From positions 1 through 64,000 of the forward strand of contig CACLNT010000006.1 of the NCBI GenBank assembly GCA_902608385.1: a stretch of 64,000 bases of DNA. The letters run 5' to 3'. Positions 1-64,000 of the stretch are shown one piece after another; the stretch's first letter is position 1, and every line of letters begins with the position of its first letter. Made by a program: the position numbers and the translations under genes. The notes under the pieces were generated by a model. It did no database searches, was not told the origin of the DNA, and was given only the letters and a program-made list of their open reading frames with translations. Source of the stretch: an uncultured Pelagibacteraceae bacterium (GTDB taxonomy: Bacteria > Pseudomonadota > Alphaproteobacteria > Pelagibacterales > Pelagibacteraceae).

Positions 1-124
1 AATGAATCAAAAAATTACGATAATTGGTAAAATAAATAATGCTTATAAAAAAAATTCGATAAAATTGGACAATAAGCCCCTAAATTTAAGTAAATTTAAC
101 GGTTATTCCCATAAGTTTTGATAA
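1..124 (+). CDS. thiL: Thiamine-monophosphate kinase, C-terminal end (partial)
   Basis: An open frame enters from the left edge and stops with TGA at 122-124. The visible 40 residues include KITIIGKI, LDNKPLNL and a final GYSHKF. This matches the usual ThiL ending (iGki, a dG-x-pl segment, then a terminal Gy-H-F). ThiL phosphorylates thiamine monophosphate to the active diphosphate, the last step of thiamine cofactor synthesis. Only the tail is visible, so ATP-binding residues cannot be checked. The assignment rests on the C-terminal pattern alone; the ATG at position 2 is probably internal. Confidence 0.6.
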
Positions 125-146
125 GTTAAACGTTGCCTTTTATTTT
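118..146 (+). promoter_or_regulatory. Candidate promoter of hppA
   Basis: TTGATA at 118-123 is followed after 17 bp by TATTTT at 141-146, a sigma-70-like arrangement. It overlaps the stop codon of the preceding gene and lies about 60 bp before the hppA start. In DNA this AT-rich such matches are common, so support is weak. Confidence 0.3.
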
Positions 147-203
147 TTTTTTTGTAATGTCCGATTTTTAATATTTACTAAATAACTAACAATTAAAGGA
201 ATT

Positions 204-2309
204 ATGGAAGCTTCACCATCATATATACTTCAACTTATCATCTTAGCAGGTTTACTATCAATCGTTTATGGTTTTTTTACAGGTAAAAATATTTTAAACT
301 CCAGTGCTGGTAATAAAAAGATGCAAGAAATAGCTTCAGCAATTCAAGTTGGGGCTAAAGCTTATCTGAACAGACAATACAAAACTATTGCGATTGTAGG
401 TGTGGTTGTATTAGTTATAATTAGTTTTGCTTTTAGCATTTTAGTCGGAGTAGGTTATTTAATTGGAGCAACATTATCTGGAATTGCTGGATATGTTGGT
501 ATGATTGTATCTGTTCAAGCCAATGTTAGAACCGCAGAAGCATCAAGAAAAGGATTATCACAAGGACTTTCAATTGCATTTAAATCTGGCGCTGTAACAG
601 GTATGTTAGTTGCTGGTTTAGCTCTTTTAGCAATTGCTGTTTATTATTATTTATTATTATCTTTTGCTGTTGAAGAAAGAGAGATTGTAAATGCATTAGT
701 TGCATTAGGTTTTGGAGCTTCATTAATTTCAATTTTTGCAAGACTTGGTGGTGGGATTTTTACCAAAGGTGCAGATGTTGGTGCAGATTTAGTTGGCAAA
801 GTAGAGGCTGGTATTCCTGAAGATGATCCTAGAAATCCTGCTGTTATAGCAGATAATGTAGGTGATAATGTAGGTGATTGTGCTGGTATGGCAGCTGACT
901 TGTTTGAAACTTACGCAGTAACAATAGTTGCTACTATGGTTTTATCGTCAATATTTTTTCACGGCGATCTTAATATGATGGTTTATCCTTTATCAATTGG
1001 TGGTGCTTGTATATTGACATCTATTCTCGGAACTTTTTTTGTTAAATTAGGTAAATCTAAAAATATTATGGCTGCTTTATATAAAGGATTTATTGTTACA
1101 GCTATAACATCATTAATAATTTTATATCCAATTACAGATTATGTTTTAGGACTAGAGAATACTTATACAATTTCTAATAAATCATTTACAGGAATGAGTT
1201 TATATATTTGTGGCGTAGTAGGATTAGCTATTACTGGATTGTTAATTTGGGTAACAGAATATTACACTGGAACTAATTATAGACCAGTAAAAAGTGTTGC
1301 TGCATCATCAACAACTGGTCATGGTACGAATGTAATTCAAGGTTTAGCAGTTTCAATGGAAGCTACAGCAATTCCAGCTTTAATTATTGTTGCTGGAATT
1401 TTATTAACAAATTATATCGCTGGACTTTTTGGTATAGCAATCGCAGTAACAACAATGTTGGCATTAGCAGGTATGGTAGTTGCACTTGATGCATATGGTC
1501 CTGTAACAGATAATGCTGGTGGAATTGCAGAAATGTCTAATTTGCCAAAAAATGTTAGAAAAACTACAGATGCTTTAGATGCCGTTGGTAACACAACTAA
1601 AGCTGTTACAAAAGGTTACGCTATAGGATCAGCTGGTTTAGGTGCTCTAGTATTATTTGCCGCTTATACTGAAGATATTAAACATTTTTCAAAAGTTGCA
1701 GGATCAAATCTAGAAGGAATTGTTGTAACTTTTGATCTCTCAAACCCTTTTGTAGTTGTAGGATTACTCGTTGGTGGAATGCTTCCATATTTATTTGGAT
1801 CTATGGGCATGCAAGCTGTTGGAAGAGCTGGTGGCGCTGTAGTTATTGAAGTAAGAAGACAATTTAAAAAAATTCCAGGAATAATGAAAAGAAAAGCAAA
1901 ACCAGATTATAGCAAACTTGTTGATTTGCTAACTAAAGCTGCCATTAAAGAAATGATCATACCTTCACTTTTGCCTGTTTTATCTCCAATTATTTTATAT
2001 TTTGTTATTCTGCCTATAGGAGGACAAGTGGCAGCGTTATCTTCAGTTGGTGCAATGTTATTAGGAGTAATTATTACCGGATTGTTTGTTGCTATATCAA
2101 TGACTGCTGGTGGTGGCGCATGGGATAATGCAAAAAAATATATTGAAGATGGTAAATTTGGAGGAAAAGGTTCTGATGCACATAAAGCAGCAGTTACTGG
2201 TGACACTGTTGGAGATCCTTACAAAGATACAGCAGGTCCTGCAATAAATCCAATGATTAAAATTACAAATATTGTAGCCTTATTACTTTTATCTGTAATT
2301 GCCGGATAA
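204..2309 (+). CDS. hppA: Membrane-bound proton-translocating pyrophosphatase, K+-independent type
   Basis: A 701-residue, multi-spanning membrane protein that hydrolyses pyrophosphate and pumps H+ across the inner membrane. The family signature is clear at about residues 182-240 ([15 protein letters not shown], then [20 protein letters not shown]), which carries the Mg-PPi binding acidic residues. The last cytoplasmic catalytic segment ([18 protein letters not shown]) is also present. Residue 466 in [10 protein letters not shown] is lysine; in this family lysine there marks the K+-independent subtype, whereas K+-dependent enzymes have alanine. Length is normal. AAAGGA precedes the ATG by about 6 bp and serves as the ribosome binding site. 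It likely recovers energy from biosynthetic PPi in an oligotroph. It converges on bamE with a 1-bp gap. Confidence 0.95.
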
Positions 2310-2310
2310 T

Positions 2311-2769
2311 CTATTTTTTTCTTTTACCAAGTGGGTCATTTAATTTTTGCCTCATACTAGATAAAAAATCATAAACAAAAGATTTTTTTGAAACCATACT
2401 TTTTGTTTCATCTTCAGAAAAAATTAAATCATTCATTTTGTCCTTATTATAAAATTCTTTATTAACCAATAATCCAAAATTGTCGATTTCTAAAACTAAT
2501 ACATTATTTACTATAATTTTTTCTTTAGCTAATTTAAACAAATGATTTGTTGTTGTTTTTCTTTCAATATAAATCCAAACATCATTGTCAAAGCTACTTT
2601 TTGTTGATGGTGGGCCAAGGATTTTGACTATATCATTTTTATTCGTTGTGTTTAAAATTAATTTTTCTTGCTTTTTATCCAACAAATTTACACCATGGGT
2701 TTTTATTGCTTTATTAAAAGAACAATTTGAAATAAATAAAAATATGATAATTAAATAAATTTTATTCAT
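2311..2769 (-). CDS. bamE: BamE/SmpA/OmlA-family outer membrane assembly lipoprotein
   Basis: A lipoprotein of about 152 residues. The N-terminal signal ends in a lipobox ISNC with Cys16 as the lipidated residue. The SmpA/OmlA core follows: a T-KNDIVKILGPPS segment, then a NDVWIYIERK strand. BamE stabilises the BAM complex that inserts beta-barrel proteins into the outer membrane. The start was placed at 2769 (ATG); the frame continues upstream only to a TTG at 2778. That ATG and the ATG of the divergent neighbour share the four bases CATG at 2767-2770. In other alphaproteobacteria this gene also sits beside the bc1 chaperone gene, which supports the call. Confidence 0.8.
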   Translation of the reverse strand: MNKIYLIIIFLFISNCSFNKAIKTHGVNLLDKKQEKLILNTTNKNDIVKILGPPSTKSSFDNDVWIYIERKTTTNHLFKLAKEKIIVNNVLVLEIDNFGLLVNKEFYNKDKMNDLIFSEDETKSMVSKKSFVYDFLSSMRQKLNDPLGKRKK

Positions 2770-3241
2770 GAATAACAAATATATAAATATTTATAATAAT
2801 TTAGTCAATTTAACTAGAAATAAAGAGTTATATAAGAATTTTTTTCAACAAGATACATTTTCAGATAGGCTTATTTTCTTTTTATTTCATTTCGCCTTCT
2901 TTTTGAAGGTTTTTAAAAAAAATAATAAAAAAGATATACTTCAAGAGATATATGACGAAATATTTAAATATTTTGAATTAACTATAAGAGAAATTGGCTA
3001 TGGAGATGTAACTATTAATAAAAAAATGAAAAATTATCTAAATATTTTCCATTTAATTTTGGATCAAATTTCCAACTGGGAAGATGAATCAGATTCCTCT
3101 AAAAGTAGAATTTTATCTAATTTTCTAGATACTGAAATAAAAACATCAAATTTGATCATTTATTTTGATAATTACATAAATAATTTATCAAATAATACTT
3201 TAAATTTTTATATAAAAGGTGTAGTTAAAGACAAATTTTAG
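2768..3241 (+). CDS. Ubiquinol-cytochrome c chaperone family protein (CBP3-like)
   Basis: A 157-residue, mostly helical protein with no signal peptide. It has the family pattern [18 protein letters not shown] near residues 31-48, then a helix with [21 protein letters not shown] at about 59-79. The eukaryotic relative helps assemble cytochrome b of the bc1 complex; the bacterial role is inferred from that. In related genomes it is followed by a DUF177 gene before rpmF, but here rpmF begins 2 bp after this gene. It is transcribed divergently from bamE, and the start codons overlap. Identification is from family resemblance and position. Confidence 0.75.
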
Positions 3242-3243
3242 TT

Positions 3244-3423
3244 ATGGCTGTACCTAAACGTAAAACATCACCTTCGAGATCTGGAAAAAGAAGATCTCAT
3301 ATTAAGTTTTCTTCAAAAAACATTATTGAAGATAAAAAATCTGGTGAATATAGATTATCACATCATTTAGATTTAAAAACAGGCACATACAAGGGTAGAC
3401 AAGTCCTGGATCCTAAGGAATAA
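3244..3423 (+). CDS. rpmF: 50S ribosomal protein L32
   Basis: A 59-residue ribosomal protein beginning [19 protein letters not shown], the canonical L32 N-terminus, and ending GRQVLDPKE. The zinc-binding cysteines found in some L32 proteins are absent, as is usual in alphaproteobacteria. It lies 2 bp downstream of the bc1 chaperone gene and 40 bp upstream of plsX, matching the widespread rpmF-plsX pairing that couples ribosome and lipid synthesis. TAATAA forms a double stop. Confidence 0.95.
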
Positions 3424-3463
3424 TAACTCATTAAATTTATATAAAACTATTTAATTTAGTTTG

Positions 3464-4468
3464 ATGGAAAATATATTAAAAATTGCCGTTGACGCGATGG
3501 GTGGTGAAGGATCACCCAAAAAAGCTATTGAAGGAATAATCCATCACAATAAAAAAAACAAAAATATATTTTACAATATCTTTGGAGATCAAGAAATAAT
3601 AAATAAATATATTTTTAAGAAATTAAGCACGGATAGTTATAAAATTATTAATACCAAAGAAATTGTCAAAGATGCTGATACACCGCTTGCTGCAGCTAAG
3701 AGAGGAAAAAATACAAGCATGTGGATGGCTATTGAGAGTGTAAAAAATAATAAATCAGATGTAGTTTTATCCGCTGGAAATACGGGTGCTTTATTTGTTA
3801 TAGCTAAATTAAATCTTAAAATGATTGAGAATATAGATAAACCTGCATTATCAGGTTTATGGCCATCAAAAAAAGGAATGAGTGTTGTCTTAGATTTAGG
3901 AGCAAATATTGAATGTAATGATAAAAATTTAATAGATTTTGCTATAATGGGATCTTCACTTCTTAAGTCTTTGTTCCCTTCAGAAAAACCAAAAGTTGCT
4001 TTATTAAATATCGGCTCAGAAGAACTAAAAGGAAATGAAATTATTAAGCAAACCTATCAAAAATTAAATCAGATTGTTAATGAAGATTTTGAATTTAAAG
4101 GATTTATTGAAGGAAATCATTTAATGGATGGAGATGTAAATGTAATTGTTGCCGATGGATTTACAGGAAATATTGCTTTAAAAACAGCAGAAGGTACAGC
4201 TAATTTTATAACTGGTGAATTAAAACGAGCAATGAAAAATTCTTTATTGGGTAAATTAGGATCATTAATTTCTATAAACAATCTTAAAAAATTTAAAAAA
4301 AAACTTGATCCAAGATTATATAATGGAGCAATTTTACTAGGTTTAGATTCACCGGTAGTTAAAAGTCATGGTAGCACAGATTACATTGGCTTTGCAAATT
4401 CATTAAATGTTTGCGAAAAAATTATAAGAGGTAACTTAATACAAAAAATTAAACAAAATATAAGTTAA
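3464..4468 (+). CDS. plsX: Phosphate acyltransferase PlsX
   Basis: A protein of about 334 residues that converts acyl-ACP to acyl-phosphate at the start of phospholipid synthesis. The N-terminal IAVDAMGGEGSP motif is diagnostic. Other conserved stretches are DADTPLAAAKRGKNTSM, VVLSAGNTGAL, LDLGANIEC and the NVIVADGFTGNIALKTAEG segment. ATG at 3464 was preferred to the TTG at 3461. The stop codon shares its last base with the start of ihfA (TAATG). In most alphaproteobacteria fabH lies between plsX and ihfA; it is absent here. Confidence 0.95.
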   Translation: MENILKIAVDAMGGEGSPKKAIEGIIHHNKKNKNIFYNIFGDQEIINKYIFKKLSTDSYKIINTKEIVKDADTPLAAAKRGKNTSMWMAIESVKNNKSDVVLSAGNTGALFVIAKLNLKMIENIDKPALSGLWPSKKGMSVVLDLGANIECNDKNLIDFAIMGSSLLKSLFPSEKPKVALLNIGSEELKGNEIIKQTYQKLNQIVNEDFEFKGFIEGNHLMDGDVNVIVADGFTGNIALKTAEGTANFITGELKRAMKNSLLGKLGSLISINNLKKFKKKLDPRLYNGAILLGLDSPVVKSHGSTDYIGFANSLNVCEKIIRGNLIQKIKQNIS

Positions 4469-4770
4469 TGAAAAGAATCAATTTAACTAAAAAAGATTTA
4501 ATAAATTCAATTTATATGCAAATTGGTTATTCAAAAAAAATTTCTGAAAATTTGTTAGAAGACTTACTTAGTACAATTGTTGATAATTTGAAAAAAAATA
4601 AAAAATTAAAAATTGCTAAATTTGGAACTTTTTCTATTAGAAATAAAAAAAAAAGAATTGGAAGAAACCCATTAACAAAAGAAAACAAAGAAATATCAGA
4701 CAGAAATGTTGTTTTATTTAAAGCTTCAAAAGAATTCAAAGATCTAATAAATATAATCAAGGATGAATAA
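4468..4770 (+). CDS. ihfA: Integration host factor alpha subunit / HU-family DNA-binding protein
   Basis: A 100-residue HU/IHF-fold protein that bends DNA. It starts MKRINLTKKDLINSIY, has the core segment KKLKIAKFGTFSIRNKKKR, and the DNA-intercalating beta-arm GRNPLTKENKEI, where IHF usually has GRNPKTGE. The position between plsX and a MerR-family gene is where ihfA lies in alphaproteobacteria, so IHF alpha is favoured over HU. The next gene overlaps its end by 8 bp. The beta subunit is not in the window. Confidence 0.85.
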   Translation: MKRINLTKKDLINSIYMQIGYSKKISENLLEDLLSTIVDNLKKNKKLKIAKFGTFSIRNKKKRIGRNPLTKENKEISDRNVVLFKASKEFKDLINIIKDE

Positions 4771-5140
4771 AACTGATAATGCTTACAAATCGATAGGTGA
4801 GGTTGCAAAAATATTAAATCTCATTAATAAGAAAAATGGCAATCTCAATACACACACTATAAGATTTTGGGAAAAAGAATTTAAGCAAATTAAACCCAAA
4901 ATTTTAACTGGAAAAAGAAGATATTACGATAAAACTTCAATCAATATTCTTAAAAAAATTAAGTATTTACTGAAAGATCAAGGCATGACTATCATTGGAG
5001 TAAAAAAATTACTCAATAATAAAAAATCATTAAAACTTGACGAATTTTCAAATAATTCTATAAGTGTCGATAATATAAAAATTAAAAATAAACTTAAAAA
5101 TATTTCAAATCTAATTAAACAAATTAAAAAGTTAAAATAA
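4763..5140 (+). CDS. MerR-family transcriptional regulator
   Basis: A 125-residue regulator with an N-terminal winged helix-turn-helix of MerR type: YKSIGEVAKIL at about 9-19, HTIRFWEKEFKQIKP at about 35-49, then the wing GKRRYYDKTSINIL. It ends in a lysine-rich helix with no effector-binding domain and no conserved cysteines. This MerR-like protein directly follows ihfA in many alphaproteobacteria; its target is not known. It overlaps ihfA by 8 bp and is co-transcribed with it. Confidence 0.85.
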   Translation: MNKTDNAYKSIGEVAKILNLINKKNGNLNTHTIRFWEKEFKQIKPKILTGKRRYYDKTSINILKKIKYLLKDQGMTIIGVKKLLNNKKSLKLDEFSNNSISVDNIKIKNKLKNISNLIKQIKKLK

Positions 5141-5141
5141 T

Positions 5142-5333
5142 ATGGCAAAAAAAACTCATGTTAAAGTTCGTTTGGTTCCAGAGAGTAAACCAGATAGCCC
5201 TTTTTTTTATTATGTAAAAAAGCCTGCTGGTGGTGAAAAAGCTAAAGTAAAGTTAAAAGCTAAAAAATATAACCCATCAACTAGAAAACATGAAATTTTT
5301 GTAGAAAAAAAACTTCCACCTCATAGTAAATAA
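5142..5333 (+). CDS. rpmG: 50S ribosomal protein L33
   Basis: A 63-residue basic protein. It starts MAKKTHVKVRLVPE and has the L33 pattern FFYYVKKP, then KLKAKKYNPSTRKHEIFVEKK, matching the usual KYDPVVRKHVxFKE core. The C-x2-C zinc pairs seen in some L33 paralogs are absent. It begins 1 bp after the MerR gene and ends directly against the stop of the convergent chorismate mutase gene. Confidence 0.9.
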   Translation: MAKKTHVKVRLVPESKPDSPFFYYVKKPAGGEKAKVKLKAKKYNPSTRKHEIFVEKKLPPHSK

Positions 5334-5624
5334 CTATTTTTTCTTAAACTTCCTTTTTTCAAAGTCAATATAAGACCAAATCATATTTTTCCAAATTCGA
5401 TGAGTAATTTTAGGATCTATTTTATTTTTTATAGATTTTTTTCTAATTTGATTAAGTATAGTTTTTATCCTTTTTTTATCTATTATTTCATTTTTATTTT
5501 TTTTAAGTAATAACACTTGTTTAACTAAAGAAGTTCTTTTTTTAATTAATTTTATGAAAGAATCATCAAGAATATCCAATCTTTTTCTTAGTTTATTTAG
5601 TTTCTTTAAATTTTCTGGCGACAT
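5334..5624 (-). CDS. Chorismate mutase, AroQ type II
   Basis: A 96-residue all-helical protein. The first helix LNKLRKRLDILDDSFIKLIKKRTSLVK has the AroQ pattern (an Arg, then Ile/Leu-Asp-x-x-D, then Leu-x-x-R), which places the arginines that bind the chorismate carboxylates. The enzyme rearranges chorismate to prephenate on the way to phenylalanine and tyrosine. It is a stand-alone domain, not fused to prephenate dehydratase or DAHP synthase, and lacks a signal peptide, so it is cytoplasmic. It is divergent from ctaA with a spacer of 43 bp. Confidence 0.75.
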   Translation of the reverse strand: MSPENLKKLNKLRKRLDILDDSFIKLIKKRTSLVKQVLLLKKNKNEIIDKKRIKTILNQIRKKSIKNKIDPKITHRIWKNMIWSYIDFEKRKFKKK

Positions 5625-5667
5625 TTATACATTTGGATTTATCAATAATTATTATATTTATTTAAAT

Positions 5668-6678
5668 ATGTATATAGATAATAGTAGACTAAAAAAACAG
5701 ATATCTATTTGGTTAGCGTCAATGTTTTGGATTATTTCATTGATGATTGTTGTAGGTGGCCTTACTAGATTAACAGATTCTGGTTTATCAATTACTCAGT
5801 GGGAATTATTTTCTGGATTCTTACCACCTTTGTCTAATGATAGTTGGGTTAATTATTTTAATTTATACAAAGAAATTCCTGAGTTTAAACTTCAAAATTA
5901 CTCTATGACTTTAAATGAATTTAAAGTTATTTTTTGGTGGGAATGGATTCATAGGTTTTTAGGAAGGTTGATAGGTATTACTTTTTTAGTACCTTTGTTA
6001 TTTTTTACTGTGAAGTTAGGTTTTAAAAAATTAACTAATTTTTATTTTATTTTTTTCTTAATTTGTTTTCAAGGTTTTATAGGCTGGTATATGGTTTCGA
6101 GCGGTTTAGTAGATAGAGTTGATGTAAGTCATTTTAGATTATCATTACATTTAGTTATGGCTTTTTTAATACTTTCTCTAATACTATGGGGTTTCTTAAA
6201 TCTAACAATTAATTATAATATTAATAATAATTTTATTTTTTATATTGTATTTATTTTTTTAATTTTAATTTTTTTTCAAATTACTATTGGTGCATTTGTT
6301 TCTGGTATGGATGCTGGCAAAATATATAATTCATGGCCATTAATGGGATCCACTTATTTTCCGAATGATAATGATTTTTTAAATATATTCAATTTTTCTG
6401 CATTTAGTGAGCCATCGTTAGTTCAATTTATACATAGAAATCTAGCCTATTTAATATGCATATTTTACTTAATAATTTTATTTAAAGTGTACAAAAAAAA
6501 ATTTGTTAATTTATACTTTGCTACTAACCTTGTAGGTTTAATGTTAGTTGTTCAAGTTTTATTAGGGATATTTACATTGCTTTATGGTGCACAGATTATT
6601 TTAGCTTCTATGCACCAAATAAGTTCGATTTTTTTAGTTAGTTCTACAGTTTATTTTTTATATCTAAATACTAACTAA
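5668..6678 (+). CDS. ctaA: Heme A synthase (COX15/CtaA family)
   Basis: A protein of about 336 residues with eight predicted membrane spans that oxidises heme O to heme A for aa3-type cytochrome oxidase. Family motifs are GGLTRLTDSGLSITQWE near the first span and loop, EWIHRFLGRLIG, DVSHFRLSLHL, QFIHRNLAYL and ASMHQISS, with the paired heme-ligand histidines. The start at 5668 (MYIDNSRLKKQ) was chosen because the open frame upstream overlaps the divergent chorismate mutase gene and resembles no signal. The 3' end overlaps the convergent metY by 8 bp. Confidence 0.92.
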   Translation: MYIDNSRLKKQISIWLASMFWIISLMIVVGGLTRLTDSGLSITQWELFSGFLPPLSNDSWVNYFNLYKEIPEFKLQNYSMTLNEFKVIFWWEWIHRFLGRLIGITFLVPLLFFTVKLGFKKLTNFYFIFFLICFQGFIGWYMVSSGLVDRVDVSHFRLSLHLVMAFLILSLILWGFLNLTINYNINNNFIFYIVFIFLILIFFQITIGAFVSGMDAGKIYNSWPLMGSTYFPNDNDFLNIFNFSAFSEPSLVQFIHRNLAYLICIFYLIILFKVYKKKFVNLYFATNLVGLMLVVQVLLGIFTLLYGAQIILASMHQISSIFLVSSTVYFLYLNTN

Positions 6679-7999
6679 CAGCTTTCAAACTTGGTTTCCC
6701 AGATGCGCTTAAAGCTTGATCTAAATCAGCAATAATATCATCAGGATGTTCTATTCCAATAGATAATCTTATATATCCAGGTGTTACTCCAGCAGCTAAC
6801 AATTCTTCTTCAGTTAATTGACTATGAGTTGTTGTTGCGGGATGTATCGCTAAACTTCTAGCATCACCAATATTGGCAACATGGTAAAACATTTTTAATG
6901 CTTCAATAAATTTTTTACCAGCTTCAACTCCACCTTTAACTTCAACGCCTACTAAGGCACCATTTCCACCTTTAAAGTATCTTTTTGCTCTATCAGCTAA
7001 TTCACCTTTGTGAAGAGTAGGGTATATGACTCTATCAACATTTTTATGCTTAGTTAAAAATTCAACAACTTTAGTTGCATTTGAACAATGTTGTTTCATT
7101 CTTAATGGAGCTGTTTCCAATCCTTGAATAATTCCCCAGGCATTATCTGGAGCCAAGGGTGCACCTAAATCTCTTAACAAACAAACTCTAGCTCTAACAG
7201 CAAAGGCTACATTAGCACCTGTTAACTGAGGTACAACTTCACCCCAAACAGCACCACCATAACTTCCGTCTGGTTCGTTAAACAATGGTTGTCTTTTTGG
7301 ATCAGCTGTCCAATCAAAATTTCCACCATCAACTAAACATCCGCCAATAACAGTACCATGCCCTCCAATAAATTTTGTTAAAGAATGAACAACAACGGCA
7401 GCCCCGTGTTCAAGTGGCTTACAAATAATTGGCGCAGCTGTATTATCCATTATTAAAGGAATATTATGTTTTCTTCCTATATCTGATACTTCTTTAATTG
7501 GAAAAACTCTTAAATATGGATTGGGTAAAGTTTCTGCATAGAAAGCTCTTGTTTTATCGTCAATAAGTTTTTCAAAATTTTTAGGATCTGAAGGATCTGC
7601 ATATCTACATTCAATACCTAATTTTTTTAATGTATGAGTAAACAAATTAACAGTTCCACCGTATAAATCAGTTGAACTAATAAAATTGTCTCCTGATTGA
7701 CATAAATTTACTATTGCAAATGTTGAAGCAGCCTGACCTGATCCAACCGTAACACAAGCTAAACCACCTTCGATTGCTGCAACTCTTTTTTCCAGAACAT
7801 CATTAGTTGGATTCATAATTCTTGTATATATGTTTCCAAATTCTTTTAGAGCAAATAAATTTGCTGCATGTTCTGTGTTATTAAATTGATATGATGTTGT
7901 TCTATACACAGGAACCGCAACAGCTGTTGTTGCTGGATCACTTCTGTAATCACCTCCGTGCAAAGCTATAGTTTCTGGATTTTTTGTTGTTTTTGTCAT
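6671..7999 (-). CDS. metY: O-acetylhomoserine sulfhydrylase (aminocarboxypropyltransferase)
   Basis: A 442-residue PLP enzyme of the Cys/Met metabolism family. It condenses O-acetylhomoserine with sulfide, or a reduced organic sulfur compound, to make homocysteine. TIALHGGDYRSDP opens the protein, GSGQAASTFA lies at about 87-96, and the PLP lysine is K209 in VVHSLTKFIGGHG. AAGGAGAT is a strong Shine-Dalgarno ending about 6 bp before the ATG, unusually good for this window. It is probably part of a ligand-controlled leader (described separately). Direct sulfhydrylation fits SAR11 dependence on reduced sulfur. Confidence 0.92.
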   Translation of the reverse strand: MTKTTKNPETIALHGGDYRSDPATTAVAVPVYRTTSYQFNNTEHAANLFALKEFGNIYTRIMNPTNDVLEKRVAAIEGGLACVTVGSGQAASTFAIVNLCQSGDNFISSTDLYGGTVNLFTHTLKKLGIECRYADPSDPKNFEKLIDDKTRAFYAETLPNPYLRVFPIKEVSDIGRKHNIPLIMDNTAAPIICKPLEHGAAVVVHSLTKFIGGHGTVIGGCLVDGGNFDWTADPKRQPLFNEPDGSYGGAVWGEVVPQLTGANVAFAVRARVCLLRDLGAPLAPDNAWGIIQGLETAPLRMKQHCSNATKVVEFLTKHKNVDRVIYPTLHKGELADRAKRYFKGGNGALVGVEVKGGVEAGKKFIEALKMFYHVANIGDARSLAIHPATTTHSQLTEEELLAAGVTPGYIRLSIGIEHPDDIIADLDQALSASGKPSLKAVS

Positions 8000-8040
8000 T
8001 AATTATCTCCTTTTTAAGTAAATTAGTTTATCAAGGTTAA
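8000..8040 (-). promoter_or_regulatory. Candidate SAM-II/SAM-V-like riboswitch leader of metY
   Basis: Read on the minus strand, the metY leader has AACCUUGAUAAAC followed about 10 nt later by ACUUAAAAAGGAG, which contains the Shine-Dalgarno. CCUU can pair with AAGG to form a pseudoknot that would hide the ribosome binding site. SAM-II ends in a GCUAAAAAGG element of the same type, and SAM-V elements are known in front of sulfur genes, including metY, in Pelagibacter. The first stem is not convincing by eye (only GUU/AAC plus scattered pairs), so this stays a candidate. Confidence 0.35.
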
Positions 8041-8068
8041 CAATATATTCAAATAAGTAGCAAAAAAA

Positions 8069-8097
8069 TTGACTTTATTGATAAATGTAAGTATTTA
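8069..8097 (+). promoter_or_regulatory. Promoter of the rplM-rpsI operon
   Basis: TTGACT at 8069-8074, a 17-bp spacer, and TATTTA at 8092-8097 make a good sigma-70 promoter. Transcription should begin around 8104-8106. The upstream ATG at 8097 overlaps the -10 box and therefore cannot be the rplM start; the ATG at 8109 can. Confidence 0.55.
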
Positions 8098-8108
8098 TGC
8101 GCATTCTT

Positions 8109-8567
8109 ATGACTAAATTTGTTAAAAAATCTGAAGTTTCATGCTCATGGTTTGAGATAGATGCTAAAAATGCTGTTGTTGGAAGATTAGCAGCAATTGT
8201 GTCAAAAATTATTAGGGGAAAAAATAAGAATACTTTTACCCCACATATGGATCATGGAGATTTTGTAGTTGTAAAAAATGTTGAAAAAATAAAATTTACA
8301 GGTAAAAAATTTCAAAATAAAAAATATTACAGGCATACTGGATACCCTGGAGGAATAAAAGAAACTACTCCAGAAAAACTTTACGAAAAAAAACCTGCCG
8401 AAAGTTTAAAATTAGCTGTTAAAAGAATGTTACCTGGTGGACCTCTTGGAAAAAAACAACTTACCAAATTAAAAATTTATTCAGGTGAAAATCATCCTCA
8501 TTCTGCACAAAATCCTAAAGCTATTGATTTATCAAAATTAAATAATAAAAATTTAATCAGAAACTAA
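8109..8567 (+). CDS. rplM: 50S ribosomal protein L13
   Basis: About 152 residues. L13 signatures are WFEIDAKNAVVGRLAAIVSKI, FTPHMDHGDFVVVKNVEKI, YYRHTGYPGG and AVKRMLPGGPLGKKQLTKLKIY. ATG 8109 was preferred over the in-frame ATG at 8097, which lies inside the predicted -10 box. No Shine-Dalgarno is visible before either, so the message may have a very short or no leader. rpsI follows after 1 bp, the conserved L13-S9 operon. The gene is divergent from metY. Confidence 0.95.
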   Translation: MTKFVKKSEVSCSWFEIDAKNAVVGRLAAIVSKIIRGKNKNTFTPHMDHGDFVVVKNVEKIKFTGKKFQNKKYYRHTGYPGGIKETTPEKLYEKKPAESLKLAVKRMLPGGPLGKKQLTKLKIYSGENHPHSAQNPKAIDLSKLNNKNLIRN

Positions 8568-8568
8568 T

Positions 8569-9009
8569 ATGGAATCTACTCAAATTTCAGATAAAAAAAT
8601 TTCTAAATTAAATTTAGATTTTAAAGATAGCAAATATGCTACCGGAAGAAGAAAAACTTCAATTGCAAAAATTTGGCTTAAAAAAGGTTCCGGTAAAATT
8701 TATGTTAATGGAAAAAACTATGACGAATATTTTTTACGAAATAACCATAAAATGCAATTACTAAGACCCTTTGAAATTATAAATCAAACTTCAAGTTTTG
8801 ATGTAAGATGTAACGTTAAAGGTGGTGGTCATACTGGCCAAGTAGGCGCCATGGTACATGGAATTTCAAAAGCTTTAATACAATTTGATTCTGAACTTAA
8901 ATCTGCATTAAAAAAAGAAAAACTTACCACGCGAGATTCTAGGGCCGTAGAAAGAAAGAAATACGGTCGTATGAAAGCTAGAAGAAGCTATCAGTTTTCT
9001 AAAAGATAA
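8569..9009 (+). CDS. rpsI: 30S ribosomal protein S9
   Basis: A 146-residue ribosomal protein. ATGRRKTSIAKIWLKKGSGK is the conserved N-terminal core, and VKGGGHTGQVGAMVHGISKAL and TRDSRAVERKKYGRMKARR follow. It ends with the universal S9 tail QFSKR, whose arginine contacts P-site tRNA. An N-terminal extension of about 22 residues precedes the core. It begins 1 bp after rplM. Confidence 0.97.
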   Translation: MESTQISDKKISKLNLDFKDSKYATGRRKTSIAKIWLKKGSGKIYVNGKNYDEYFLRNNHKMQLLRPFEIINQTSSFDVRCNVKGGGHTGQVGAMVHGISKALIQFDSELKSALKKEKLTTRDSRAVERKKYGRMKARRSYQFSKR

Positions 9010-9042
9010 TTTTTTTTCAACTTTTAACTGCTATAATATTAA

Positions 9043-10065
9043 ATGCTTAAGCTAAACGTATTAATTGCTGGATCAACTGGTTATATTGGTGTTCAACTAA
9101 TCAAATTATTATCTAAACACAAAAAAGTTTTTATTAAATATCTTTGTGGAAATACTTCTGTAGGTAAAAAAATTTCTTATTTTGATAAATCTTTGAAATC
9201 AAAAAAATTACCAAATATAATTAAATTTAATAAAGGTTTATTAAAAAATGTAGATTTAATTTTTACTGCATTACCAAATGGTGAAGCCCAAACTATTTCT
9301 AAATATTTGTTAAAAAAAAATGTTTTAATTGATTTAGCAGCAGATTTTAGATTAGAAAAAGCAAAAAATTATCTTAAATGGTATAAACAAGAACACAAAG
9401 CAGTAGCTAATATTAAAAATAGTATTTATGCATTGCCAGAACTAAATTTAAATAAAATAAAAAAATTCAAGATTATTTCATGCCCAGGGTGTTATCCGAC
9501 TTCTATATTGCTGCCCTTAATCCCATTAATTAAAAAAAAAATAATCAACCAAAAAAATATAACAATTGATTCAAAATCTGGATATTCTGGCGCTGGAAGA
9601 AGTGTGCATAAAAAATATGCTGGTAAAAATTTATATGAATCCTTAAGCGCTTACGGTGTTGGATTTCATAGACACAATTCAGAAATTGAGCAAGAGATAA
9701 GCAAAGTTACAAAAAATGAATTTAATTATATTTTTACTCCGCATTTAACACCTATGTTTAGAGGAATCTTAACTACAATATATGTTGAAACAAAAAAAAA
9801 TATATCTATTAACAAGATTCATAAACACTTAAGCAATTTTTATAAAAATAAAATTTTTGTAAAAGTTTTAAGGCAGAATTCATTTGTTAGCACAAATGAT
9901 GTCATAAACACTAATAATTGCTATATCTCTGTATGTAAAACAAGATATAAAAATAAATATGTGATTTTATCGGCAATTGATAATTTAATTAAAGGTGGAT
10001 CAGGTCAGGCAATTCAAAATATGAATATTAAGTTTAATTTTAAAGAATCAGAAGGATTAAAATGA
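9043..10065 (+). CDS. argC: N-acetyl-gamma-glutamyl-phosphate reductase
   Basis: 340 residues. NADPH-binding GSTGYIG is at about 10-16, and the catalytic cysteine is C150 in SCPGCYPTS. A conserved SGYSGAGRS segment and GVGFHRHNSEIEQEI follow, and a C-terminal NLIKGGSGQAIQN completes the fold. It reduces N-acetylglutamyl phosphate to the semialdehyde in arginine synthesis. The position downstream of rpsI is common in alphaproteobacteria. The stop codon overlaps the next start by ATGA, indicating translational coupling. Confidence 0.95.
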   Translation: MLKLNVLIAGSTGYIGVQLIKLLSKHKKVFIKYLCGNTSVGKKISYFDKSLKSKKLPNIIKFNKGLLKNVDLIFTALPNGEAQTISKYLLKKNVLIDLAADFRLEKAKNYLKWYKQEHKAVANIKNSIYALPELNLNKIKKFKIISCPGCYPTSILLPLIPLIKKKIINQKNITIDSKSGYSGAGRSVHKKYAGKNLYESLSAYGVGFHRHNSEIEQEISKVTKNEFNYIFTPHLTPMFRGILTTIYVETKKNISINKIHKHLSNFYKNKIFVKVLRQNSFVSTNDVINTNNCYISVCKTRYKNKYVILSAIDNLIKGGSGQAIQNMNIKFNFKESEGLK

Positions 10066-10220
10066 AAAAAATATTTTTTTTTATATTTTTAACGGCATGT
10101 GCACCTAAAAATTTAAATAACACCGCGGTAAATATTGATATGGATGTTTCTTTTGACGAGTTTAAGATTTTGTTAAAAGAATATGATAAAAATAAAGGAT
10201 ATCCAAAGATAGATAATTAA
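10062..10220 (+). CDS. Small putative lipoprotein, 52 residues
   Basis: A short gene that starts by ATGA overlap with argC and ends 4 bp before hom. The N-terminus MKKIFFFIFL followed by TACAPKN is a lipoprotein signal with Cys13 as the lipidation site (LTAC lipobox). The remainder is a short acidic/lysine segment (DVSFDEFKILLKEYDKNKG) with no known domain. Coupling to argC and the clean lipobox argue that it is real. Function is unknown; no relative is recognised. Confidence 0.6.
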   Translation: MKKIFFFIFLTACAPKNLNNTAVNIDMDVSFDEFKILLKEYDKNKGYPKIDN

Positions 10221-10224
10221 ATTT

Positions 10225-11511
10225 ATGAAAAAAATTGGTATAGGAATAATTGGACTTGGAAATATAGGTAGTCGTTTATATAAAGAAATAATATCTAAAA
10301 AAAAAGATATTGGTCTTAAAACAAATACAAATATAAATATTGTTGCAATTTCTGCAAAAAATTTAAACAAAAAAAGAAATTTTAAAGTTAGAAAAAATAT
10401 TTTCTTTAAAAATTCTTTAGATATTACAAAAAAAGCAAATGTTAACATAGTAATTGAGCTAATTGGAAAGTCTGATGGAATATCTAAAAAAATTGTTGAA
10501 AGTGCTTTAAGAAATAAAAAACATGTAATCACTGCTAACAAAGCTCTTATTTCTAAACATGGTGATTATTTAACTTCAATAGCCGAAAAAAATAAAGTTA
10601 ATTTAGAATTTGAAGCAGCTGTTGGTGGAGGGATACCAGTGCTTAGAACTATAAAAGAAGGATTAGCTACTAATAAAATTTTAAAAGTTTATGGAATACT
10701 AAATGGAACATGCAATTATATTTTATCTGAAATGGAGTCCACAAAAGATTCGTTCAAAAATGTTTTAAAAAAAGCTCAAAAATTAGGTTATGCGGAACCA
10801 AGTAATCCAAAATTAGACTTAAATGGATATGACGCAATGGCTAAAATAAGAATATTATCTTCTTTAGCATTTAATAAAAAAATATCTAATAGAAAAGTTT
10901 TAATGGAAGGGATAGAAGACATAGAAACTAAAGATATAGATATAGCAAATCAGTTAAATTTAAGAATTAAACTTTTAGGCATTACTGAAGTAATTAATAA
11001 TAAATTATTTGAAAGAGTTCATCCATGCTTGGTCAAAAAAAACACATATATTGCTAATGTTAATGGAGTAATGAATGCTGTTATTCTTAATGGTAATCCT
11101 GTAGGAGAGAGTGTTTTACAAGGGGAGGGCGCAGGACCTGGGCCTACTTCTTCTGCTTTAATGTCAGATCTTTTATCTATATTAAGAGGTAATATTAAAT
11201 TTCCATTTGGAATTCCTTCTAGTAAGAGAAAAAAAGTTTTTTCTTATGATCAAAATCAAAATTTTAATTCTTTATATATGAGATTTGAAGTAAAGGATAA
11301 GCCTGGTGTTTTGTCACAAATTACTAAACAGTTGGCTAAATATAGAATATCAATTGCTCGTTTAATACAGATTCCTGATAGCAAACGTAAAACTGCATCA
11401 ATAATCATAATTACTCATAAATCAAAAGAGCTATATTCTAATAAGTGTTTAAAATCGTTTAAATCGAACAAAAATGTACTGAAAACTCCGATTTTAATAA
11501 GACTTTTTTAA
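10225..11511 (+). CDS. hom: Homoserine dehydrogenase
   Basis: 428 residues. NAD(P)-binding IGIIGLGNIGSRLY is at the N-terminus, TANKALIS and FEAAVGGGIPVLRTIKEGL form the catalytic core, with GTCNYILSEME and EPSNPKLDLNGYDAMAKIRIL typical of the family. A C-terminal ACT domain (about residues 350-428, KDKPGVLSQITKQLAKYRIS) gives feedback control by threonine. The enzyme makes homoserine for threonine and methionine, the latter via metY in this window. The next gene begins immediately after the stop. Confidence 0.95.
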   Translation: MKKIGIGIIGLGNIGSRLYKEIISKKKDIGLKTNTNINIVAISAKNLNKKRNFKVRKNIFFKNSLDITKKANVNIVIELIGKSDGISKKIVESALRNKKHVITANKALISKHGDYLTSIAEKNKVNLEFEAAVGGGIPVLRTIKEGLATNKILKVYGILNGTCNYILSEMESTKDSFKNVLKKAQKLGYAEPSNPKLDLNGYDAMAKIRILSSLAFNKKISNRKVLMEGIEDIETKDIDIANQLNLRIKLLGITEVINNKLFERVHPCLVKKNTYIANVNGVMNAVILNGNPVGESVLQGEGAGPGPTSSALMSDLLSILRGNIKFPFGIPSSKRKKVFSYDQNQNFNSLYMRFEVKDKPGVLSQITKQLAKYRISIARLIQIPDSKRKTASIIIITHKSKELYSNKCLKSFKSNKNVLKTPILIRLF

Positions 11512-12411
11512 ATGGAAATATATATCAAGCTATTTGAAGTTTTATTTCCAGTTTTTTTTATTGTTGGTATTGGTTATTTTTTAGGTAAAAAAAAATCTGA
11601 CATAGATACAACTTTTATAACAAATTATTCAGCTAATTTTGGTGCGCCAGCATTATTTATATTTGCTATTACTTCATCCGGAGTAACTTATGATGTATTT
11701 TCAGAGTACTTTATTTATTCCATAATAGCTCTTTCTTGTTTTGCTCTAACTGGAGTCATATTTTTATTTTTTATGAAAAAAGATGTTTCTAGAGAATTAC
11801 CTCCTTTTTTTCTACCTAATACTGGAAATATGGGTATACCAATTTGTCTTTTTGCTTACGGTTCCTTAGGTATGGGAGTTGCCGCAGCTATATCATCTTT
11901 AGTAGTTCTTTTACATTTTACAGCTAATATTTTTTTGGCGAGTAAAAAATTTGATTTTAAAATTATTTTAAAAAGTCCATCTACACATGCAGTGATTATT
12001 GCAGTAGCTTTTTTATATTTTGATCTTAAAATGCCTGAATTTGTATTAAATACAGTTATGTTATTAGGTTATACTATGATTGTTTTGATATTGATGTCTT
12101 TGGGGGTTTCTTTAACACAAATGAAAGTTTTTTCTTTAAAAAGTTCTTTAATCTCATCTGTTGGTAGAGTCATTATTGGCCCAATTATTGGTTTTGCTTT
12201 AATAAAAGTTTTTAATTTATCAGGTTTTGCTGCTGGTGTTTTGTTAATTCAATCATCAATGCCCAGTGCAATATTAACTTATTTAATAGCTTCAATGTAT
12301 TCACCAAAAGAAATTGTAGATAACATTTCTAGTATGATTGTTGTATCTACTTTAATGTCTTTAATTACAGTTCCAATTATTGTATTCATTGCCTTAAAAT
12401 ATTTCTCTTAA
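11512..12411 (+). CDS. AEC-family (auxin efflux carrier-like) permease
   Basis: 299 residues with about ten hydrophobic spans. It has family features such as YSANFGAPALF near residue 43, FLPNTGNMGIPICLFAYG in the middle (the conserved N-x-G-x-P crossover), and SSMPSAILTYLIASMYS near the end. AEC proteins export organic anions or amino acid derivatives; the substrate cannot be read from the sequence. It follows hom with no spacer and overlaps the next start by 1 bp, so it is probably in the hom operon. Confidence 0.8.
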   Translation: MEIYIKLFEVLFPVFFIVGIGYFLGKKKSDIDTTFITNYSANFGAPALFIFAITSSGVTYDVFSEYFIYSIIALSCFALTGVIFLFFMKKDVSRELPPFFLPNTGNMGIPICLFAYGSLGMGVAAAISSLVVLLHFTANIFLASKKFDFKIILKSPSTHAVIIAVAFLYFDLKMPEFVLNTVMLLGYTMIVLILMSLGVSLTQMKVFSLKSSLISSVGRVIIGPIIGFALIKVFNLSGFAAGVLLIQSSMPSAILTYLIASMYSPKEIVDNISSMIVVSTLMSLITVPIIVFIALKYFS

Positions 12412-13259
12412 TGAAACCAATAATACTCAATTTATCTGCATGGGTAATGCTGCCTATAATGGATGGTTTTGCAAAATACTTAAGTTCGACAATGCCAGTT
12501 TTGCAAATAACATGGTCTAGATACTTCTTTACCGTCATTATTGTTCTACCGGTTATGCTTATTTTTTTTAGAAAAAATTTTAAATGGACTGAAAAACCTA
12601 AACTTCAATTAATTAGAGGGCTATTATTATTTTGCGCTAATATTTTATTTTTTTATTCAATATCTGTAATTTCTTTGGCCAAAGCATTAACTTTAGCTTT
12701 TATCGCACCTTTAATTGTCACAATTTTATCGCCAATTTTATTAGGTGAAAAAGTTGGCTTTAGAAGATGGGCAGCAGTTATTACAGGATTTATTGGATCA
12801 TTAATTGTTATAAGACCAGGTTTTGTAGAAGTAAATTTAGCAAGTATTGCAGCTTTAGGAACAGGAGTTTTGTATGGTTTTTATTTAATTGTAACTAGAA
12901 AGTTACACAATTCTGATCATCCGCTTTTAACACTTTTGTTAACCGGCGTAGTAGGGGCTATTATAGGGTCCATGATGATGCCTTCCGTTTGGGTTCAACC
13001 AACAATTAATCAATGGTATATGATGTTTGCCTTGGGTTTTTTTGCTTCACTGGGCCATTTGTTTTTAATACTTTCTTTAAAGTATGCTGACGCCTCTAAA
13101 TTAGCTCCTTTTGGTTATTTTGAAATAATAACTAATATAATTATAGGGTTTTACTTTTTTAATCATTTCCCTGACAGTTGGACCTTTTTAGGTTTGTTTG
13201 TAATTATTTCATCTGGAATTTATATCCTTAGGAGAGAGGCTCTTAATAGGTCTAATTAG
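12411..13259 (+). CDS. EamA/DMT-family transporter
   Basis: 282 residues with ten hydrophobic spans arranged as two EamA repeats. The first repeat has an RYFFTVIIVLP helix, an IRGLLLFCANILFFYSIS segment and SLAKALTLAFIAPLIVTILS-PILLGEK, the classic EamA signature. The second repeat covers about residues 140-275. Likely an exporter of small metabolites or amino acids; the substrate is unknown. It overlaps the previous gene by 1 bp (TAATG) and is the last gene before a 444-bp spacer. Confidence 0.85.
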   Translation: MKPIILNLSAWVMLPIMDGFAKYLSSTMPVLQITWSRYFFTVIIVLPVMLIFFRKNFKWTEKPKLQLIRGLLLFCANILFFYSISVISLAKALTLAFIAPLIVTILSPILLGEKVGFRRWAAVITGFIGSLIVIRPGFVEVNLASIAALGTGVLYGFYLIVTRKLHNSDHPLLTLLLTGVVGAIIGSMMMPSVWVQPTINQWYMMFALGFFASLGHLFLILSLKYADASKLAPFGYFEIITNIIIGFYFFNHFPDSWTFLGLFVIISSGIYILRREALNRSN

Positions 13260-13703
13260 TATATTAATCTAATACATTAAGTTATATTATTAAACTACTG
13301 AATTTATTATTAAATTTAGGTTATTTAAAGTAAAATATTAGATAATGTAAAAAAATTGTTTTAAAGGATAAATGTTTAAATAATTATAAGCATTAAAAAA
13401 ATATATAAAAAAAGGTAATAAAAATAAGGATTCTAGAGGGTTTCTTATACTATCACAAATTAAAGCCTTGGCAGAATTTGCATATAGAAAAAATAAATTA
13501 AAAAATAAAGGTTTTATAACGGTAAAATTAAAATTTTTGTAATTAGATTTTAGAGCTTTGCAGAAAGTGAATATAGCGTTTAAAGGGCCATAGAAGGGTT
13601 ATATTTTAGTATATAGAATTATACAGTACAACTGAAGGTCGAAACAAAAAAATATCTACAAAATAGACCTTAAATGATCAAAAAGCTAATAATATTAACA
13701 CTT
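13260..13703. other. 444-bp spacer with no convincing gene
   Basis: No ORF with a plausible start, no tRNA and no clear terminator is seen. A stop-free stretch near 13424-13541 lacks a start codon and resembles nothing known. There is a weak inverted repeat AAGGTC/GACCTT near 13636-13675. Such a gap is exceptional in this otherwise packed window and marks the left edge of the accessory region; it may be decayed sequence. Confidence 0.5.
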
Positions 13704-13979
13704 TTAGAGCAAAAATCCTTCATTTTTTAGGAGTTTTTTTTTAGTTTTTGTTCCTCCAGGACTAGAAAAACCACCCAAACTGCCATCAGATCTAATGACC
13801 CTATGGCAGGGTACTTTTGGTGCATATGGGTTCTTAGCGCAGGCATTAGCTACTGCACGCGCTGATTTAGGCCTATTTATAGCTATAGCGACCTGTTTAT
13901 AGGTCTTTACCTTGCCTTTAGGTATAGTTTTAAGATATTTCCAGACTTTTATTTGAAATTTAGTGCCTTTAAGTATCAT
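13704..13979 (-). CDS. MGMT-type methylated-DNA-cysteine methyltransferase domain protein
   Basis: About 91 residues, consisting only of the DNA-binding C-terminal domain of Ogt/Ada. FQIKVWKYLKTIPKGKVKTY is the helix-turn-helix entry, followed by the arginine-finger region RPKSARAVANACAKNP and the acceptor PCHRV with Cys58. The active cysteine is present, so it is not an ATL protein (those have Trp). It repairs O6-alkylguanine by direct transfer. The start ATG at 13979 was chosen because upstream codons lie inside a terminator and structured RNA. It lacks the usual N-terminal domain, as do other short family members. Confidence 0.85.
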   Translation of the reverse strand: MILKGTKFQIKVWKYLKTIPKGKVKTYKQVAIAINRPKSARAVANACAKNPYAPKVPCHRVIRSDGSLGGFSSPGGTKTKKKLLKNEGFLL

Positions 13980-13986
13980 TATAGTG

Positions 13987-14031
13987 AAAAAAAACCCTGT
14001 TTCCTTGCACTTTTTACGGTGCAAAGAACAG
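13987..14031 (-). terminator. Rho-independent terminator of the structured RNA
   Basis: Plus-strand arms 13997-14010 and 14019-14031 pair as 5 bp plus 8 bp with one bulged base and one G-U pair in the RNA, with an 8-nt loop. A run of eight A on the plus strand (13987-13994) gives U8 in minus-strand RNA. The polarity fits only minus-strand transcription. The U tract ends 7 bp before the ATG of the MGMT gene. Confidence 0.8.
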
Positions 14032-14178
14032 TAGTTTTGGCACGTCGTTGTATGCGCTACCGCCATGCCTATCGCTCCACATGTTTAGCGCTGCTTTGTA
14101 GAGCTTTCTGCCCCCTGGGCTTGAACCTCTCGGCTTTTCCCCAATCGGCCAGTTAAGGGTTGCCCCTTAATTCACTTT
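13987..14178 (-). ncRNA. Unidentified structured small RNA
   Basis: The stretch 14040-14170 is clearly richer in G+C than everything around it, has no coding logic, and folds well as minus-strand RNA. Elements 5' to 3' are: a 7-bp hairpin at 14153-14170 with a GCAA tetraloop; a UUGGG/CCCAG stem (14139-14144 with 14115-14119) enclosing a 4-bp hairpin with a GAGA loop at 14124-14135; an H-type pseudoknot with stem 1 at 14098-14104/14074-14080 (7 bp) and stem 2 at 14086-14091/14054-14059 (6 bp); and a 13-bp terminator. It has no tmRNA tag, no tRNA T-arm, and no RNase P or SRP signatures. About 190 nt. Identity is unknown; the 5' end is estimated. Confidence 0.65.
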
Positions 14179-14182
14179 CTAC

Positions 14183-14216
14183 ATTATCAAAGTGATTTGG
14201 TTGTATGTATCACTTT
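14183..14216 (-). promoter_or_regulatory. Candidate promoter with inverted repeat upstream of the structured RNA
   Basis: On the minus strand GATAAT (14183-14188) could be a -10 box, with GTGATA 18 bp upstream (14207-14212) as a weak -35. A perfect 8-bp inverted repeat AAAGTGAT/ATCACTTT (14189-14196 and 14209-14216, 12-bp loop) covers the spacer and -35, as an operator would. A similar half-site TTCACTTT lies at 14171-14178. Transcription from here would begin near 14175, just before the first hairpin. Confidence 0.4.
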
Positions 14217-14269
14217 ATTGTTGTATTTATGGACTTTTTCACAGCCTTGAATTATGGGGAAAACTTAAA

Positions 14270-14434
14270 TTAAAATATTAAGAGGCTAATAAGTATAACA
14301 AATCCAATTGCTATAATTCCAAAAATAGATGCTATAATTTTGTTTTTTGTAGTTTCTTTAAATTTTTCCCAATAGTTCATAATTAGAAATGTTGTTATAA
14401 CTACAATTAATCCAATCAGCACATATTTTGGCAT
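14270..14434 (-). CDS. Small hydrophobic membrane protein, 54 residues
   Basis: An ATG-to-TAA frame beginning MPKYVLIGLIVVITTFLIM, with a short charged loop YWEKFKETTKNK and a second hydrophobic helix IIASIFGIIAIGFVILISLL. This is a two-span hairpin membrane protein. No Shine-Dalgarno is obvious. It is divergent from the recombinase gene, with starts 82 bp apart. Its size and topology resemble small toxins, holins or membrane anchors, but nothing specific can be recognised. It could still be a chance frame. Confidence 0.4.
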   Translation of the reverse strand: MPKYVLIGLIVVITTFLIMNYWEKFKETTKNKIIASIFGIIAIGFVILISLLIF

Positions 14435-14455
14435 TTATAACTTTAACTTATTTGC

Positions 14456-14484
14456 TTGACTTTAAAAATGAGTTATATTATAAC
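14456..14484 (+). promoter_or_regulatory. Promoter of the tyrosine recombinase gene
   Basis: TTGACT at 14456-14461, a 17-bp spacer, and TATAAC at 14479-14484 is one of the best sigma-70 matches in the window. Predicted transcription start is about 14490-14492, inside the palindrome that follows at once. Confidence 0.6.
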
Positions 14485-14509
14485 TTCCGATAATTAATGG
14501 TTATCGGAA
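14485..14509. repeat. Perfect 9-bp inverted repeat with 7-bp spacer at the recombinase promoter
   Basis: TTCCGATAA (14485-14493) and TTATCGGAA (14501-14509) flank TTAATGG. The pairing continues beyond one mismatch on the outside. It abuts the -10 box, covers the predicted transcription start, and ends 6 bp before the ATG. Arms of about 9-13 bp around a 6-8 bp core are the layout of tyrosine-recombinase crossover sites. It could equally be an autorepressor operator or a 5' hairpin that blocks translation. Confidence 0.75.
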
Positions 14510-14515
14510 ATTTAT

Positions 14516-15469
14516 ATGAATGACTTAGTAACTGAGGTAAAAAACCTTGAAATAGAAACTTTAAAAAACTTAAAGAATTCTAAAGCTGCAAATACTTTAA
14601 GAGCTTATCAAGCAGATTTTAAGGATTTTTCAACATTCTGCATAAAAAATGGACTATCGAATATGCCTACAGAACCTAAAATACTATCTATTTATCTTAC
14701 TCATTTATCAAAATCGTCAAAATTTAGCACATTAAGGAGAAGAATAGCCTCAATAAGCGTGATTCATAAGATGAAAGGGCATTATTTAGATACAAAGCAC
14801 CCAATAATAATGGAAAATTTACATGGTATTAAAAGAACAAAAGGAACAAATCAAAAAGCCAAAAAACCTATATTAATCAATGATTTAAAATTAATTATTA
14901 ATGCAATAAATCAAGAAAAAATAAAAGCAAAACATTTTTTGGAAGACAATGTCAAAGAAACAAAGAGGATTAGAGATAGAGCTTTGATATTATTAGGTTT
15001 TTCAGGAGGATTTAGAAGATCAGAATTAGTTAATTTAGAGTATGAAGATATCGAATTTGTAAAGGAAGGGGTAAAAATATTCATTAAAAGATCAAAAACT
15101 GATCAATCTGGTGAAGGCTCAATTAAAGCTATCCCCTACTTTGATAATAAGGAATTTTGTCCTGTAAAAGCTTTGGATCATTACATGAAATCAAAGTTTG
15201 TCAGTACTTTCAGTGGTCGAATATTTAATATTTCAGATAAGTCTGTTGCCTTAATAATTAAAAAATATGCATCATTAGCAGGATTAGATGCAAATAAATA
15301 TGCAGGACATAGTTTAAGATCGGGATTTGCAACATCAGCGGCAGAAGCTGGAGCAGAAGAAAGAAATATTATGACTATGACAGGACATAAAACCACTCAA
15401 ATGGTAAGAAGATATATACAAGAAGCAAATTTATTTAAAAACAATGCGTTAAATAAAATTAAAATATAA
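14516..15469 (+). CDS. Tyrosine recombinase / phage-type integrase
   Basis: 317 residues. An N-terminal SAM-like core-binding domain (about 10-110, with NTLRAYQADFKDFSTFC) is followed by the catalytic domain. Catalytic residues are visible: Arg167/168 in GFRRSE, Lys194 in RSKTDQ, His265-x-x-Arg268 in GHSLRSGFAT, His291 in GHKTT, and the nucleophile Tyr300 in VRRYI. All are present, so it should be active. It lacks the gene companions of XerC or XerD and is the only mobility gene here. It lies between an unusual RNA-bearing spacer and cell-surface glycosyltransferase genes, so it likely belongs to a small integrated element. Confidence 0.9.
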   Translation: MNDLVTEVKNLEIETLKNLKNSKAANTLRAYQADFKDFSTFCIKNGLSNMPTEPKILSIYLTHLSKSSKFSTLRRRIASISVIHKMKGHYLDTKHPIIMENLHGIKRTKGTNQKAKKPILINDLKLIINAINQEKIKAKHFLEDNVKETKRIRDRALILLGFSGGFRRSELVNLEYEDIEFVKEGVKIFIKRSKTDQSGEGSIKAIPYFDNKEFCPVKALDHYMKSKFVSTFSGRIFNISDKSVALIIKKYASLAGLDANKYAGHSLRSGFATSAAEAGAEERNIMTMTGHKTTQMVRRYIQEANLFKNNALNKIKI

Positions 15470-15488
15470 TATTTGTTTCATTTTTTTA

Positions 15489-16484
15489 TTATAAAATATT
15501 AATAATTTTAGTAGTAAGAGATCTAAAATTATCTCTTTCAATTTTAGTATAATTTCTAAAGTGTCTGGTCCATTTTTGATAAAAAAGATCTTTGCTGTTA
15601 TCAAGAATATCAATAATTTTAATATTAAAAGAAGCAGCGACATGGGTAGCAGCACCATGACAAGAAATTAATACTTGAGTTTTTGATAATAAAACTTGAA
15701 GTTCTAAAAAAGTTGTTTTTTCAAAAAAAAGAATTTTTTTATTATTGTGATTTAATTCAAATTTAAATTCACTAATTTTATCAAACTTATTTTTAATTAA
15801 GCTAGTGAATTTGTTAGAAATTAATCCCGTAGTAATATAAAGATTATTTTCTGTTTTGTTTACAATATTTTTTATAAAATTTTCGAATTCTAAATAATTA
15901 TCTGGTTCTATTGATTTATAATTTTTAATATAATCATTATGAATCCATTTTTCATCAAAATGAAATAATATATAATCATCATTATTATTAATTATTAAAT
16001 TATTTTTATTACTTTTAGAAATTGTGTTTAAATCACTATCTATTAATTGATAATTTAGTTTATTTAAAATATTTTCAATCTCATTTATTTTTGAAGGACT
16101 CTCTTCATCTAGATAAATTTGTGAAAAAAAGAATTTAAAAATGTTTTTATAAATCTTTTTATATGTACATAAGATTTTAATTTTTGAATTTGTAATAATG
16201 CATAAAAAAATAGAACGTTTTTTTCCATCTAGGGCCACGACCATAAAATATTTTTTTAAAAAAAAATTTAAATACAAAGAAAGTCTTTCAAACAAGTTTG
16301 CAGGATATTCTATTACTTCGTCAATATAAGAGAATTTTTTAATATAATTATAATTTTTTTTAGATGCGATTACTGTAATTATTGAATTTTTATCTGACCT
16401 TTTAATTGACTTGATTAATATAGCGCTTAATAAAAAGTCACCAATTCTGTCAGTTCTAATAAACAAATATTTTTTATTTATCAT
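15489..16484 (-). CDS. Glycosyltransferase family 9 (heptosyltransferase-like)
   Basis: 331 residues. The N-terminus YLFIRTDRIGDFLLSAILIKSIKR is the GT9 signature (ADP-heptose:LPS heptosyltransferases start R-x-D-x-GD). The second Rossmann domain has the SCHGAATHVAASFNIKIIDI segment, equivalent to the conserved D/H-S-G-x-x-H nucleotide-sugar site; a cysteine replaces one usual residue. It probably adds a sugar to lipopolysaccharide core on the cytoplasmic side. It converges on the recombinase gene (20-bp gap) and is followed upstream by another glycosyltransferase gene. Confidence 0.8.
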   Translation of the reverse strand: MINKKYLFIRTDRIGDFLLSAILIKSIKRSDKNSIITVIASKKNYNYIKKFSYIDEVIEYPANLFERLSLYLNFFLKKYFMVVALDGKKRSIFLCIITNSKIKILCTYKKIYKNIFKFFFSQIYLDEESPSKINEIENILNKLNYQLIDSDLNTISKSNKNNLIINNNDDYILFHFDEKWIHNDYIKNYKSIEPDNYLEFENFIKNIVNKTENNLYITTGLISNKFTSLIKNKFDKISEFKFELNHNNKKILFFEKTTFLELQVLLSKTQVLISCHGAATHVAASFNIKIIDILDNSKDLFYQKWTRHFRNYTKIERDNFRSLTTKIINIL

Positions 16485-16537
16485 GAATTTTTTTAATATT
16501 TTGAATCATACTTTGATTTAACTTTTAATTTAGCTCT

Positions 16538-18646
16538 TTAAAATAATGAAGTTTTTTTATTTAAAGAAATATCAATAATGTATTTTGCAATTCTTTTTTC
16601 ATTAAATAATTTAAAATATTTTTTTTTCCCATTGTATGAAATTTTTTTTCTAATTTTGTCATTTTTATTATAGAACAAAATTTTTTTAGCCAGATCATCT
16701 AAGTTACTATAAAAAACTATTTCTTGTTTATTAAAAAAATCATCTAAACAAGTTTTTTTATCTATAAAGGTAAGCAAACCATTACCCATTAGTGATGCTA
16801 TTCTATTGCTTGAATAATGTTTAGTAGGCAGTCCCCTGCTTAAATTTAAACCCATTTTTGAATTTGTTAAAGCATTATAAAATTCATCACCCCAGATAGG
16901 TTCTTTATTTTCAAATCCATAAAAATCATAATTAACTCCATTAATCTTTTTAATTAATGAATTAAGGAAGAATATTCTGCTATCACTTTTACCTTTTTTA
17001 AGTGTAGCTCTGTTTACACCGTGACTCATGGCATAAAATATATCTTTTCTTGGTTTTAAATTAAAAACATCAAAACATTCAATATTTTTATCAACGGGTA
17101 TAAACATAAAATGTAAATTATTTATATTTTTATTTTGTTTAAGAAATACTGATGGTTCAGTTGTAATAAAGTTGTGATCAACTAAATTTCCATAGAATGT
17201 GATTTTATCTATATTTGCTCTTGAGTCTTTAAGGCTCTTCATTATCGGATCTTCATTCCATTGGGAAATTACAATATTTTTATTTAAATTTTTAATCTTA
17301 TCGATTGTTTCAAGATTAATATTGTTGGTATGTCCAAAAAATAGCAGATCAGGATTATAGTTTTTAAAGGTTTCAATCAAATATTCTTGAAATTTAGATG
17401 TAGAGCTACTTAAGGAGAGCTGTCTGTTTTGTTTAATAAAATCTCGATCACTTATTTCTATTACATCATGGCCGTTTCTAATGAAACCATTACTAAATTT
17501 TTTACCAACGGAAATGTTATAAAGTCTATGATTTAATTTTTGTCCTAAATTATAAATGTTAACAATTTTTAATTTATTTTTTATAAAGTTTAATCTATAA
17601 TTAATGAATAAAGATTTTCTAATATCGTCAATAAGTAAAGAGTTAACTTTAGTAACATGTTTTACATTTGAAAATCCTTTATTTTGAAAATCTTTTCTAA
17701 TAATAGGTGAAGTTATTAATTTTTTAATTTCATTATATAAATTTTTATAATCCAATTTTTTTAATACAATGCAATGATCGGAAGTTTCAGGCAATCCTCC
17801 CCTATTTGAAATTATTGTTGCACATCCTCTAGATGATGCTTCAAGCGAAGTTCTTCCAAATGGCTCTTCCCACCTAGATGGTACAACAGCAATTTCAGCT
17901 TTGCTTAAAAAATTTAATACTTCTTTATGGGATAAATAACCTAATTCAAAATGATTTAAGTGATTTATTATTGGCTTATTTCGACTCTCATCACCAATTG
18001 AATAAGCTTTCCAATTATTAAACTCATTTAAAATTTTAATTATTGCGTCTCTATAAATATCATAACCTTTTGACGGATTAAGCTTACCTACAAAAACTAT
18101 TTTTTTATCTTTTTTTAACAATTTATTTTGCTTGTGTATGCTTGGATAAACAACTTCTGTTTTATTTATTAATCGTTTATCTAAATCAATAAAAAATCTT
18201 TTTTGAACCCATTCACTAACAAAAATAATTTTTTCGACTTTATTTAATAAGTCAATTCTTTCATTTGAAGTTTTTGACCCTTTCATAGATAAGGGGTCAT
18301 TGTGAAAATAAATAATAAAATTAGAATTTAATTTTTTTTTTAGTATATTAAAAACAAGTGGCCTATTATGGATTTCAATTATATCAAAATTTTTTCCATT
18401 TAGTCTTTTAATTAGTTCATTGCAATATTGATTAGTAGTGCTGCTTAATTTTGAGCGTAAATCTCTAATTTTTATATTTATATAATTATTAGACAAATAA
18501 TCTTTTGCATCAGTTGATCCAAATATAAAATTATTTTTTTTTAATGAAGAATGTTTAAAGAAATCATATACCCATAATGAGGCAGCCGCTGCTTTACTGA
18601 ATGTATAATTTTCCTTGTAAGGAAGTATTGTAGCAATTTTAAGCAT
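16538..18646 (-). CDS. Two-domain glycosyltransferase (GT4 plus CgeB-like)
   Basis: 702 residues carrying two GT-B units. The first half (about 1-340) is GT4: KKIVFVGKLNPSKGYDI, then the donor-binding VPSRWEEPFGRTSLEASSRG and SNRGGLPET. The second half (about 360-700) resembles the CgeB/DUF3880 type: LLFFGHTNNINLETIDKI, NIVISQWNEDPIM, then a late SKMGLNLSRGLPTKHYSSNRIASLMGNG segment equivalent to the glycosyltransferase C-lobe. It likely makes surface polysaccharide with two successive transfers. The acceptor is unknown. It follows the GIY-YIG gene by 4 bp on the same strand. Confidence 0.75.
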   Translation of the reverse strand: MLKIATILPYKENYTFSKAAAASLWVYDFFKHSSLKKNNFIFGSTDAKDYLSNNYINIKIRDLRSKLSSTTNQYCNELIKRLNGKNFDIIEIHNRPLVFNILKKKLNSNFIIYFHNDPLSMKGSKTSNERIDLLNKVEKIIFVSEWVQKRFFIDLDKRLINKTEVVYPSIHKQNKLLKKDKKIVFVGKLNPSKGYDIYRDAIIKILNEFNNWKAYSIGDESRNKPIINHLNHFELGYLSHKEVLNFLSKAEIAVVPSRWEEPFGRTSLEASSRGCATIISNRGGLPETSDHCIVLKKLDYKNLYNEIKKLITSPIIRKDFQNKGFSNVKHVTKVNSLLIDDIRKSLFINYRLNFIKNKLKIVNIYNLGQKLNHRLYNISVGKKFSNGFIRNGHDVIEISDRDFIKQNRQLSLSSSTSKFQEYLIETFKNYNPDLLFFGHTNNINLETIDKIKNLNKNIVISQWNEDPIMKSLKDSRANIDKITFYGNLVDHNFITTEPSVFLKQNKNINNLHFMFIPVDKNIECFDVFNLKPRKDIFYAMSHGVNRATLKKGKSDSRIFFLNSLIKKINGVNYDFYGFENKEPIWGDEFYNALTNSKMGLNLSRGLPTKHYSSNRIASLMGNGLLTFIDKKTCLDDFFNKQEIVFYSNLDDLAKKILFYNKNDKIRKKISYNGKKKYFKLFNEKRIAKYIIDISLNKKTSLF

Positions 18647-18650
18647 AAAA

Positions 18651-18905
18651 TTAGTTATAAAAATCTTTTAATATAGTTGATCTTTTTTTTTTATCATTTT
18701 TCAATTCATATTCATAACTCATAGCCTTAGATTTTGATAAAAATTTCTTTTTAAATATTAACTCCCACTTATATCCTTTTGTGGATTTTGCACCTTTGTT
18801 TGAATTATGTTTTATAAGTCTTTTTTCTAAGTTATTTGTATATCCCACATATGTCTTTTTTTTGTTATTACTAATATTGCTTAACATATATACATAGTAG
18901 TACAT
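18651..18905 (-). CDS. GIY-YIG domain protein (UPF0213-like)
   Basis: 84 residues, entirely one GIY-YIG nuclease fold. YYVYMLSN stands for GIY, KTYVGYTNNLEKRLIKHN for YIG with the following Arg, and the catalytic Glu is in AMSYEYELKN. STKGYKWELIFKKKF matches the stand-alone YhbQ-like family. The biological role of these small proteins is uncertain (DNA repair or mobile-element remnant). It lies between tRNA-Glu (15 bp away) and the glycosyltransferase genes, at the right edge of the accessory region. Confidence 0.85.
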   Translation of the reverse strand: MYYYVYMLSNISNNKKKTYVGYTNNLEKRLIKHNSNKGAKSTKGYKWELIFKKKFLSKSKAMSYEYELKNDKKKRSTILKDFYN

Positions 18906-18919
18906 TTGAATTTAATTAA

Positions 18920-18994
18920 TGGCGGTCCCTAGGGGAATCGAACCCCTCTTTCGAGGATGAAAACCACGTGTCCTAACCGATAGACGAAGGGACC
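18920..18994 (-). tRNA. tRNA-Glu (UUC)
   Basis: A 75-nt cloverleaf on the minus strand. The 7-bp acceptor stem is GGTCCCT/AGGGACC, the anticodon loop contains TTC, the T-arm reads GGGGTTCGATTCCCC, and a CCA end is encoded. The 3' end points toward the accessory region with the recombinase, the orientation expected if this tRNA were an integration site. Confidence 0.97.
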
Positions 18995-19064
18995 TATTTC
19001 TGGATCTTTTATTGTAAAATCTATTATTTATCAAGTTTAATACTTAAAATTATGCAGTCTTTTA

Positions 19065-20015
19065 TCAATCTCTATTAATTTTATTTTTTTGTAAATAAAC
19101 TTTTTTTGTATTTGTGCTTTTGTGTGTAACAAAAGTCTCAGAAATATAGTCATCATTATTTATGTTTATCCCTTTAACAATATCTCCTGAAGTTATTCCA
19201 GTTGCACAAAAAATTGAGTCACCTTTTATAATATCTTTAATATTATATTTTCTATTCAATTCAGTTATACCCATTTTTTTAGCTCTTAAAATATCATTCT
19301 CTTTTTTAAAAATAAATCTACCTTGAAATTGACATTTTAATGTATCTAAAGCTGCTGCAGCGAGAACACCTTCGGGTCCACCACCAATACCCATAAATAT
19401 ATCTACTTTATATTTATCGTTAGAAACCAATAAAGCACCCGCAACATCTCCATCAGTTATAAACTTTATATTAACTTTAAGTAGTTTTAGCTCTTCAATT
19501 ATTTTTTTATGTCTTGGCCTGTCTAATATACATGCGGTAATTTTTGAAATATCTTTATTTTTAGCGTCAGCTAAATTTGATAAATTTTTTTTTATTGAAT
19601 AATCTAAATCAACAGTACCACTTTCTACAGCCCCAACTGCAATTTTATCCATGTATGTTTCAGGCGCGTTAAACAAATTGTTTTCTTCTGAGACAGCAAT
19701 AACGGACAATCCTCCTGGTAAATTATTAGCTACAAAATTAGTTCCTTCTAATGGATCTACAGCAATATCCAAGATAGGACCATTTCTAGTTCCAAGTTTT
19801 TCACCTATATGTAGCATTGGAGCCTCATCTAATTCACCTTCACCAATTACAACTTTAGCATCCATATCAATTTTGTTTAATTCATTTCTCATGGAATCGG
19901 TTGCAGCTTTGTCTGCAGCAATTTTATCTTTTTTTCCTATTAAATATGAAGCTGCTAAAGCAGCTTTTATTGTTACATTTGCAAATTGATTAATAAATTT
20001 TATATGAATACTCAT
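19065..20015 (-). CDS. glpX: Fructose-1,6-bisphosphatase class II
   Basis: 316 residues. It hydrolyses fructose 1,6-bisphosphate in gluconeogenesis. Class II signatures are VVIGEGELDEAPMLHIGE at about 56-73 and the Li-sensitive phosphatase motif DIAVDPLEGTN at about 83-93, with GIGGGPEGVLAAAAL in the second half. Most alphaproteobacteria have hom next to glpX; here the two lie about 7.5 kb apart on opposite strands with the accessory region between. It overlaps the upstream transporter gene by 4 bp (ATGA). Confidence 0.93.
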   Translation of the reverse strand: MSIHIKFINQFANVTIKAALAASYLIGKKDKIAADKAATDSMRNELNKIDMDAKVVIGEGELDEAPMLHIGEKLGTRNGPILDIAVDPLEGTNFVANNLPGGLSVIAVSEENNLFNAPETYMDKIAVGAVESGTVDLDYSIKKNLSNLADAKNKDISKITACILDRPRHKKIIEELKLLKVNIKFITDGDVAGALLVSNDKYKVDIFMGIGGGPEGVLAAAALDTLKCQFQGRFIFKKENDILRAKKMGITELNRKYNIKDIIKGDSIFCATGITSGDIVKGININNDDYISETFVTHKSTNTKKVYLQKNKINRD

Positions 20016-21007
20016 TGAGCTTTTTCAATAGTTGTTTTGTTAGATTCTAATTTAGATTCAAATTCCCTTAATCTTCGCCAAACAGAAATCAATTCAACAA
20101 TAACTGGCCAACTTCTAACAAAATATTGTAATGATGCTTCAACTTTGCCAAAAGCTCTTGTTATTTGTTGTACAAAACCAAGTGTAATAGCTCCTGTAAC
20201 TATAGTTGGTGCCAAAGCTAAATAAGGAACTATTACCATGCCTTGTAAGTAGCTCCATTTAACAACATTAAAGTACAAATAATGAAAATACATTTTATAA
20301 TGTATTGTTCTAACTCTTGAATATAATTGACCAATGGTTGCTGGTGCAGTTCTAATTGGATCATCTTCACCTAAAACTAATTCTTTACGATAAGCGGCTT
20401 CTTCCTTTTGTATATCATATTCAATACCTGGAAGTTTAATCCCAGCTATAACTAGTAATACAGTTCCTCCTAAGGCAGATAATATTGCCACCCATACCAA
20501 AGCATGATCAACTTGACCTATCCAGGGCAATTTATCAATTTGTTTAGATAAACCCCAAAGGATTGGCGTAAATGCAACAAGAGTCATAAGACTTTCCAAC
20601 AAACCCACACCTAAGCCTTCCATAATTCTTGCAAATTTTAATGTATCTTCTTGAACACGTTGTGAAGCACCTTCTATTAAACGAGCTTTTGACCAGTTTT
20701 TATGATAATAGTCAGCCATTGATGTTCTCCATCTAAAAGTCCAATGACTAGTAAAAAAGCCTGTTATAACAGAAATAAAAATCCACAAAGCTGCAATTTT
20801 TGCAAATGTGAATAAATAAGCAATGAATTCAGCTTCAGTAACAGAATTTGGCGTTGTAAGAGCTTTCTGTAAAGTATCATAAAACTCACCAAACCATTCA
20901 TTTATTTTTACATCTAATTGAACTTGATACCATGTAGATATTAAAATGAAAAAAGAACCACCAATACTCCAGGGAAACCAAGATTTACTGAAAAAAAATC
21001 TAAACAT
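20012..21007 (-). CDS. SbmA/BacA-like inner membrane transporter
   Basis: 331 residues with about six to seven spans. It opens with MFRFFFSKSWFPWSIGGS, then QVQLDVKINEWFGEFYDTLQKAL and FRWRTSMADYYHKNWSK, which match the SbmA/BacA family (FxWR-x-x-x-x-x-Y). The EGASQRVQEDT segment corresponds to the conserved loop E-G-x-x-Q-R-x-x-E-D-T. The family imports peptides and is related to very-long-chain lipid exporters; there is no ATPase domain. It is co-transcribed with glpX by ATGA overlap. Confidence 0.85.
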   Translation of the reverse strand: MFRFFFSKSWFPWSIGGSFFILISTWYQVQLDVKINEWFGEFYDTLQKALTTPNSVTEAEFIAYLFTFAKIAALWIFISVITGFFTSHWTFRWRTSMADYYHKNWSKARLIEGASQRVQEDTLKFARIMEGLGVGLLESLMTLVAFTPILWGLSKQIDKLPWIGQVDHALVWVAILSALGGTVLLVIAGIKLPGIEYDIQKEEAAYRKELVLGEDDPIRTAPATIGQLYSRVRTIHYKMYFHYLYFNVVKWSYLQGMVIVPYLALAPTIVTGAITLGFVQQITRAFGKVEASLQYFVRSWPVIVELISVWRRLREFESKLESNKTTIEKAQ

Positions 21008-21013
21008 AAATTT

Positions 21014-21295
21014 TTATTTATTAAAATTATCTGAGTATGATTTTTTAATAATTTTTCTTTTCTTAGGTTCAATAATTTCAAAATCAATTTTGTTTTTGTT
21101 AGCATAATCAATAGCTAAGTCTTTTGTTGAAAATTCTAGTTTTAATTCAGATAAAGTATCCGTAGAAGTTTCCCAACCCATTAATGGATTTGTGCCTGTA
21201 TTTTTTGTATTAAATTCAATTATCCATTTATCGGATTTACCTAAACCAGATTGCATAGCATTTTTAGTGGGAATATAAATTTTTGCTTTTCTCAT
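21014..21295 (-). CDS. NADH dehydrogenase accessory subunit, NDUFS4-like (ETC complex I family)
   Basis: 93 residues. RKAKIYIPTKNAMQSG, then WIIEFNTKNTGTNPLMGWETSTDTLSELKLEF and AIDYANKNKIDFEI, is the alphaproteobacterial/mitochondrial NDUFS4 pattern (M-x-W-x-x-S-x-D). The subunit caps the peripheral arm of complex I. The gene is far from the nuo operon, as is usual for this family. It is 6 bp upstream of the SbmA-like gene and 6 bp from tRNA-Pro. Confidence 0.85.
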   Translation of the reverse strand: MRKAKIYIPTKNAMQSGLGKSDKWIIEFNTKNTGTNPLMGWETSTDTLSELKLEFSTKDLAIDYANKNKIDFEIIEPKKRKIIKKSYSDNFNK

Positions 21296-21301
21296 AAGTA
21301 A

Positions 21302-21378
<77 letters not shown>

Positions 21379-21472
21379 AATGTTGTACTAATACAGCAGT
21401 TATTGATATTTTCAAAGCTTAAAGAGCATCAATTATTCGCGATTTTTTGAAGAAATTATTATATAAGAAATT

Positions 21473-21928
21473 ATGATTATTTCCTGTGATCAATGCCTTA
21501 AAAAGTTCGAAATTGATTCAAAACTCATACCTGATGAAGGCAGGCTATTGCAATGTAGCTCATGCCATAATAAATGGTTTTATAAAAAAGATATACCAGA
21601 AAAAACTATAGTTATTTCGGAGCTTCAAAAAACTCATGATGATAAAACTGAAAAAATAATTAAAAAAAATAATAATATTAATATTTTTAATGATATTGCT
21701 TCTTCCGAAAAAATTAAAAGAAAACATGCATATAAATCAACAAAAAAAAATAAATTAAGATCTTTAAATTTTATTTTAGTATTTATTATTTCTATTATTG
21801 CATTAATTATTTTGTTAGATACATTTAAAAACCCAATCAGTCTAATTTTACCAAATATTGAATTTATTCTTGAAAATTTATATGAAACACTAAAAGATAT
21901 TACATTGTTTGTTCAAGATTTGTTTTAA
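21473..21928 (+). CDS. Zinc-ribbon (MJ0042-type) single-span membrane protein
   Basis: 151 residues. The N-terminus has a four-cysteine zinc ribbon: C5-x2-C8 (ISCDQCLKKFEID) and C28-x2-C31 (LLQCSSCHNKW), matching the MJ0042 finger-like domain common at the N-terminus of alphaproteobacterial proteins. A lysine-rich middle is followed by one membrane helix near residues 99-117 (FILVFIISIIALIILLD). Function is unknown. nhaA follows after 7 bp. Confidence 0.8.
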   Translation: MIISCDQCLKKFEIDSKLIPDEGRLLQCSSCHNKWFYKKDIPEKTIVISELQKTHDDKTEKIIKKNNNINIFNDIASSEKIKRKHAYKSTKKNKLRSLNFILVFIISIIALIILLDTFKNPISLILPNIEFILENLYETLKDITLFVQDLF

Positions 21929-21935
21929 TTAATTT

Positions 21936-23108
21936 ATGATTAGATATTTGTCAGGTCCATTTAAATGGTTTTTTAAACTAGAAGCTGCAAGTGGCATGCT
22001 TTTATTTATATGTGCAATAATAGCTTTGATTTTAAGTAATTCTGACTATTCATCTTTATATTTTGAAATACTTGAAACTTATCTTTTTTTAGGAATTAAT
22101 AATATTGGCATTAAAATGAATGTTCTTCATTGGATTAACGATGCATTAATGGCTGCTTTTTTCTTTTTTGTAACTCTGGAAATTAAAAGAGAATTTTTAC
22201 AAGGTGAATTATCAAATCGTAAGCAAGCACTATTACCAATAATTGCCGCAATAGGTGGAATGCTAGTCCCTGCTTTAATATATATTTATATTAATTTTGA
22301 AAATCCAGAAACTTTGAATGGTTGGGCTATTCCATCAGCTACTGATATTGCTTTTTCTTTAGGTGTATTATCTTTACTAGGTCCTAGGGTACCATTATCT
22401 CTTAAAGTTTTTTTGACAGCATTAGCGATAATTGATGACTTGGGAGCTATAGTTATTATAGCTTTTTTTTACACAGGTGATTTAAATATAACATACCTTA
22501 CATTGTTATTGTTAGTTTTTATTAGTTTGTTAATTCTAAACAAATTAAATGTCAAAAAATTTCTTCCTTATTTAATGTTAGGTTTAATTTTGTGGTTCTT
22601 CACACATGAATCTGGAGTTCATGCAACAATTTCGGGCGTGCTTTTAGCAACTGTAATACCACACAGAAAAAAAGAAAAAGATTTTTCATTATTAATTAAA
22701 ATAGAACATAAAATTAGTCCATATGTGGCATTTGGTATAATGCCTTTGTTTGCTTTTGCAAATGCAGGAGTATCTTTAGATGGTGTAACTTTTAATTCTT
22801 TACTATCACCTGTTCCTTTAGGAATCTTATTAGGTCTTTTTGTGGGAAAACAAATTGGAGTTTTTCTTTTCTCAATAATTTCAATTAAATTAAAAATTGC
22901 TCAGATGCCAAATAATTCAAACTGGGCTGGTTTATATGGAGTAGGTATACTTACTGGAATAGGATTTACCATGAGTTTATTTATTGGAAATTTAGCTTTT
23001 GCTCAAAACAATCAATATATAGATGGAGTTAAAATTGGAGTATTAACAGGATCATTATTATCAACCTTAGTGGGATATTTTTTGTTATTAATATTTTCAA
23101 AAAAATGA
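21936..23108 (+). CDS. nhaA: Na+/H+ antiporter NhaA
   Basis: 390 residues with twelve predicted spans. Key motifs are the ion-binding aspartate pair in LAIIDDLGAIVIIAFFY (near 164-180), WAIPSATDIAFSLGVLSLLG before it, and GIGFTMSLFIGNLAF near the end. It exchanges Na+ for H+ to hold pH and sodium balance, as expected of a marine bacterium. The stop overlaps the start of the peroxidase gene by 4 bp (ATGA). Confidence 0.95.
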   Translation: MIRYLSGPFKWFFKLEAASGMLLFICAIIALILSNSDYSSLYFEILETYLFLGINNIGIKMNVLHWINDALMAAFFFFVTLEIKREFLQGELSNRKQALLPIIAAIGGMLVPALIYIYINFENPETLNGWAIPSATDIAFSLGVLSLLGPRVPLSLKVFLTALAIIDDLGAIVIIAFFYTGDLNITYLTLLLLVFISLLILNKLNVKKFLPYLMLGLILWFFTHESGVHATISGVLLATVIPHRKKEKDFSLLIKIEHKISPYVAFGIMPLFAFANAGVSLDGVTFNSLLSPVPLGILLGLFVGKQIGVFLFSIISIKLKIAQMPNNSNWAGLYGVGILTGIGFTMSLFIGNLAFAQNNQYIDGVKIGVLTGSLLSTLVGYFLLLIFSKK

Positions 23109-23677
23109 CTTCACTAAGTAAGATATATGTTTTATTTGTATTATTAATTACTTTTATGTTTTCATTTTCCGATAAAGCTTTAGCAAAATATGAAAAACTA
23201 ATTTATGATTTTGAAATAGAATCTATTACTGGAGAAAAAATAAATTTTTCAACGTATAAAAATAAAATTATATTATTAGTAAATGTTGCAAGTCAATGTG
23301 GTTTTACAAGTCAATATAAGGACTTACAAGAATTATGGGATAAATATAAAAAGAAAGGATTAATTGTTATTGGTCTTCCTTCTAATCAATTTGGTGGACA
23401 AGAACCAGGTTCAAATAGTGAAATTAAAAATTTTTGTGAAGTAAATTTTAATATAAATTTTCCTTTAACTGAAAAAATTGACGTAAAAGGAGAAAACATA
23501 AATCCTATATATAAATGGGCTTTAGAAAATTATGGAAAAAAAGCTACTCCTAAATGGAATTTTTATAAAATTTTAATTAATAAAGAAGGAAAAATAGAGA
23601 AAACTTATTCTTCGATTACAAATCCAATGTCAAAAAAAATTACCAGTGAAATTGAAAAATTACTAAATATAGAATGA
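23105..23677 (+). CDS. Glutathione peroxidase-like thiol peroxidase, exported
   Basis: 190 residues. A hydrophobic N-terminal signal (about 1-27, ending DKALA) suggests export to the periplasm. The thioredoxin-fold peroxidase core has the active Cys65 in VNVASQCGFTSQY, Gln-containing GLPSNQFGGQEPGS at 90-103, and the Trp/Asn motif PKWNFYK. Cysteine replaces selenocysteine. It likely reduces peroxides with thioredoxin. It overlaps nhaA by 4 bp and the convergent hydrolase gene by 15 bp. Confidence 0.88.
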   Translation: MTSLSKIYVLFVLLITFMFSFSDKALAKYEKLIYDFEIESITGEKINFSTYKNKIILLVNVASQCGFTSQYKDLQELWDKYKKKGLIVIGLPSNQFGGQEPGSNSEIKNFCEVNFNINFPLTEKIDVKGENINPIYKWALENYGKKATPKWNFYKILINKEGKIEKTYSSITNPMSKKITSEIEKLLNIE

Positions 23678-24436
23678 CATGCCGTCATAAGCTGGAATGA
23701 TATTTTTTGGTAAAATCTTTAGTAAATAATTATAATCTAAATCAGAATGTAAATTTGTGAGTATAGTTTTTTTTGGCTTAATGATTTTTGTAAGCTCAAT
23801 CACTTCATTTAAATTGTAGTGCGAAGGATGTTTATTGATTCTTAAACAATCAATAATAAAAAATTTGAGATTTTTAAAGAATTTTAAATCTTTATCATAA
23901 ATTTTATTGGCATCACTTACATAAGCACATTTATTGTTAATTATAAAAGATTGAGATTTAATGTTGCCATGTTGAACGGGTATAGACTTAACTGATATAA
24001 ATTTGTCGTGATATAAAAAAGAAATATTTTTTTTTAATTTATTTAATTTCAAAATTGCTGGATAACCAGGTTTATCATAAAAACAGTAAGAAAAAGTATT
24101 TTTAATGTATTTAGCTGTCTGCTTGTCAGCATAAACAGGAATTTTTTTTTTATTTTTTAATGAAAAAACTCTTAAATCGTTTATTCCATGCACTTGATCA
24201 CCATGCAAATGTGTAAAAAATACACTATCAATATTAGATATATTGTTTTTAATTAATTGATGTCGAAGATCAGGCGACGTATCAATTAAAATATTTTTTA
24301 AACTAGATTTTATTAGCGCAGAACATCTAGTTCTATAGTTCTTTTTTACATTTGGGTTACATTTACCCCAATTACCATCAGCTCTTGGAACACCGAGTGA
24401 TGATCCGCAACCTAAAATAACAAATTTAATTTTCAT
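23663..24436 (-). CDS. MBL-fold metallohydrolase (PhnP-like)
   Basis: About 257 residues from ATG 24436 (MKIKFVILGCGSSLGVPRADG). The metal motif is FTHLHGDQVHGINDLR; the usual H-x-H-x-D-H has Gln in place of the last His, which is frequent in alphaproteobacterial members of this family. A later HGNIKSQSF and CLRINKHPSHYNL supply other ligands. Probably a cyclic phosphodiesterase or nuclease-type hydrolase; the substrate is unknown. It is the last gene of the metG-tatD run, with its start overlapping the tatD end. Confidence 0.82.
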   Translation of the reverse strand: MKIKFVILGCGSSLGVPRADGNWGKCNPNVKKNYRTRCSALIKSSLKNILIDTSPDLRHQLIKNNISNIDSVFFTHLHGDQVHGINDLRVFSLKNKKKIPVYADKQTAKYIKNTFSYCFYDKPGYPAILKLNKLKKNISFLYHDKFISVKSIPVQHGNIKSQSFIINNKCAYVSDANKIYDKDLKFFKNLKFFIIDCLRINKHPSHYNLNEVIELTKIIKPKKTILTNLHSDLDYNYLLKILPKNIIPAYDGMSFYI

Positions 24437-25196
24437 TGCACAAAAATAAACTCTCAAAATTTTTTGATGTAAAGTTTATCATTTCATTTGCGTTTACATT
24501 TTTTAGTTCTGCAAGTTTATTTATTGTATATTTTATGAAACTTGGTTCATTTTTTTTTCCACGCATTGGTATTGGGGCAAGAAAAGGGCTATCAGTTTCT
24601 ACTAAAAGTTTATCATTTGGTATTTTTGAAAAAGTTTTTTGAAGATCATAACTATTTTTAAAGGTTATTATGCCACTTGCAGAAAAATAAGAATTAAGTT
24701 TTTCCATATTTTTGAAAAAAGCGTAAGATCCAGTAAAGCAATGCATTAAAATTTTGGGTTTTTTATCTCTGTATTCATTTAGAATGTCAAAGGTTTCAGT
24801 TTCAGCATTTCTTGAATGGACAATAATTGGAACATCAGCTTCTAAAGATGCTTCAATATGTTTTTTAAAACTTTCAATTTGTTCGTTTTTTTGGCTATTA
24901 TTATAATAAAAATCCAAACCAGTTTCCCCTATTCCAATTAATTTAGGATGTTTTGAAATGTTTTCTATAATATCATTTGTTGTAATTTTATAATTTTTTG
25001 CTTCATGGGGATGAATTCCGTAAGTACCATAAATAATTTCATCAATATCTAAAATTTTTTGAATGTTTTTAAAACTTTGATTGGAAGTGCAAATTGTTAA
25101 TAATTTTTTTATGCCACCAATCTTAGCTCTATTTATAACTTCATTTAAATTAGCAAACAATGGGTCATGATCTAAATGACAATGTGAATCAATCAT
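24426..25196 (-). CDS. tatD: TatD-family metal-dependent hydrolase
   Basis: 256 residues. MIDSHCHLDHDPL carries the first metal-binding H-x-H, IGETGLDFYY and PIIVHSRNA the middle ligands, and VETDSPFLAP the final aspartate. These proteins are DNases or tRNA-linked deacylases (TatD/YcfH). The start overlaps metG by 8 bp and the end overlaps the MBL gene, giving the conserved tmk-holB-metG-tatD-MBL order of alphaproteobacteria. Confidence 0.92.
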   Translation of the reverse strand: MIDSHCHLDHDPLFANLNEVINRAKIGGIKKLLTICTSNQSFKNIQKILDIDEIIYGTYGIHPHEAKNYKITTNDIIENISKHPKLIGIGETGLDFYYNNSQKNEQIESFKKHIEASLEADVPIIVHSRNAETETFDILNEYRDKKPKILMHCFTGSYAFFKNMEKLNSYFSASGIITFKNSYDLQKTFSKIPNDKLLVETDSPFLAPIPMRGKKNEPSFIKYTINKLAELKNVNANEMINFTSKNFESLFLCNEN

Positions 25197-26730
25197 TATT
25201 ACTATCTATTTTTTTAAACAAGATATCAATTTTATTAATTTTACTGTTAGATATTAGTTCAGTGTGATTTTTAATAGTTTTGAACTTTATATCTTTTTCA
25301 TCAATGTTAAAAATTTTTAATACTTTTAATGACGATGAAGGTATTATTGGATACAACATAATAGAAATTTTTCTTATTACTTCTAACGCAACATAAACAA
25401 TTGTATTTAATCTTTTTATATCAGATTTTTTGTTCCAAGGTGCTTCATCATTAAAATATTTATTAGCTGCAAAAAGGTTTTCAATAATAAAATTCATGTA
25501 TGAATTTAAATCTTGATTGTCCATGTCGTTTGTTAATTTATCAAAATTATTCTTAAATCTATCCAAAAGAACTAGATCTTCTTTTGAAAAGGTATCTTTT
25601 TCAGGTATTAATAAATTGAAATTTTTTTCATTAAATGAAATAACCCTTTGACAATAATTGCCATAATTGTTTGCTAAATCGCTATTAATACAACTCTCAA
25701 GTTTTTCTTGTGATATGTTCCCATCGTTTCCAAAAGAAACTTCTTTTGCAAGATAGTATCTTAGTGGGTCTAGACCGTATTTGTCTATTATTTCAATTGG
25801 ATCCAATATGTTTCCTTTAGATTTTGACATCTTTTCATCACCAGCTAAAATCCATCCATGTCCATATATCCTGTTTGGTGGAGAAATGTCTGCGGCCAAT
25901 AAAAAAGCTGGCCAATAAACAGCATGAAATCTTAAAATATCTTTTCCAATTAAATGAAGAGATGCAGGCCAAAAATCTTTATAAAGTTTATCGTTTTCAT
26001 TTGGATAATTCAGCGCACTAATATAATTTGTCAGTGCATCTAACCAAACATAAATAACATGTTCATTATTAGATGGAACTTTAATTCCCCATGAAAAAGA
26101 TTTTCTACTTACAGATAAATCCTTCAATCCGCTTTTAACAAAACTTATAACTTCATTTTTTCTCGCATTGGGTAAAATAAAATTTGGATTTTCTGAATAA
26201 AATTTCAACAATTTATCTTGCCATTTTGAAAGTTTGAAAAAATAAGATTCTTCTTCCACCCACTCTACTGCTGATCCAGAACTTTTGGATATTTTTTTAT
26301 TATCAAATTCTTCAACTTCATCATCAGAATAAAAAGCTTCATCTGATACTGAATACCAACCAGAATACTTTGATAAATAAATTTCTTTTTTTTTTTCTAA
26401 TATATTCCATAAATGCTGAACTGATTTTTCATGTCTTTTTTCTGTAGTCCTTATAAAATCATTGTTTGATAAATTTAATGTTTTTGACAAATCCTTAAAT
26501 GTTTTGCTAATCTCATCACAAAAAGACAATGGATCCATACCTCTTTTTTTCGCTGACCTTTGAATTTTTTGACCATGTTCATCCGTCCCTGTTAAAAAAT
26601 ATACATTAAAACCTTGAATTTTTTTAAATCTAGCAAAAAGATCTGCAACTATACTTGAATATGCATGACCCATATGTGGTTTTGCAGAAGGATAATAAAT
26701 TGGTGTGGTAATATAAAAATTTTTATCCAT
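25189..26730 (-). CDS. metG: Methionyl-tRNA synthetase
   Basis: 513 residues, the short form without the C-terminal tRNA-binding (EMAP) domain. The HIGH-type motif is PHMGHAYS near residue 18, KMSKS occurs as GDEKMSKSKGN, and IGKDILRFHAVYWPAFL is the class I core. The zinc-knuckle cysteines seen in some MetG proteins are missing in the connective domain, giving the single-insert MetG2-like subtype. It charges tRNA-Met. It overlaps both holB and tatD by 8 bp. Confidence 0.95.
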   Translation of the reverse strand: MDKNFYITTPIYYPSAKPHMGHAYSSIVADLFARFKKIQGFNVYFLTGTDEHGQKIQRSAKKRGMDPLSFCDEISKTFKDLSKTLNLSNNDFIRTTEKRHEKSVQHLWNILEKKKEIYLSKYSGWYSVSDEAFYSDDEVEEFDNKKISKSSGSAVEWVEEESYFFKLSKWQDKLLKFYSENPNFILPNARKNEVISFVKSGLKDLSVSRKSFSWGIKVPSNNEHVIYVWLDALTNYISALNYPNENDKLYKDFWPASLHLIGKDILRFHAVYWPAFLLAADISPPNRIYGHGWILAGDEKMSKSKGNILDPIEIIDKYGLDPLRYYLAKEVSFGNDGNISQEKLESCINSDLANNYGNYCQRVISFNEKNFNLLIPEKDTFSKEDLVLLDRFKNNFDKLTNDMDNQDLNSYMNFIIENLFAANKYFNDEAPWNKKSDIKRLNTIVYVALEVIRKISIMLYPIIPSSSLKVLKIFNIDEKDIKFKTIKNHTELISNSKINKIDILFKKIDSNND

Positions 26731-27658
26731 TCAAAACCTTTGATTTAAATTCCATAAATAAACTTTCATAATCTAAATTAAACTTATTTGTATAATTAAT
26801 TTTATGGATGAACTTGTAATAAAAAGCAAAAATTTTATTTTTTTGTTGAGACTCATATAAAATCCTTAGAAAATATAATTCAATTAAAGTAAATATATTT
26901 GATTTAATAAAATCATTTTTTTTATAATGACTTTCATTAATTAAAAGAAGCAGAAAAGTTTTTAAAGTATATTCATGTAATTTTATTTTATTTTCTCTTG
27001 CAAAATTTATAAGACCAATAAAATCTCCAGGTTTAAAGTAAAAATTAATTAAATCTTTATTAAATAATTCATAAATATTTTCATTTAATAAAGAATTAGC
27101 TGCATAGATTGACTGTTCAAATGTTAAATTAATTTTAAAGAGTAAGCATCTAGATTTTAATGTTTTTATTATTTTTTTTAAATCATTGTGGACAAGGATA
27201 AAAAAAAGATTTTCATTAGGTTCTTCAATTATTTTTAATAAGGCATTAGATGAATTAGCATTAAGATGCTCTACATTGTCAATTAACACAAACCGTGGTT
27301 CATTATTGAAACTTGATTTATTGGCATAATTAATCATGTTTCTTATTTGTGAAATTTCAATATTTTTTTTATCTTCCATTAAATCAATTAAATGAAAATT
27401 AGGATGTGAACCATTTTTAATTAATTTGAATGAAGTATTTTCTGTATTAATCTCATTTAATTTAATATTGTAAGAATTCTCTTTATTAATTGAAAATACA
27501 TAATTTATAAAATGATAAGCTAAAGTTGCTTTTCCACAACCTTTTGATCCACTAAACAAAATTTTATTAGGTAATTTTTTAGAAGTAAATAAATCTACTA
27601 TTTCATTAAAAATATGACTAAGTCCATAAAGTTTTGTTTGATCTATAGGTTTGTTCAT
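26723..27658 (-). CDS. holB: DNA polymerase III delta' subunit
   Basis: 311 residues. Weakly conserved AAA+ clamp-loader subunit: a P-loop-like SGSKGCGKATLAYHF near 37-51, a box with NSSNALLKIIEEP, and the SRC motif as LKSRCLLF. Zinc-finger cysteines of typical delta' are absent. It helps load the sliding clamp. Position between tmk and metG supports the call. Confidence 0.88.
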   Translation of the reverse strand: MNKPIDQTKLYGLSHIFNEIVDLFTSKKLPNKILFSGSKGCGKATLAYHFINYVFSINKENSYNIKLNEINTENTSFKLIKNGSHPNFHLIDLMEDKKNIEISQIRNMINYANKSSFNNEPRFVLIDNVEHLNANSSNALLKIIEEPNENLFFILVHNDLKKIIKTLKSRCLLFKINLTFEQSIYAANSLLNENIYELFNKDLINFYFKPGDFIGLINFARENKIKLHEYTLKTFLLLLINESHYKKNDFIKSNIFTLIELYFLRILYESQQKNKIFAFYYKFIHKINYTNKFNLDYESLFMEFKSKVLNG

Positions 27659-28273
27659 TTAAATCAATTTATTAATTTTTTTAATAATTATTTCTTTATT
27701 TATTGCAATATCAATGTTTGAATTAATTTTTAAGTATTTTTTCTTATTTTTGCTAGCAATCTTTATAAAACCTGATTGAACCTTTTTGTAAAATGACATT
27801 TCAAATTTATCGTACCTGTTTAGTTTTTTTCTTTGCTTTAATCTTATTTTCATATTTTTTTCATTTACTAAATTTAAAAATGTGAAGCTAACCTTGATAT
27901 TTTTAAGTAAAAAATTACTAATTTCATTGATAAAATTAATATTAATACCCATTCCATAGTGCTGATAAGCAAATGTTGAATCTACGAATCTATCTATTAA
28001 AATTATTTTTTTTCCTACATTCTTCATTATTATATTTTTTAGATTTTCGTTTCTGGCAGCAAAATATAGCAATAGGTCAGTAACTTTATCAAAATTAGAT
28101 TTATTATTTAATATTAACTTTCTAATCTTTTCAGAGTTTTGATTTCCGCCAGGTTCTCTAATTTTAATAAATTTTTTACCTTTTTTTTTTAGATATGTCG
28201 CTACATTATTAATATGTAGAGATTTTCCAGATCCTTCTATGCCTTCAAAAACAATTATTGGTTTTTTATACAT
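27659..28273 (-). CDS. tmk: Thymidylate kinase
   Basis: About 204 residues. P-loop FEGIEGSGKS at the N-terminus, the DR motif in LIDRFVDSTFAYQHYG, and the lid arginines in RLKQRKKLNRYDKFE. It phosphorylates dTMP to dTDP. ATG at 28273 was chosen over the adjacent GTG at 28276. It overlaps the end of the carboxypeptidase gene by 8 bp and touches holB. Confidence 0.93.
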   Translation of the reverse strand: MYKKPIIVFEGIEGSGKSLHINNVATYLKKKGKKFIKIREPGGNQNSEKIRKLILNNKSNFDKVTDLLLYFAARNENLKNIIMKNVGKKIILIDRFVDSTFAYQHYGMGININFINEISNFLLKNIKVSFTFLNLVNEKNMKIRLKQRKKLNRYDKFEMSFYKKVQSGFIKIASKNKKKYLKINSNIDIAINKEIIIKKINKLI

Positions 28274-29426
28274 CACCCCAGATTAAATAATTAATTGACC
28301 TAACTAATCTGGAAAGAATATTCACTTTTTTAATGTTTTCATAGGCTAACAAGTCATATTCATCGATAACTTCATCTTTATATGAAATTTTTAATTTACC
28401 AACCACATCGTCTTTAATTATTGGTGCTTCTATTGGTCCATTATAATTTATTACAACTTTTAAATATCTTTTCCTTGCTTTGGGAATTGTTTTGTAAACA
28501 TTTTCTTTAATATAAACTTTAACTTTATCTTTTTTTCCAAGCCATACATCTAATTCATCAATCTCTTTATCTTTACTAACAATTTGTATTAAATCAAAAT
28601 TGGTGATTCCATATGTTAAAAGTTTTGCAGATTGTTTTGATCTTTTTTTTTTTGTTTCAAAACCACTAGCAACTGCTGTGACTCGTCTATCTTTTTTTTT
28701 CATTGATGATGCAAGTGAATATTTTTCGTAAGCTAAGAAACCTGTTTTAATTCCATCTACACCCATGTTTTTATATAATAATGGATTTCTATTTCCTTGA
28801 GTAATTGGATCTCCACCAGTACGGTCCCAAGTAAATTTTTTCTCTTTAAAATATTCATAGTAATCAGGATAATTTTTAATCAAATAATTTGACATAATTA
28901 AAATGTCTCTAACTGTAGATAGATTATCTGCAGCGTTGATGCCTGAGGAATTAGAAAAATTTGTATTTTCCATTCCGATTTCTTTTGCTTTTACAGTCAT
29001 CATGATTGCAAATTCTTCTTCAGTGCCAGCTATACCTTCAGCCAAAGCTATGCAAGCATCATTTCCTGATGCAACGATTATGCCTCTTAGTAAGTTTTCA
29101 ACAGAAATCTCATCTCCAACCATTATGAACATTGATGAATAACCAGCCTCAGATAATCTCCATGCATTTTCAGAAACAATAAATTTATCTTCCAAACTTA
29201 AATCTCCATTTTTCAATAAATCAAAAGCTATTATTGAAGTCATTATTTTAGTCATTGAAGCAGGAAATATAGGAAGGTCAGCGTCCTTTTCATAAAGAAT
29301 TTCACCTGATAAATAATCTTGTAGAATTGCAGTCCTAGCATTTATATCAAACTGTGCTTTAACAGGAGTAAATAAAAATAATCCTATTATTATTTTAATT
29401 AAATAATTTTTAGTTATATTTTTCAT
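28266..29426 (-). CDS. D-alanyl-D-alanine carboxypeptidase (PBP5/6 family)
   Basis: About 386 residues from ATG 29426. A signal peptide (to about TPVKAQ) exports it. The three penicillin-binding motifs are SMTK in FPASMTKIMTS, SGN in IVASGNDACIALAEG, and KTG in DGIKTGFLAYEKYS. A C-terminal PBP5 beta-domain follows. It trims the terminal D-Ala of peptidoglycan stem peptides in the periplasm. The alternative upstream start at 29462 would extend into the preceding gene. Dac-tmk coupling is conserved in alphaproteobacteria. Confidence 0.92.
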   Translation of the reverse strand: MKNITKNYLIKIIIGLFLFTPVKAQFDINARTAILQDYLSGEILYEKDADLPIFPASMTKIMTSIIAFDLLKNGDLSLEDKFIVSENAWRLSEAGYSSMFIMVGDEISVENLLRGIIVASGNDACIALAEGIAGTEEEFAIMMTVKAKEIGMENTNFSNSSGINAADNLSTVRDILIMSNYLIKNYPDYYEYFKEKKFTWDRTGGDPITQGNRNPLLYKNMGVDGIKTGFLAYEKYSLASSMKKKDRRVTAVASGFETKKKRSKQSAKLLTYGITNFDLIQIVSKDKEIDELDVWLGKKDKVKVYIKENVYKTIPKARKRYLKVVINYNGPIEAPIIKDDVVGKLKISYKDEVIDEYDLLAYENIKKVNILSRLVRSINYLIWGDV

Positions 29427-30174
29427 TTTTAATAATTTCGATATTTTCAAATTCCAATACATTTATATCATTAAAAGCTTTTTGTAGAGAATTTATGTCG
29501 TAAAAAGGCCCTAAAAAAACTCTAAATTGTGTATTTGATAAAGTGTGTATTGAAGCTTTATTAACAGAAGTTTCTTTTTTGATTCTATCAAGCATTGAGA
29601 TTGCAGTATTTTTAAAATAAAAGTCTGCAATTTTTATTGAATAATCAAATTTATTTTCAACAGCATCATCAGAAATAATAATTTCTGAATTTAAATCGTC
29701 AACGTTAATACTTTCAATTGGAGCTTTATCAGCTACATTTTTTTCTTCCTCAAAAGTTTTTGCTTTTTTAGCAACGAATGATGAATTGTGTAAAATTTCA
29801 ATTATTTCAATATATGGTTCGTTTAAATTCAAATCAATTTCTTTAGATATACGATTAGATATTACAGAATTGTTAAATATTGGATATTTTGTTTTATTCC
29901 CTACTTTTGCAATAATAGTCTTATTATTTAAAATATTTTTAATTTTCACAGTTGTGCCTTTTTTTAAATTTTTTTGAAAAATAACCAAACCCCTGTTATC
30001 CATTTTTTTTGAAATTGTTTTATTTTTAAAAAGTTTTTCATCATAGACAAGAGCAAACCCTTTATTTTGAAAGCCATTTATTTTTAATGGTTTAATATCA
30101 TTATTGACAACATTATAGGTTGAGCAAGCACTAAATAAAAAAAAGAATATAATTAAAATATTTTTATAATTCAT
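29410..30174 (-). CDS. RlpA-like SPOR-domain lipoprotein, degenerate barrel
   Basis: 254 residues. Lipoprotein signal ending in FSAC (Cys17). The middle (about 60-125: KKGTTVKIKNILNNKTIIAK, later KEIDLNLNEPYIEI) lines up with the end of the RlpA double-psi barrel, but the usual ASWYG entry and the catalytic F-x-G-R-x-T-A-x-G-E box are missing. A C-terminal SPOR-like domain (about 180-250, with FRVFLGPFYDINSLQKAFNDI) would bind denuded septal glycan. It lies exactly where rlpA is found, between mltB and dac. Lytic activity is doubtful. Confidence 0.65.
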   Translation of the reverse strand: MNYKNILIIFFFLFSACSTYNVVNNDIKPLKINGFQNKGFALVYDEKLFKNKTISKKMDNRGLVIFQKNLKKGTTVKIKNILNNKTIIAKVGNKTKYPIFNNSVISNRISKEIDLNLNEPYIEIIEILHNSSFVAKKAKTFEEEKNVADKAPIESINVDDLNSEIIISDDAVENKFDYSIKIADFYFKNTAISMLDRIKKETSVNKASIHTLSNTQFRVFLGPFYDINSLQKAFNDINVLEFENIEIIKNEKYN

Positions 30175-31162
30175 TTGAAAATTTATTTTTTAAAGTACAT
30201 ACTGCAAGAGCAAATCTTAGTGATCGATTCCATTTTAGAATTAATTCATAATTATCAAAAACTATATATGCAGGGCTTAGTTTATTGGCATTTTCAACAA
30301 TATCTTTATCAGGTGTAATTATCGCTGCAGTTAGGTCTTTGTTAATATCAAGTTTGTCAAAATCAATAATATATTTTCCAAAATAACTTAATTTTTTTTT
30401 ATTTTTAATATTTCTAGCTGAGGTATTTAAAAATTTCATTGGTGTTTCATCAGATAAATTAACCTTAGCAAAACATGGTTTATTTTTTTTCCAACCGATC
30501 TTATTAATATAATTTGCAGCAGAGGCAAATGAATCTTCTACATGATGTAGTTCAATAACATCATTACTATTGTAATCAATTGCATAGTTTTTTATTGTTG
30601 TTGGCATAAATTGAAAATTTCCAAAAGCTCCAGCCCATGAGCCAAATAGAGTTTTATGATCAATTATACCGCCATCAACTAATTTAAGTATAGTAATTAA
30701 CTCATTTGTAAAAAATTCACTTCTTCTTTTATCAAAACTTAAAGTTGCTAAAGAAGAAAGAATGTCCATTTTGCCGACATATGTGCCATAGTTGGTTTCA
30801 ATAGCCATTAACGACAACAATAATTCTTTTTCAACTAAAAAGTCTTTATCAATTTTATTAATTAAAATTTTATTTTTCAAATAAAAACTAATACCCTTTT
30901 CTAATTTTTTTTCAGATGAGCGTTTAGTTATATATGTAATTGTGTCTTCATAAAATTCTGGCTGAAAACGATCATATTCTATAACTTTTGGTAAAAATTT
31001 TACATTAGACATTGATGTATTATATGTTTTTACAGAAATCCCATTTTTAAGAGCTATTTTTTTAAAAGATTTAAGCCAATCTGAAAAAGATTGTTCGCTA
31101 GAAATAGCTGGAGAAAAAAATAAAATAATAAATAAAATAATTAAATTTCTAATGATTGTCAT
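30164..31162 (-). CDS. Lytic murein transglycosylase, MltB family
   Basis: 332 residues with an N-terminal signal peptide (about 1-21) and no lipobox. The catalytic glutamate is in LSLMAIETNYGTYVG, followed by SFDKRRSEFFTNELI and GSWAGAFGNFQFMPTTIKNY, the MltB/SLT core. It cleaves peptidoglycan glycan strands in the periplasm. There is no peptidoglycan-binding C-terminal domain. It overlaps rarD upstream and the RlpA-like gene downstream. Confidence 0.9.
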   Translation of the reverse strand: MTIIRNLIILFIILFFSPAISSEQSFSDWLKSFKKIALKNGISVKTYNTSMSNVKFLPKVIEYDRFQPEFYEDTITYITKRSSEKKLEKGISFYLKNKILINKIDKDFLVEKELLLSLMAIETNYGTYVGKMDILSSLATLSFDKRRSEFFTNELITILKLVDGGIIDHKTLFGSWAGAFGNFQFMPTTIKNYAIDYNSNDVIELHHVEDSFASAANYINKIGWKKNKPCFAKVNLSDETPMKFLNTSARNIKNKKKLSYFGKYIIDFDKLDINKDLTAAIITPDKDIVENANKLSPAYIVFDNYELILKWNRSLRFALAVCTLKNKFSNEL

Positions 31163-32021
31163 ATAAATCTTTTAAATAAATAAATACAGCAATCCATATA
31201 ATAATGAAACTTATGAATTTTTCTGTAGAAAATGTTTCATTATAATAAAAAAAACCAAGCAAAAACTGTCCAGTTGGAGTTATAAAAAAAATCATGCCAG
31301 ATGGTCCTAATCCAGAAAGCTGAACTCCTTTAATATATAAAAATAATGGAATTACCGTCATTGGGCCGGCTAAAAATATTAAACCTAGCAATGATGGATT
31401 TGTTAAAGAAAAATCATTTAAATTATTTTTAAAAATTAAATAAAAAATAATAAGTGCTATAGGTAATATAAATAAACTTTCAATAAATAAACCAATATCA
31501 GTATCTACATCAATTTTTTTCCTTAACAGATTATATATGCTCCACAAAAAAGCTACTGCAAAACCAACCCATGGCAATGAATCAAGGTTAAGTAAAAGAT
31601 ATAATGTTGCTAAAACAATTAAAAATATGGAAATAATTCTTTTTTTATTTAATTTTTCTTTAAAAAAAATATAACCAAAAAAAACACTTAAAATAGGAAA
31701 TATAAAATACCCAAAACTAGCATCAATAATTTTATTTGTAGATACAGCATAAATCCATATCGACCAGTTACCAAAAATTAAAATACTTGTTATAAATAAA
31801 ATTAAAGCTGTTTTTTTATCCGAGAGAATTTTTTTAAATATAGTCCATTTACCAAAAAGAAAAGTTGTAACTAAAAGAATTAATGCAGTCCAAATACATC
31901 TGTGCACAACAACTTCAAATGTTCCTATAAATGAAATGTATTGAAAATAATATGTGCCAAGAACTCCCCACCAAAAAGAACCTAGACTTGAAGAAATTAT
32001 ACCTTTGTTAAAACTTTTCAT
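31149..32021 (-). CDS. rarD: RarD-type EamA transporter
   Basis: 290 residues with ten spans in two EamA halves. KGIISSSLGSFWWGVLGTYY near the N-terminus and VEVVVHRCIWTALILL-like VHRCIW match RarD, as does the late QLSGLGPSGMIFFITPTGQFLLG. RarD proteins export small molecules; the original chloramphenicol link is not a proven physiological role. It starts the mltB-to-MBL minus-strand run, overlapping mltB by 14 bp. Confidence 0.85.
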   Translation of the reverse strand: MKSFNKGIISSSLGSFWWGVLGTYYFQYISFIGTFEVVVHRCIWTALILLVTTFLFGKWTIFKKILSDKKTALILFITSILIFGNWSIWIYAVSTNKIIDASFGYFIFPILSVFFGYIFFKEKLNKKRIISIFLIVLATLYLLLNLDSLPWVGFAVAFLWSIYNLLRKKIDVDTDIGLFIESLFILPIALIIFYLIFKNNLNDFSLTNPSLLGLIFLAGPMTVIPLFLYIKGVQLSGLGPSGMIFFITPTGQFLLGFFYYNETFSTEKFISFIIIWIAVFIYLKDLYDNH

Positions 32022-32130
32022 TTTACTAATTTTTTAAAGGTACTTTTTAGTAACAAATAAGAAAATAACAAATATAAATTGCTTATTTTTTAGTTGAATT
32101 TAATTATTATGGTTATAAACACTCACTAAC

Positions 32131-32220
32131 GGAGAGATGGCTGAGCGGTTGAAAGCACCGGTCTTGAAAACCGGCAAAGGGGCAACTCTTTCCTGGGTTC
32201 GAATCCCAGTCTCTCCGCCA
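32131..32220 (+). tRNA. tRNA-Ser (UGA)
   Basis: A 90-nt class II tRNA with a long variable arm. Acceptor GGAGAGA/TCTCTCC, anticodon TGA in GTCTTGAAAACC, variable arm near GGGGCAACTCTTTCC, T-arm TGGGTTCGAATCCCA, CCA encoded. The CCA end directly abuts the stop codon of convergent sdhE with no spacer. Confidence 0.97.
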
Positions 32221-32487
32221 TTATTTATTATTATAACTAAATTTTCTAAAAAGTTTCGTAACTCTATTTTCTTCAATATTAATATTTACGAGTAAACCTT
32301 GATGATATTTATAAAGATTTTCATCGTCAATATCTAATAAGTTAGAAAGATTAACTAATTCTTGCTGATTTAAATTATTAATAATTTTTTTAGTAAATAA
32401 ACTCATTAAATTATCCATTTCTTTAGATCCCCTATATGAAGATCTATAAATAATTTTTTTTTTTAATTCGTCTATATTAAAGTTCAT
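32221..32487 (-). CDS. sdhE: Succinate dehydrogenase flavinylation factor SdhE (SDHAF2 family)
   Basis: 88 residues. The family signature RSSYRGSKEMDNLMSLF at about 15-31 contains the RGxxE motif needed for FAD attachment to SdhA. It lies next to recG on the opposite strand, as in most alphaproteobacteria. The gene ends flush with the tRNA-Ser end. Confidence 0.9.
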   Translation of the reverse strand: MNFNIDELKKKIIYRSSYRGSKEMDNLMSLFTKKIINNLNQQELVNLSNLLDIDDENLYKYHQGLLVNINIEENRVTKLFRKFSYNNK

Positions 32488-32511
32488 ATTTTTTAATATA
32501 TTATATTTTAG

Positions 32512-34563
32512 ATGAAATATACGAGTAATTATAAATTTTTACTAGAAGACCTGAGTAAACTAAAAGGAGTTGGAAAAAAAACTAGTGAAATTTTAAAAAA
32601 TAAAAAAATTAACAATTTATTTGATTTACTTTGGAGATTGCCCAAATCATATATCGATAGAACTGAAAATAATAATATTAATGAATTACAAATAGGACGA
32701 ATTCACACTATAACAGTTTTAGTTAAAAAATATTCATTTCCCAGAATTAGAAACTTGCCAAACAGAGTTACCTGTGAAGATAACACTGGTACAATTGATT
32801 GTGTTTTTTTTAACTCTTATGAAGGATATATAAAAAAAATTTTACCTTTACATGAAGAAGTAACTATAAGTGGCAAAATAAGCATTTTTAATAAAAAATA
32901 CCAAATAACAAATCCAAGATATGTATCAAAAGATAAAGCTTTGATTGAAAAAATTCATTCTAAATACAATCTAACAGCAGGAATCAGTCAAAAAATATAC
33001 AATAAAATCATTGATCAAATTTTAAAAAATTTACCTATTTTGAAAGAATGGCTTCATAGTGAAGTTTTAAAAAAATTTGACAATGAATCTTGGAATGATT
33101 CAATAAAAAAATTGCATAATCCAAAAAATATAGGAAATTTTAAATCCAATTTTTATAGGCGTTTAGCATTCGATGAAATTTTAGCTTCACATTTAATATC
33201 CTCAGAAATTAGAAAAAAAATAAAGAAAGTTAAAAAAAAAGAAAAAAAATTTTCCAATGAATCAAGTAGAAAAGTAATATCAAGATTAAGTTACAAACTA
33301 ACAAATGAACAAAATAAATCATTAACAGAAATTAATAAAGATCTAACATCAAAAAATAAAATGTTTAGATTGTTACAAGGAGATGTCGGAAGTGGAAAAA
33401 CTATAGTCGCATTAATTTCAGCTTTGAATGTAATTGAGTCTGGATATCAAGTTGCCTTTATGGCGCCAACAGAAATATTATGCAGACAACATTATAAATT
33501 GGCAAAAAAAATATATTCTAATAAAATTAAAATTGAAATATTAACCGGTAAAAGTGATTATTACGAAAAAAAGAGAATAAATAAAGAAATTAATTCTAAA
33601 AAAATTAATATATTGTTTGGTACACACTCCTTATTTCAGAAAAAAATTAAATTTAGTAATCTAGGTTTCATAATTATAGACGAGCAGCACAAATTTGGTG
33701 TGAGACAAAGAAAATCTTTATCTGATAAAGGTGGAATTAATTGTGATGTCCTTTTAATGTCAGCAACTCCTATACCAAGAACTCTAATTATGTCTGTATA
33801 TGGTGATATGGATATTTCAATAATTAAAGAAAAACCAAATCATAGAAAAGAAATATTAACCTATAGTAAATTAGAAGATAAAATAGATGATGTGATTAGA
33901 TTTATAAAAAAAGAATTGAATAATAAAAATCAAGTCTTTTGGGTTTGTCCGTTAATAGAAGAATCAAAAAAAATAGATCATCAATCAGCAATTAAAAAAT
34001 TTGATTATTTAAGTAAAATTTTTCCAGGAAAAGTTGCACTCCTACATAGCAAGATTGATAAATTAGAAAAAGAAAACATATTAAATAATTTTTTAAATAA
34101 TAAATTTCAGATTTTAGTTTCAACAACTGTAATTGAAGTGGGTATAGATTTCCCTAATGCTACTACAATTGTAATTGAAAATGCAAATAAATTTGGTTTA
34201 TCACAATTACATCAATTAAGAGGTAGAGTTGGAAGAGGCTTAAAACAATCTTCATGTATATTAATATTTAAAAAAAATTTAAGCAAAAATGCTAGAAAAA
34301 GAATTAAAATTTTAAAAAATTCTAACGATGGTTTTTTAATATCAAAAGAAGATATGAAACTAAGAGGTTTTGGTGATTTATTAGGATTTAAGCAAAGTGG
34401 TCTAAAAAGTTTTAAATTAGCTGATCCAGTACATAATGAAGATTTATTTATATTAGCTGAAAATGAAATTAAAAGAATTGAGATTGAAGAAAAAAATTTA
34501 ATTAAATATAAACCTTTAATTAAATTATATGATCAAGCAGATGTAATTAATGATTTAATTTAA
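32512..34563 (+). CDS. recG: ATP-dependent DNA helicase RecG
   Basis: 683 residues. An N-terminal wedge/OB domain (KGVGKKTSEILKNKKINNLF, then TITVLVKKYSFPR) is followed by the helicase core: Walker A GDVGSGKT, Walker B DEQHKFGVRQR, motif III SATPIPRT, and LRGRVGRG of motif VI. It remodels stalled replication forks and branched DNA. It overlaps the convergent DUF502 gene by 4 bp. Confidence 0.96.
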   Translation: MKYTSNYKFLLEDLSKLKGVGKKTSEILKNKKINNLFDLLWRLPKSYIDRTENNNINELQIGRIHTITVLVKKYSFPRIRNLPNRVTCEDNTGTIDCVFFNSYEGYIKKILPLHEEVTISGKISIFNKKYQITNPRYVSKDKALIEKIHSKYNLTAGISQKIYNKIIDQILKNLPILKEWLHSEVLKKFDNESWNDSIKKLHNPKNIGNFKSNFYRRLAFDEILASHLISSEIRKKIKKVKKKEKKFSNESSRKVISRLSYKLTNEQNKSLTEINKDLTSKNKMFRLLQGDVGSGKTIVALISALNVIESGYQVAFMAPTEILCRQHYKLAKKIYSNKIKIEILTGKSDYYEKKRINKEINSKKINILFGTHSLFQKKIKFSNLGFIIIDEQHKFGVRQRKSLSDKGGINCDVLLMSATPIPRTLIMSVYGDMDISIIKEKPNHRKEILTYSKLEDKIDDVIRFIKKELNNKNQVFWVCPLIEESKKIDHQSAIKKFDYLSKIFPGKVALLHSKIDKLEKENILNNFLNNKFQILVSTTVIEVGIDFPNATTIVIENANKFGLSQLHQLRGRVGRGLKQSSCILIFKKNLSKNARKRIKILKNSNDGFLISKEDMKLRGFGDLLGFKQSGLKSFKLADPVHNEDLFILAENEIKRIEIEEKNLIKYKPLIKLYDQADVINDLI

Positions 34564-35180
34564 TTTTTTGGATTTGAAGTTCCCGCAGATACAATAAATT
34601 TTGAAGCTTCTTCAAAATTCATATCTAAATAAATTATCTCTTCTTTAGGAAACATTAATAAAAATCCACTTGTGGGATTTGGAGTTGTTGGGACAAAAAC
34701 ATTAACTAAATTTTTATTTGTTTTTGTAGATATTTCGCCTATGTTATCTTTTGTTGCGAAACCAACAGCCCAACTACCTTTTCTAGGATATTCAATTAAA
34801 ACTACGCTTTTTTTACTATTCTTTTTAGGTGCGAGAGTTTCTGTCATCTGACCTATTGCAGAATAAATTGTTCTTAAAATGGGAATTCTTTTAAGCAATT
34901 CGTTAAATAATTGTAATATTTTTTTTCCAATAAAAGAAAGGGAGAGATAGCCAATTAATGAAATAAAAATTACTGCCAATAATATTTCTAAGCCTGGTAC
35001 TGAAATTGGTAAATAATGATTTGGATTAATTTCTTTAGGAATTAATCTTGATGAAATAGATACAAAAAATTTAGTTAAATATAGAGTAATTCCTATTGGA
35101 ACAAGCACAACTATACCAGTAATAAAGTAATTTCTTAATCTTGCAAATATTGATAATCTTAATCTTTTTAATCTGGCCAT
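34560..35180 (-). CDS. DUF502-family membrane protein
   Basis: 206 residues. FARLRNYFITGIVVLVPIGITLYLT is the family's first transmembrane signature, a second span lies near 60-85, and the cytoplasmic part has RIPILRTIYSAIGQMTETLAP, VVLIEYPRKGSWAVGFAT and VFVPTTPNPTSGFL, all conserved in DUF502. Function is unknown. The gene commonly neighbours recG in alphaproteobacteria. Confidence 0.85.
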   Translation of the reverse strand: MARLKRLRLSIFARLRNYFITGIVVLVPIGITLYLTKFFVSISSRLIPKEINPNHYLPISVPGLEILLAVIFISLIGYLSLSFIGKKILQLFNELLKRIPILRTIYSAIGQMTETLAPKKNSKKSVVLIEYPRKGSWAVGFATKDNIGEISTKTNKNLVNVFVPTTPNPTSGFLLMFPKEEIIYLDMNFEEASKFIVSAGTSNPKN

Positions 35181-35218
35181 ATTGAATCAAGTAATTTAGT
35201 ATTATAATTATTTAAAAG

Positions 35219-36046
35219 ATGAATAGAAGAAATTTTTTACATATTATGGGATGTGGTTGTATGACTTTTGGCTTGCAGTCATGTGGAACAGCCCCAATTA
35301 CTGAAAGAAAACAATTAAAAATATTATCCGAATCTAAATTGAATGCTCAAGCAGCCAAAATATATGAGAAAGTTAAAAAAAAGGAAAAATTAATTGAAGA
35401 TGGAAATTTAATGAAAATCAAAGAAATTGGAAAAAAAATGGAAAATTCAATAAGTGAATATTTTAATAAATCAGATTTAGTTGATCCAACTGCAAATTTT
35501 GATTGGGAATATATTCTTATAGATAACAAAAAAGTAAAAAATGCATGGTGTATGCCTGGAGGTAAAATTGCTGTTTATTCTGGAATGTTAAATGTTACCA
35601 AAAATGATAATGGTCTTGCGGCTGTTATGGGGCATGAGATTGCTCATGCTGTAGCAAAACATTCTGTTGAAAGAGCTAGTAGAAGTGTACTATTAAAAAC
35701 TACTTTTCAACTTACTGATATTCTTACTGGTGGAAAAATTAGTCAAGTAAATAGAGCAACTGGCATGGACACAGTTGGATTGCTAACTCAATTAGGAATT
35801 ATGAATCCCTTTTCAAGAAAACAAGAAAGCGAAGCTGATTATCTTGGGTTAATTTTTTCATCATTATCTGGTTATGATATAAGAGAAACCGTTAAAGTTT
35901 GGGAAAGAATGCAAAAAGCAAATAAAGGAAAAGAACCGCCAGAGTTTATGAGCACACACCCATCATCGAGCAATAGAATAAAAACAATAAGTGATTGGAT
36001 GAATGAAATAATATTAGATTATCCGCCAATAAAGTTAACTAGTTAA
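35219..36046 (+). CDS. M48-family metalloprotease, putative lipoprotein
   Basis: 275 residues. The N-terminus NRRNFLHIMGCGCMTFGL looks like a Tat-type signal with a lipobox LQSC (Cys22). The zinc site is HEIAH at 139-143 in VMGHEIAHAVAKHSVERAS, with the third ligand in ESEADYLGL, and STHPSSSNRI follows. It resembles periplasmic LoiP/YcaL-type proteases that clear misfolded outer-membrane proteins. The Tat route would use tatABC in this window. It ends flush with the convergent TrpB-like gene. Confidence 0.88.
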   Translation: MNRRNFLHIMGCGCMTFGLQSCGTAPITERKQLKILSESKLNAQAAKIYEKVKKKEKLIEDGNLMKIKEIGKKMENSISEYFNKSDLVDPTANFDWEYILIDNKKVKNAWCMPGGKIAVYSGMLNVTKNDNGLAAVMGHEIAHAVAKHSVERASRSVLLKTTFQLTDILTGGKISQVNRATGMDTVGLLTQLGIMNPFSRKQESEADYLGLIFSSLSGYDIRETVKVWERMQKANKGKEPPEFMSTHPSSSNRIKTISDWMNEIILDYPPIKLTS

Positions 36047-37408
36047 TTAAGCGATCTTGGGTAATTTTTCTAATGCTTTATTGACTTCATTTTCATTGTA
36101 ATTATCTTCAGCAAGATTGTTACTAAAATAATCACCATAAGCTTTCATGTCGAAATGACCATGTCCGCACAAATTAAACAAAATGGTTTTTGATTTTCCA
36201 TTTTTTTTACATTCAATGGCAGCATCTATGGCACCTTTAACGGCATGAGTTGCCTCAGGTGCGGGTATGATTCCTTCTGCATTTGCAAATTTTACACCTG
36301 CTTCAAAACATTCTTTTTGGCCATACGCTTTAGCTTCAATTTCACCTAAATCTGCCAAGTGACTTACCATGGGTGCCATACCGTGGTATCTTAAGCCGCC
36401 TGAATGAGTTGCTGGAGGCATAAAAGAAGATCCCAACGTATGCATTTTAACTAATGGAGTGAAGTTACCTGTATCTCCAAAATCATAAGCAAACTTACCT
36501 TTAGTTAAAGAAGGACAAGATTTAGGCTCACAAGCTATAACTTTTACATCTTTTTTTTCTCTAAATTTTTTTCCTAGAAATGGAAATACTAATCCTGAAA
36601 AATTACTTCCTCCACCAGTGCATCCAACTAAAATATCTGGATAATCACCAGCCATTTCCATTTGTAATATTGCTTCATTTCCAACAATAGTTTGGTGCAT
36701 TAAAACATGATTTAAAACACTTCCTAATGAATATTTTGTAGTATCGCTTTGTGCTGCCATCTCAACAGCTTCTGATATTGCTATACCAAGACTTCCAGTA
36801 TTATTAGGATCTTTTTCTAAAATTGCTTTTCCAGTTTTAGTTTGATTTGATGGACTTGCAAAACATTTAGCTCCAAAAGTCTCCATAATCATTTTTCTAT
36901 AGGGTTTTTGTTCAAAACTTACTTTAACCATATAAACATCTAATTCGATTTTAAAAATTGAACAAGCAAAAGCAAGTGAGCTCCCCCATTGACCTGCGCC
37001 TGTTTCAGTTGTTATTTTTTTTGTACCTTCTTCTTTATTATAAAATGCTTGTGCTATTGCAGTATTTGGTTTGTGACTTCCTGTAGGACTTACTCCTTCG
37101 TATTTGTAATAAATTTTAGCCGAAGTATCTAATGATTTTTCAAGTCTTCTTGCTCTATACAATGGTGATGGCCTCCATTGTTTATAAATTTCTCTAATAG
37201 GTTCTGGAATTTCAATTTCTCTTTCTTGAGAAACTTCTTGCCCAATGAGTGCCATTGGAAATAATGGTGCTAAGTCATCAGGACCAACAGGTTTTAATGT
37301 ACCTGGGTGAAGAACTGGAGATAAAGGTTTGGGAAGATCAGCAGCAATATTATACCAAGTTTTAGGCATCTTGCTTTCTTCAAGAAGATATTTAATTTTA
37401 TCAGACAT
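36047..37408 (-). CDS. TrpB-like PLP enzyme (TrpB2 type)
   Basis: 453 residues, longer than ordinary TrpB (about 400). PLP lysine K113 is in SPTGSHKPNTA, and GAGQWGSSLAFACSIF and VGCTGGGSNFSG are the cofactor phosphate and active-site loops. The N-terminal YNIAADLPKPLSPVLHPGT and the RPSPLYRARRLEK segment are typical of TrpB2, which makes tryptophan from serine and indole without a TrpA partner. There is no trpA here. Probably an indole-salvage tryptophan synthase beta. Confidence 0.88.
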   Translation of the reverse strand: MSDKIKYLLEESKMPKTWYNIAADLPKPLSPVLHPGTLKPVGPDDLAPLFPMALIGQEVSQEREIEIPEPIREIYKQWRPSPLYRARRLEKSLDTSAKIYYKYEGVSPTGSHKPNTAIAQAFYNKEEGTKKITTETGAGQWGSSLAFACSIFKIELDVYMVKVSFEQKPYRKMIMETFGAKCFASPSNQTKTGKAILEKDPNNTGSLGIAISEAVEMAAQSDTTKYSLGSVLNHVLMHQTIVGNEAILQMEMAGDYPDILVGCTGGGSNFSGLVFPFLGKKFREKKDVKVIACEPKSCPSLTKGKFAYDFGDTGNFTPLVKMHTLGSSFMPPATHSGGLRYHGMAPMVSHLADLGEIEAKAYGQKECFEAGVKFANAEGIIPAPEATHAVKGAIDAAIECKKNGKSKTILFNLCGHGHFDMKAYGDYFSNNLAEDNYNENEVNKALEKLPKIA

Positions 37409-37462
37409 AATTTTACGCTTTAATTGTCTTAACTAATTAGTCAAAAATCAAGCTTTTATTTA

Positions 37463-37538
<76 letters not shown>

Positions 37539-37588
37539 ACATTAAAAAATCTTATAATCAATTTTATAAAATAATCAATCTCAAAAAA

Positions 37589-38701
37589 TTATAGCTTATT
37601 TATGTATAAATCATGAAACTTGTTAAAAGTGCCCTTTTGAATATTGGTTCGTATATTTGTCATTAATTCTTGATAAAAGTTAATATTATGTAAAGTTAAT
37701 ATCATTGAGGCAAGAATTTCATTTGTATTAAACAAATGATTTAAATAGTTTTTTGAATATTTATTTAAACTTAAGTTTGTACAACTAGGATCTAATGGTT
37801 CATTGTCATTTTGATGCTTTGAATTTCTAATATTAATTTTCCCATTCCATGTAAAAGCTAGTCCAGTTCTTCCTGATCTAGTTGGTATTACACAGTCAAA
37901 CATATCAATTCCTCTTTTCACTGCTCCTAGAATATCTGATGGTGTTCCTACACCCATTAAATATCTAGGTTTATCTTCGGGTATTAAATTTTTAATAGTA
38001 TCTAAAACATTAAACATTTCATTTTGTGTTTCACCAACTGCTAGACCACCAATTGCATAGCCATCAAAGCCAATTTTTATCAATTCATTTAATGATTTCT
38101 TTCTTAAGTCATCAAATAAACCACCTTGTACAATTCCAAATAAAGCTTTTTCATGATTTTTGCCAAAAGCTTTTTTTGATCTAGAAGCCCAATAAGAAGA
38201 TATATCCATAGACTTTCTAATTATTTTGTAATCATTTGTTTTTTTTGGACATTCGTCCATAACCATTAAAATATCTGAATTTAATCCTTTTTGAATTCTA
38301 ATACTTTCCTCTGGGCTTAGTACAAATTTTTTCCCATCTATATGGGATTTAAAAATTGCACCTTCTTCTTTTTGAACTTTGTTAAATTTTGATAATGACA
38401 TGACTTGAAAACCACCAGAGTCTGTAAGAATAGGTAATGTACAATTCATAAATTTATGCAAACCTCCTGCAGATTTTATTCTTTCAACACCAGGTCTTAA
38501 CATTAAATGATAAGTGTTAGATAAAATTATTTCTGATCCAGTTTTAATAATATCATTAATAAAAGTTGCCTTAACTGTTGCTTGAGTGCCAACAGGCATA
38601 AAGGCGGGAGTTTGAATATTTCCTCTATGTGTTTTTATTAAACCACATCTTGAGTAATTGTCTTTAGCAATAACATTAAAATTAAATTTTTTTAATGTCA
38701 T
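37589..38701 (-). CDS. tgt: tRNA-guanine transglycosylase (Tgt), zinc site altered
   Basis: 370 residues, normal length. Asp94 in LTDSGGFQVMS and the nucleophile Asp269 in MFDCVIPTRSGRTG are present, as is the bacterial specificity loop YAIGGLAVGE. The enzyme inserts preQ1 at the wobble position in tRNAs with GUN anticodons. The zinc site is unusual: where standard Tgt has C-x-C-x-x-C, this protein has CTNLSL at 307-312, keeping one Cys, while His338 in LTLHN remains. This may mean loss or change of zinc binding. It is upstream of a cyclophilin gene with 7 bp between. Confidence 0.93.
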   Translation of the reverse strand: MTLKKFNFNVIAKDNYSRCGLIKTHRGNIQTPAFMPVGTQATVKATFINDIIKTGSEIILSNTYHLMLRPGVERIKSAGGLHKFMNCTLPILTDSGGFQVMSLSKFNKVQKEEGAIFKSHIDGKKFVLSPEESIRIQKGLNSDILMVMDECPKKTNDYKIIRKSMDISSYWASRSKKAFGKNHEKALFGIVQGGLFDDLRKKSLNELIKIGFDGYAIGGLAVGETQNEMFNVLDTIKNLIPEDKPRYLMGVGTPSDILGAVKRGIDMFDCVIPTRSGRTGLAFTWNGKINIRNSKHQNDNEPLDPSCTNLSLNKYSKNYLNHLFNTNEILASMILTLHNINFYQELMTNIRTNIQKGTFNKFHDLYINKL

Positions 38702-38708
38702 AAAAAAA

Positions 38709-39269
38709 TTAAATTGATTTGAAGCTTATAATCTTATCTGGGTTTTCGACTGCACCATTTTGATTCTGGTCGCCTCTTTTAATTTTATCAACATTTTCCA
38801 TTCCTTCGATAACCTTACCAAAAACTGTGTATTGTCGATCTAAAAAGGCCGCATCTTTAAAGCAAATAAAAAATTGACTATTAGCACTATTTGGATCCTG
38901 TGACCTTGCCATTGATAATGTGCCTCTTAAATGAGGAAGGTCACTAAATTCTGATGGAAGATCCGGTAAAGTTGAGCCACCAGTTCCTGCCTTTCTTAAA
39001 TCATAATCGTTAGATGAAGAGTTACCAAATTGAACATCGCCAGTTTGTGCCATAAAGCCATCTATAACTCTATGAAAAACTACATTATCGTATTTACCAT
39101 CGTCGGCCAGTTTTTTTATTCTTTCTACATGTTTGGGAGCAATATTTGAAAATAATTCAATTTTTACGTCTCCATCTTTAAGTTTTAAAATCATTAAGTT
39201 CTCCTCTGTATTTGCGTTGTTTGTTAAATATAAAAATAAAATTAAAAATTTTAAAATATTTTTAATCAT
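38709..39269 (-). CDS. Peptidyl-prolyl cis-trans isomerase, cyclophilin type, exported
   Basis: 186 residues. An N-terminal signal (about 1-20) precedes the cyclophilin domain: VVFHRVIDGFMAQTGDVQFG, GTLSMARSQDPNSANSQFFICF and FGKVIEGMENVDKI. Residues FHRV, QFF and the MAR/SQFF segment form the active site. It catalyses proline isomerisation in the periplasm during folding. The start overlaps coaD by 8 bp. Confidence 0.93.
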   Translation of the reverse strand: MIKNILKFLILFLYLTNNANTEENLMILKLKDGDVKIELFSNIAPKHVERIKKLADDGKYDNVVFHRVIDGFMAQTGDVQFGNSSSNDYDLRKAGTGGSTLPDLPSEFSDLPHLRGTLSMARSQDPNSANSQFFICFKDAAFLDRQYTVFGKVIEGMENVDKIKRGDQNQNGAVENPDKIISFKSI

Positions 39270-39756
39270 ATTTTTCTTTTAAAGATTTTATAGTACTCTT
39301 AGTTGTAAATTTTCTAATATCACCACCAAGTGAAATTATTTCTTTAACAAATTTTGAAGAAATAATTTGATTTTCAACATCAGACATTAAAAAAATTGTT
39401 TCTATATTGTCGTTTAGTTTTCTATTCATCCCAGCTAATTGAAATTCATATTCAAAATCCGATACAGCACGTAGACCTCTTAGTATAATAGTTGATTTAT
39501 ATTTTTTACATAAGTCTGTAGTTAAAGATTTAAATAAAATTACCTTAATTTTTTTTTTATTTAATCTAAGATCAAAAAATAAAGCTTTTTTAACTATATC
39601 CATTCTTTCTTCTGCGTTAAAAAAATAATTTTTAGAATCGGTATCTGAAATTGCAACAATTAGTGTATTAACAAATTTTAATGCCTTTTTAATAACGTCA
39701 ATATGACCATAGGTTATTGGGTCAAATGTACCAGGATAAATTGCATTAGTTTTCAT
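39262..39756 (-). CDS. coaD: Phosphopantetheine adenylyltransferase
   Basis: 164 residues. It transfers AMP to 4'-phosphopantetheine, the penultimate step of CoA synthesis. YPGTFDPITYGHIDVI holds the T/HxGH nucleotidyltransferase motif, RGLRAVSDFEYEFQLAGMNRKL and the ISSKFVKEI segment are family-specific. It overlaps gyrA by 1 bp and the cyclophilin gene by 8 bp; the gyrA-coaD-ppi order is common in alphaproteobacteria. Confidence 0.95.
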   Translation of the reverse strand: MKTNAIYPGTFDPITYGHIDVIKKALKFVNTLIVAISDTDSKNYFFNAEERMDIVKKALFFDLRLNKKKIKVILFKSLTTDLCKKYKSTIILRGLRAVSDFEYEFQLAGMNRKLNDNIETIFLMSDVENQIISSKFVKEIISLGGDIRKFTTKSTIKSLKEKYD

Positions 39757-42335
39757 TACAACAAGTTATCATCTATTCTCGTTGCTGAAACAACTTTTTC
39801 ATCTCCAGATAACTTTATAATTCTTACACCTTGAGTGTTTCTTCCAGCAACTCTAATTTCTTTAACCGCAACTCTTATTACTCTACCTTTGTTTGTTGAA
39901 ATCAATATTTCATCACCTTCGTTAACAGGAAATGAGGAAGAAACATTGCCATTTCTTTCAGAATTAATAATTCCAATAATTCCCTTACCACCTCTATTTG
40001 TAACTCTAAAATCATAATGAGAAGTTCTTTTTCCAAATCCATTTTCAGTGATTGAAAAAATAAACTTTTCTTTAGCTTTAATTTCAGATTTTTCATTCCC
40101 ATTAAGTTTTCCATTTTTTTTACTTGAATCATGGTCAGTTATAGCAAGTGAAACTATAGAGTCTTTATCTGATAGATTAATACCTCTTATTCCTTTAGAA
40201 GACCTTCCCTTAAAGACTCTTAACTTTTTGCATTCAAATCTAATACATTTTCCATATTTGCTACTTAAAATTATATCTTGATCATCTTTACAAATCTTAA
40301 CACCAATAATTTTATCATTTACATCAAGTTTCATTGCTATTTTTCCTGAGGCATTTATTGATGCAAAATCGTCAAGATTATTCTTTCTTATTTTTCCATT
40401 TAGTGTTGCAAATACTATTTGTAAACCTTTCCATTCAGATTTTTCTTCGGGAAAAGGCATGATAGAACTTATTGATTGATGATTTTTCAATGGCAAAATA
40501 TTAAATAAAGATTTGCCCTTTGATACAGCAGATCCTTCAGGAATTCGCCAAGCTTTAATTTTATAAACTAATCCTTCAGTGGAAAAGAAAAGAACAGATG
40601 TATGAGTGTTTACGGAAAGAGTTTGTACAACAGAATCTTGATCTCTAGTTTTAATTCCTGACTTGCCCTTACCTCCTCTTTTTTGTTGTTTTACACTACT
40701 TAAAGCGCCTCTTTTTATATAACCTTGCAGAGTTACAGTAATTATAACAGATTCTTTTTGGATTGTTTCTTCAACATCATAATTCAAAACAGCATCTATA
40801 ATTTGAGTTCTTCTGGGTGATGAAAATTTTTCTTTAATTTTTTCCAATTCTTGGCTTATAACTTTTAAAAGTTCTTTTTTAGAGTTAATAATTTTTTTAT
40901 ATTTAGAAATTAATACTGACAAATTTTTAATTTCAGACTCTATTTCATTTATACCTAATGCTGTAAGCTTTTGAAGTTTTAGTTCTAGAATTGAGGAGAC
41001 TTGTTGTGAAGATAATGAATATTGGTTTTTACCTTTTTTATCTTGAGTTAAATTTATAAATTTTAAAGTTTTGTTAATTTTCCATTTTATTTTTAATAAA
41101 GTTTTTTTAGCATCATCAGGAGTTTCTGATTTTCTAATAATTTTAATTACTTTGTCTAAATTTTCAACAGCTGTAGATAAACCAATTAATATATGTCCCC
41201 TTTCTTCAGCTTTTTTTAAATCAAATTTTGTTTTTTTAATTACGACATCTTCTCTAAATTTTAAGAAATTTTCTAAAAATTCTTTAAGATTGCAAGTTTT
41301 TGGTTTGTTATCAACAATAGCTAAAGTGTTAAAACCAAATGAGCTTTCAATTTGTGTATATTTAAATAATTGTCTTTTTATTGTTTCTGGCTCAACATTT
41401 GATCTTAAATCAATTGCAACTCTTATACCTTCTCTGTTAGACTCATCTCTAATATCCCTAATACCTTCAATTTTTTTATCTCTAGCAAGCTCTGCTATTT
41501 TTTCATTTAAAACAGATTTGTTAACTTGATATGGTATTGATGATATTACCAAACGTTCCCTGCCATTTTTTAAAGATTCAACTTTAATTTCACCTCTTAT
41601 TTTGAATGAACCTCTGCCAGTTTTATATCCTTCTTTGATAATATTTTTTCCAATAATAATTCCACCTGTAGGAAAATCTGGACCAGGTATATGTTTCATT
41701 AGTTCGTTAATTTTAATTTCTTTGTTTTGAATAAGCGCTAGGGAAGCGTTTATAACTTCACCAAGATTGTGCGGGGGTATACTTGTTGCCATTCCAACGG
41801 CAATACCTCCAGCACCATTAACCAGAAGGTTTGGAAATTGCGCTGGTAAAACACTAGGTTCCTTTTCAGTTTCGTCATAATTGCTTTTAAATTCAACAGT
41901 ATTTTTATCAATATCGTCAATTAGGAACTGAGATACTTTAGCAAGTTTAGTTTCTGTATATCTCATTGCTGCAGGAGGATCACCATCTACAGATCCAAAA
42001 TTACCCTGGCCATCAATTAAAGGTAAACTCATAGAAAAATCTTGAACCATTCTAACTAAGGCATCATAAACAGATTGATCTCCATGTGGATGATACTTAC
42101 CAATAACATCCCCTACTATTCTTGCAGATTTTCTAAATTGTTTTGACCAGTCATAACCACCTTTATGCATAGCAAAAAGAATTCTTCTATGAACTGGTTT
42201 TAATCCATCTCTAATGTCAGGAAGAGCTCTACTGACAATTACGCTCATTGCATAAGATAGATACGACGAACTCATTTCGTCGTGCATAGAGATTAATTTA
42301 ATTTTAGAATCTTTTGATATTTCGTTTTTTTGCAT
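39756..42335 (-). CDS. gyrA: DNA gyrase subunit A
   Basis: 859 residues. The catalytic tyrosine is in [14 protein letters not shown], the quinolone-resistance region reads [15 protein letters not shown], and the C-terminal beta-pinwheel begins with the GyrA-box-like [11 protein letters not shown]. With GyrB it introduces negative supercoils. It has normal length and full C-terminal domain. It lies 5 bp downstream of ssb on the minus strand. Confidence 0.96.
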
Positions 42336-42340
42336 AGAAT

Positions 42341-42799
42341 CTAAAATGGAATTTCATCATCTAGATCGTTTTGTTCCATTTGTGAAACGTCATCAGAATT
42401 TTTTGAAATCGATTTAGGAGTAGTCTCATTTTGAACACCTCGTCCTCCACCACCAAGCATTGTAAGTGAGGAGTTAAAACCTTGAATAATAATCTCGGTT
42501 GAGTACTTGTCTTGACCTGATTGTTCATCCTTCCATTTCCTTGTAGATAATTGGCCTTCGACATAGATTTGCGCACCTTTTTTTAGGTATTGTTGAACAA
42601 CATTTACTAGGCCTTCATTAAATACAACTATACGGTGCCATTCAGTTTTCTCCTTTTTTTCGCCAGTATTTTTATCTTTCCAAGATTGACTTGTTGCTAG
42701 ACTTAGACGAGCGACACTTTTACCATTTACCATTTGTTTAATTTCAGGATCTGCGCCTAAACGACCAATTAATAATACTTTATTTAAACTTCCAGCCAT
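42341..42799 (-). CDS. ssb: Single-stranded DNA-binding protein
   Basis: 152 residues. The OB fold opens [19 protein letters not shown], with [15 protein letters not shown] and [13 protein letters not shown] in the core, and ends with the acidic protein-interaction tip DLDDEIPF. It coats single-stranded DNA. It is divergent from uvrA with a 90-bp AT-rich spacer, the same ssb/uvrA pairing seen in many proteobacteria where damage control links them. Confidence 0.96.
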
Positions 42800-42889
42800 A
42801 ATATTTTAATTTTTTTATGTTAAATAATATGATTTTATATCACAAATTAACTTCAATATTAATTTTATTAAAATAAAGCAACAAAAATT

Positions 42890-45766
42890 ATGCTCAAAAA
42901 GATAGTTATTAAAGGTGCAAAAGAGCACAATTTAAAGAATATTTCTTTAGAGATACCTAAGGATCAATTTGTTGTCATTACTGGCCTTTCAGGATCAGGA
43001 AAGTCATCATTGGCCTTCGATACAATTTATGCTGAAGGCCAAAGAAGATATGTTGAAAGTTTATCTGCTTACGCAAGACAGTTTTTAGATAAAATGAAAA
43101 AACCAAATGTTGATTTAATTGAAGGGTTGAGTCCAGCCATATCAATAGAACAAAAAAATAATTCAAAAAACCCAAGATCTACAGTTGCTACAGTTACAGA
43201 AATTTATGATTATATGAGAGTATTATATGCAAGAGCTGGAACTCCATATTCACCATTTACAGGCAAACCAATTACATCACAAACAATTTCTGAAATAGTA
43301 GATAAAATTAAAACATTGCCTAAAAAATCAACTATTTATCTTTATGCACCGGTGGTTAGAGGTCGTAAAGGTGAATATAAAAAAGATATATTAAATTATA
43401 AAAAAAGAGGTTTTAGAAAAATTAAAATTGACAATAATTTATATGAAATTGATAAAGTTCCAGAATTAAATAAAAAAATTAAACATGACATTTCTATATT
43501 AGTTGATCGTGTTATTTTAAATTCGTCTTTAGGAAATAGACTTGCTGAAAGTATAGAAACTTCAATTAATTTATCAAATGGTTTACTTATTGTTGAATAT
43601 GAAAATGAAACATTACCTAAAAAATTTAGAAAGGTTGAAAAAATAGTATTTTCAACTAAATTTTCTTGTCCTGAAAGTGGATTTACAATTGAAGAAATTG
43701 AACCAAGGCTCTTTTCTTTTAATAGTCCATATGGAGCTTGTGAGGAATGTGAAGGTATTGGTGTTAAATTAAATGTTGATCCTAATTTAGTGGTACCTAA
43801 TGAAAAAAAAAGCATCTTAGATGGTGCTATAGTTCCTTGGGCTAAGTCGACAACTTTGTATTATGTACAAACATTGTCCTCTATTGCAAAACATTATAAT
43901 ATTTCTCTTGATACTAAGTGGTGCAAATTATCTCAAAAAATTAAAGAAATAATTTTGTATGGATCTGATGATGAAGAAATAAGATTTTCTTATGATGACG
44001 GATATGAAAAATACTCCCATAAAAAAACATTTGAAGGTGTTATAAATAACTTAGAAAGAAGATATCTAGAAACTGATAGCGATTGGAAAAGAGAAGAAAT
44101 ATCGCAATATCAATCAGATACAAAATGTGAAAGTTGTAAAGGTCATAGGTTAAAAGAGGAGGCTTTATGCGTTAAAATAGACAATTTTCATATAAGTCAG
44201 ATAACTGAAAAATCAATTTTAGATGCCTCTGAATGGTTTAAAACTTTAAAATTAAAACTTAGCCCAAGAGAATTTAAGATTGCTGAACATATTTTAAAAG
44301 AAATAAATGAAAGATTAAATTTTTTATTAAACGTTGGTTTAGATTATTTAACTTTATCAAGAGAATCAGGAACATTATCTGGAGGTGAATCCCAAAGAAT
44401 AAGATTGGCATCACAAATTGGATCAGGATTAACTGGAGTTCTTTATGTTTTAGATGAACCTTCAATTGGTTTACACCAAAAAGATAACATTAAACTAATT
44501 AATGCATTAAAAAGACTTAGAGATTTAGGTAACACTGTAATTGTTGTCGAGCATGATATTGAAACTATGGAAAGCGCAGATCATATTATTGATTTAGGCC
44601 CAAAAGCAGGAAATTTTGGAGGAGAAATAGTTGCACAAGGCACATATTTTGATATTTTAAAAAATAACAACAGCATTACAGGTAGATATTTATCTCACAA
44701 AGAATTTATTCAAATTCCTAAGAAAAGAAGATTAGCAAAAAATGGTAGATTTTTAGAAATTAACGGAGCTTCTGGTAATAATCTTAATAATGTAAATCTT
44801 AAAATACCTCTTGGTAGTTTTACATGTGTTACAGGAGTATCGGGTAGTGGTAAATCTACTTTAGTATTACAAACTTTATATAATGCTTTAAATTTATCTC
44901 TTAATAATAATAATTCACGTAAAATACCAAAACCGTTTAAAGGATTTAAAGGTATTGAAATGATTGATAAAGTAATTGATATTGACCAATCTCCAATAGG
45001 AAGAACTCCTAGATCTAATCCTGCTACGTATACAGGTGCTTTTGGTCCAATAAGGGATTGGTTTACTGGATTGCCTGAATCTAAAAGTAGAGGATATAAA
45101 CCAGGAAGATTTTCATTCAATGTAAAAGGTGGAAGATGCGAAGCATGTGAAGGAGATGGGGTCATAACATATGAGATGCACTTCTTACCAGATGTTTATA
45201 TTCAATGTGATGAGTGTAAAGGTAGTAGATACAACAGAGAAACTTTGGAAATAAAATTTAAAGATAAAAGCATTGCAGATATTCTTAATATGACTGTTGA
45301 TGAAGGTTGTGAATATTTTGAAAATATACCTAATATAAAAACTAAATTATTAACCTTAAAAAAAGTTGGTCTTGGATATATTAAAATTGGGCAGCAAGCT
45401 ACTACATTATCTGGTGGTGAAGCTCAAAGAATTAAACTTGCAAAAGAATTATCAAAAAGATCAACTGGTAGAACACTATATATTTTAGATGAGCCAACTA
45501 CAGGTTTACATCAACACGACATAAAAAAACTTTTAGATATTTTGCACACCTTTGTCGCATTAGGTAATACAGTTATTGTAATAGAGCATAATCTAGATGT
45601 GATCAAAACAGCAGATTATATTGTTGATATGGGTCCTGAAGGAGGGGTAAAAGGTGGAAATATTATCGCAGAAGGCAAACCCGAAGAGATTTGTAAAATT
45701 AAAGATAGCTATACGGGTAGTTTCTTAAAACATATTCTTGATAATAAATTTAAAAAAACAGCTTAA
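42890..45766 (+). CDS. uvrA: Excinuclease ABC subunit A
   Basis: 958 residues. Two ABC ATPase modules with Walker [15 protein letters not shown] and [12 protein letters not shown], and signature LSGGE sequences in [13 protein letters not shown] and [13 protein letters not shown]. The second zinc finger is intact (CEACEGDGV ... CDECKG). The first has CPES in place of C-x-x-C, a loss common in alphaproteobacterial UvrA. It recognises bulky DNA lesions in nucleotide excision repair. Normal length. No SOS-type operator was recognised in the upstream spacer. Confidence 0.96.
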
Positions 45767-45812
45767 TAATCATTATTCAATAGTGTATAAATACATATAT
45801 ATTTAAGAAAAC

Positions 45813-46415
45813 ATGGGAAATTTACTAACATCATTGCCAAAAACAATACATGCATCTTTAGGTTTAGCTGTAGTTTTGTTTTTAGGGCTTTTCTTTATGA
45901 ATGGTGGCTTTGATTTTGACACTATTTTTTGGGCATGGCTATTCAGATTAATTCATGTTGTTGTTGCTATAATGTGGATAGGTTTACTATGGTATTTTAA
46001 TTTTGTTCAAATACCTAATATGCCTAAAATTCCTGATGAACAAAAACCAGCAATTGGCAAAGTTATTGCACCAGCTGCATTATTTTATTTCAGATGGGCA
46101 GCTCTATTAACAGTTGTTTCTGGTTTAATATTAGCAACAATTAGTGGGTATGTGCATGATGCAATGACGTTAGGTTTTACTTCAGGTGGTGGAAAAAATA
46201 CAGCTATTGGTATTGGTATGTGGCTAGGATTATATATGGCTTTTAATGTTTGGTTTATAATCTGGCCAAATCAAAAAAAAGCATTGGGTATAGTTGAATG
46301 CGATCCTGAACAAAAAGCAAAGTCTGCAAAAACTGCAATGTTATTTTCACGGACTAATACGTTGTTATCTTTACCAATGCTTCTATCAATGGTTGCGGCG
46401 CAAAATCTTTATTAA
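45813..46415 (+). CDS. PuuD-like (urate hydroxylase/DUF989) membrane protein
   Basis: 200 residues with about six spans. FWAWLFRLIHVVVAIMWIGLLWYFNFVQIP, then APAALFYFRWAALLTVVSGL and GMWLGLYMAFNVWFIIWPNQKK, match the membrane domain of bacterial PuuD-type urate hydroxylases and related DUF989 proteins. The C-terminal cytochrome c domain of PuuD is missing, so urate oxidation is unproven. Histidine and tryptophan residues in the spans could bind heme. It stands alone between uvrA and the convergent secF, which it overlaps by 4 bp. Confidence 0.65.
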   Translation: MGNLLTSLPKTIHASLGLAVVLFLGLFFMNGGFDFDTIFWAWLFRLIHVVVAIMWIGLLWYFNFVQIPNMPKIPDEQKPAIGKVIAPAALFYFRWAALLTVVSGLILATISGYVHDAMTLGFTSGGGKNTAIGIGMWLGLYMAFNVWFIIWPNQKKALGIVECDPEQKAKSAKTAMLFSRTNTLLSLPMLLSMVAAQNLY

Positions 46416-47314
46416 TCTTTCTCTTCTTTTACAATAGTTCTTTGTGATACCTTTAATAAAACTAATATAGGATTGGCAATATATATAGAAGAATAAGTTC
46501 CAAAAATAACCCCTAATATCATCGCTAAAGAAAATCCTTTTAATATTTCTCCTCCTAAAAAATAAATTGATAATAAAGCTAGCAAAGTTGTAATTGATGT
46601 TATTATGGTTCTAGATAAAGTTTCGTTAATAGAAATATTTGTTAAATTAAAAATTTTAATATCTGAAAATTTTTTTAAATTTTCCCTTACTCTGTCAAAT
46701 ATAACAACAGTATCATTCATTGAGTATCCGACAATAGTTAATACTGCAGCAACAATTGATAAATTAATTTCTAAATTAAATAAAGAAAACACTCCAAGAG
46801 TTATTAATACATCATGCATTAAAGCAACTATTGCACCTAAGCTAAATTGCCATTCAAATCTTATCCATATATAAAAAAGCATTGCCGCAAGAGACAATAA
46901 AATAGCAATTATACCTGATCTTAAAAGCTCAGTGCTGACTTTAGGTCCAACATTTTCAACTCTTCTAAAATTAAACCCGGGTCCAATAGATTTGGTTAAA
47001 TCTTCTTTAATTTCTTGGATAAAATTAGGATTGTTATCATTTTTTTTTTCGAATTTAATTAGATAGTCACTCTCGTTACCAAATTGTTTAACACTTACAT
47101 CGCCTAATTTCATATTTAATAAAGATTCTCTTAAGTTTGTAATATTAATCTGATTATCTTTAGCTCTTAATTCAATTAATGTGCCACCTTTAAAATCAAC
47201 ACCATAATTAAGCCCTTTAAAGATAAGTAATGATATTGAAATTAAAACTAAAAAAATTGAAACTAAATTAAACAATTTATAAAGTTTATTAAAAGCTATT
47301 TCTTTTTTTTGCAT
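46412..47314 (-). CDS. secF: Protein translocase subunit SecF
   Basis: 300 residues, six spans. GLNYGVDFKGGTLIELR is the SecF signature near residue 30. VGPKVSTELLRSGIIAILLS, GYSMNDTVVIFDRVREN and TSITTLLALLSIYFLGG are the conserved transmembrane motifs. With SecD it uses the proton gradient to complete protein export. It abuts secD with a 1-bp overlap. Confidence 0.96.
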   Translation of the reverse strand: MQKKEIAFNKLYKLFNLVSIFLVLISISLLIFKGLNYGVDFKGGTLIELRAKDNQINITNLRESLLNMKLGDVSVKQFGNESDYLIKFEKKNDNNPNFIQEIKEDLTKSIGPGFNFRRVENVGPKVSTELLRSGIIAILLSLAAMLFYIWIRFEWQFSLGAIVALMHDVLITLGVFSLFNLEINLSIVAAVLTIVGYSMNDTVVIFDRVRENLKKFSDIKIFNLTNISINETLSRTIITSITTLLALLSIYFLGGEILKGFSLAMILGVIFGTYSSIYIANPILVLLKVSQRTIVKEEKD

Positions 47315-48870
47315 TATATTAAATTTTCTTTATTTTTATTTTTTACTACATAAATAGACGTCAAAAGCCTTGCTATAAAATAAACAGAAAACAATGTTGT
47401 AAAAATTCCAACACCCAAAGTTACAGAAAAACCTTTAATTGGCCCTGATCCCATAAAAAATAAAATCATAGCGGCTATTAATGTAGTTATATTTGCATCT
47501 ATTATGGCGCTTTTTGATCTTATATATCCACTGTCAAAAGCAATTATTTGATTTTTTTCAGATTTAATTTCTTCTTTAATTCTTTCAAAAATCAAAACAT
47601 TTGCATCAACGGCCATACCAACTGTTAAAATAATTCCCGCTATACCAGGAAGAGTTAAAGTAGCTTCGAAAAGAGTTAGTATTCCTACTAAAAGAAAAAG
47701 ATTTAAAATTAAGGTAATGTTTGCAATTATTCCAAATACTTTATACTTAAAAAACATAAAAATTATGACTAAAAGAAAACCAATTGTTAAAGCAAATACA
47801 CCAGCGTTTATAGAGTCTTGACCAAGATCAGGACCGACAGTTCTTTCTTCTATAATGTTTAATGGTGCTGGTAAGGCTCCAGATCTTAATAATAAAGCTA
47901 AGTCAGTGGCTGATTGAAAAGTAAAACCACCACTAATTTGACCACCTCCACCAACAATGGCTTCACGAATTACTGGCGCACTAATTATTTTACCATCTAA
48001 AACTATTGCCAATCTCTTTCCAATTCCAGATGTTGTTGCTTTACCAAATCTTTTTGCTCCTACTCTATCTAAAGTAAATGATACGACAGTTTCATTAACC
48101 TCTGTATCCATATTAGGCTGAGCATCTATAAGATTATTTCCATTCAAAATTATTCTTTTGCTCACGACAGCTTCTTCGCTGCCATCTTCAAACATTAATT
48201 TTTCAGAACCAAAAGTTTCTTCAGAATTTTGAGTAACAAATCTAAAAGTCAAGTTAGCTGTTTTACCTAATAATTTTTTAACCCTCATAGGATCATCAAG
48301 TCCAGGTAACTCAACTAGTATTCTATCATTTCCTCTTCTTAAGATGTTTGGTTCATTTGTTCCAACTTCATCAATTCTTCTTCTTACAATTTCTAAAGCT
48401 TGATCTAAAGATGCATTTTTAATTTCTATTAATCCATATTTAGAAAGATTTAAACGAAATTCATTATCTAATATTTCTAGAGCAAATTGATGAGTTCTAA
48501 ATTTTTCATAATATGGATTAATGTCACTATTCTGTTCTTCAAATATTTTTTTAATTTCTTCAATTTGATCATTTTCAATGTTAAAAATTATAGTTTTATC
48601 ATTTTCAATTTTTAAATTTTTAAAATTTATGTTTTTATTTTTAAAGAATTTTCTTATTGTAGCTAATTTATTTTGTAATGTTTGTATAATAACAGGGCCA
48701 TTGTCTATTTCTAAAAGAAGATAAGATCCTCCTTGTAAATCTAATCCTAGATTAATTTTTTTATCAAGCCAGCTATTTTCAGTTTTAATAAAATTTGATA
48801 ATGTTAAATAAACAAAAATTAATGTAAACAAACTAATTAATAATATTCTAATTTTTGAAAAATATAACAC
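47314..48870 (-). CDS. secD: Protein translocase subunit SecD
   Basis: 518 residues, six spans with a large periplasmic domain. LGLDLQGGSYLLLEID near the N-terminus, a RRRIDEVGTNEPNI segment in the periplasmic domain, and AVDANVLIFERIKEE in a late span are diagnostic. It pulls secreted proteins from the periplasmic side together with SecF. It follows yajC by 13 bp. Confidence 0.96.
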   Translation of the reverse strand: MLYFSKIRILLISLFTLIFVYLTLSNFIKTENSWLDKKINLGLDLQGGSYLLLEIDNGPVIIQTLQNKLATIRKFFKNKNINFKNLKIENDKTIIFNIENDQIEEIKKIFEEQNSDINPYYEKFRTHQFALEILDNEFRLNLSKYGLIEIKNASLDQALEIVRRRIDEVGTNEPNILRRGNDRILVELPGLDDPMRVKKLLGKTANLTFRFVTQNSEETFGSEKLMFEDGSEEAVVSKRIILNGNNLIDAQPNMDTEVNETVVSFTLDRVGAKRFGKATTSGIGKRLAIVLDGKIISAPVIREAIVGGGGQISGGFTFQSATDLALLLRSGALPAPLNIIEERTVGPDLGQDSINAGVFALTIGFLLVIIFMFFKYKVFGIIANITLILNLFLLVGILTLFEATLTLPGIAGIILTVGMAVDANVLIFERIKEEIKSEKNQIIAFDSGYIRSKSAIIDANITTLIAAMILFFMGSGPIKGFSVTLGVGIFTTLFSVYFIARLLTSIYVVKNKNKENLI

Positions 48871-48883
48871 CGGTTATAAAATG

Positions 48884-49171
48884 TTATTTTTTTGGTTCTG
48901 GATTATTCAATAATCCTTGTATTCCTGTGGATTTAACAATTTCAACTTTTACACTTTCAGAAATTTGAATTTCAAGTTTATCATTTTCCATTACTCTTTC
49001 GACAGTACCTATGATTCCACCTGAGGTAATTACTTGGTCGCCTCTTTTAAGATTTTCAACCATAATTTTATGATCCTTAACTTTTTTTTGTTGTGGTCTT
49101 ATTAAAAAAAAGTAAAAAATTACAAATATTAATATCAATGGGATAAATTGAGCTATTCCTGAATCTGACAT
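48884..49171 (-). CDS. yajC: Preprotein translocase subunit YajC
   Basis: 95 residues. One N-terminal span (FIPLILIFVIFYFFLIRPQQKK), then the conserved VENLKRGDQVITSGGIIGTV segment. It is an accessory of SecDF in the inner membrane. It heads the yajC-secD-secF operon, 53 bp downstream of serS. The genes often between serS and yajC in relatives are absent. Confidence 0.95.
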   Translation of the reverse strand: MSDSGIAQFIPLILIFVIFYFFLIRPQQKKVKDHKIMVENLKRGDQVITSGGIIGTVERVMENDKLEIQISESVKVEIVKSTGIQGLLNNPEPKK

Positions 49172-49224
49172 GCTATTCCTTGTTTTTAGAAATTATTTAT
49201 ACTATCTATTTTCTTAAAACAACT

Positions 49225-50484
49225 CTAATTCTTGGTTATTTTGTCGATATTTCCCATATATGGTTTTAAAACTTTTGGAACATTTATTGATCCATCTGAT
49301 TGTTGATAATTTTCTAAAATAGCAACTAAAGTTCTGCCAACAGCTAAACCACTTCCATTTAAACTCCCAAGAAAGACAGTTTCATTTTTATCATTTTTAT
49401 ATCTAGCTTTCATTCTTCTTGATTGAAATGACCCACAAGAAGAGCAGCTTGAAATTTCTCTATATTTGTTTTCAGAAGGCAGCCAAACCTCAATATCAAA
49501 AGTTTTTTCAGCACTAAAACCCAAGTCACCAGTGCATAAAACTACTTTTCTGTAAGGTAATTCAAGTAAGTCTAAAATTTTAGTTGCACACGTTGTCATT
49601 CTATTTAATTCATTAATACATTCGCTTGGTTCAACAATGCTAACTAATTCAACTTTATAAAACTGGTGTTGTCTCATCATGCCTTTAGTGTCTTTACCAT
49701 AACTACCAGCTTCTTTTCTAAAACATGGTGTTGAAGCAACAAATCTCATAGGTAAATTTTTTACATCAAAAATTTTATCCTTAACTATATTTGTTAAAAT
49801 TACTTCAGCAGTAGGAATTAAAAATTTTCTATTATTTTTTTCATCAAGCTTTATTTCAAATTGATCATTCTCAAATTTAGGTAATTGCCCAGTTCCGTAC
49901 ATTGAATTTTCAGATGCAATTAATGGAGGAGAAATCTCAGTATATCCGTTAATCTTTGTGTGAGTATCAAGCATAAAATTTGAAATTGCTCTTTCTAATA
50001 AGGCTAATTTATTTTTAACAAAAACAAATCTTGATCCAGTAGTTTTCGTTGCAAGATCAAAATCAAGCATATCAAGATCTTGACCTAATTCATAATGAGA
50101 CTTAACTTTAAAATTAAATTTCGGAATAGTTCCAGTTTTACATTCTTCAAAATTAGAATTTTCATCTTTTCCAACAGGAACATCGTCAAGAGGCAAGTTG
50201 GGTAAAGTAGAAAGTATATCATTTAATTCATTTTTAACTTCGACTTGACTTTTGCTTAATTTATCAATTTGAGCTGTAATATCTTTTGATTTACCAAATA
50301 AAGTTTTGTCGTTAGATTTTGAGATATCTTTTTTTTCTTTTTCTAGATTTTCTTTTTTTTGAATTAAATTTCTATTCTCTTCATCAAATTCTAATATTTT
50401 TTTAAGATCAACTTCTAAAAATCTTTTTTTTAATGAATTTTTAAATAAATCTAAGTTATTTCGAATATCTTTAATATTATGCAT
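49225..50484 (-). CDS. serS: Seryl-tRNA synthetase
   Basis: 419 residues. An N-terminal antiparallel coiled coil (about 30-105, lysine/glutamate-rich) is followed by the class II core: motif 2 FRKEAGSYGKDTKGMMRQHQF and motif 3 GSLNGSGLAVGRTLVAILEN. It charges tRNA-Ser. Start MHNIKDIRNN overlaps the end of tatC by 8 bp. Confidence 0.96.
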   Translation of the reverse strand: MHNIKDIRNNLDLFKNSLKKRFLEVDLKKILEFDEENRNLIQKKENLEKEKKDISKSNDKTLFGKSKDITAQIDKLSKSQVEVKNELNDILSTLPNLPLDDVPVGKDENSNFEECKTGTIPKFNFKVKSHYELGQDLDMLDFDLATKTTGSRFVFVKNKLALLERAISNFMLDTHTKINGYTEISPPLIASENSMYGTGQLPKFENDQFEIKLDEKNNRKFLIPTAEVILTNIVKDKIFDVKNLPMRFVASTPCFRKEAGSYGKDTKGMMRQHQFYKVELVSIVEPSECINELNRMTTCATKILDLLELPYRKVVLCTGDLGFSAEKTFDIEVWLPSENKYREISSCSSCGSFQSRRMKARYKNDKNETVFLGSLNGSGLAVGRTLVAILENYQQSDGSINVPKVLKPYMGNIDKITKN

Positions 50485-51241
50485 TATTATTTATTTTTTT
50501 TTCTATAATATTTACAGAAAAAATTGATAATTCATATAAAATTAACAAGGGTATAGCTAAGCCTATTTGCGTTACAGGATCAGGAGGAGTTAAGATTGCT
50601 GCTGCAGCAAAAATAATTACAACAACATATTTTCTTCTTTCTCGTAAGAATTTAGAATCAACAAAACCTATTCTGGCTAATAAACTTAATACGACTGGCA
50701 ATTGAAAACTTAATCCAAATGCGAAAATTAGTTTCATAACTAAAGATAAGTATTCATTAACTTTTGCTTCTAATTGTATTGGCAAGTTCGTTGTTATTCC
50801 TGTGCTTTCAAAAGATAAAAAAAATTTGATAGCTAAAGGCATAATTAAATAATAAACAATAATTCCACCTAGAAAAAAAAGTATAGGTGTTGCAATTAAG
50901 TAAGGCATTATAGCTAGTTTTTCATTTTTATATAAACCTGGTGCTATAAACTTCCACACTTGAACTAAAATAAATGGACTGGTTACAAAAAAAGAAGCAA
51001 AAAAAGATACTTTAAGGTATGTCAAAAAAGTTTCTTGTAATGCGGTAAATATTAATCTTCGTTCTGTTCCATCATCTTGCGAAGCTTGTGCATATGGATC
51101 AACTAAAAAACCATAGATATGTTCAGAAAACAAATAACAAATAATAAAAAACACAAATAAAAATATAATTGAATTAATCAGTCTCTTTCTAAGTTCAGTT
51201 AAGTGACTAACAAAGTTACCTTCACTATCATTTTTGTTCAT
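50477..51241 (-). CDS. tatC: Twin-arginine translocase subunit TatC
   Basis: 254 residues with six spans. FVSHLTELRKRLINSIIFL is the signature at the N-terminus, with the signal-peptide-binding glutamate in HLTELR, and FILVQVWKFIAPGLYKNEK and FAFGLSFQLPVVLSLLAR follow. It recognises twin-arginine signals. It overlaps tatB by 14 bp. Confidence 0.95.
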   Translation of the reverse strand: MNKNDSEGNFVSHLTELRKRLINSIIFLFVFFIICYLFSEHIYGFLVDPYAQASQDDGTERRLIFTALQETFLTYLKVSFFASFFVTSPFILVQVWKFIAPGLYKNEKLAIMPYLIATPILFFLGGIIVYYLIMPLAIKFFLSFESTGITTNLPIQLEAKVNEYLSLVMKLIFAFGLSFQLPVVLSLLARIGFVDSKFLRERRKYVVVIIFAAAAILTPPDPVTQIGLAIPLLILYELSIFSVNIIEKKINNNA

Positions 51242-51464
51242 TATTTTTATCTTTTATAATTGGTTTTTTTTTTGAATCTTCATCGATATTAATAGTTTCA
51301 TTTTCTAAATTAGAAACTTGATCTTGGACGTTACTTACATATCTTTTTATTGAACCTATCCATGATCCAATTTTTTTTAACATGTGAGGAAAATCTTTTG
51401 GACCAACTACAACTATTGCAATTGAAACTATGATTAATATCTCAAACCAGCCAATTTGTGGCAT
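51228..51464 (-). CDS. tatB: Twin-arginine translocase subunit TatB
   Basis: 78 residues, shorter than typical TatB. PQIGWFEILIIVSIAIVVVGPKDFPHMLKKIG holds the single span, the Glu at position 8, and the hinge VGP before the amphipathic helix. The C-terminal tail is acidic and lysine-rich. It is 5 bp from tatA and overlaps tatC, forming tatA-tatB-tatC. Confidence 0.9.
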   Translation of the reverse strand: MPQIGWFEILIIVSIAIVVVGPKDFPHMLKKIGSWIGSIKRYVSNVQDQVSNLENETINIDEDSKKKPIIKDKNNEQK

Positions 51465-51469
51465 TTGAT

Positions 51470-51721
51470 TTAGTCTTTATTACTTGAATCGTTGTTTGTA
51501 TCTGAACCTTGATTGCTTGAATCGTTATTTGTATCTGAATCTTGATTGTTTTCTGAAATATTTTTTGGCTCTACATTTTCGGTAGCATCTGTAGCCATTC
51601 CTTTCTTGAAACTTTTAATGCCCTTAGCAACATCGCCCATTAAGCTTGAAATCTTACCCCTTCCAAACAATAATACGACCAATATTACAACAACTGCTAT
51701 TTGCCAAAATCCTATACTCAT
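51470..51721 (-). CDS. tatA: Twin-arginine translocase subunit TatA, with tandem repeat tail
   Basis: 83 residues. [23 protein letters not shown] is the membrane helix and FGRGK hinge, followed by the amphipathic helix [14 protein letters not shown]. The C-terminal tail is built from two nearly identical 11-residue units ([22 protein letters not shown]) encoded by a 33-bp tandem duplication at about 51480-51546. The tail is disordered and not needed for transport in known TatA. Confidence 0.92.
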
Positions 51722-51764
51722 AAGTTAATTATAACCTTTTTAAATAAATTTTAAAAGTAACTTT

Positions 51765-52457
51765 TTACTTGCGCTCATCTTCTTTTAATGTGCCACTTAA
51801 CATTTCATCAATGTTTGAATAAATATTCTCTTTTTTAACGTCTTCTTTCTCTTGATAAAATTTACCAGTACCAAAAATTGATGAATCTATGTTAGTGCTA
51901 TCAATTAGTCCTGCCGAGCCTAATTCATCAACAGTTGGTAAATCTGATAATTTTTGTAGATTAAAATGACTTAAAAAATCATCTGTTGTGCCATATTGAA
52001 TAGGTTTGCCAGGAACATCTTTTCTTCCTTTTGGTTTTACCCAATTTAATTCCATTAAAATTTCTAGTGTATTTGTACCAAATGCAACTCCGCGAATCTC
52101 TTCTATTTCAGCTCTAGTTACAGGTTGGTGATAAACAATAATTGCTAATGTTTCTATTGCAGCTTTTGACAATTTTTTTTCTATATTTTTCTCTTTGCTC
52201 ATTAAATTTGATAAATTTTTTGCAGTTCTGAAAGACCATTTATTAGAAATACAAACTAAATTAATACCTCTAGAGGAGTATGTGGCTTGAATTTTTTTTA
52301 AAATTTTTTCAACATCAACTTTTTTTGATACCTTTGATTCGATTGTATCTATATCTAAAGGTTCAGCAGCTGCAAAAATAATTGCTTCAACTTCTCTTTC
52401 ACCATCTATTAATTTTGATGGAAAATTTATGATATTTATTTTTTTTTCTTTTTTCAT
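51765..52457 (-). CDS. scpB: Segregation and condensation protein B
   Basis: 230 residues. Two winged-helix domains: EVEAIIFAAAEPLDIDTIESKV near residue 19 and AAIETLAIIVYHQPVTRAEIEEIRGV near 97-122, followed by GRKDVPGKPIQYGTTDDFLSHF. It forms the SMC-ScpAB condensin that organises the chromosome. The C-terminal 50 residues are a low-complexity acidic tail. It overlaps scpA by 1 bp. Confidence 0.93.
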   Translation of the reverse strand: MKKEKKINIINFPSKLIDGEREVEAIIFAAAEPLDIDTIESKVSKKVDVEKILKKIQATYSSRGINLVCISNKWSFRTAKNLSNLMSKEKNIEKKLSKAAIETLAIIVYHQPVTRAEIEEIRGVAFGTNTLEILMELNWVKPKGRKDVPGKPIQYGTTDDFLSHFNLQKLSDLPTVDELGSAGLIDSTNIDSSIFGTGKFYQEKEDVKKENIYSNIDEMLSGTLKEDERK

Positions 52458-53194
52458 TAATTTTCTCTAATATAAACATCATCAAAAAGTTTATCTTGTT
52501 TGATTTTAAGATTTCCTTCCTTAACTAGTTCCAACGAACCTGAAAAAATTCCTGCTTTGCCAGTTTTTTTCAATTTTTTTTTAGTTTTAAAATCAGAAGG
52601 TATTAAATCATCAATTTTTTTCCATTCGACAAGTTTACCAAAAAACTCTTTAATTGTTTGAATGGCTCTTTCTGTTGTGAAAACAGGTAATTTAAGAATG
52701 CTCATTCTTTGAAAATCTTTTGTCATAATTATAGAAGAGTAGCATTTTAAAAGTTCATATAAAGTAAGTGAATATTCAGAATTATAAATTGATCTAATTT
52801 TTCCTTTTACACCTCTCATAAAAATATCTCTCCCTAAACGCTCTCTTTTAAGCATTTGATCTGAAAGTAATCTTATTAACTCTAACTTTTTTAGTTGTAG
52901 TTTTAATTTTTCCGCAACTTCTGTGGCTTTAAATTCATCTTCAGAATTTTCTGGTAATAGTAATTTAGATTTTAAATAAGTTAGCCATGTAGCCATCAGT
53001 AAATATTCTGAAGCTATTTCTAAATTAAGATTTTTTTCTTCTTTTATAAACTCATGAAATTGATCAGCTAATTTAGATACAGAAATATCTTCTAGATTAA
53101 CTTTTTGTGATTTTGCTAAATCTAAAAGTACATCAAGCGGCCCATTAAATTTACTTAAATTTACATTAAATTGATCAGAATCAATATTTGACAT
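52457..53194 (-). CDS. scpA: Segregation and condensation protein A
   Basis: 245 residues. The kleisin N-terminus KFNGPLDVLLDLAKSQKVNLEDISVSKLADQF, then EYLLMATWLTYLKSKLLLP, matches ScpA well. The C-terminal winged helix that binds the SMC head lies at about 160-235. It is the bridging subunit of SMC condensin and is coupled to scpB. Confidence 0.93.
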   Translation of the reverse strand: MSNIDSDQFNVNLSKFNGPLDVLLDLAKSQKVNLEDISVSKLADQFHEFIKEEKNLNLEIASEYLLMATWLTYLKSKLLLPENSEDEFKATEVAEKLKLQLKKLELIRLLSDQMLKRERLGRDIFMRGVKGKIRSIYNSEYSLTLYELLKCYSSIIMTKDFQRMSILKLPVFTTERAIQTIKEFFGKLVEWKKIDDLIPSDFKTKKKLKKTGKAGIFSGSLELVKEGNLKIKQDKLFDDVYIREN

Positions 53195-53204
53195 ATTTGC
53201 AATA

Positions 53205-54158
53205 CTAGCTCAAAATCTTATAAAATTGTGATGTTTTTTTACTTATAAAAACATTAACTTTAGGTGAATTTTTAGCAACTTCTATCATTTCGCCGTACCT
53301 TGCATTGCAATGTAAAACTAAATCACAGCCTGCTTTAAATGCTTTTATAGTATTTTCACTAATTGAAAACTTTAAACTTTTCATAGATATATCGTCAGAT
53401 ATCAATAAATTTTTAAATTTAATATTGTTTCTTATAAATTTAATGACTTTATTTGAGTGTGTAGTTGTGAAATTTTTATCAATATCATTATAAATAACAT
53501 GTGATGTCATCGCAAATAGACTTTTTTTATTTTTAAATGGCAAAAAATCAATTTTATTCAAATTTTTTAATTTAGATTTAATAAAAGGTGTAGATTTATG
53601 ACTGTCTACTTTTGCTAACCCATGACCCGGAATATGCTTCATAACTGTTGCAATATTATTTTTTTGAAAATGTCTAATAAAATAATCACCAATTTTACTT
53701 ACATTTTTAGGGTTAGGGCCAAAAGATCTATTTCCAATAACTTTGTTAGATTTTTTTCGTCTCACATCAAGTACGGGCACAGTATTAATATTAACACCAA
53801 TTTTTTCTAATAAATCACATGTTTGATTTATAAAAATTTCTGAATAAACATTAAATTTTTTTATATTTTGTTTGTATAGTTTACCAAAAAATTCTCCTGT
53901 AAAGTTTGAACTTTCTATCAGTTTATTTAATCTATTAACTCGACCTCCCTCTTGATCAATTAAAATTGGATACTTTTTATCCTTAAAAATTTTTCTAATA
54001 TCGTCAGTTAACATTTTTGTTTGATTAATAGATTTAATATTTCTTGAAAAAAGTATTACGCCCCAAGGTTTATATTTTTTTAAAAATTGCTTTTCTCTAA
54101 CTTGTAAAAATGTAGATTTTATTCCTATTATAAAAGATCTTCTATTTATCATCATCAA
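53205..54158 (-). CDS. nagZ: Beta-N-acetylglucosaminidase NagZ (glycoside hydrolase 3)
   Basis: 317 residues. PWGVILFSRNI and ILIDQEGGRVNRL open the barrel, and the NagZ motif KHIPGHGLAKVDSHKSTP near 176-193 carries the catalytic Asp/His pair; LLISDDISMKSL holds the nucleophile Asp. It removes GlcNAc from imported muropeptides in the cytoplasm, recycling wall fragments produced by MltB-type enzymes here. It overlaps the small membrane protein gene by 17 bp. Confidence 0.92.
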   Translation of the reverse strand: MMMINRRSFIIGIKSTFLQVREKQFLKKYKPWGVILFSRNIKSINQTKMLTDDIRKIFKDKKYPILIDQEGGRVNRLNKLIESSNFTGEFFGKLYKQNIKKFNVYSEIFINQTCDLLEKIGVNINTVPVLDVRRKKSNKVIGNRSFGPNPKNVSKIGDYFIRHFQKNNIATVMKHIPGHGLAKVDSHKSTPFIKSKLKNLNKIDFLPFKNKKSLFAMTSHVIYNDIDKNFTTTHSNKVIKFIRNNIKFKNLLISDDISMKSLKFSISENTIKAFKAGCDLVLHCNARYGEMIEVAKNSPKVNVFISKKTSQFYKILS

Positions 54159-54408
54159 TTAATAATTTCCAAAAATTGTATGTTTTTTTATTTTGATTAA
54201 CATTATTTTCTATATAATGAACAATGTTTTCAGTATCGCTTTTAAGGGTCTGAAGATTTACTGTATAAATATCAATTTTATTATCTATTGATTTTAAAGA
54301 CCTATAGGAATTTTTTTTATTTTCATCTGAGAAATAATATTTGCCCGTAAAAAAAATAAAGAAAAAAATAGCAAAAAAATAAAATATATACTTTAATTCT
54401 TTAATCAT
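54142..54408 (-). CDS. Single-span membrane protein in the SPOR-gene slot
   Basis: 88 residues: a membrane helix at about 7-27 (IFYFFAIFFFIFFTGKYYF) and a short lysine/asparagine-rich periplasmic tail ending WKLLIDDDK. No SPOR domain is visible. In many alphaproteobacteria a SPOR-domain cell-division protein lies between argS and nagZ, so this looks like a shrunken relative or a replacement; that is inference from position only. The stop overlaps nagZ and its start abuts argS. Confidence 0.6.
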   Translation of the reverse strand: MIKELKYIFYFFAIFFFIFFTGKYYFSDENKKNSYRSLKSIDNKIDIYTVNLQTLKSDTENIVHYIENNVNQNKKTYNFWKLLIDDDK

Positions 54409-56141
54409 TACATTTTTTCAGGTGCTTCAACTCCAAGAATATCCATTCCAGATTTAATTACATTTGAAACTGTTTTTAAAAGAACAATTTTCTCATCAGA
54501 AACTTTATTATCCTTATCGATGAATCTTTTGTCTTGATTATCTTTTCCTAAATTCCAATATGAATGAAAATCAGATGCTAGCTCATATAGATAAACTGGT
54601 ACACGATGAGGTTCTAATTTAGATGATGCTAATTCTATACATTTTGGCCATTGTGATATTTTTTTTATTATTTTAATTTCATCATTGGAATATGAAAAAT
54701 CATAATTTTTAATTTTAATTTCTTCGCTAATTTTTTTATTAATATTTCTAAAAACAGACGATATTCTAGCGTAGCAATATTGGACGTAGTAAAGCGGATT
54801 ATCTCTAGATTTTTCTTTAACTTTTGTAAAATCAAAATCTAATTCAGCATCACCACTTCTGTTAAGCATAATAAATCTTGTAGCGTCTTTACCAACTTCA
54901 TTTATTAAATCATTAACTGTTATATAATCACCTTTTCTTTTTGACATTTTGAATGGTTTTCCATCTTTAATTAATTTAACTAATTGACTTACTTTACAAA
55001 TTAATTTGTTTTTTTCTCCGGATAAAGCTTCTACGGCTGAAGTAATTCTTTTAATATATCCAGCATGATCAGCTCCTAGTATATTTATCAAAATATCAAA
55101 TTTTCTTTTTAATTTATTATTGTGATAAGCAACATCACTTGCAAAATATGTCCATGATTTATCTGATTTTTGAAGAGCCCTATCTTTATCATCTCCAAAA
55201 TCAGTTGATCTAAAAAGTAACTGTTCTCTTTCAATCCAGTCAGTTTTATCTTCCCCTTCAGGAGCATTTATTTTTCCTTTATAAACAAATTTATCTTTTT
55301 CAAGTTGGTCAACAACTGATTGAACTTCATTGTTATTAACAATTTCTGTTTCACTTGCAAAATTATCGTGATTTATACCTAGAATTTTTAAATTTAATTT
55401 TATCATTTTAAGAGATTGTTCAATCGATAACTTAGTCAATTCATTTGAAATATTTTCAAAATTATCAAATTTAATTTTCTTTTTTTGTGAAATAATATTT
55501 TTCGCAATATCTATTAAATAATCACCTGGATATAAATCTGAATTGTCAGAGGGAAATTTTTCATTGTTCAATATTTCTCTAATTCTAAAATACACTGATT
55601 TTGTAAATTTAATGATCTGATTTCCATAATCGTTAACATAATACTCTTTTATAACTTTGTTTTGATTAAAAATGAGTATATTTGAAATAACATCTCCAAT
55701 TACTGCGCCTCTACAGTGACCAACATGAAGTGGACCGGTTGGATTTGCAGAAACAAATTCAACAAGATATGTCTTTTTTTTTTGCTTCTTATTAACACCA
55801 AATTCTTTTTGATTAATAATAATTTCTTTTAAAAAATTATTCCAAAAAGATTTGTTAAATTTAATATTAATAAATCCAGGTTTTGCAACATCTATAGAAG
55901 AAATATCTTTATCATTTTTTTTGATTAATTCAGATAATTGTTTGGCTAAATCTATGGGTGGTTTTTTGTTACATTTAGAAAGAACCATTGCAACATTTGT
56001 TGATATATCGCAATCAAATTTTTCTGGTGGTAAATCAACATTTATACCATTCAATGAATCTGGAATTTCAATTAAATTTTGTTTGCTTAAATTTTTAACT
56101 AATGTTTTAATTTTTTCTGAGTAAATATCAAAAATATTCAT
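54408..56141 (-). CDS. argS: Arginyl-tRNA synthetase
   Basis: 577 residues. The HIGH motif is in NPTGPLHVGHCRGAVIGD, KMSK in PFKMSKRKGDYITV, and the ArgRS-specific EFVSANPTGPLH precedes the first. C-terminal anticodon-binding helices include YYVQYCYARISSVFRN. It charges tRNA-Arg. It overlaps dgt upstream by 4 bp. Confidence 0.96.
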   Translation of the reverse strand: MNIFDIYSEKIKTLVKNLSKQNLIEIPDSLNGINVDLPPEKFDCDISTNVAMVLSKCNKKPPIDLAKQLSELIKKNDKDISSIDVAKPGFINIKFNKSFWNNFLKEIIINQKEFGVNKKQKKKTYLVEFVSANPTGPLHVGHCRGAVIGDVISNILIFNQNKVIKEYYVNDYGNQIIKFTKSVYFRIREILNNEKFPSDNSDLYPGDYLIDIAKNIISQKKKIKFDNFENISNELTKLSIEQSLKMIKLNLKILGINHDNFASETEIVNNNEVQSVVDQLEKDKFVYKGKINAPEGEDKTDWIEREQLLFRSTDFGDDKDRALQKSDKSWTYFASDVAYHNNKLKRKFDILINILGADHAGYIKRITSAVEALSGEKNKLICKVSQLVKLIKDGKPFKMSKRKGDYITVNDLINEVGKDATRFIMLNRSGDAELDFDFTKVKEKSRDNPLYYVQYCYARISSVFRNINKKISEEIKIKNYDFSYSNDEIKIIKKISQWPKCIELASSKLEPHRVPVYLYELASDFHSYWNLGKDNQDKRFIDKDNKVSDEKIVLLKTVSNVIKSGMDILGVEAPEKM

Positions 56142-57256
56142 TTTATTTTGTTATATAGATTAATTGCATATCTGTCAGTCATTCCAGATATAAAATCTGC
56201 TACGGCTCTTTGTTTATTTAATTTTAATTGGCTGTTATTTAAGTATTTTTTTGGATTGTTATTAATTACATCAAATAATTTCTTTATAATTTTTTTACCT
56301 TGGATATTTTTAACTAATACCTTTTTATTGTTGTACATTTTTGTTCTTAAAAAAAACTTAATTTCTTTTTCAATTTTAGTAAACTTATCAGAAAAACAAA
56401 CTATCTGATCCTTGCATAAATAAATATCACTGATTGATTTTATTTTTTTAATCTTTAAGTTTTTCATTGTATTTGCTATTAAATCTTTAACCATTAAATT
56501 AATTGAATCTCTAATTATCTGATATATCAAAATATCTTTATCTAAGCTTTTATATTTTTTCTTATGATTGTTGCTAATATCTTTGAAAAAATTAATTTCC
56601 ATTAGATCTTTAAGTTTAAACATTTTTGCTTTTAAACCATCTTGAATATCATGATTATTATATGCAATATCATCTGAAATTGCTGAAATTTGTGATTCTA
56701 AAGATGGAGATCTTTTAAAATTAATTTTATTTTTAAAATTTTTTAAGCCAATTATCGTTTGGATATTAAAATAATCCTCAATAATCCCATTATGTTTTAA
56801 AAGACCATCAAGAGTTTCAACTGTTAAATTTAATCCTTTAAATTTTAAATACTTATTTTCTAAAAACATCACTATTCTAATTGTTTGTAAATTATGATCA
56901 AATCCACCAAAATCGTTCATGCATTCATTTAAAATCTCTTCACCAGCGTGTCCAAAGGGAGTGTGACCTAAGTCATGTGCTAAGCTTAAGGTTTCTGCTA
57001 AATCATCATTAATATTTAAATATTTTGCAATAGTTCTAGCTATCTGGGCAACTTCAATGGAATGAGTAATTCTAGTTCTATAATGATCGCCTTCAGTATT
57101 AACAAATACCTGTGTTTTATGTTTAAGCCTTCTAAAAGAAGCGCTATGGATTATTCTATCTCTATCTCTTTGAAATGGAGTTCGATATTCATTACCTGAT
57201 TCATTGAAAATACGACCCTTGCTTTTAAATAAGCCTAATTTTGAGAAATTTTTCAT
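56138..57256 (-). CDS. dgt: dNTP triphosphohydrolase (Dgt type, HD domain)
   Basis: 372 residues. An HD phosphohydrolase: RTPFQRDRDRIIHSASFRRLKHKTQVF at about 23-49, TRITHSIEVAQIAR and SLAHDLGHTPFGHAGE with the metal-binding HD pair, and SDDIAYNNHDIQDG as the fourth ligand. It cleaves dNTPs (typically dGTP) into nucleoside and triphosphate. It is coupled to argS by a 4-bp overlap and divergent from erpA. Confidence 0.93.
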   Translation of the reverse strand: MKNFSKLGLFKSKGRIFNESGNEYRTPFQRDRDRIIHSASFRRLKHKTQVFVNTEGDHYRTRITHSIEVAQIARTIAKYLNINDDLAETLSLAHDLGHTPFGHAGEEILNECMNDFGGFDHNLQTIRIVMFLENKYLKFKGLNLTVETLDGLLKHNGIIEDYFNIQTIIGLKNFKNKINFKRSPSLESQISAISDDIAYNNHDIQDGLKAKMFKLKDLMEINFFKDISNNHKKKYKSLDKDILIYQIIRDSINLMVKDLIANTMKNLKIKKIKSISDIYLCKDQIVCFSDKFTKIEKEIKFFLRTKMYNNKKVLVKNIQGKKIIKKLFDVINNNPKKYLNNSQLKLNKQRAVADFISGMTDRYAINLYNKIK

Positions 57257-57306
57257 ACTTTAAAATCGATAATTTACTATTATATTAGTAATATCAGTGT
57301 TGTTAT

Positions 57307-57624
57307 ATGATTAAAGAAATTAAATTTACAGATAAAGCAATAAAACAGATTAACCATTTACTATCTCAGAAAGATAAAGGGTCTTTTTTTAGAATCGCTA
57401 TTAAAGGAGGTGGTTGTTCTGGTTTTCAATATGATTTTTCATTCGATAAATCTATGGAAGAAGATGATTTAAAATTTGAAAATATTTTAATCGATAAAAC
57501 TTCTGCTGATCTTTTAAAAGGATCTGAAGTTGACTATGTATCTCAACTAATAGGAGATTCTTTTAAAATAACAAATCCACAAAGCAAATCATCTTGCGGC
57601 TGTGGTACTTCTTTTTCTGTTTAA
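57307..57624 (+). CDS. erpA: A-type iron-sulfur cluster insertion protein (ErpA/IscA)
   Basis: 105 residues. Three cluster-binding cysteines are at GGGCSGFQYDF and SSCGCGTSF; the segment FTDKAIKQINHLL opens the fold. It delivers Fe-S clusters to apoproteins. The location beside dgt and xthA is where the ErpA-like gene sits in alphaproteobacteria. Its TAA stop shares a base with the xthA start (TAATG). Confidence 0.93.
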   Translation: MIKEIKFTDKAIKQINHLLSQKDKGSFFRIAIKGGGCSGFQYDFSFDKSMEEDDLKFENILIDKTSADLLKGSEVDYVSQLIGDSFKITNPQSKSSCGCGTSFSV

Positions 57625-58400
57625 TGATTGTTAGTTCTTGGAATGTAAATTCCGTAAGAGCTCGTATCGAAAATATCAAAGAATATATTAAAAAATTCTC
57701 TCCTGATATTATTATGATGCAAGAAATCAAAACACCAAATGAGACTTATCCGTATGATGATATTAAATCTTTAAAATATGAAAATTATGTTTATGGGCAA
57801 AAAAGTTATAACGGAGTTGCAATTATTTCAAAAAAAAAATTAACTAATATTCAAACTGATATATTTAAAGATAAAAATAAGCAATCAAGAATAATTTCGG
57901 CTGAATTAAAACATAAAAATAAAAATATAAATTTAATAAATATTTATACACCGAATGGAAACCCTGTTGATACAGAAAAATATGATTATAAAATTTATTG
58001 GCTGGATAATTTTATTAAAAAAATAAAATCATTATCTAAACAAAATGAAAATATAATTATTGCAGGTGATTTTAATATAATTCCTTCCGCAGAAGATGTT
58101 CACAATCCAAAAAACTATGAAAATGATGCACTGTTTAGATTGGAAATAAGAAAAAAATTAAGAGAGTTAGTTAATTTAGGCTTTCATGATGCCTTTAGAC
58201 ATTTACATCCTGAAAAAGAAGGATACACATTTTGGGATTATACTAGTGGTGCTTGGCAAAAAAATAATGGTATGAGAATTGACCATTTCTTAGTATCTAG
58301 TTCTTTAATTGATAAAGTTAATAACGTAAAAGTAAATAAATTCCCGCGTGGAAGACAAAAACCTTCTGACCATACCCCTATTGAACTTGAATTAGCTTAA
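57624..58400 (+). CDS. xthA: Exodeoxyribonuclease III
   Basis: About 258 residues from ATG 57624. VSSWNVNSVRARIENI is the N-terminal strand, the metal Glu is in IMMQEIKTP, GDFNIIPSAEDVHNP and MRIDHFLVS follow, and the final catalytic His is in PSDHTPIELEL. It cuts abasic DNA and degrades 3' ends in base excision repair. The upstream extension of the frame lies within erpA and was dropped. It overlaps the convergent dehydrogenase gene by 9 bp. Confidence 0.94.
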   Translation: MIVSSWNVNSVRARIENIKEYIKKFSPDIIMMQEIKTPNETYPYDDIKSLKYENYVYGQKSYNGVAIISKKKLTNIQTDIFKDKNKQSRIISAELKHKNKNINLINIYTPNGNPVDTEKYDYKIYWLDNFIKKIKSLSKQNENIIIAGDFNIIPSAEDVHNPKNYENDALFRLEIRKKLRELVNLGFHDAFRHLHPEKEGYTFWDYTSGAWQKNNGMRIDHFLVSSSLIDKVNNVKVNKFPRGRQKPSDHTPIELELA

Positions 58401-59390
58401 AGATTTAATTTTATTTACTAGTTCTTCGTTTATGTTTCTTGGGCCTTTATCTAATCTATTTTTGTGTCTTCTTTCGCCCGGAAGTCTAACTCCTTCCATA
58501 GATTTCATCTTATTAAAAAATTCATCTGAATGTTTATCCCAATTATTTCCTGATAATTTATCTGGTGAAATAGCTAAAATAAACTCACCGCCACTTGGAG
58601 GTCCTCCATCTTTGTTATCTTTTGCAGCTGTCTCGTAACTAAAATTATCACCAACCAAAGCACCAGCTAATAACTCAACCATCATTGCTATTCCTGATCC
58701 CTTATATCCTCCAAAGGGTAATAAAACTCCACCATCAGCTATTTCTCCTGGATCAGTAGTTTCTTTACCATCTTTGTTTAAACCTGTGCCCAAAGGAACT
58801 TTATGCCCTTCTCTTTTAGCAACTTGAACTTCACCCATTGCCATTGAAGCTGTTGCCATGTCATAAACCACTGGAGTTTTTCCTGGTCTTGGCCATGCAA
58901 ATGATATTGGGTTTGTTCCAAATAATGGTTTTGTTGCACCAGCGGGTGCTACTGCAGGCTTATAAGAAGTACAAGCAAAAGCAACTAAACCTTGTTCGGC
59001 TACCATTTCTGTTTCAGGCCACATCGCAGCCATATGATGAGAATTTGAAATGGCTAATACAGCTACACCACTTTCTTTAGCAGCTTTTACTAATTCCGGT
59101 ATACCTTTGTTTAAAACTACAGGAGCTAAACAATTATTACCTTCAACTTTAATGACTGAAGAAGAAATCTTTTTTACCTCTGGTTTTCCTTTACCATTAA
59201 TTTTTCCACTCTTTAAACCACCAACATAAGCTGGCAATCTAAATAATCCATGAGATAACGATCCGTCTCGTTCAGCATTTCTAATAAGATCAGCTAATAT
59301 TGATGCTGTTTCGTCATCACAACCGTTTGCTAATAGAGTCTTTTTAGCTAAATCAAAAATTTCATCTAATGTAAGGGAAACTGTACTCAT
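58392..59390 (-). CDS. Ldh-family NAD(P)-dependent dehydrogenase
   Basis: 332 residues. The malate/L-lactate dehydrogenase-2 family: catalytic His in NSHHMAAMW, SHGLFRLPAYVGGLKSGKI near residue 40, FGTNPISFAWPRP, and LLPFGGYKGSGIAMMVE. This family includes reductases for malate, ureidoglycolate, sulfolactate and cyclic imino acids. The sequence does not decide between them. Stand-alone gene, convergent with xthA. Confidence 0.85.
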   Translation of the reverse strand: MSTVSLTLDEIFDLAKKTLLANGCDDETASILADLIRNAERDGSLSHGLFRLPAYVGGLKSGKINGKGKPEVKKISSSVIKVEGNNCLAPVVLNKGIPELVKAAKESGVAVLAISNSHHMAAMWPETEMVAEQGLVAFACTSYKPAVAPAGATKPLFGTNPISFAWPRPGKTPVVYDMATASMAMGEVQVAKREGHKVPLGTGLNKDGKETTDPGEIADGGVLLPFGGYKGSGIAMMVELLAGALVGDNFSYETAAKDNKDGGPPSGGEFILAISPDKLSGNNWDKHSDEFFNKMKSMEGVRLPGERRHKNRLDKGPRNINEELVNKIKSLS

Positions 59391-59432
59391 CCACTCATTA
59401 GATATTATTTAGAACAAAAGTTCAATTTATAA

Positions 59433-60485
59433 TTAACAACCTTTGAATGATTTAGACATGTTTTTGATCAAATCAAAATATAAATCTTTACCTGGATCAA
59501 GTGTAGCCCCTAATGGATCCAAAACACCAGTTTTAATGTTCATGTCTTTAGCAACAGCATTTATGATGTTTGGATTAAATTGAGGTTCTGAAAATATACA
59601 ACTTACTTTATCATGTTCAATTATTTCTCTAATTTCTGATAATTGTTCTGCGCCAGGCATAACATCTGTATTAACTGTAAATGCACCCAATACAGTCACA
59701 TTAAATCTTACTTCAAAATATTGATAGGCATCATGAAAAACAATAGATTTAAAATCTTTGTTTAGTTCAGATTTTACATTTTTTATTAATCCATCAATGT
59801 CTTTTAAAGCTTTATTTAAATTACTTTTGTAAATAGAAGCATTCTTTTCATCATTTTCTATTAAATGTTTAACCATTTCATTTAAAATAACCTTTGCATT
59901 CACTGGATCTAACCAAATATGAGGGTCATATTCACCATGAGCATGACCTTCGTGGCCGTCTTCTTCGTGTCCGTGATCATCGTGATCGTCTTCTTTATGA
60001 CCATCTTCTTCGTGTCCGTGATCATCGTGATCGTCTTCTTTGTGGCCATCTTCTTCGTGTTCATGCTCAGCATGATCATCTTCTTTGTGACCATCCTCAT
60101 CATGTCCATGATCATCAAAAATATTTCTTTCTCTAAATTTTAATTTTTGTAATCCTTTTATTTTCATTAACTCAATTTTTTCAGCTTTTTTAGCTATTGA
60201 TTTTAATGGTTTTTCTAAAAAATTTTCTAAGCCTTCACCTACATAAAATATGATATCGGCATTTTGTAACATTTTTGCATGTGATGGTTTTAATGCAAAA
60301 CCATGAGGTGAAGAATATCCATCCACTATCAAATCTGGTTTATTAACGCCATCCATTAGATAGCTAGCTAGTGAATGTATTGGTTTGATTGATGCAACTA
60401 CCTTTATTTCAGCATTTGCTGATGTAAAAAGAGTTAAGAATGATAGAATTGACAATATTAGTGATAATTTTTTCATATTTTTCAT
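59433..60485 (-). CDS. znuA: Zinc ABC transporter substrate-binding protein ZnuA, His-rich
   Basis: 350 residues. A signal peptide ends near ANA (25). Zinc ligands are His61 in YSSPHGFALKPS, His189 in YDPHIWLDP, the His in IVFHDAYQYF, and an Asp/Glu near the C-terminus. Between the first two lies a long charged loop (about 124-188) with some 18 histidines in a 15-residue repeat. It captures periplasmic Zn2+ for ZnuBC. A second ATG lies at 60476. It is divergent from znuC across a 74-bp spacer with two Zur-type sites. Confidence 0.95.
   Translation of the reverse strand: MKNMKKLSLILSILSFLTLFTSANAEIKVVASIKPIHSLASYLMDGVNKPDLIVDGYSSPHGFALKPSHAKMLQNADIIFYVGEGLENFLEKPLKSIAKKAEKIELMKIKGLQKLKFRERNIFDDHGHDEDGHKEDDHAEHEHEEDGHKEDDHDDHGHEEDGHKEDDHDDHGHEEDGHEGHAHGEYDPHIWLDPVNAKVILNEMVKHLIENDEKNASIYKSNLNKALKDIDGLIKNVKSELNKDFKSIVFHDAYQYFEVRFNVTVLGAFTVNTDVMPGAEQLSEIREIIEHDKVSCIFSEPQFNPNIINAVAKDMNIKTGVLDPLGATLDPGKDLYFDLIKNMSKSFKGC
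59922..60116 (-). repeat. Tandem 45-bp repeat encoding the ZnuA His/Asp/Glu loop
   Basis: Four copies of a 15-residue unit with the form HEEDGHKEDDHDDHG start at about residues 128, 143, 158 and 173. The middle copies are nearly identical at DNA level, indicating recent tandem duplication or conversion. The loop is the usual place for a metal-gathering insert in ZnuA, but length varies by strain. Confidence 0.85.
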
Positions 60486-60504
60486 AGTTTAAACGTTAAT
60501 TTTT

Positions 60505-60537
60505 TGTTATAATATAACAATGTGTAATAATATAACA
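60505..60537. promoter_or_regulatory. Two Zur-box-like palindromes between znuA and znuC
   Basis: TGTTATAATATAACA at 60505-60519 is a perfect 15-bp palindrome, and TGTAATAATATAACA at 60523-60537 differs at one base. The starts are 18 bp apart. Proteobacterial Zur operators share the GTTATA-N-TATAAC core. A Fur-family regulator is the last gene of the adjacent operon. Both divergent promoters would be covered, so zinc sufficiency should repress both. Confidence 0.85.
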
Positions 60538-60559
60538 TTTAGTAAAGTCAAGTAGTAAA

Positions 60560-61306
60560 ATGGGATCAAATAATAATACATTAGTAAAATTAAAGAATGT
60601 AGGCTATCACCAGAATGATAAGTGGCTGGTTAAAGGTGTATCACTAGAGGTTGAAAAAGGTAAAATTGTAACTCTTATAGGGCCAAACGGCTCTGGAAAA
60701 AGCACAACAGCAAAAATTGCTTTAGGTATTTATAAAAAAATTGAAGGTGAAGTTGAAAAATATACTAACAAAGTAGGTTATGTTCCTCAAAAAGTTTCCA
60801 TAGATTGGACATTGCCACTCAGAGTTAATGATTTTATGGTCTTAACAGAAAATCTTAAAGATGATGCTATAAACGAAGCATTATCATTAACCGGTGTTGT
60901 ACATCTTAAAAATAAAAATTTAGGTAATTTATCTGGAGGTGAATTTCAAAGAGTTTTACTCGCAAGAGCCATTTCAAAAAAACCTGAATTATTAGTGCTT
61001 GATGAACCTGTTCAAGGAGTAGATTTTACTGGGGAAATAGCTTTGTATGCGTTAATAAAAAAAATATCAGATGAATTAAACTGTGGAATTTTATTAATAT
61101 CTCATGACCTGCACACAGTAATGAGTGCTACTGACCATGTTGTTTGTTTAAATGGTCATGTGTGTTGCTCAGGTTCACCGATAGATGTTGCAAAGAACAT
61201 GGAATATAAAGCTTTATTCGGTGAACAAGCTTCTCAAATACTTTCAGTTTATGAACATAGACATGATCATGTTCATTCGAGTGAAGGAGATATAAAGAAA
61301 AATTAA
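60560..61306 (+). CDS. znuC: Zinc ABC transporter ATP-binding protein ZnuC
   Basis: 248 residues. Walker A is LIGPNGSGKSTTAK near 36-49, signature LSGGEFQRVLLARA, Walker B LLVLDEPVQGVD, and the switch His in LISHDLHTV. The C-terminus is histidine-rich (EHRHDHVHS), a likely metal-sensing tail. It powers zinc import with ZnuB and ZnuA. It is first in znuC-znuB-zur; znuB starts 1 bp after. Confidence 0.95.
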   Translation: MGSNNNTLVKLKNVGYHQNDKWLVKGVSLEVEKGKIVTLIGPNGSGKSTTAKIALGIYKKIEGEVEKYTNKVGYVPQKVSIDWTLPLRVNDFMVLTENLKDDAINEALSLTGVVHLKNKNLGNLSGGEFQRVLLARAISKKPELLVLDEPVQGVDFTGEIALYALIKKISDELNCGILLISHDLHTVMSATDHVVCLNGHVCCSGSPIDVAKNMEYKALFGEQASQILSVYEHRHDHVHSSEGDIKKN

Positions 61307-61307
61307 A

Positions 61308-62111
61308 ATGTTTGATGATTTTTTTATAAGAGCATTAATTGCTGGAATTGGGGTGGCTTTAGTAACAGGTCCACTTGGTTGTTTTGTTGTTTGGAGAAGA
61401 TTATCTTATTTCGGAGATACACTTTCGCACTCAGCGTTACTTGGTGTTACTATTGCATATTCTTTTGAATTAAATATTGCTGTTTCGGTGTTTTTAGTTT
61501 CATCTATAATAGCGTTATTTTTAATTCAGCTTCAAAAGAAAACTAATCTACCAGGTGATGCTTTGCTTGGTCTTTTAGCTCATTCTTCATTAGCTGTTGG
61601 ATTGGTAGTAATAGGCTTTTTAGCGTTTATCAGATTTGACATTATGGGATTATTGTTTGGAGACATATTAGCTGTAACTGTTAATGATTTAATTATCATA
61701 TGGCTTGGTGGAGCATTAATTTTGTTAGTATTAAAATTAATTTGGAAGCCTTTATTTGCATCGACAGTAAATTACGAGTTAGCTGAAGCTGAAGGATTAA
61801 ATCCAGATAGAGCAAAAGCTATATTTACAATTTTAATGGCTGCTATTATTGCAATTTCTATAAAAATGGTTGGTTTGTTATTAATTACTGGAATGTTAAT
61901 TATTCCAGCTGCAATGGCTAGAAACATCTCAGACAATCCGCAAAAAATGGTATTGTTTTCAGTAATTGGAGGTTTGCTATCAGTAATTATTGGTTTGTTT
62001 TCTTCGCTTGAATTTAATACCGCATCAGGACCTTCAATAATAACAGCATCTTTAGTTTTATTTATACTTTCATTATTAAAAATTAAACAATCCATTCAAT
62101 TGAAAAACTAA
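61308..62111 (+). CDS. znuB: Zinc ABC transporter permease ZnuB
   Basis: 267 residues with about eight spans. ALVTGPLGCFVVWRRLSYFGDTLSHSALLG carries the conserved cytoplasmic contact and the D-x-x-x-H-S-x-L-x-G metal-channel motif; LLLITGMLIIPAAMARNIS near 190 is also typical. It forms the zinc channel. It follows znuC by 1 bp. Confidence 0.95.
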   Translation: MFDDFFIRALIAGIGVALVTGPLGCFVVWRRLSYFGDTLSHSALLGVTIAYSFELNIAVSVFLVSSIIALFLIQLQKKTNLPGDALLGLLAHSSLAVGLVVIGFLAFIRFDIMGLLFGDILAVTVNDLIIIWLGGALILLVLKLIWKPLFASTVNYELAEAEGLNPDRAKAIFTILMAAIIAISIKMVGLLLITGMLIIPAAMARNISDNPQKMVLFSVIGGLLSVIIGLFSSLEFNTASGPSIITASLVLFILSLLKIKQSIQLKN

Positions 62112-62135
62112 TGAGCAACTGGTAAAATATTAAAA

Positions 62136-62534
62136 ATGCAAAAACAAACTTTCCTTACAAAAAATCAACAAATTGTTTTAAATCTTGTAGAAAAATCTTC
62201 TCAACCATTAAAAGCTTATTCGATACTATTTAATGTTCAAAAAAAAGGATTAAAAGCACCTCTTCAAGTATATAGAGCTTTGGATAAATTAGTTGAAATA
62301 GGAAAAATTCATAAAATCGAAAGTAGAAATGCCTTTATTGCCTGTCAAGATTCTAGTTGCCAAATTTCTAAAGCTACAGCTTTTTCTATTTGTGAAAGTT
62401 GTGAAAAGGTCACTGAAATAAACAATTCTAAATTATCCAAATATCTAAACAATTTTAAAGACAGTTCTGGAATGAAATATAGCAAATATAATTTAGAGTT
62501 TTTTGGCTTATGCAAAAAGTGTAAAAACAAATAA
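62136..62534 (+). CDS. zur: Fur-family zinc uptake regulator Zur
   Basis: 132 residues. N-terminal winged helix with VYRALDKLVEIGKIHKI, then a dimerisation domain with cysteine pairs: C70/C75, C86-x2-C89 (CESC), and C126-x2-C129 (CKKC), giving structural zinc. Position in the znuCB operon with matching palindromes identifies it as Zur rather than Fur or PerR. It autoregulates through the sites at 60505-60537. Confidence 0.92.
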   Translation: MQKQTFLTKNQQIVLNLVEKSSQPLKAYSILFNVQKKGLKAPLQVYRALDKLVEIGKIHKIESRNAFIACQDSSCQISKATAFSICESCEKVTEINNSKLSKYLNNFKDSSGMKYSKYNLEFFGLCKKCKNK

Positions 62535-62753
62535 AATAACCACTAAATAAGTCAAAATTAAATAAAAATTTAAAGGAATATTAGGCAAAAAAAAATAGAC
62601 AAAAATTTAAAATAATGTAGATGTGGATGAATCAGCCTTCATAAAAAAAAATAATCAAATTTAATCATAGACTAAACAATCACTCCATATTAAATGGAAG
62701 TTAAAAATAAGATCCTTAATGAATATTAAACTAAACTATAACTAGAAAGAAAT

Positions 62754-63719
62754 ATGGAACTCACATTAATATATACTATTGTTGGATTTGGACTTGCGGG
62801 ATGGTCTGTAATTGGAAATGACTCTATTCAAACATTAGGCACTTTTATTGCCTCAAAACAAAAATGGTTTAAATGGTATACGCTTGCAGCTTCAGCATCA
62901 TTTGTAATGATTTTGGCTCTTGGCTGGGGATGGTATGCCTATGATGGTGATATTTCATATGGAAGATTAACAAGAATACCTTATCAAGAAATACAATGGT
63001 ACCACGCTGTTGCTCCGGGAATACTTTTATTATTAACAAGAATTGGTATTCCAGTTTCTACTACTTTCTTAGTACTATCAGCTTTTGCCTCTACTTTAGT
63101 TTTAGAAAAAATGTTAATGAAAAGTGTTGTGGGTTATGGCTTAGCTGCTGTAGTTGCCTATATAGCTTGGATAATTGTATCAAAATTTATCAATGAAAAG
63201 TTTGATGAAGTAAGTGATAAATGGATTGGCTTCTGGCGTAACTCTGTTTGGGTAACTTCTGGTTGGCTATGGTGGGTTTGGTTATCACATGACGTTGCAA
63301 ACATTGCTGTGTATTTACCAAGACAATTAAGCCCTACTCTTCTGATTACAGTAATGGCCTACTTTACAATTCTTCTATTTTATATTTTTTATATACATGG
63401 TGGGCCCATTCAAAAAGTAGTTCTAGATAAAACTGGAACTAGATATGCACGATCAGCTACCATTATTAATATAATATACGCTGCAGTTTTATTTTACTTT
63501 AAAGAGTTAAATGACCTACCAATGTCAACAACTTGGGTGTTTGTTGGGTTATTATGTGGTCGAGAATTAGCAATTTCAACGATGAATAAGGATTATAAAT
63601 TTAAATATGTTTTCCCACTTATTGGAAAAGATTTTATTAAAATGATCTTTGGATTAAGTGTATCAGTTGGAATAGTGCTTGCTATTCACTATATAATTAT
63701 TCCAAATAATTGGTTTTAA
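62754..63719 (+). CDS. PiT-like permease with two internal repeats
   Basis: 321 residues, about nine spans. Two inverted halves carry PiT-type signatures: GNDSIQTLGT (21-30) and SHDVANIAVYL (178-188) resemble the GxNDxANxxGT motif, while RIGIPVSTTFLVLSAF (97-112) and LPMSTTWVFVGLLCGRE (255-271) resemble the PVSTTH motif of phosphate permeases. It lacks the large central loop of PitA. A sodium- or proton-coupled anion importer is likely; phosphate is plausible but unproven. Spacer upstream is 219 bp with no clear feature. Confidence 0.6.
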   Translation: MELTLIYTIVGFGLAGWSVIGNDSIQTLGTFIASKQKWFKWYTLAASASFVMILALGWGWYAYDGDISYGRLTRIPYQEIQWYHAVAPGILLLLTRIGIPVSTTFLVLSAFASTLVLEKMLMKSVVGYGLAAVVAYIAWIIVSKFINEKFDEVSDKWIGFWRNSVWVTSGWLWWVWLSHDVANIAVYLPRQLSPTLLITVMAYFTILLFYIFYIHGGPIQKVVLDKTGTRYARSATIINIIYAAVLFYFKELNDLPMSTTWVFVGLLCGRELAISTMNKDYKFKYVFPLIGKDFIKMIFGLSVSVGIVLAIHYIIIPNNWF

Positions 63720-64000
63720 TTATTTTTTACAAGGTATACAAAAATTAAAGAGGTGGCGAACATTATTAAGCTATAAGTAGCAGCTGGAATTACAAATGCT
63801 CCGCCACCAAATAATGTTGTGCCAACAAAAATGGCAAGTGTACCGTTCTGTAAACCACACTCTATAGCAATACATTTCTTTTGAGCATTTCCAGTTGCTA
63901 ATAACTGAGCAACATAAAAAGCAACAATCATCATAATAACGTTTAAAGCCAATGTAATAAGTCCAGCATCAGCAAAATAAGAAACTATATTGTCTTTTTC
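63716..64000 (-). CDS. Bile acid:sodium symporter (BASS) family protein, C-terminal part
   Basis: An open frame that runs out of the right edge; about 94 C-terminal residues are visible. AIECGLQNGTLAIFVGTTLFGGGAF is the BASS family signature (E-x-G-x-Q-N), the Na+-binding site region in characterised members. The substrate is unknown; these importers take up organic anions with sodium. It converges on the PiT-like gene with a 4-bp overlap. Confidence 0.85.
   Translation of the reverse strand, partial: EKDNIVSYFADAGLITLALNVIMMIVAFYVAQLLATGNAQKKCIAIECGLQNGTLAIFVGTTLFGGGAFVIPAATYSLIMFATSLIFVYLVKNN

Follow-up and report, generated by a model that had tools for sequence, protein, structure and literature searches.

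The window, a 64,000-nucleotide stretch of DNA from an uncultured Pelagibacteraceae bacterium, carries on its minus strand a structured RNA gene flanked by an ogt/atl-like gene and a divergent gene for an Xer-like tyrosine recombinase. The features of the locus are as follows.

13704-13979, minus strand: ogt/atl-like gene, the downstream neighbour, outside the RNA unit (PF01035, 111.3 bits)
13987-14036, minus strand: terminator-like hairpin with U8 (13987-13994); -17.3 kcal/mol, z -3.74, 1 of 200 shuffles as low
14037-14177, minus strand: core of the IMES-2 RNA, four hairpins (cmscan and pair counts)
14153-14170, minus strand: hairpin 1 with GNRA (GCAA) loop; 7 pairs, 100% of cells paired, 3 pairs changing on both sides
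14108-14152, minus strand: hairpin 2 with internal loop GAAA/CAAG and GAGA tetraloop (pair counts)
14074-14104, minus strand: hairpin 3, its loop containing GCGCUA (14086-14091); 8 of 8 counted pairs changing on both sides
14039-14069, minus strand: hairpin 4, its loop containing UAGCGC (14054-14059); 7 of 9 pairs changing on both sides
14086-14091 with 14054-14059, minus strand: kissing-loop pairing; 96.0% of cells paired, 2 of 6 pairs changing on both sides
14183-14189, minus strand: putative -10-like element TGATAAT, in columns conserved among related loci
14208-14224, minus strand: operator-like element ACAACAATAAAGTGATA, conserved upstream at about -47 to -31
14245-14263, minus strand: far-upstream element, resembling paired DnaA boxes in other genera, degenerate in the window
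14516-15469, plus strand: gene for Xer-like tyrosine recombinase, the divergent neighbour, outside the RNA unit (PF00589)

The whole window was scanned against Rfam 15 with cmscan. Five matches were obtained, four tRNAs and, at 14037-14177 on the minus strand, IMES-2 (RF02035), which scored 156.4 bits against a gathering cut-off of 54.7 (E value 4.9e-41) and covered model positions 1-141 of 141. At a permissive threshold, the only addition in the region 13900-14300 was one sub-threshold match to pemK. The 6S RNA model (RF00013) found no match in the window or, at the permissive threshold, in this region. A preliminary description, made from the sequence, had noted that hallmarks of tmRNA, RNase P RNA, SRP RNA and tRNA were missing, and neither models nor gene finders for these RNAs matched the locus. 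It had also left open whether the RNA was of the marine IMES type or represented a new class. The former proved correct, and the full-length match to a known family means that the RNA is not a new class. With a score above the cut-off over the full model, the same consensus hairpins with compensatory changes, and a SAR11 host and distribution, no tested feature sets the RNA of the window apart from the family. Judged from its sequence, the feature is a plain member of the already catalogued orphan RNA IMES-2 of SAR11. High transcript abundance in sea water is a trait ascribed to the IMES-2 family. IMES-1 (RF02034) shares the name series and is a distinct family; its model matched 0 of 297 Pelagibacteraceae genomes, and the control genomes were likewise without a match, so that this count does not establish its absence. 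One paper considers that IMES-2 in a squid assembly may be contamination from the environment, and the term 'IMES' is missing from the main text of a Red Sea metatranscriptome paper.

The minus strand of 13980-14180 folds with a predicted energy of -76.6 kcal/mol, compared to a mean of -52.35 for 200 dinucleotide shuffles, none of which was as low (z -5.46). We aligned 46 homologues from all 12 genera with a match, leaving out most near-copies (alignment A1), and tallied the pairs of the Rfam stems and of the loop-loop pairing, 45 in total including six kissing pairs. Among 2051 cells, 93.0% were paired (shuffled mean 76.9%), and pairing dropped to 31.1-41.9% when partners were slid by 1-3 columns. 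Changes on both sides were seen in 31 of the 45 pairs, and in 353 cells against a shuffled mean of 103.3; such counts are inflated by relatedness, a concern that the sliding control answers in part, and the structure was taken from the family model. Every helix of IMES-2 displayed compensatory changes, which support the strand and the stems assigned in the preliminary description.

The individual hairpins differ in how strictly they are kept. The seven-pair hairpin with GCAA loop and the GAGA-loop hairpin within a longer stem, both pointed out earlier, are present. The loop of hairpin 1, read by eye in the alignment, belongs to the GNRA type in all 46 rows (GCAA, GCGA, GUGA or GUAA). Hairpin 2 shows double-sided changes in 9 of the 11 outer-stem pairs and in 2 of the 4 inner-stem pairs; one of its pairs fails in 14 of the 46 rows, and the rows that have diverged most do not keep the GAGA loop. 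Paired cells were 88.0% and 80.4% in hairpin 3, with mispairing at the inner end in 18 of 46 rows and in outer pairs in 4-8 rows. One position in hairpin 4 (A1 columns 125/144) is G.A in 35 rows and A.G in 11, with a standard pair in 0 of 46.

Concerning the pseudoknot, the preliminary description had proposed an H-type fold. Its two paired segments are present and backed by covariation. On the other hand, the partner of loop 3 sits in the loop of hairpin 4: because 14061-14069 pairs with 14039-14047 and closes this fourth hairpin, the pseudoknot joins two hairpin loops and is a kissing contact rather than H-type. In the 46 rows, the two kissing pairs that change on both sides do so in 14 and 16 cells, two pairs are invariant, one has one-sided variation and fails to pair in 9 rows, and one deviates only by 2 unpaired rows. 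Eight variants of the loop pair were found: GCGCUA/UAGCGC in 21 rows, GUACUA/UAGUAC in 7, GCACUU/UAGUGC in 6, GUGCUA/UAGCAC in 4, GCGCUU/UAGCGC in 3, UCGCUG/UAGCGC and GUUCUA/UAGAAC in 2 each, and GAACUA/UAGUUC in 1. The core of loop 3 lacks self-complementarity in 15 of the 46 rows, which disfavours an obligatory homodimer through this loop. The kissing pairing is unmarked in the Rfam consensus of IMES-2. When kissing bases are taken as paired, unpaired stretches conserved in 75% or more of the rows reach 4 nt at most.

The terminator with U8 that had been recognized on the same strand is present, and a hairpin with a T-run also follows related IMES-2 sequences as judged by eye; a simple consensus scan of the minus strand of 13900-14600 misses it, in contrast to the fold statistics given above, and likewise lists no sigma-70 promoter. 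The promoter-like sites that were found in 13900-14600 number two, both on the plus strand, against a shuffled mean of 3.2. A TGATAWT-like element is found at the -10 place of related IMES-2 loci, the copy in the window being unlisted by the promoter scan. Further upstream, we examined 54 regions, the 75 loci collected holding 55 different RNAs of which 54 have 150 upstream bases. The best match to the consensus TCAACTATAAAGTGATA for the operator-like element, searched from -60 to -26, fell at -44 to -47 in 54 of 54 regions with 0-6 mismatches, and a strict pattern for the element was matched in 39; the upstream motifs had been picked after inspection of the sequences. DnaA-box-like 9-mers (TTATCCACA) occur at roughly -90 to -65 in several neighbourhoods and are degenerate in the genus of the window. 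The best 9-mers had 0, 1 and 2 mismatches to TTATCCACA in 8, 27 and 19 of the 54 regions, respectively, some of them lying elsewhere or on the opposite strand. In the complete genome G043, none of the 25 windows densest in DnaA boxes revealed a cluster near the GC-skew minimum. A scan of the same genome for both upstream motifs gave training-set strength only at the IMES-2 locus, itself a training member, so that no shared regulon was seen, and no regulator was found.

We then consider the genes around the RNA. Among the 75 loci, 43 place IMES-2 between the divergent integrase and ogt, 23 place it at genes that we take from their sequences to be mnmA and/or surf1, and the 9 most diverged loci place it elsewhere; in five of these nine, the neighbours are presumably selO-like, nuclease-like and SRAP-like genes. 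Further loci from other genera lay at mnmA and surf1 in 12 of 12 cases. The presence of at least three gene neighbourhoods, which share one upstream block, indicates a stand-alone gene and not a leader of ogt. That IMES-2 is a leader, acting as an attenuator, of ogt, the ATG of which is 7 nt past the U tract, is suggested by ogt lying downstream in the window and in 42 of 74 other loci. This reading is nonetheless very improbable: the downstream gene is not constant, 32 of the 75 loci having other neighbours, the leader reading is contradicted outside the genus, and 18 of 20 examined genomes without IMES-2 keep both integrase and ogt. A small membrane-protein-like frame (approximately 54-72 aa) is often found between the integrase and IMES-2 or ogt, for example upstream in loci L015 and L027 and, by eye, on the minus strand at approximately 14280-14440 of the window; it persists where IMES-2 is missing, as in locus L052.

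A ligand-binding RNA or a ribozyme acting in trans would account for the compact fold with its GNRA loop, kissing loops and invariant A-rich joints. Riboswitches of the purine type likewise have adjacent hairpins linked by loop-loop pairing. IMES-2 differs from these in that inspection by eye showed no helix that consistently closes off hairpins 3 and 4 and no downstream gene is constant, making this reading improbable.

With strict filters, IMES-2 was found in 204 of 297 sampled Pelagibacteraceae genomes, with one match each, and in 12 of 14 genera, the other two having no match. In a sample of the order, 140 of 297 genomes had a match, all in the same family and in 4 of 11 genera; the two samples overlap, and the order sample holds few other families. 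Among family genomes with completeness of 90% or more and contamination of 5% or less, 72 of 127 carry IMES-2, so the RNA is not an essential part of a cellular machine. The family genomes without a match number 93, of which 20 were listed, all in the genus of the window. In 18 of these 20, the integrase and ogt lie approximately 260-1,250 bases apart; both genes are missing in the other two. The 18 loci were searched with R1, a wider model with automatic structure and 32 pairs that does not include the kissing pairs, and no IMES-2 was detected, the sole match having 8.9 bits and an E value of 2.4. In 14 of the 18, another frame on the ogt strand reaches or overlaps the start of the ogt match, and in the other four a small frame, in frame with ogt, ends a few bases before it as judged by eye. 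Hidden copies in genomes without a match were considered and rejected: R1, with the best 10 candidates per genome scored and very diverged copies able to escape, matched 153 of the 297 order genomes at E values up to 10, the 13 beyond the 140 having E values of at least 0.0077.

Both upstream elements were also missing from 18 of the 18 loci, the best scores being 6.9 and 6.1 against training minima of 18.2 and 17.3; two loci with IMES-2 scored 26.8-26.9 and 17.5-24.6. As the elements are missing wherever the RNA is missing in these loci, the RNA and the upstream block are absent together. On a tree of the integrase with 52 rows (18 without IMES-2), approximately 8 presence changes were counted against a shuffled mean of 15.2. 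Since support is weak and recombination is possible, we retain only the statement that IMES-2 is patchy within the genus of the window. Carriage by viruses was rejected: an 18-base pattern occurred in 12 viral contigs that reached at most 15.0 bits with R1, consistent with chance, and no match at E 0.01 was obtained when 13987-14264 was compared by blastn with 50,697 phage records. Other hosts were rejected likewise, the same pattern occurring at at least 118 genome-contig loci, of which the 29 titled outside Pelagibacteraceae/Pelagibacterales reached at most 11.8 bits and were attributed to chance.

We looked for proteins and RNAs with which IMES-2 might work. Hfq, ProQ and CsrA were each matched in 0 of 30 Pelagibacteraceae genomes (15 with and 15 without IMES-2), compared to 5, 1 and 3 of 14 control genomes, respectively. 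The alphaproteobacterial control, Caulobacter, had a match for Hfq only, so that lacking ProQ and CsrA does not set SAR11 apart. For 6S RNA, none of 297 family genomes and 4 of the 14 controls, Caulobacter included, had a match; this search applied strict filters, scored at most 8 candidates per genome and can overlook diverged copies. In a 2009 survey of Pelagibacter ubique HTCC1062, tmRNA, SRP RNA and RNase P RNA are named, and '6S RNA' appears nowhere in the text (PMC2704228).

We propose, with a probability of about one half, that IMES-2 is a trans-acting, protein-bound RNA with a transcription unit of its own. The gene would be transcribed from its own regulated promoter, a step against which the sigma-70 consensus scan stands in finding no promoter at the proposed place, and would yield an RNA of approximately 190 nt acting in trans. 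The kissing loops would lock hairpins 3 and 4 together as a rigid unit, and the RNA would work as a ribonucleoprotein that holds a protein or a large machine such as RNA polymerase or the ribosome, rather than through a long free antisense seed. We infer a ribonucleoprotein because almost all conserved bases are paired, kissing or in short runs, because the partners of small RNAs and 6S RNA were not found, and because the gene stands alone and is patchy. Against this counts that loop 3 would expose a longer conserved stretch if the kissing contact opens. In its mode of work, IMES-2 would be akin to protein-binding regulators, of which 6S RNA is an example, without belonging to the 6S RNA family: the likeness is by analogy, both being stand-alone structured RNAs that are perhaps protein-bound, and the long bulged duplex of 6S RNA is missing in IMES-2.

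The main rival explanation is a base-pairing small RNA that needs no known chaperone, its loops and joints pairing with mRNAs while the remaining fold gives protection. Pairing small RNAs are able to act without Hfq. A terminator-like end of its own and a conserved upstream block are found in many such RNAs, and loops 3 and 4 present 6-nt motifs able to pair in trans. However, the two loop motifs covary as expected for an internal contact, conserved unpaired runs do not exceed 4 nt, and neither Hfq nor ProQ had a match in any of the 30 genomes. We therefore regard this explanation as possible, though rather unlikely. A pairing of the AGAAAG joint with the 3' tail of 16S rRNA (CTTTCT in G043) was rejected, as roughly a quarter of the 46 rows have A in place of the final G.

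Returning to the protein-bound RNA, a more specific form is doubtful at present: a SAR11-specific regulatory ribonucleoprotein core in which the kissing-loop RNA and its control block hold a not-yet-named protein or RNA polymerase and are gained and lost as one cassette. Such a particle would be set in bacteria that seemingly lack Hfq, ProQ, CsrA and 6S RNA, and IMES-2 is an orphan RNA of cells that are among the most abundant on Earth. Three results are possibly new: that compensatory changes back the kissing contact, that the RNA and its upstream block are lacking together, and that no partner proteins were found. Knowing the complete genomes with the RNA (among them G043, G009 and G022) and without it, the block that travels with it and the usual partner proteins that gave no match makes its function testable in isolates and in RNA data from sea water. 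Should the classic partners of small RNAs indeed be missing, any protein recovered with IMES-2 would probably represent new biology.

The chromosomal position of the locus raised the possibility that IMES-2 is a DNA element of the replication terminus, next to a dif-like site. The copy in G043 is indeed 2.2 kb from the GC-skew maximum, itself a broad plateau of approximately 60 kb. The other neighbourhoods in other genera largely refute this reading, the copy in genome G009 lies at 303 kb, far from both skew sign changes in a coarse sample, and the stems covary as RNA, leaving it with hardly any credibility. The recombinase itself was most similar among solved chains to 4a8e (XerC-like, E value 5.1e-11) and 1a0p (XerD, 2.1e-8), and no second recombinase of this kind was found in G043 by phmmer (E 0.1, ORFs longer than 60 aa). 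In that genome its gene is 0.9 kb from the skew maximum, which is broad and determined on a sequence with 5,000 N. In G026, a complete genome that lacks IMES-2, the skew was sampled in 20 windows and is plus in the one at 975-995 kb and minus in that at 1000-1020 kb; the recombinase lies at 997.9-998.8 kb. A 2009 paper describes P. ubique as lacking a dif/Xer system (PMC2731167). The sequences examined here point to a likely single-recombinase dif system at the terminus. A dif-like palindrome is located at 14485-14509 (region to 14515), directly before the start of the recombinase gene, and its core GATAATTWATKGTTATC was present in 20 of 20 compared integrase loci of the genus.
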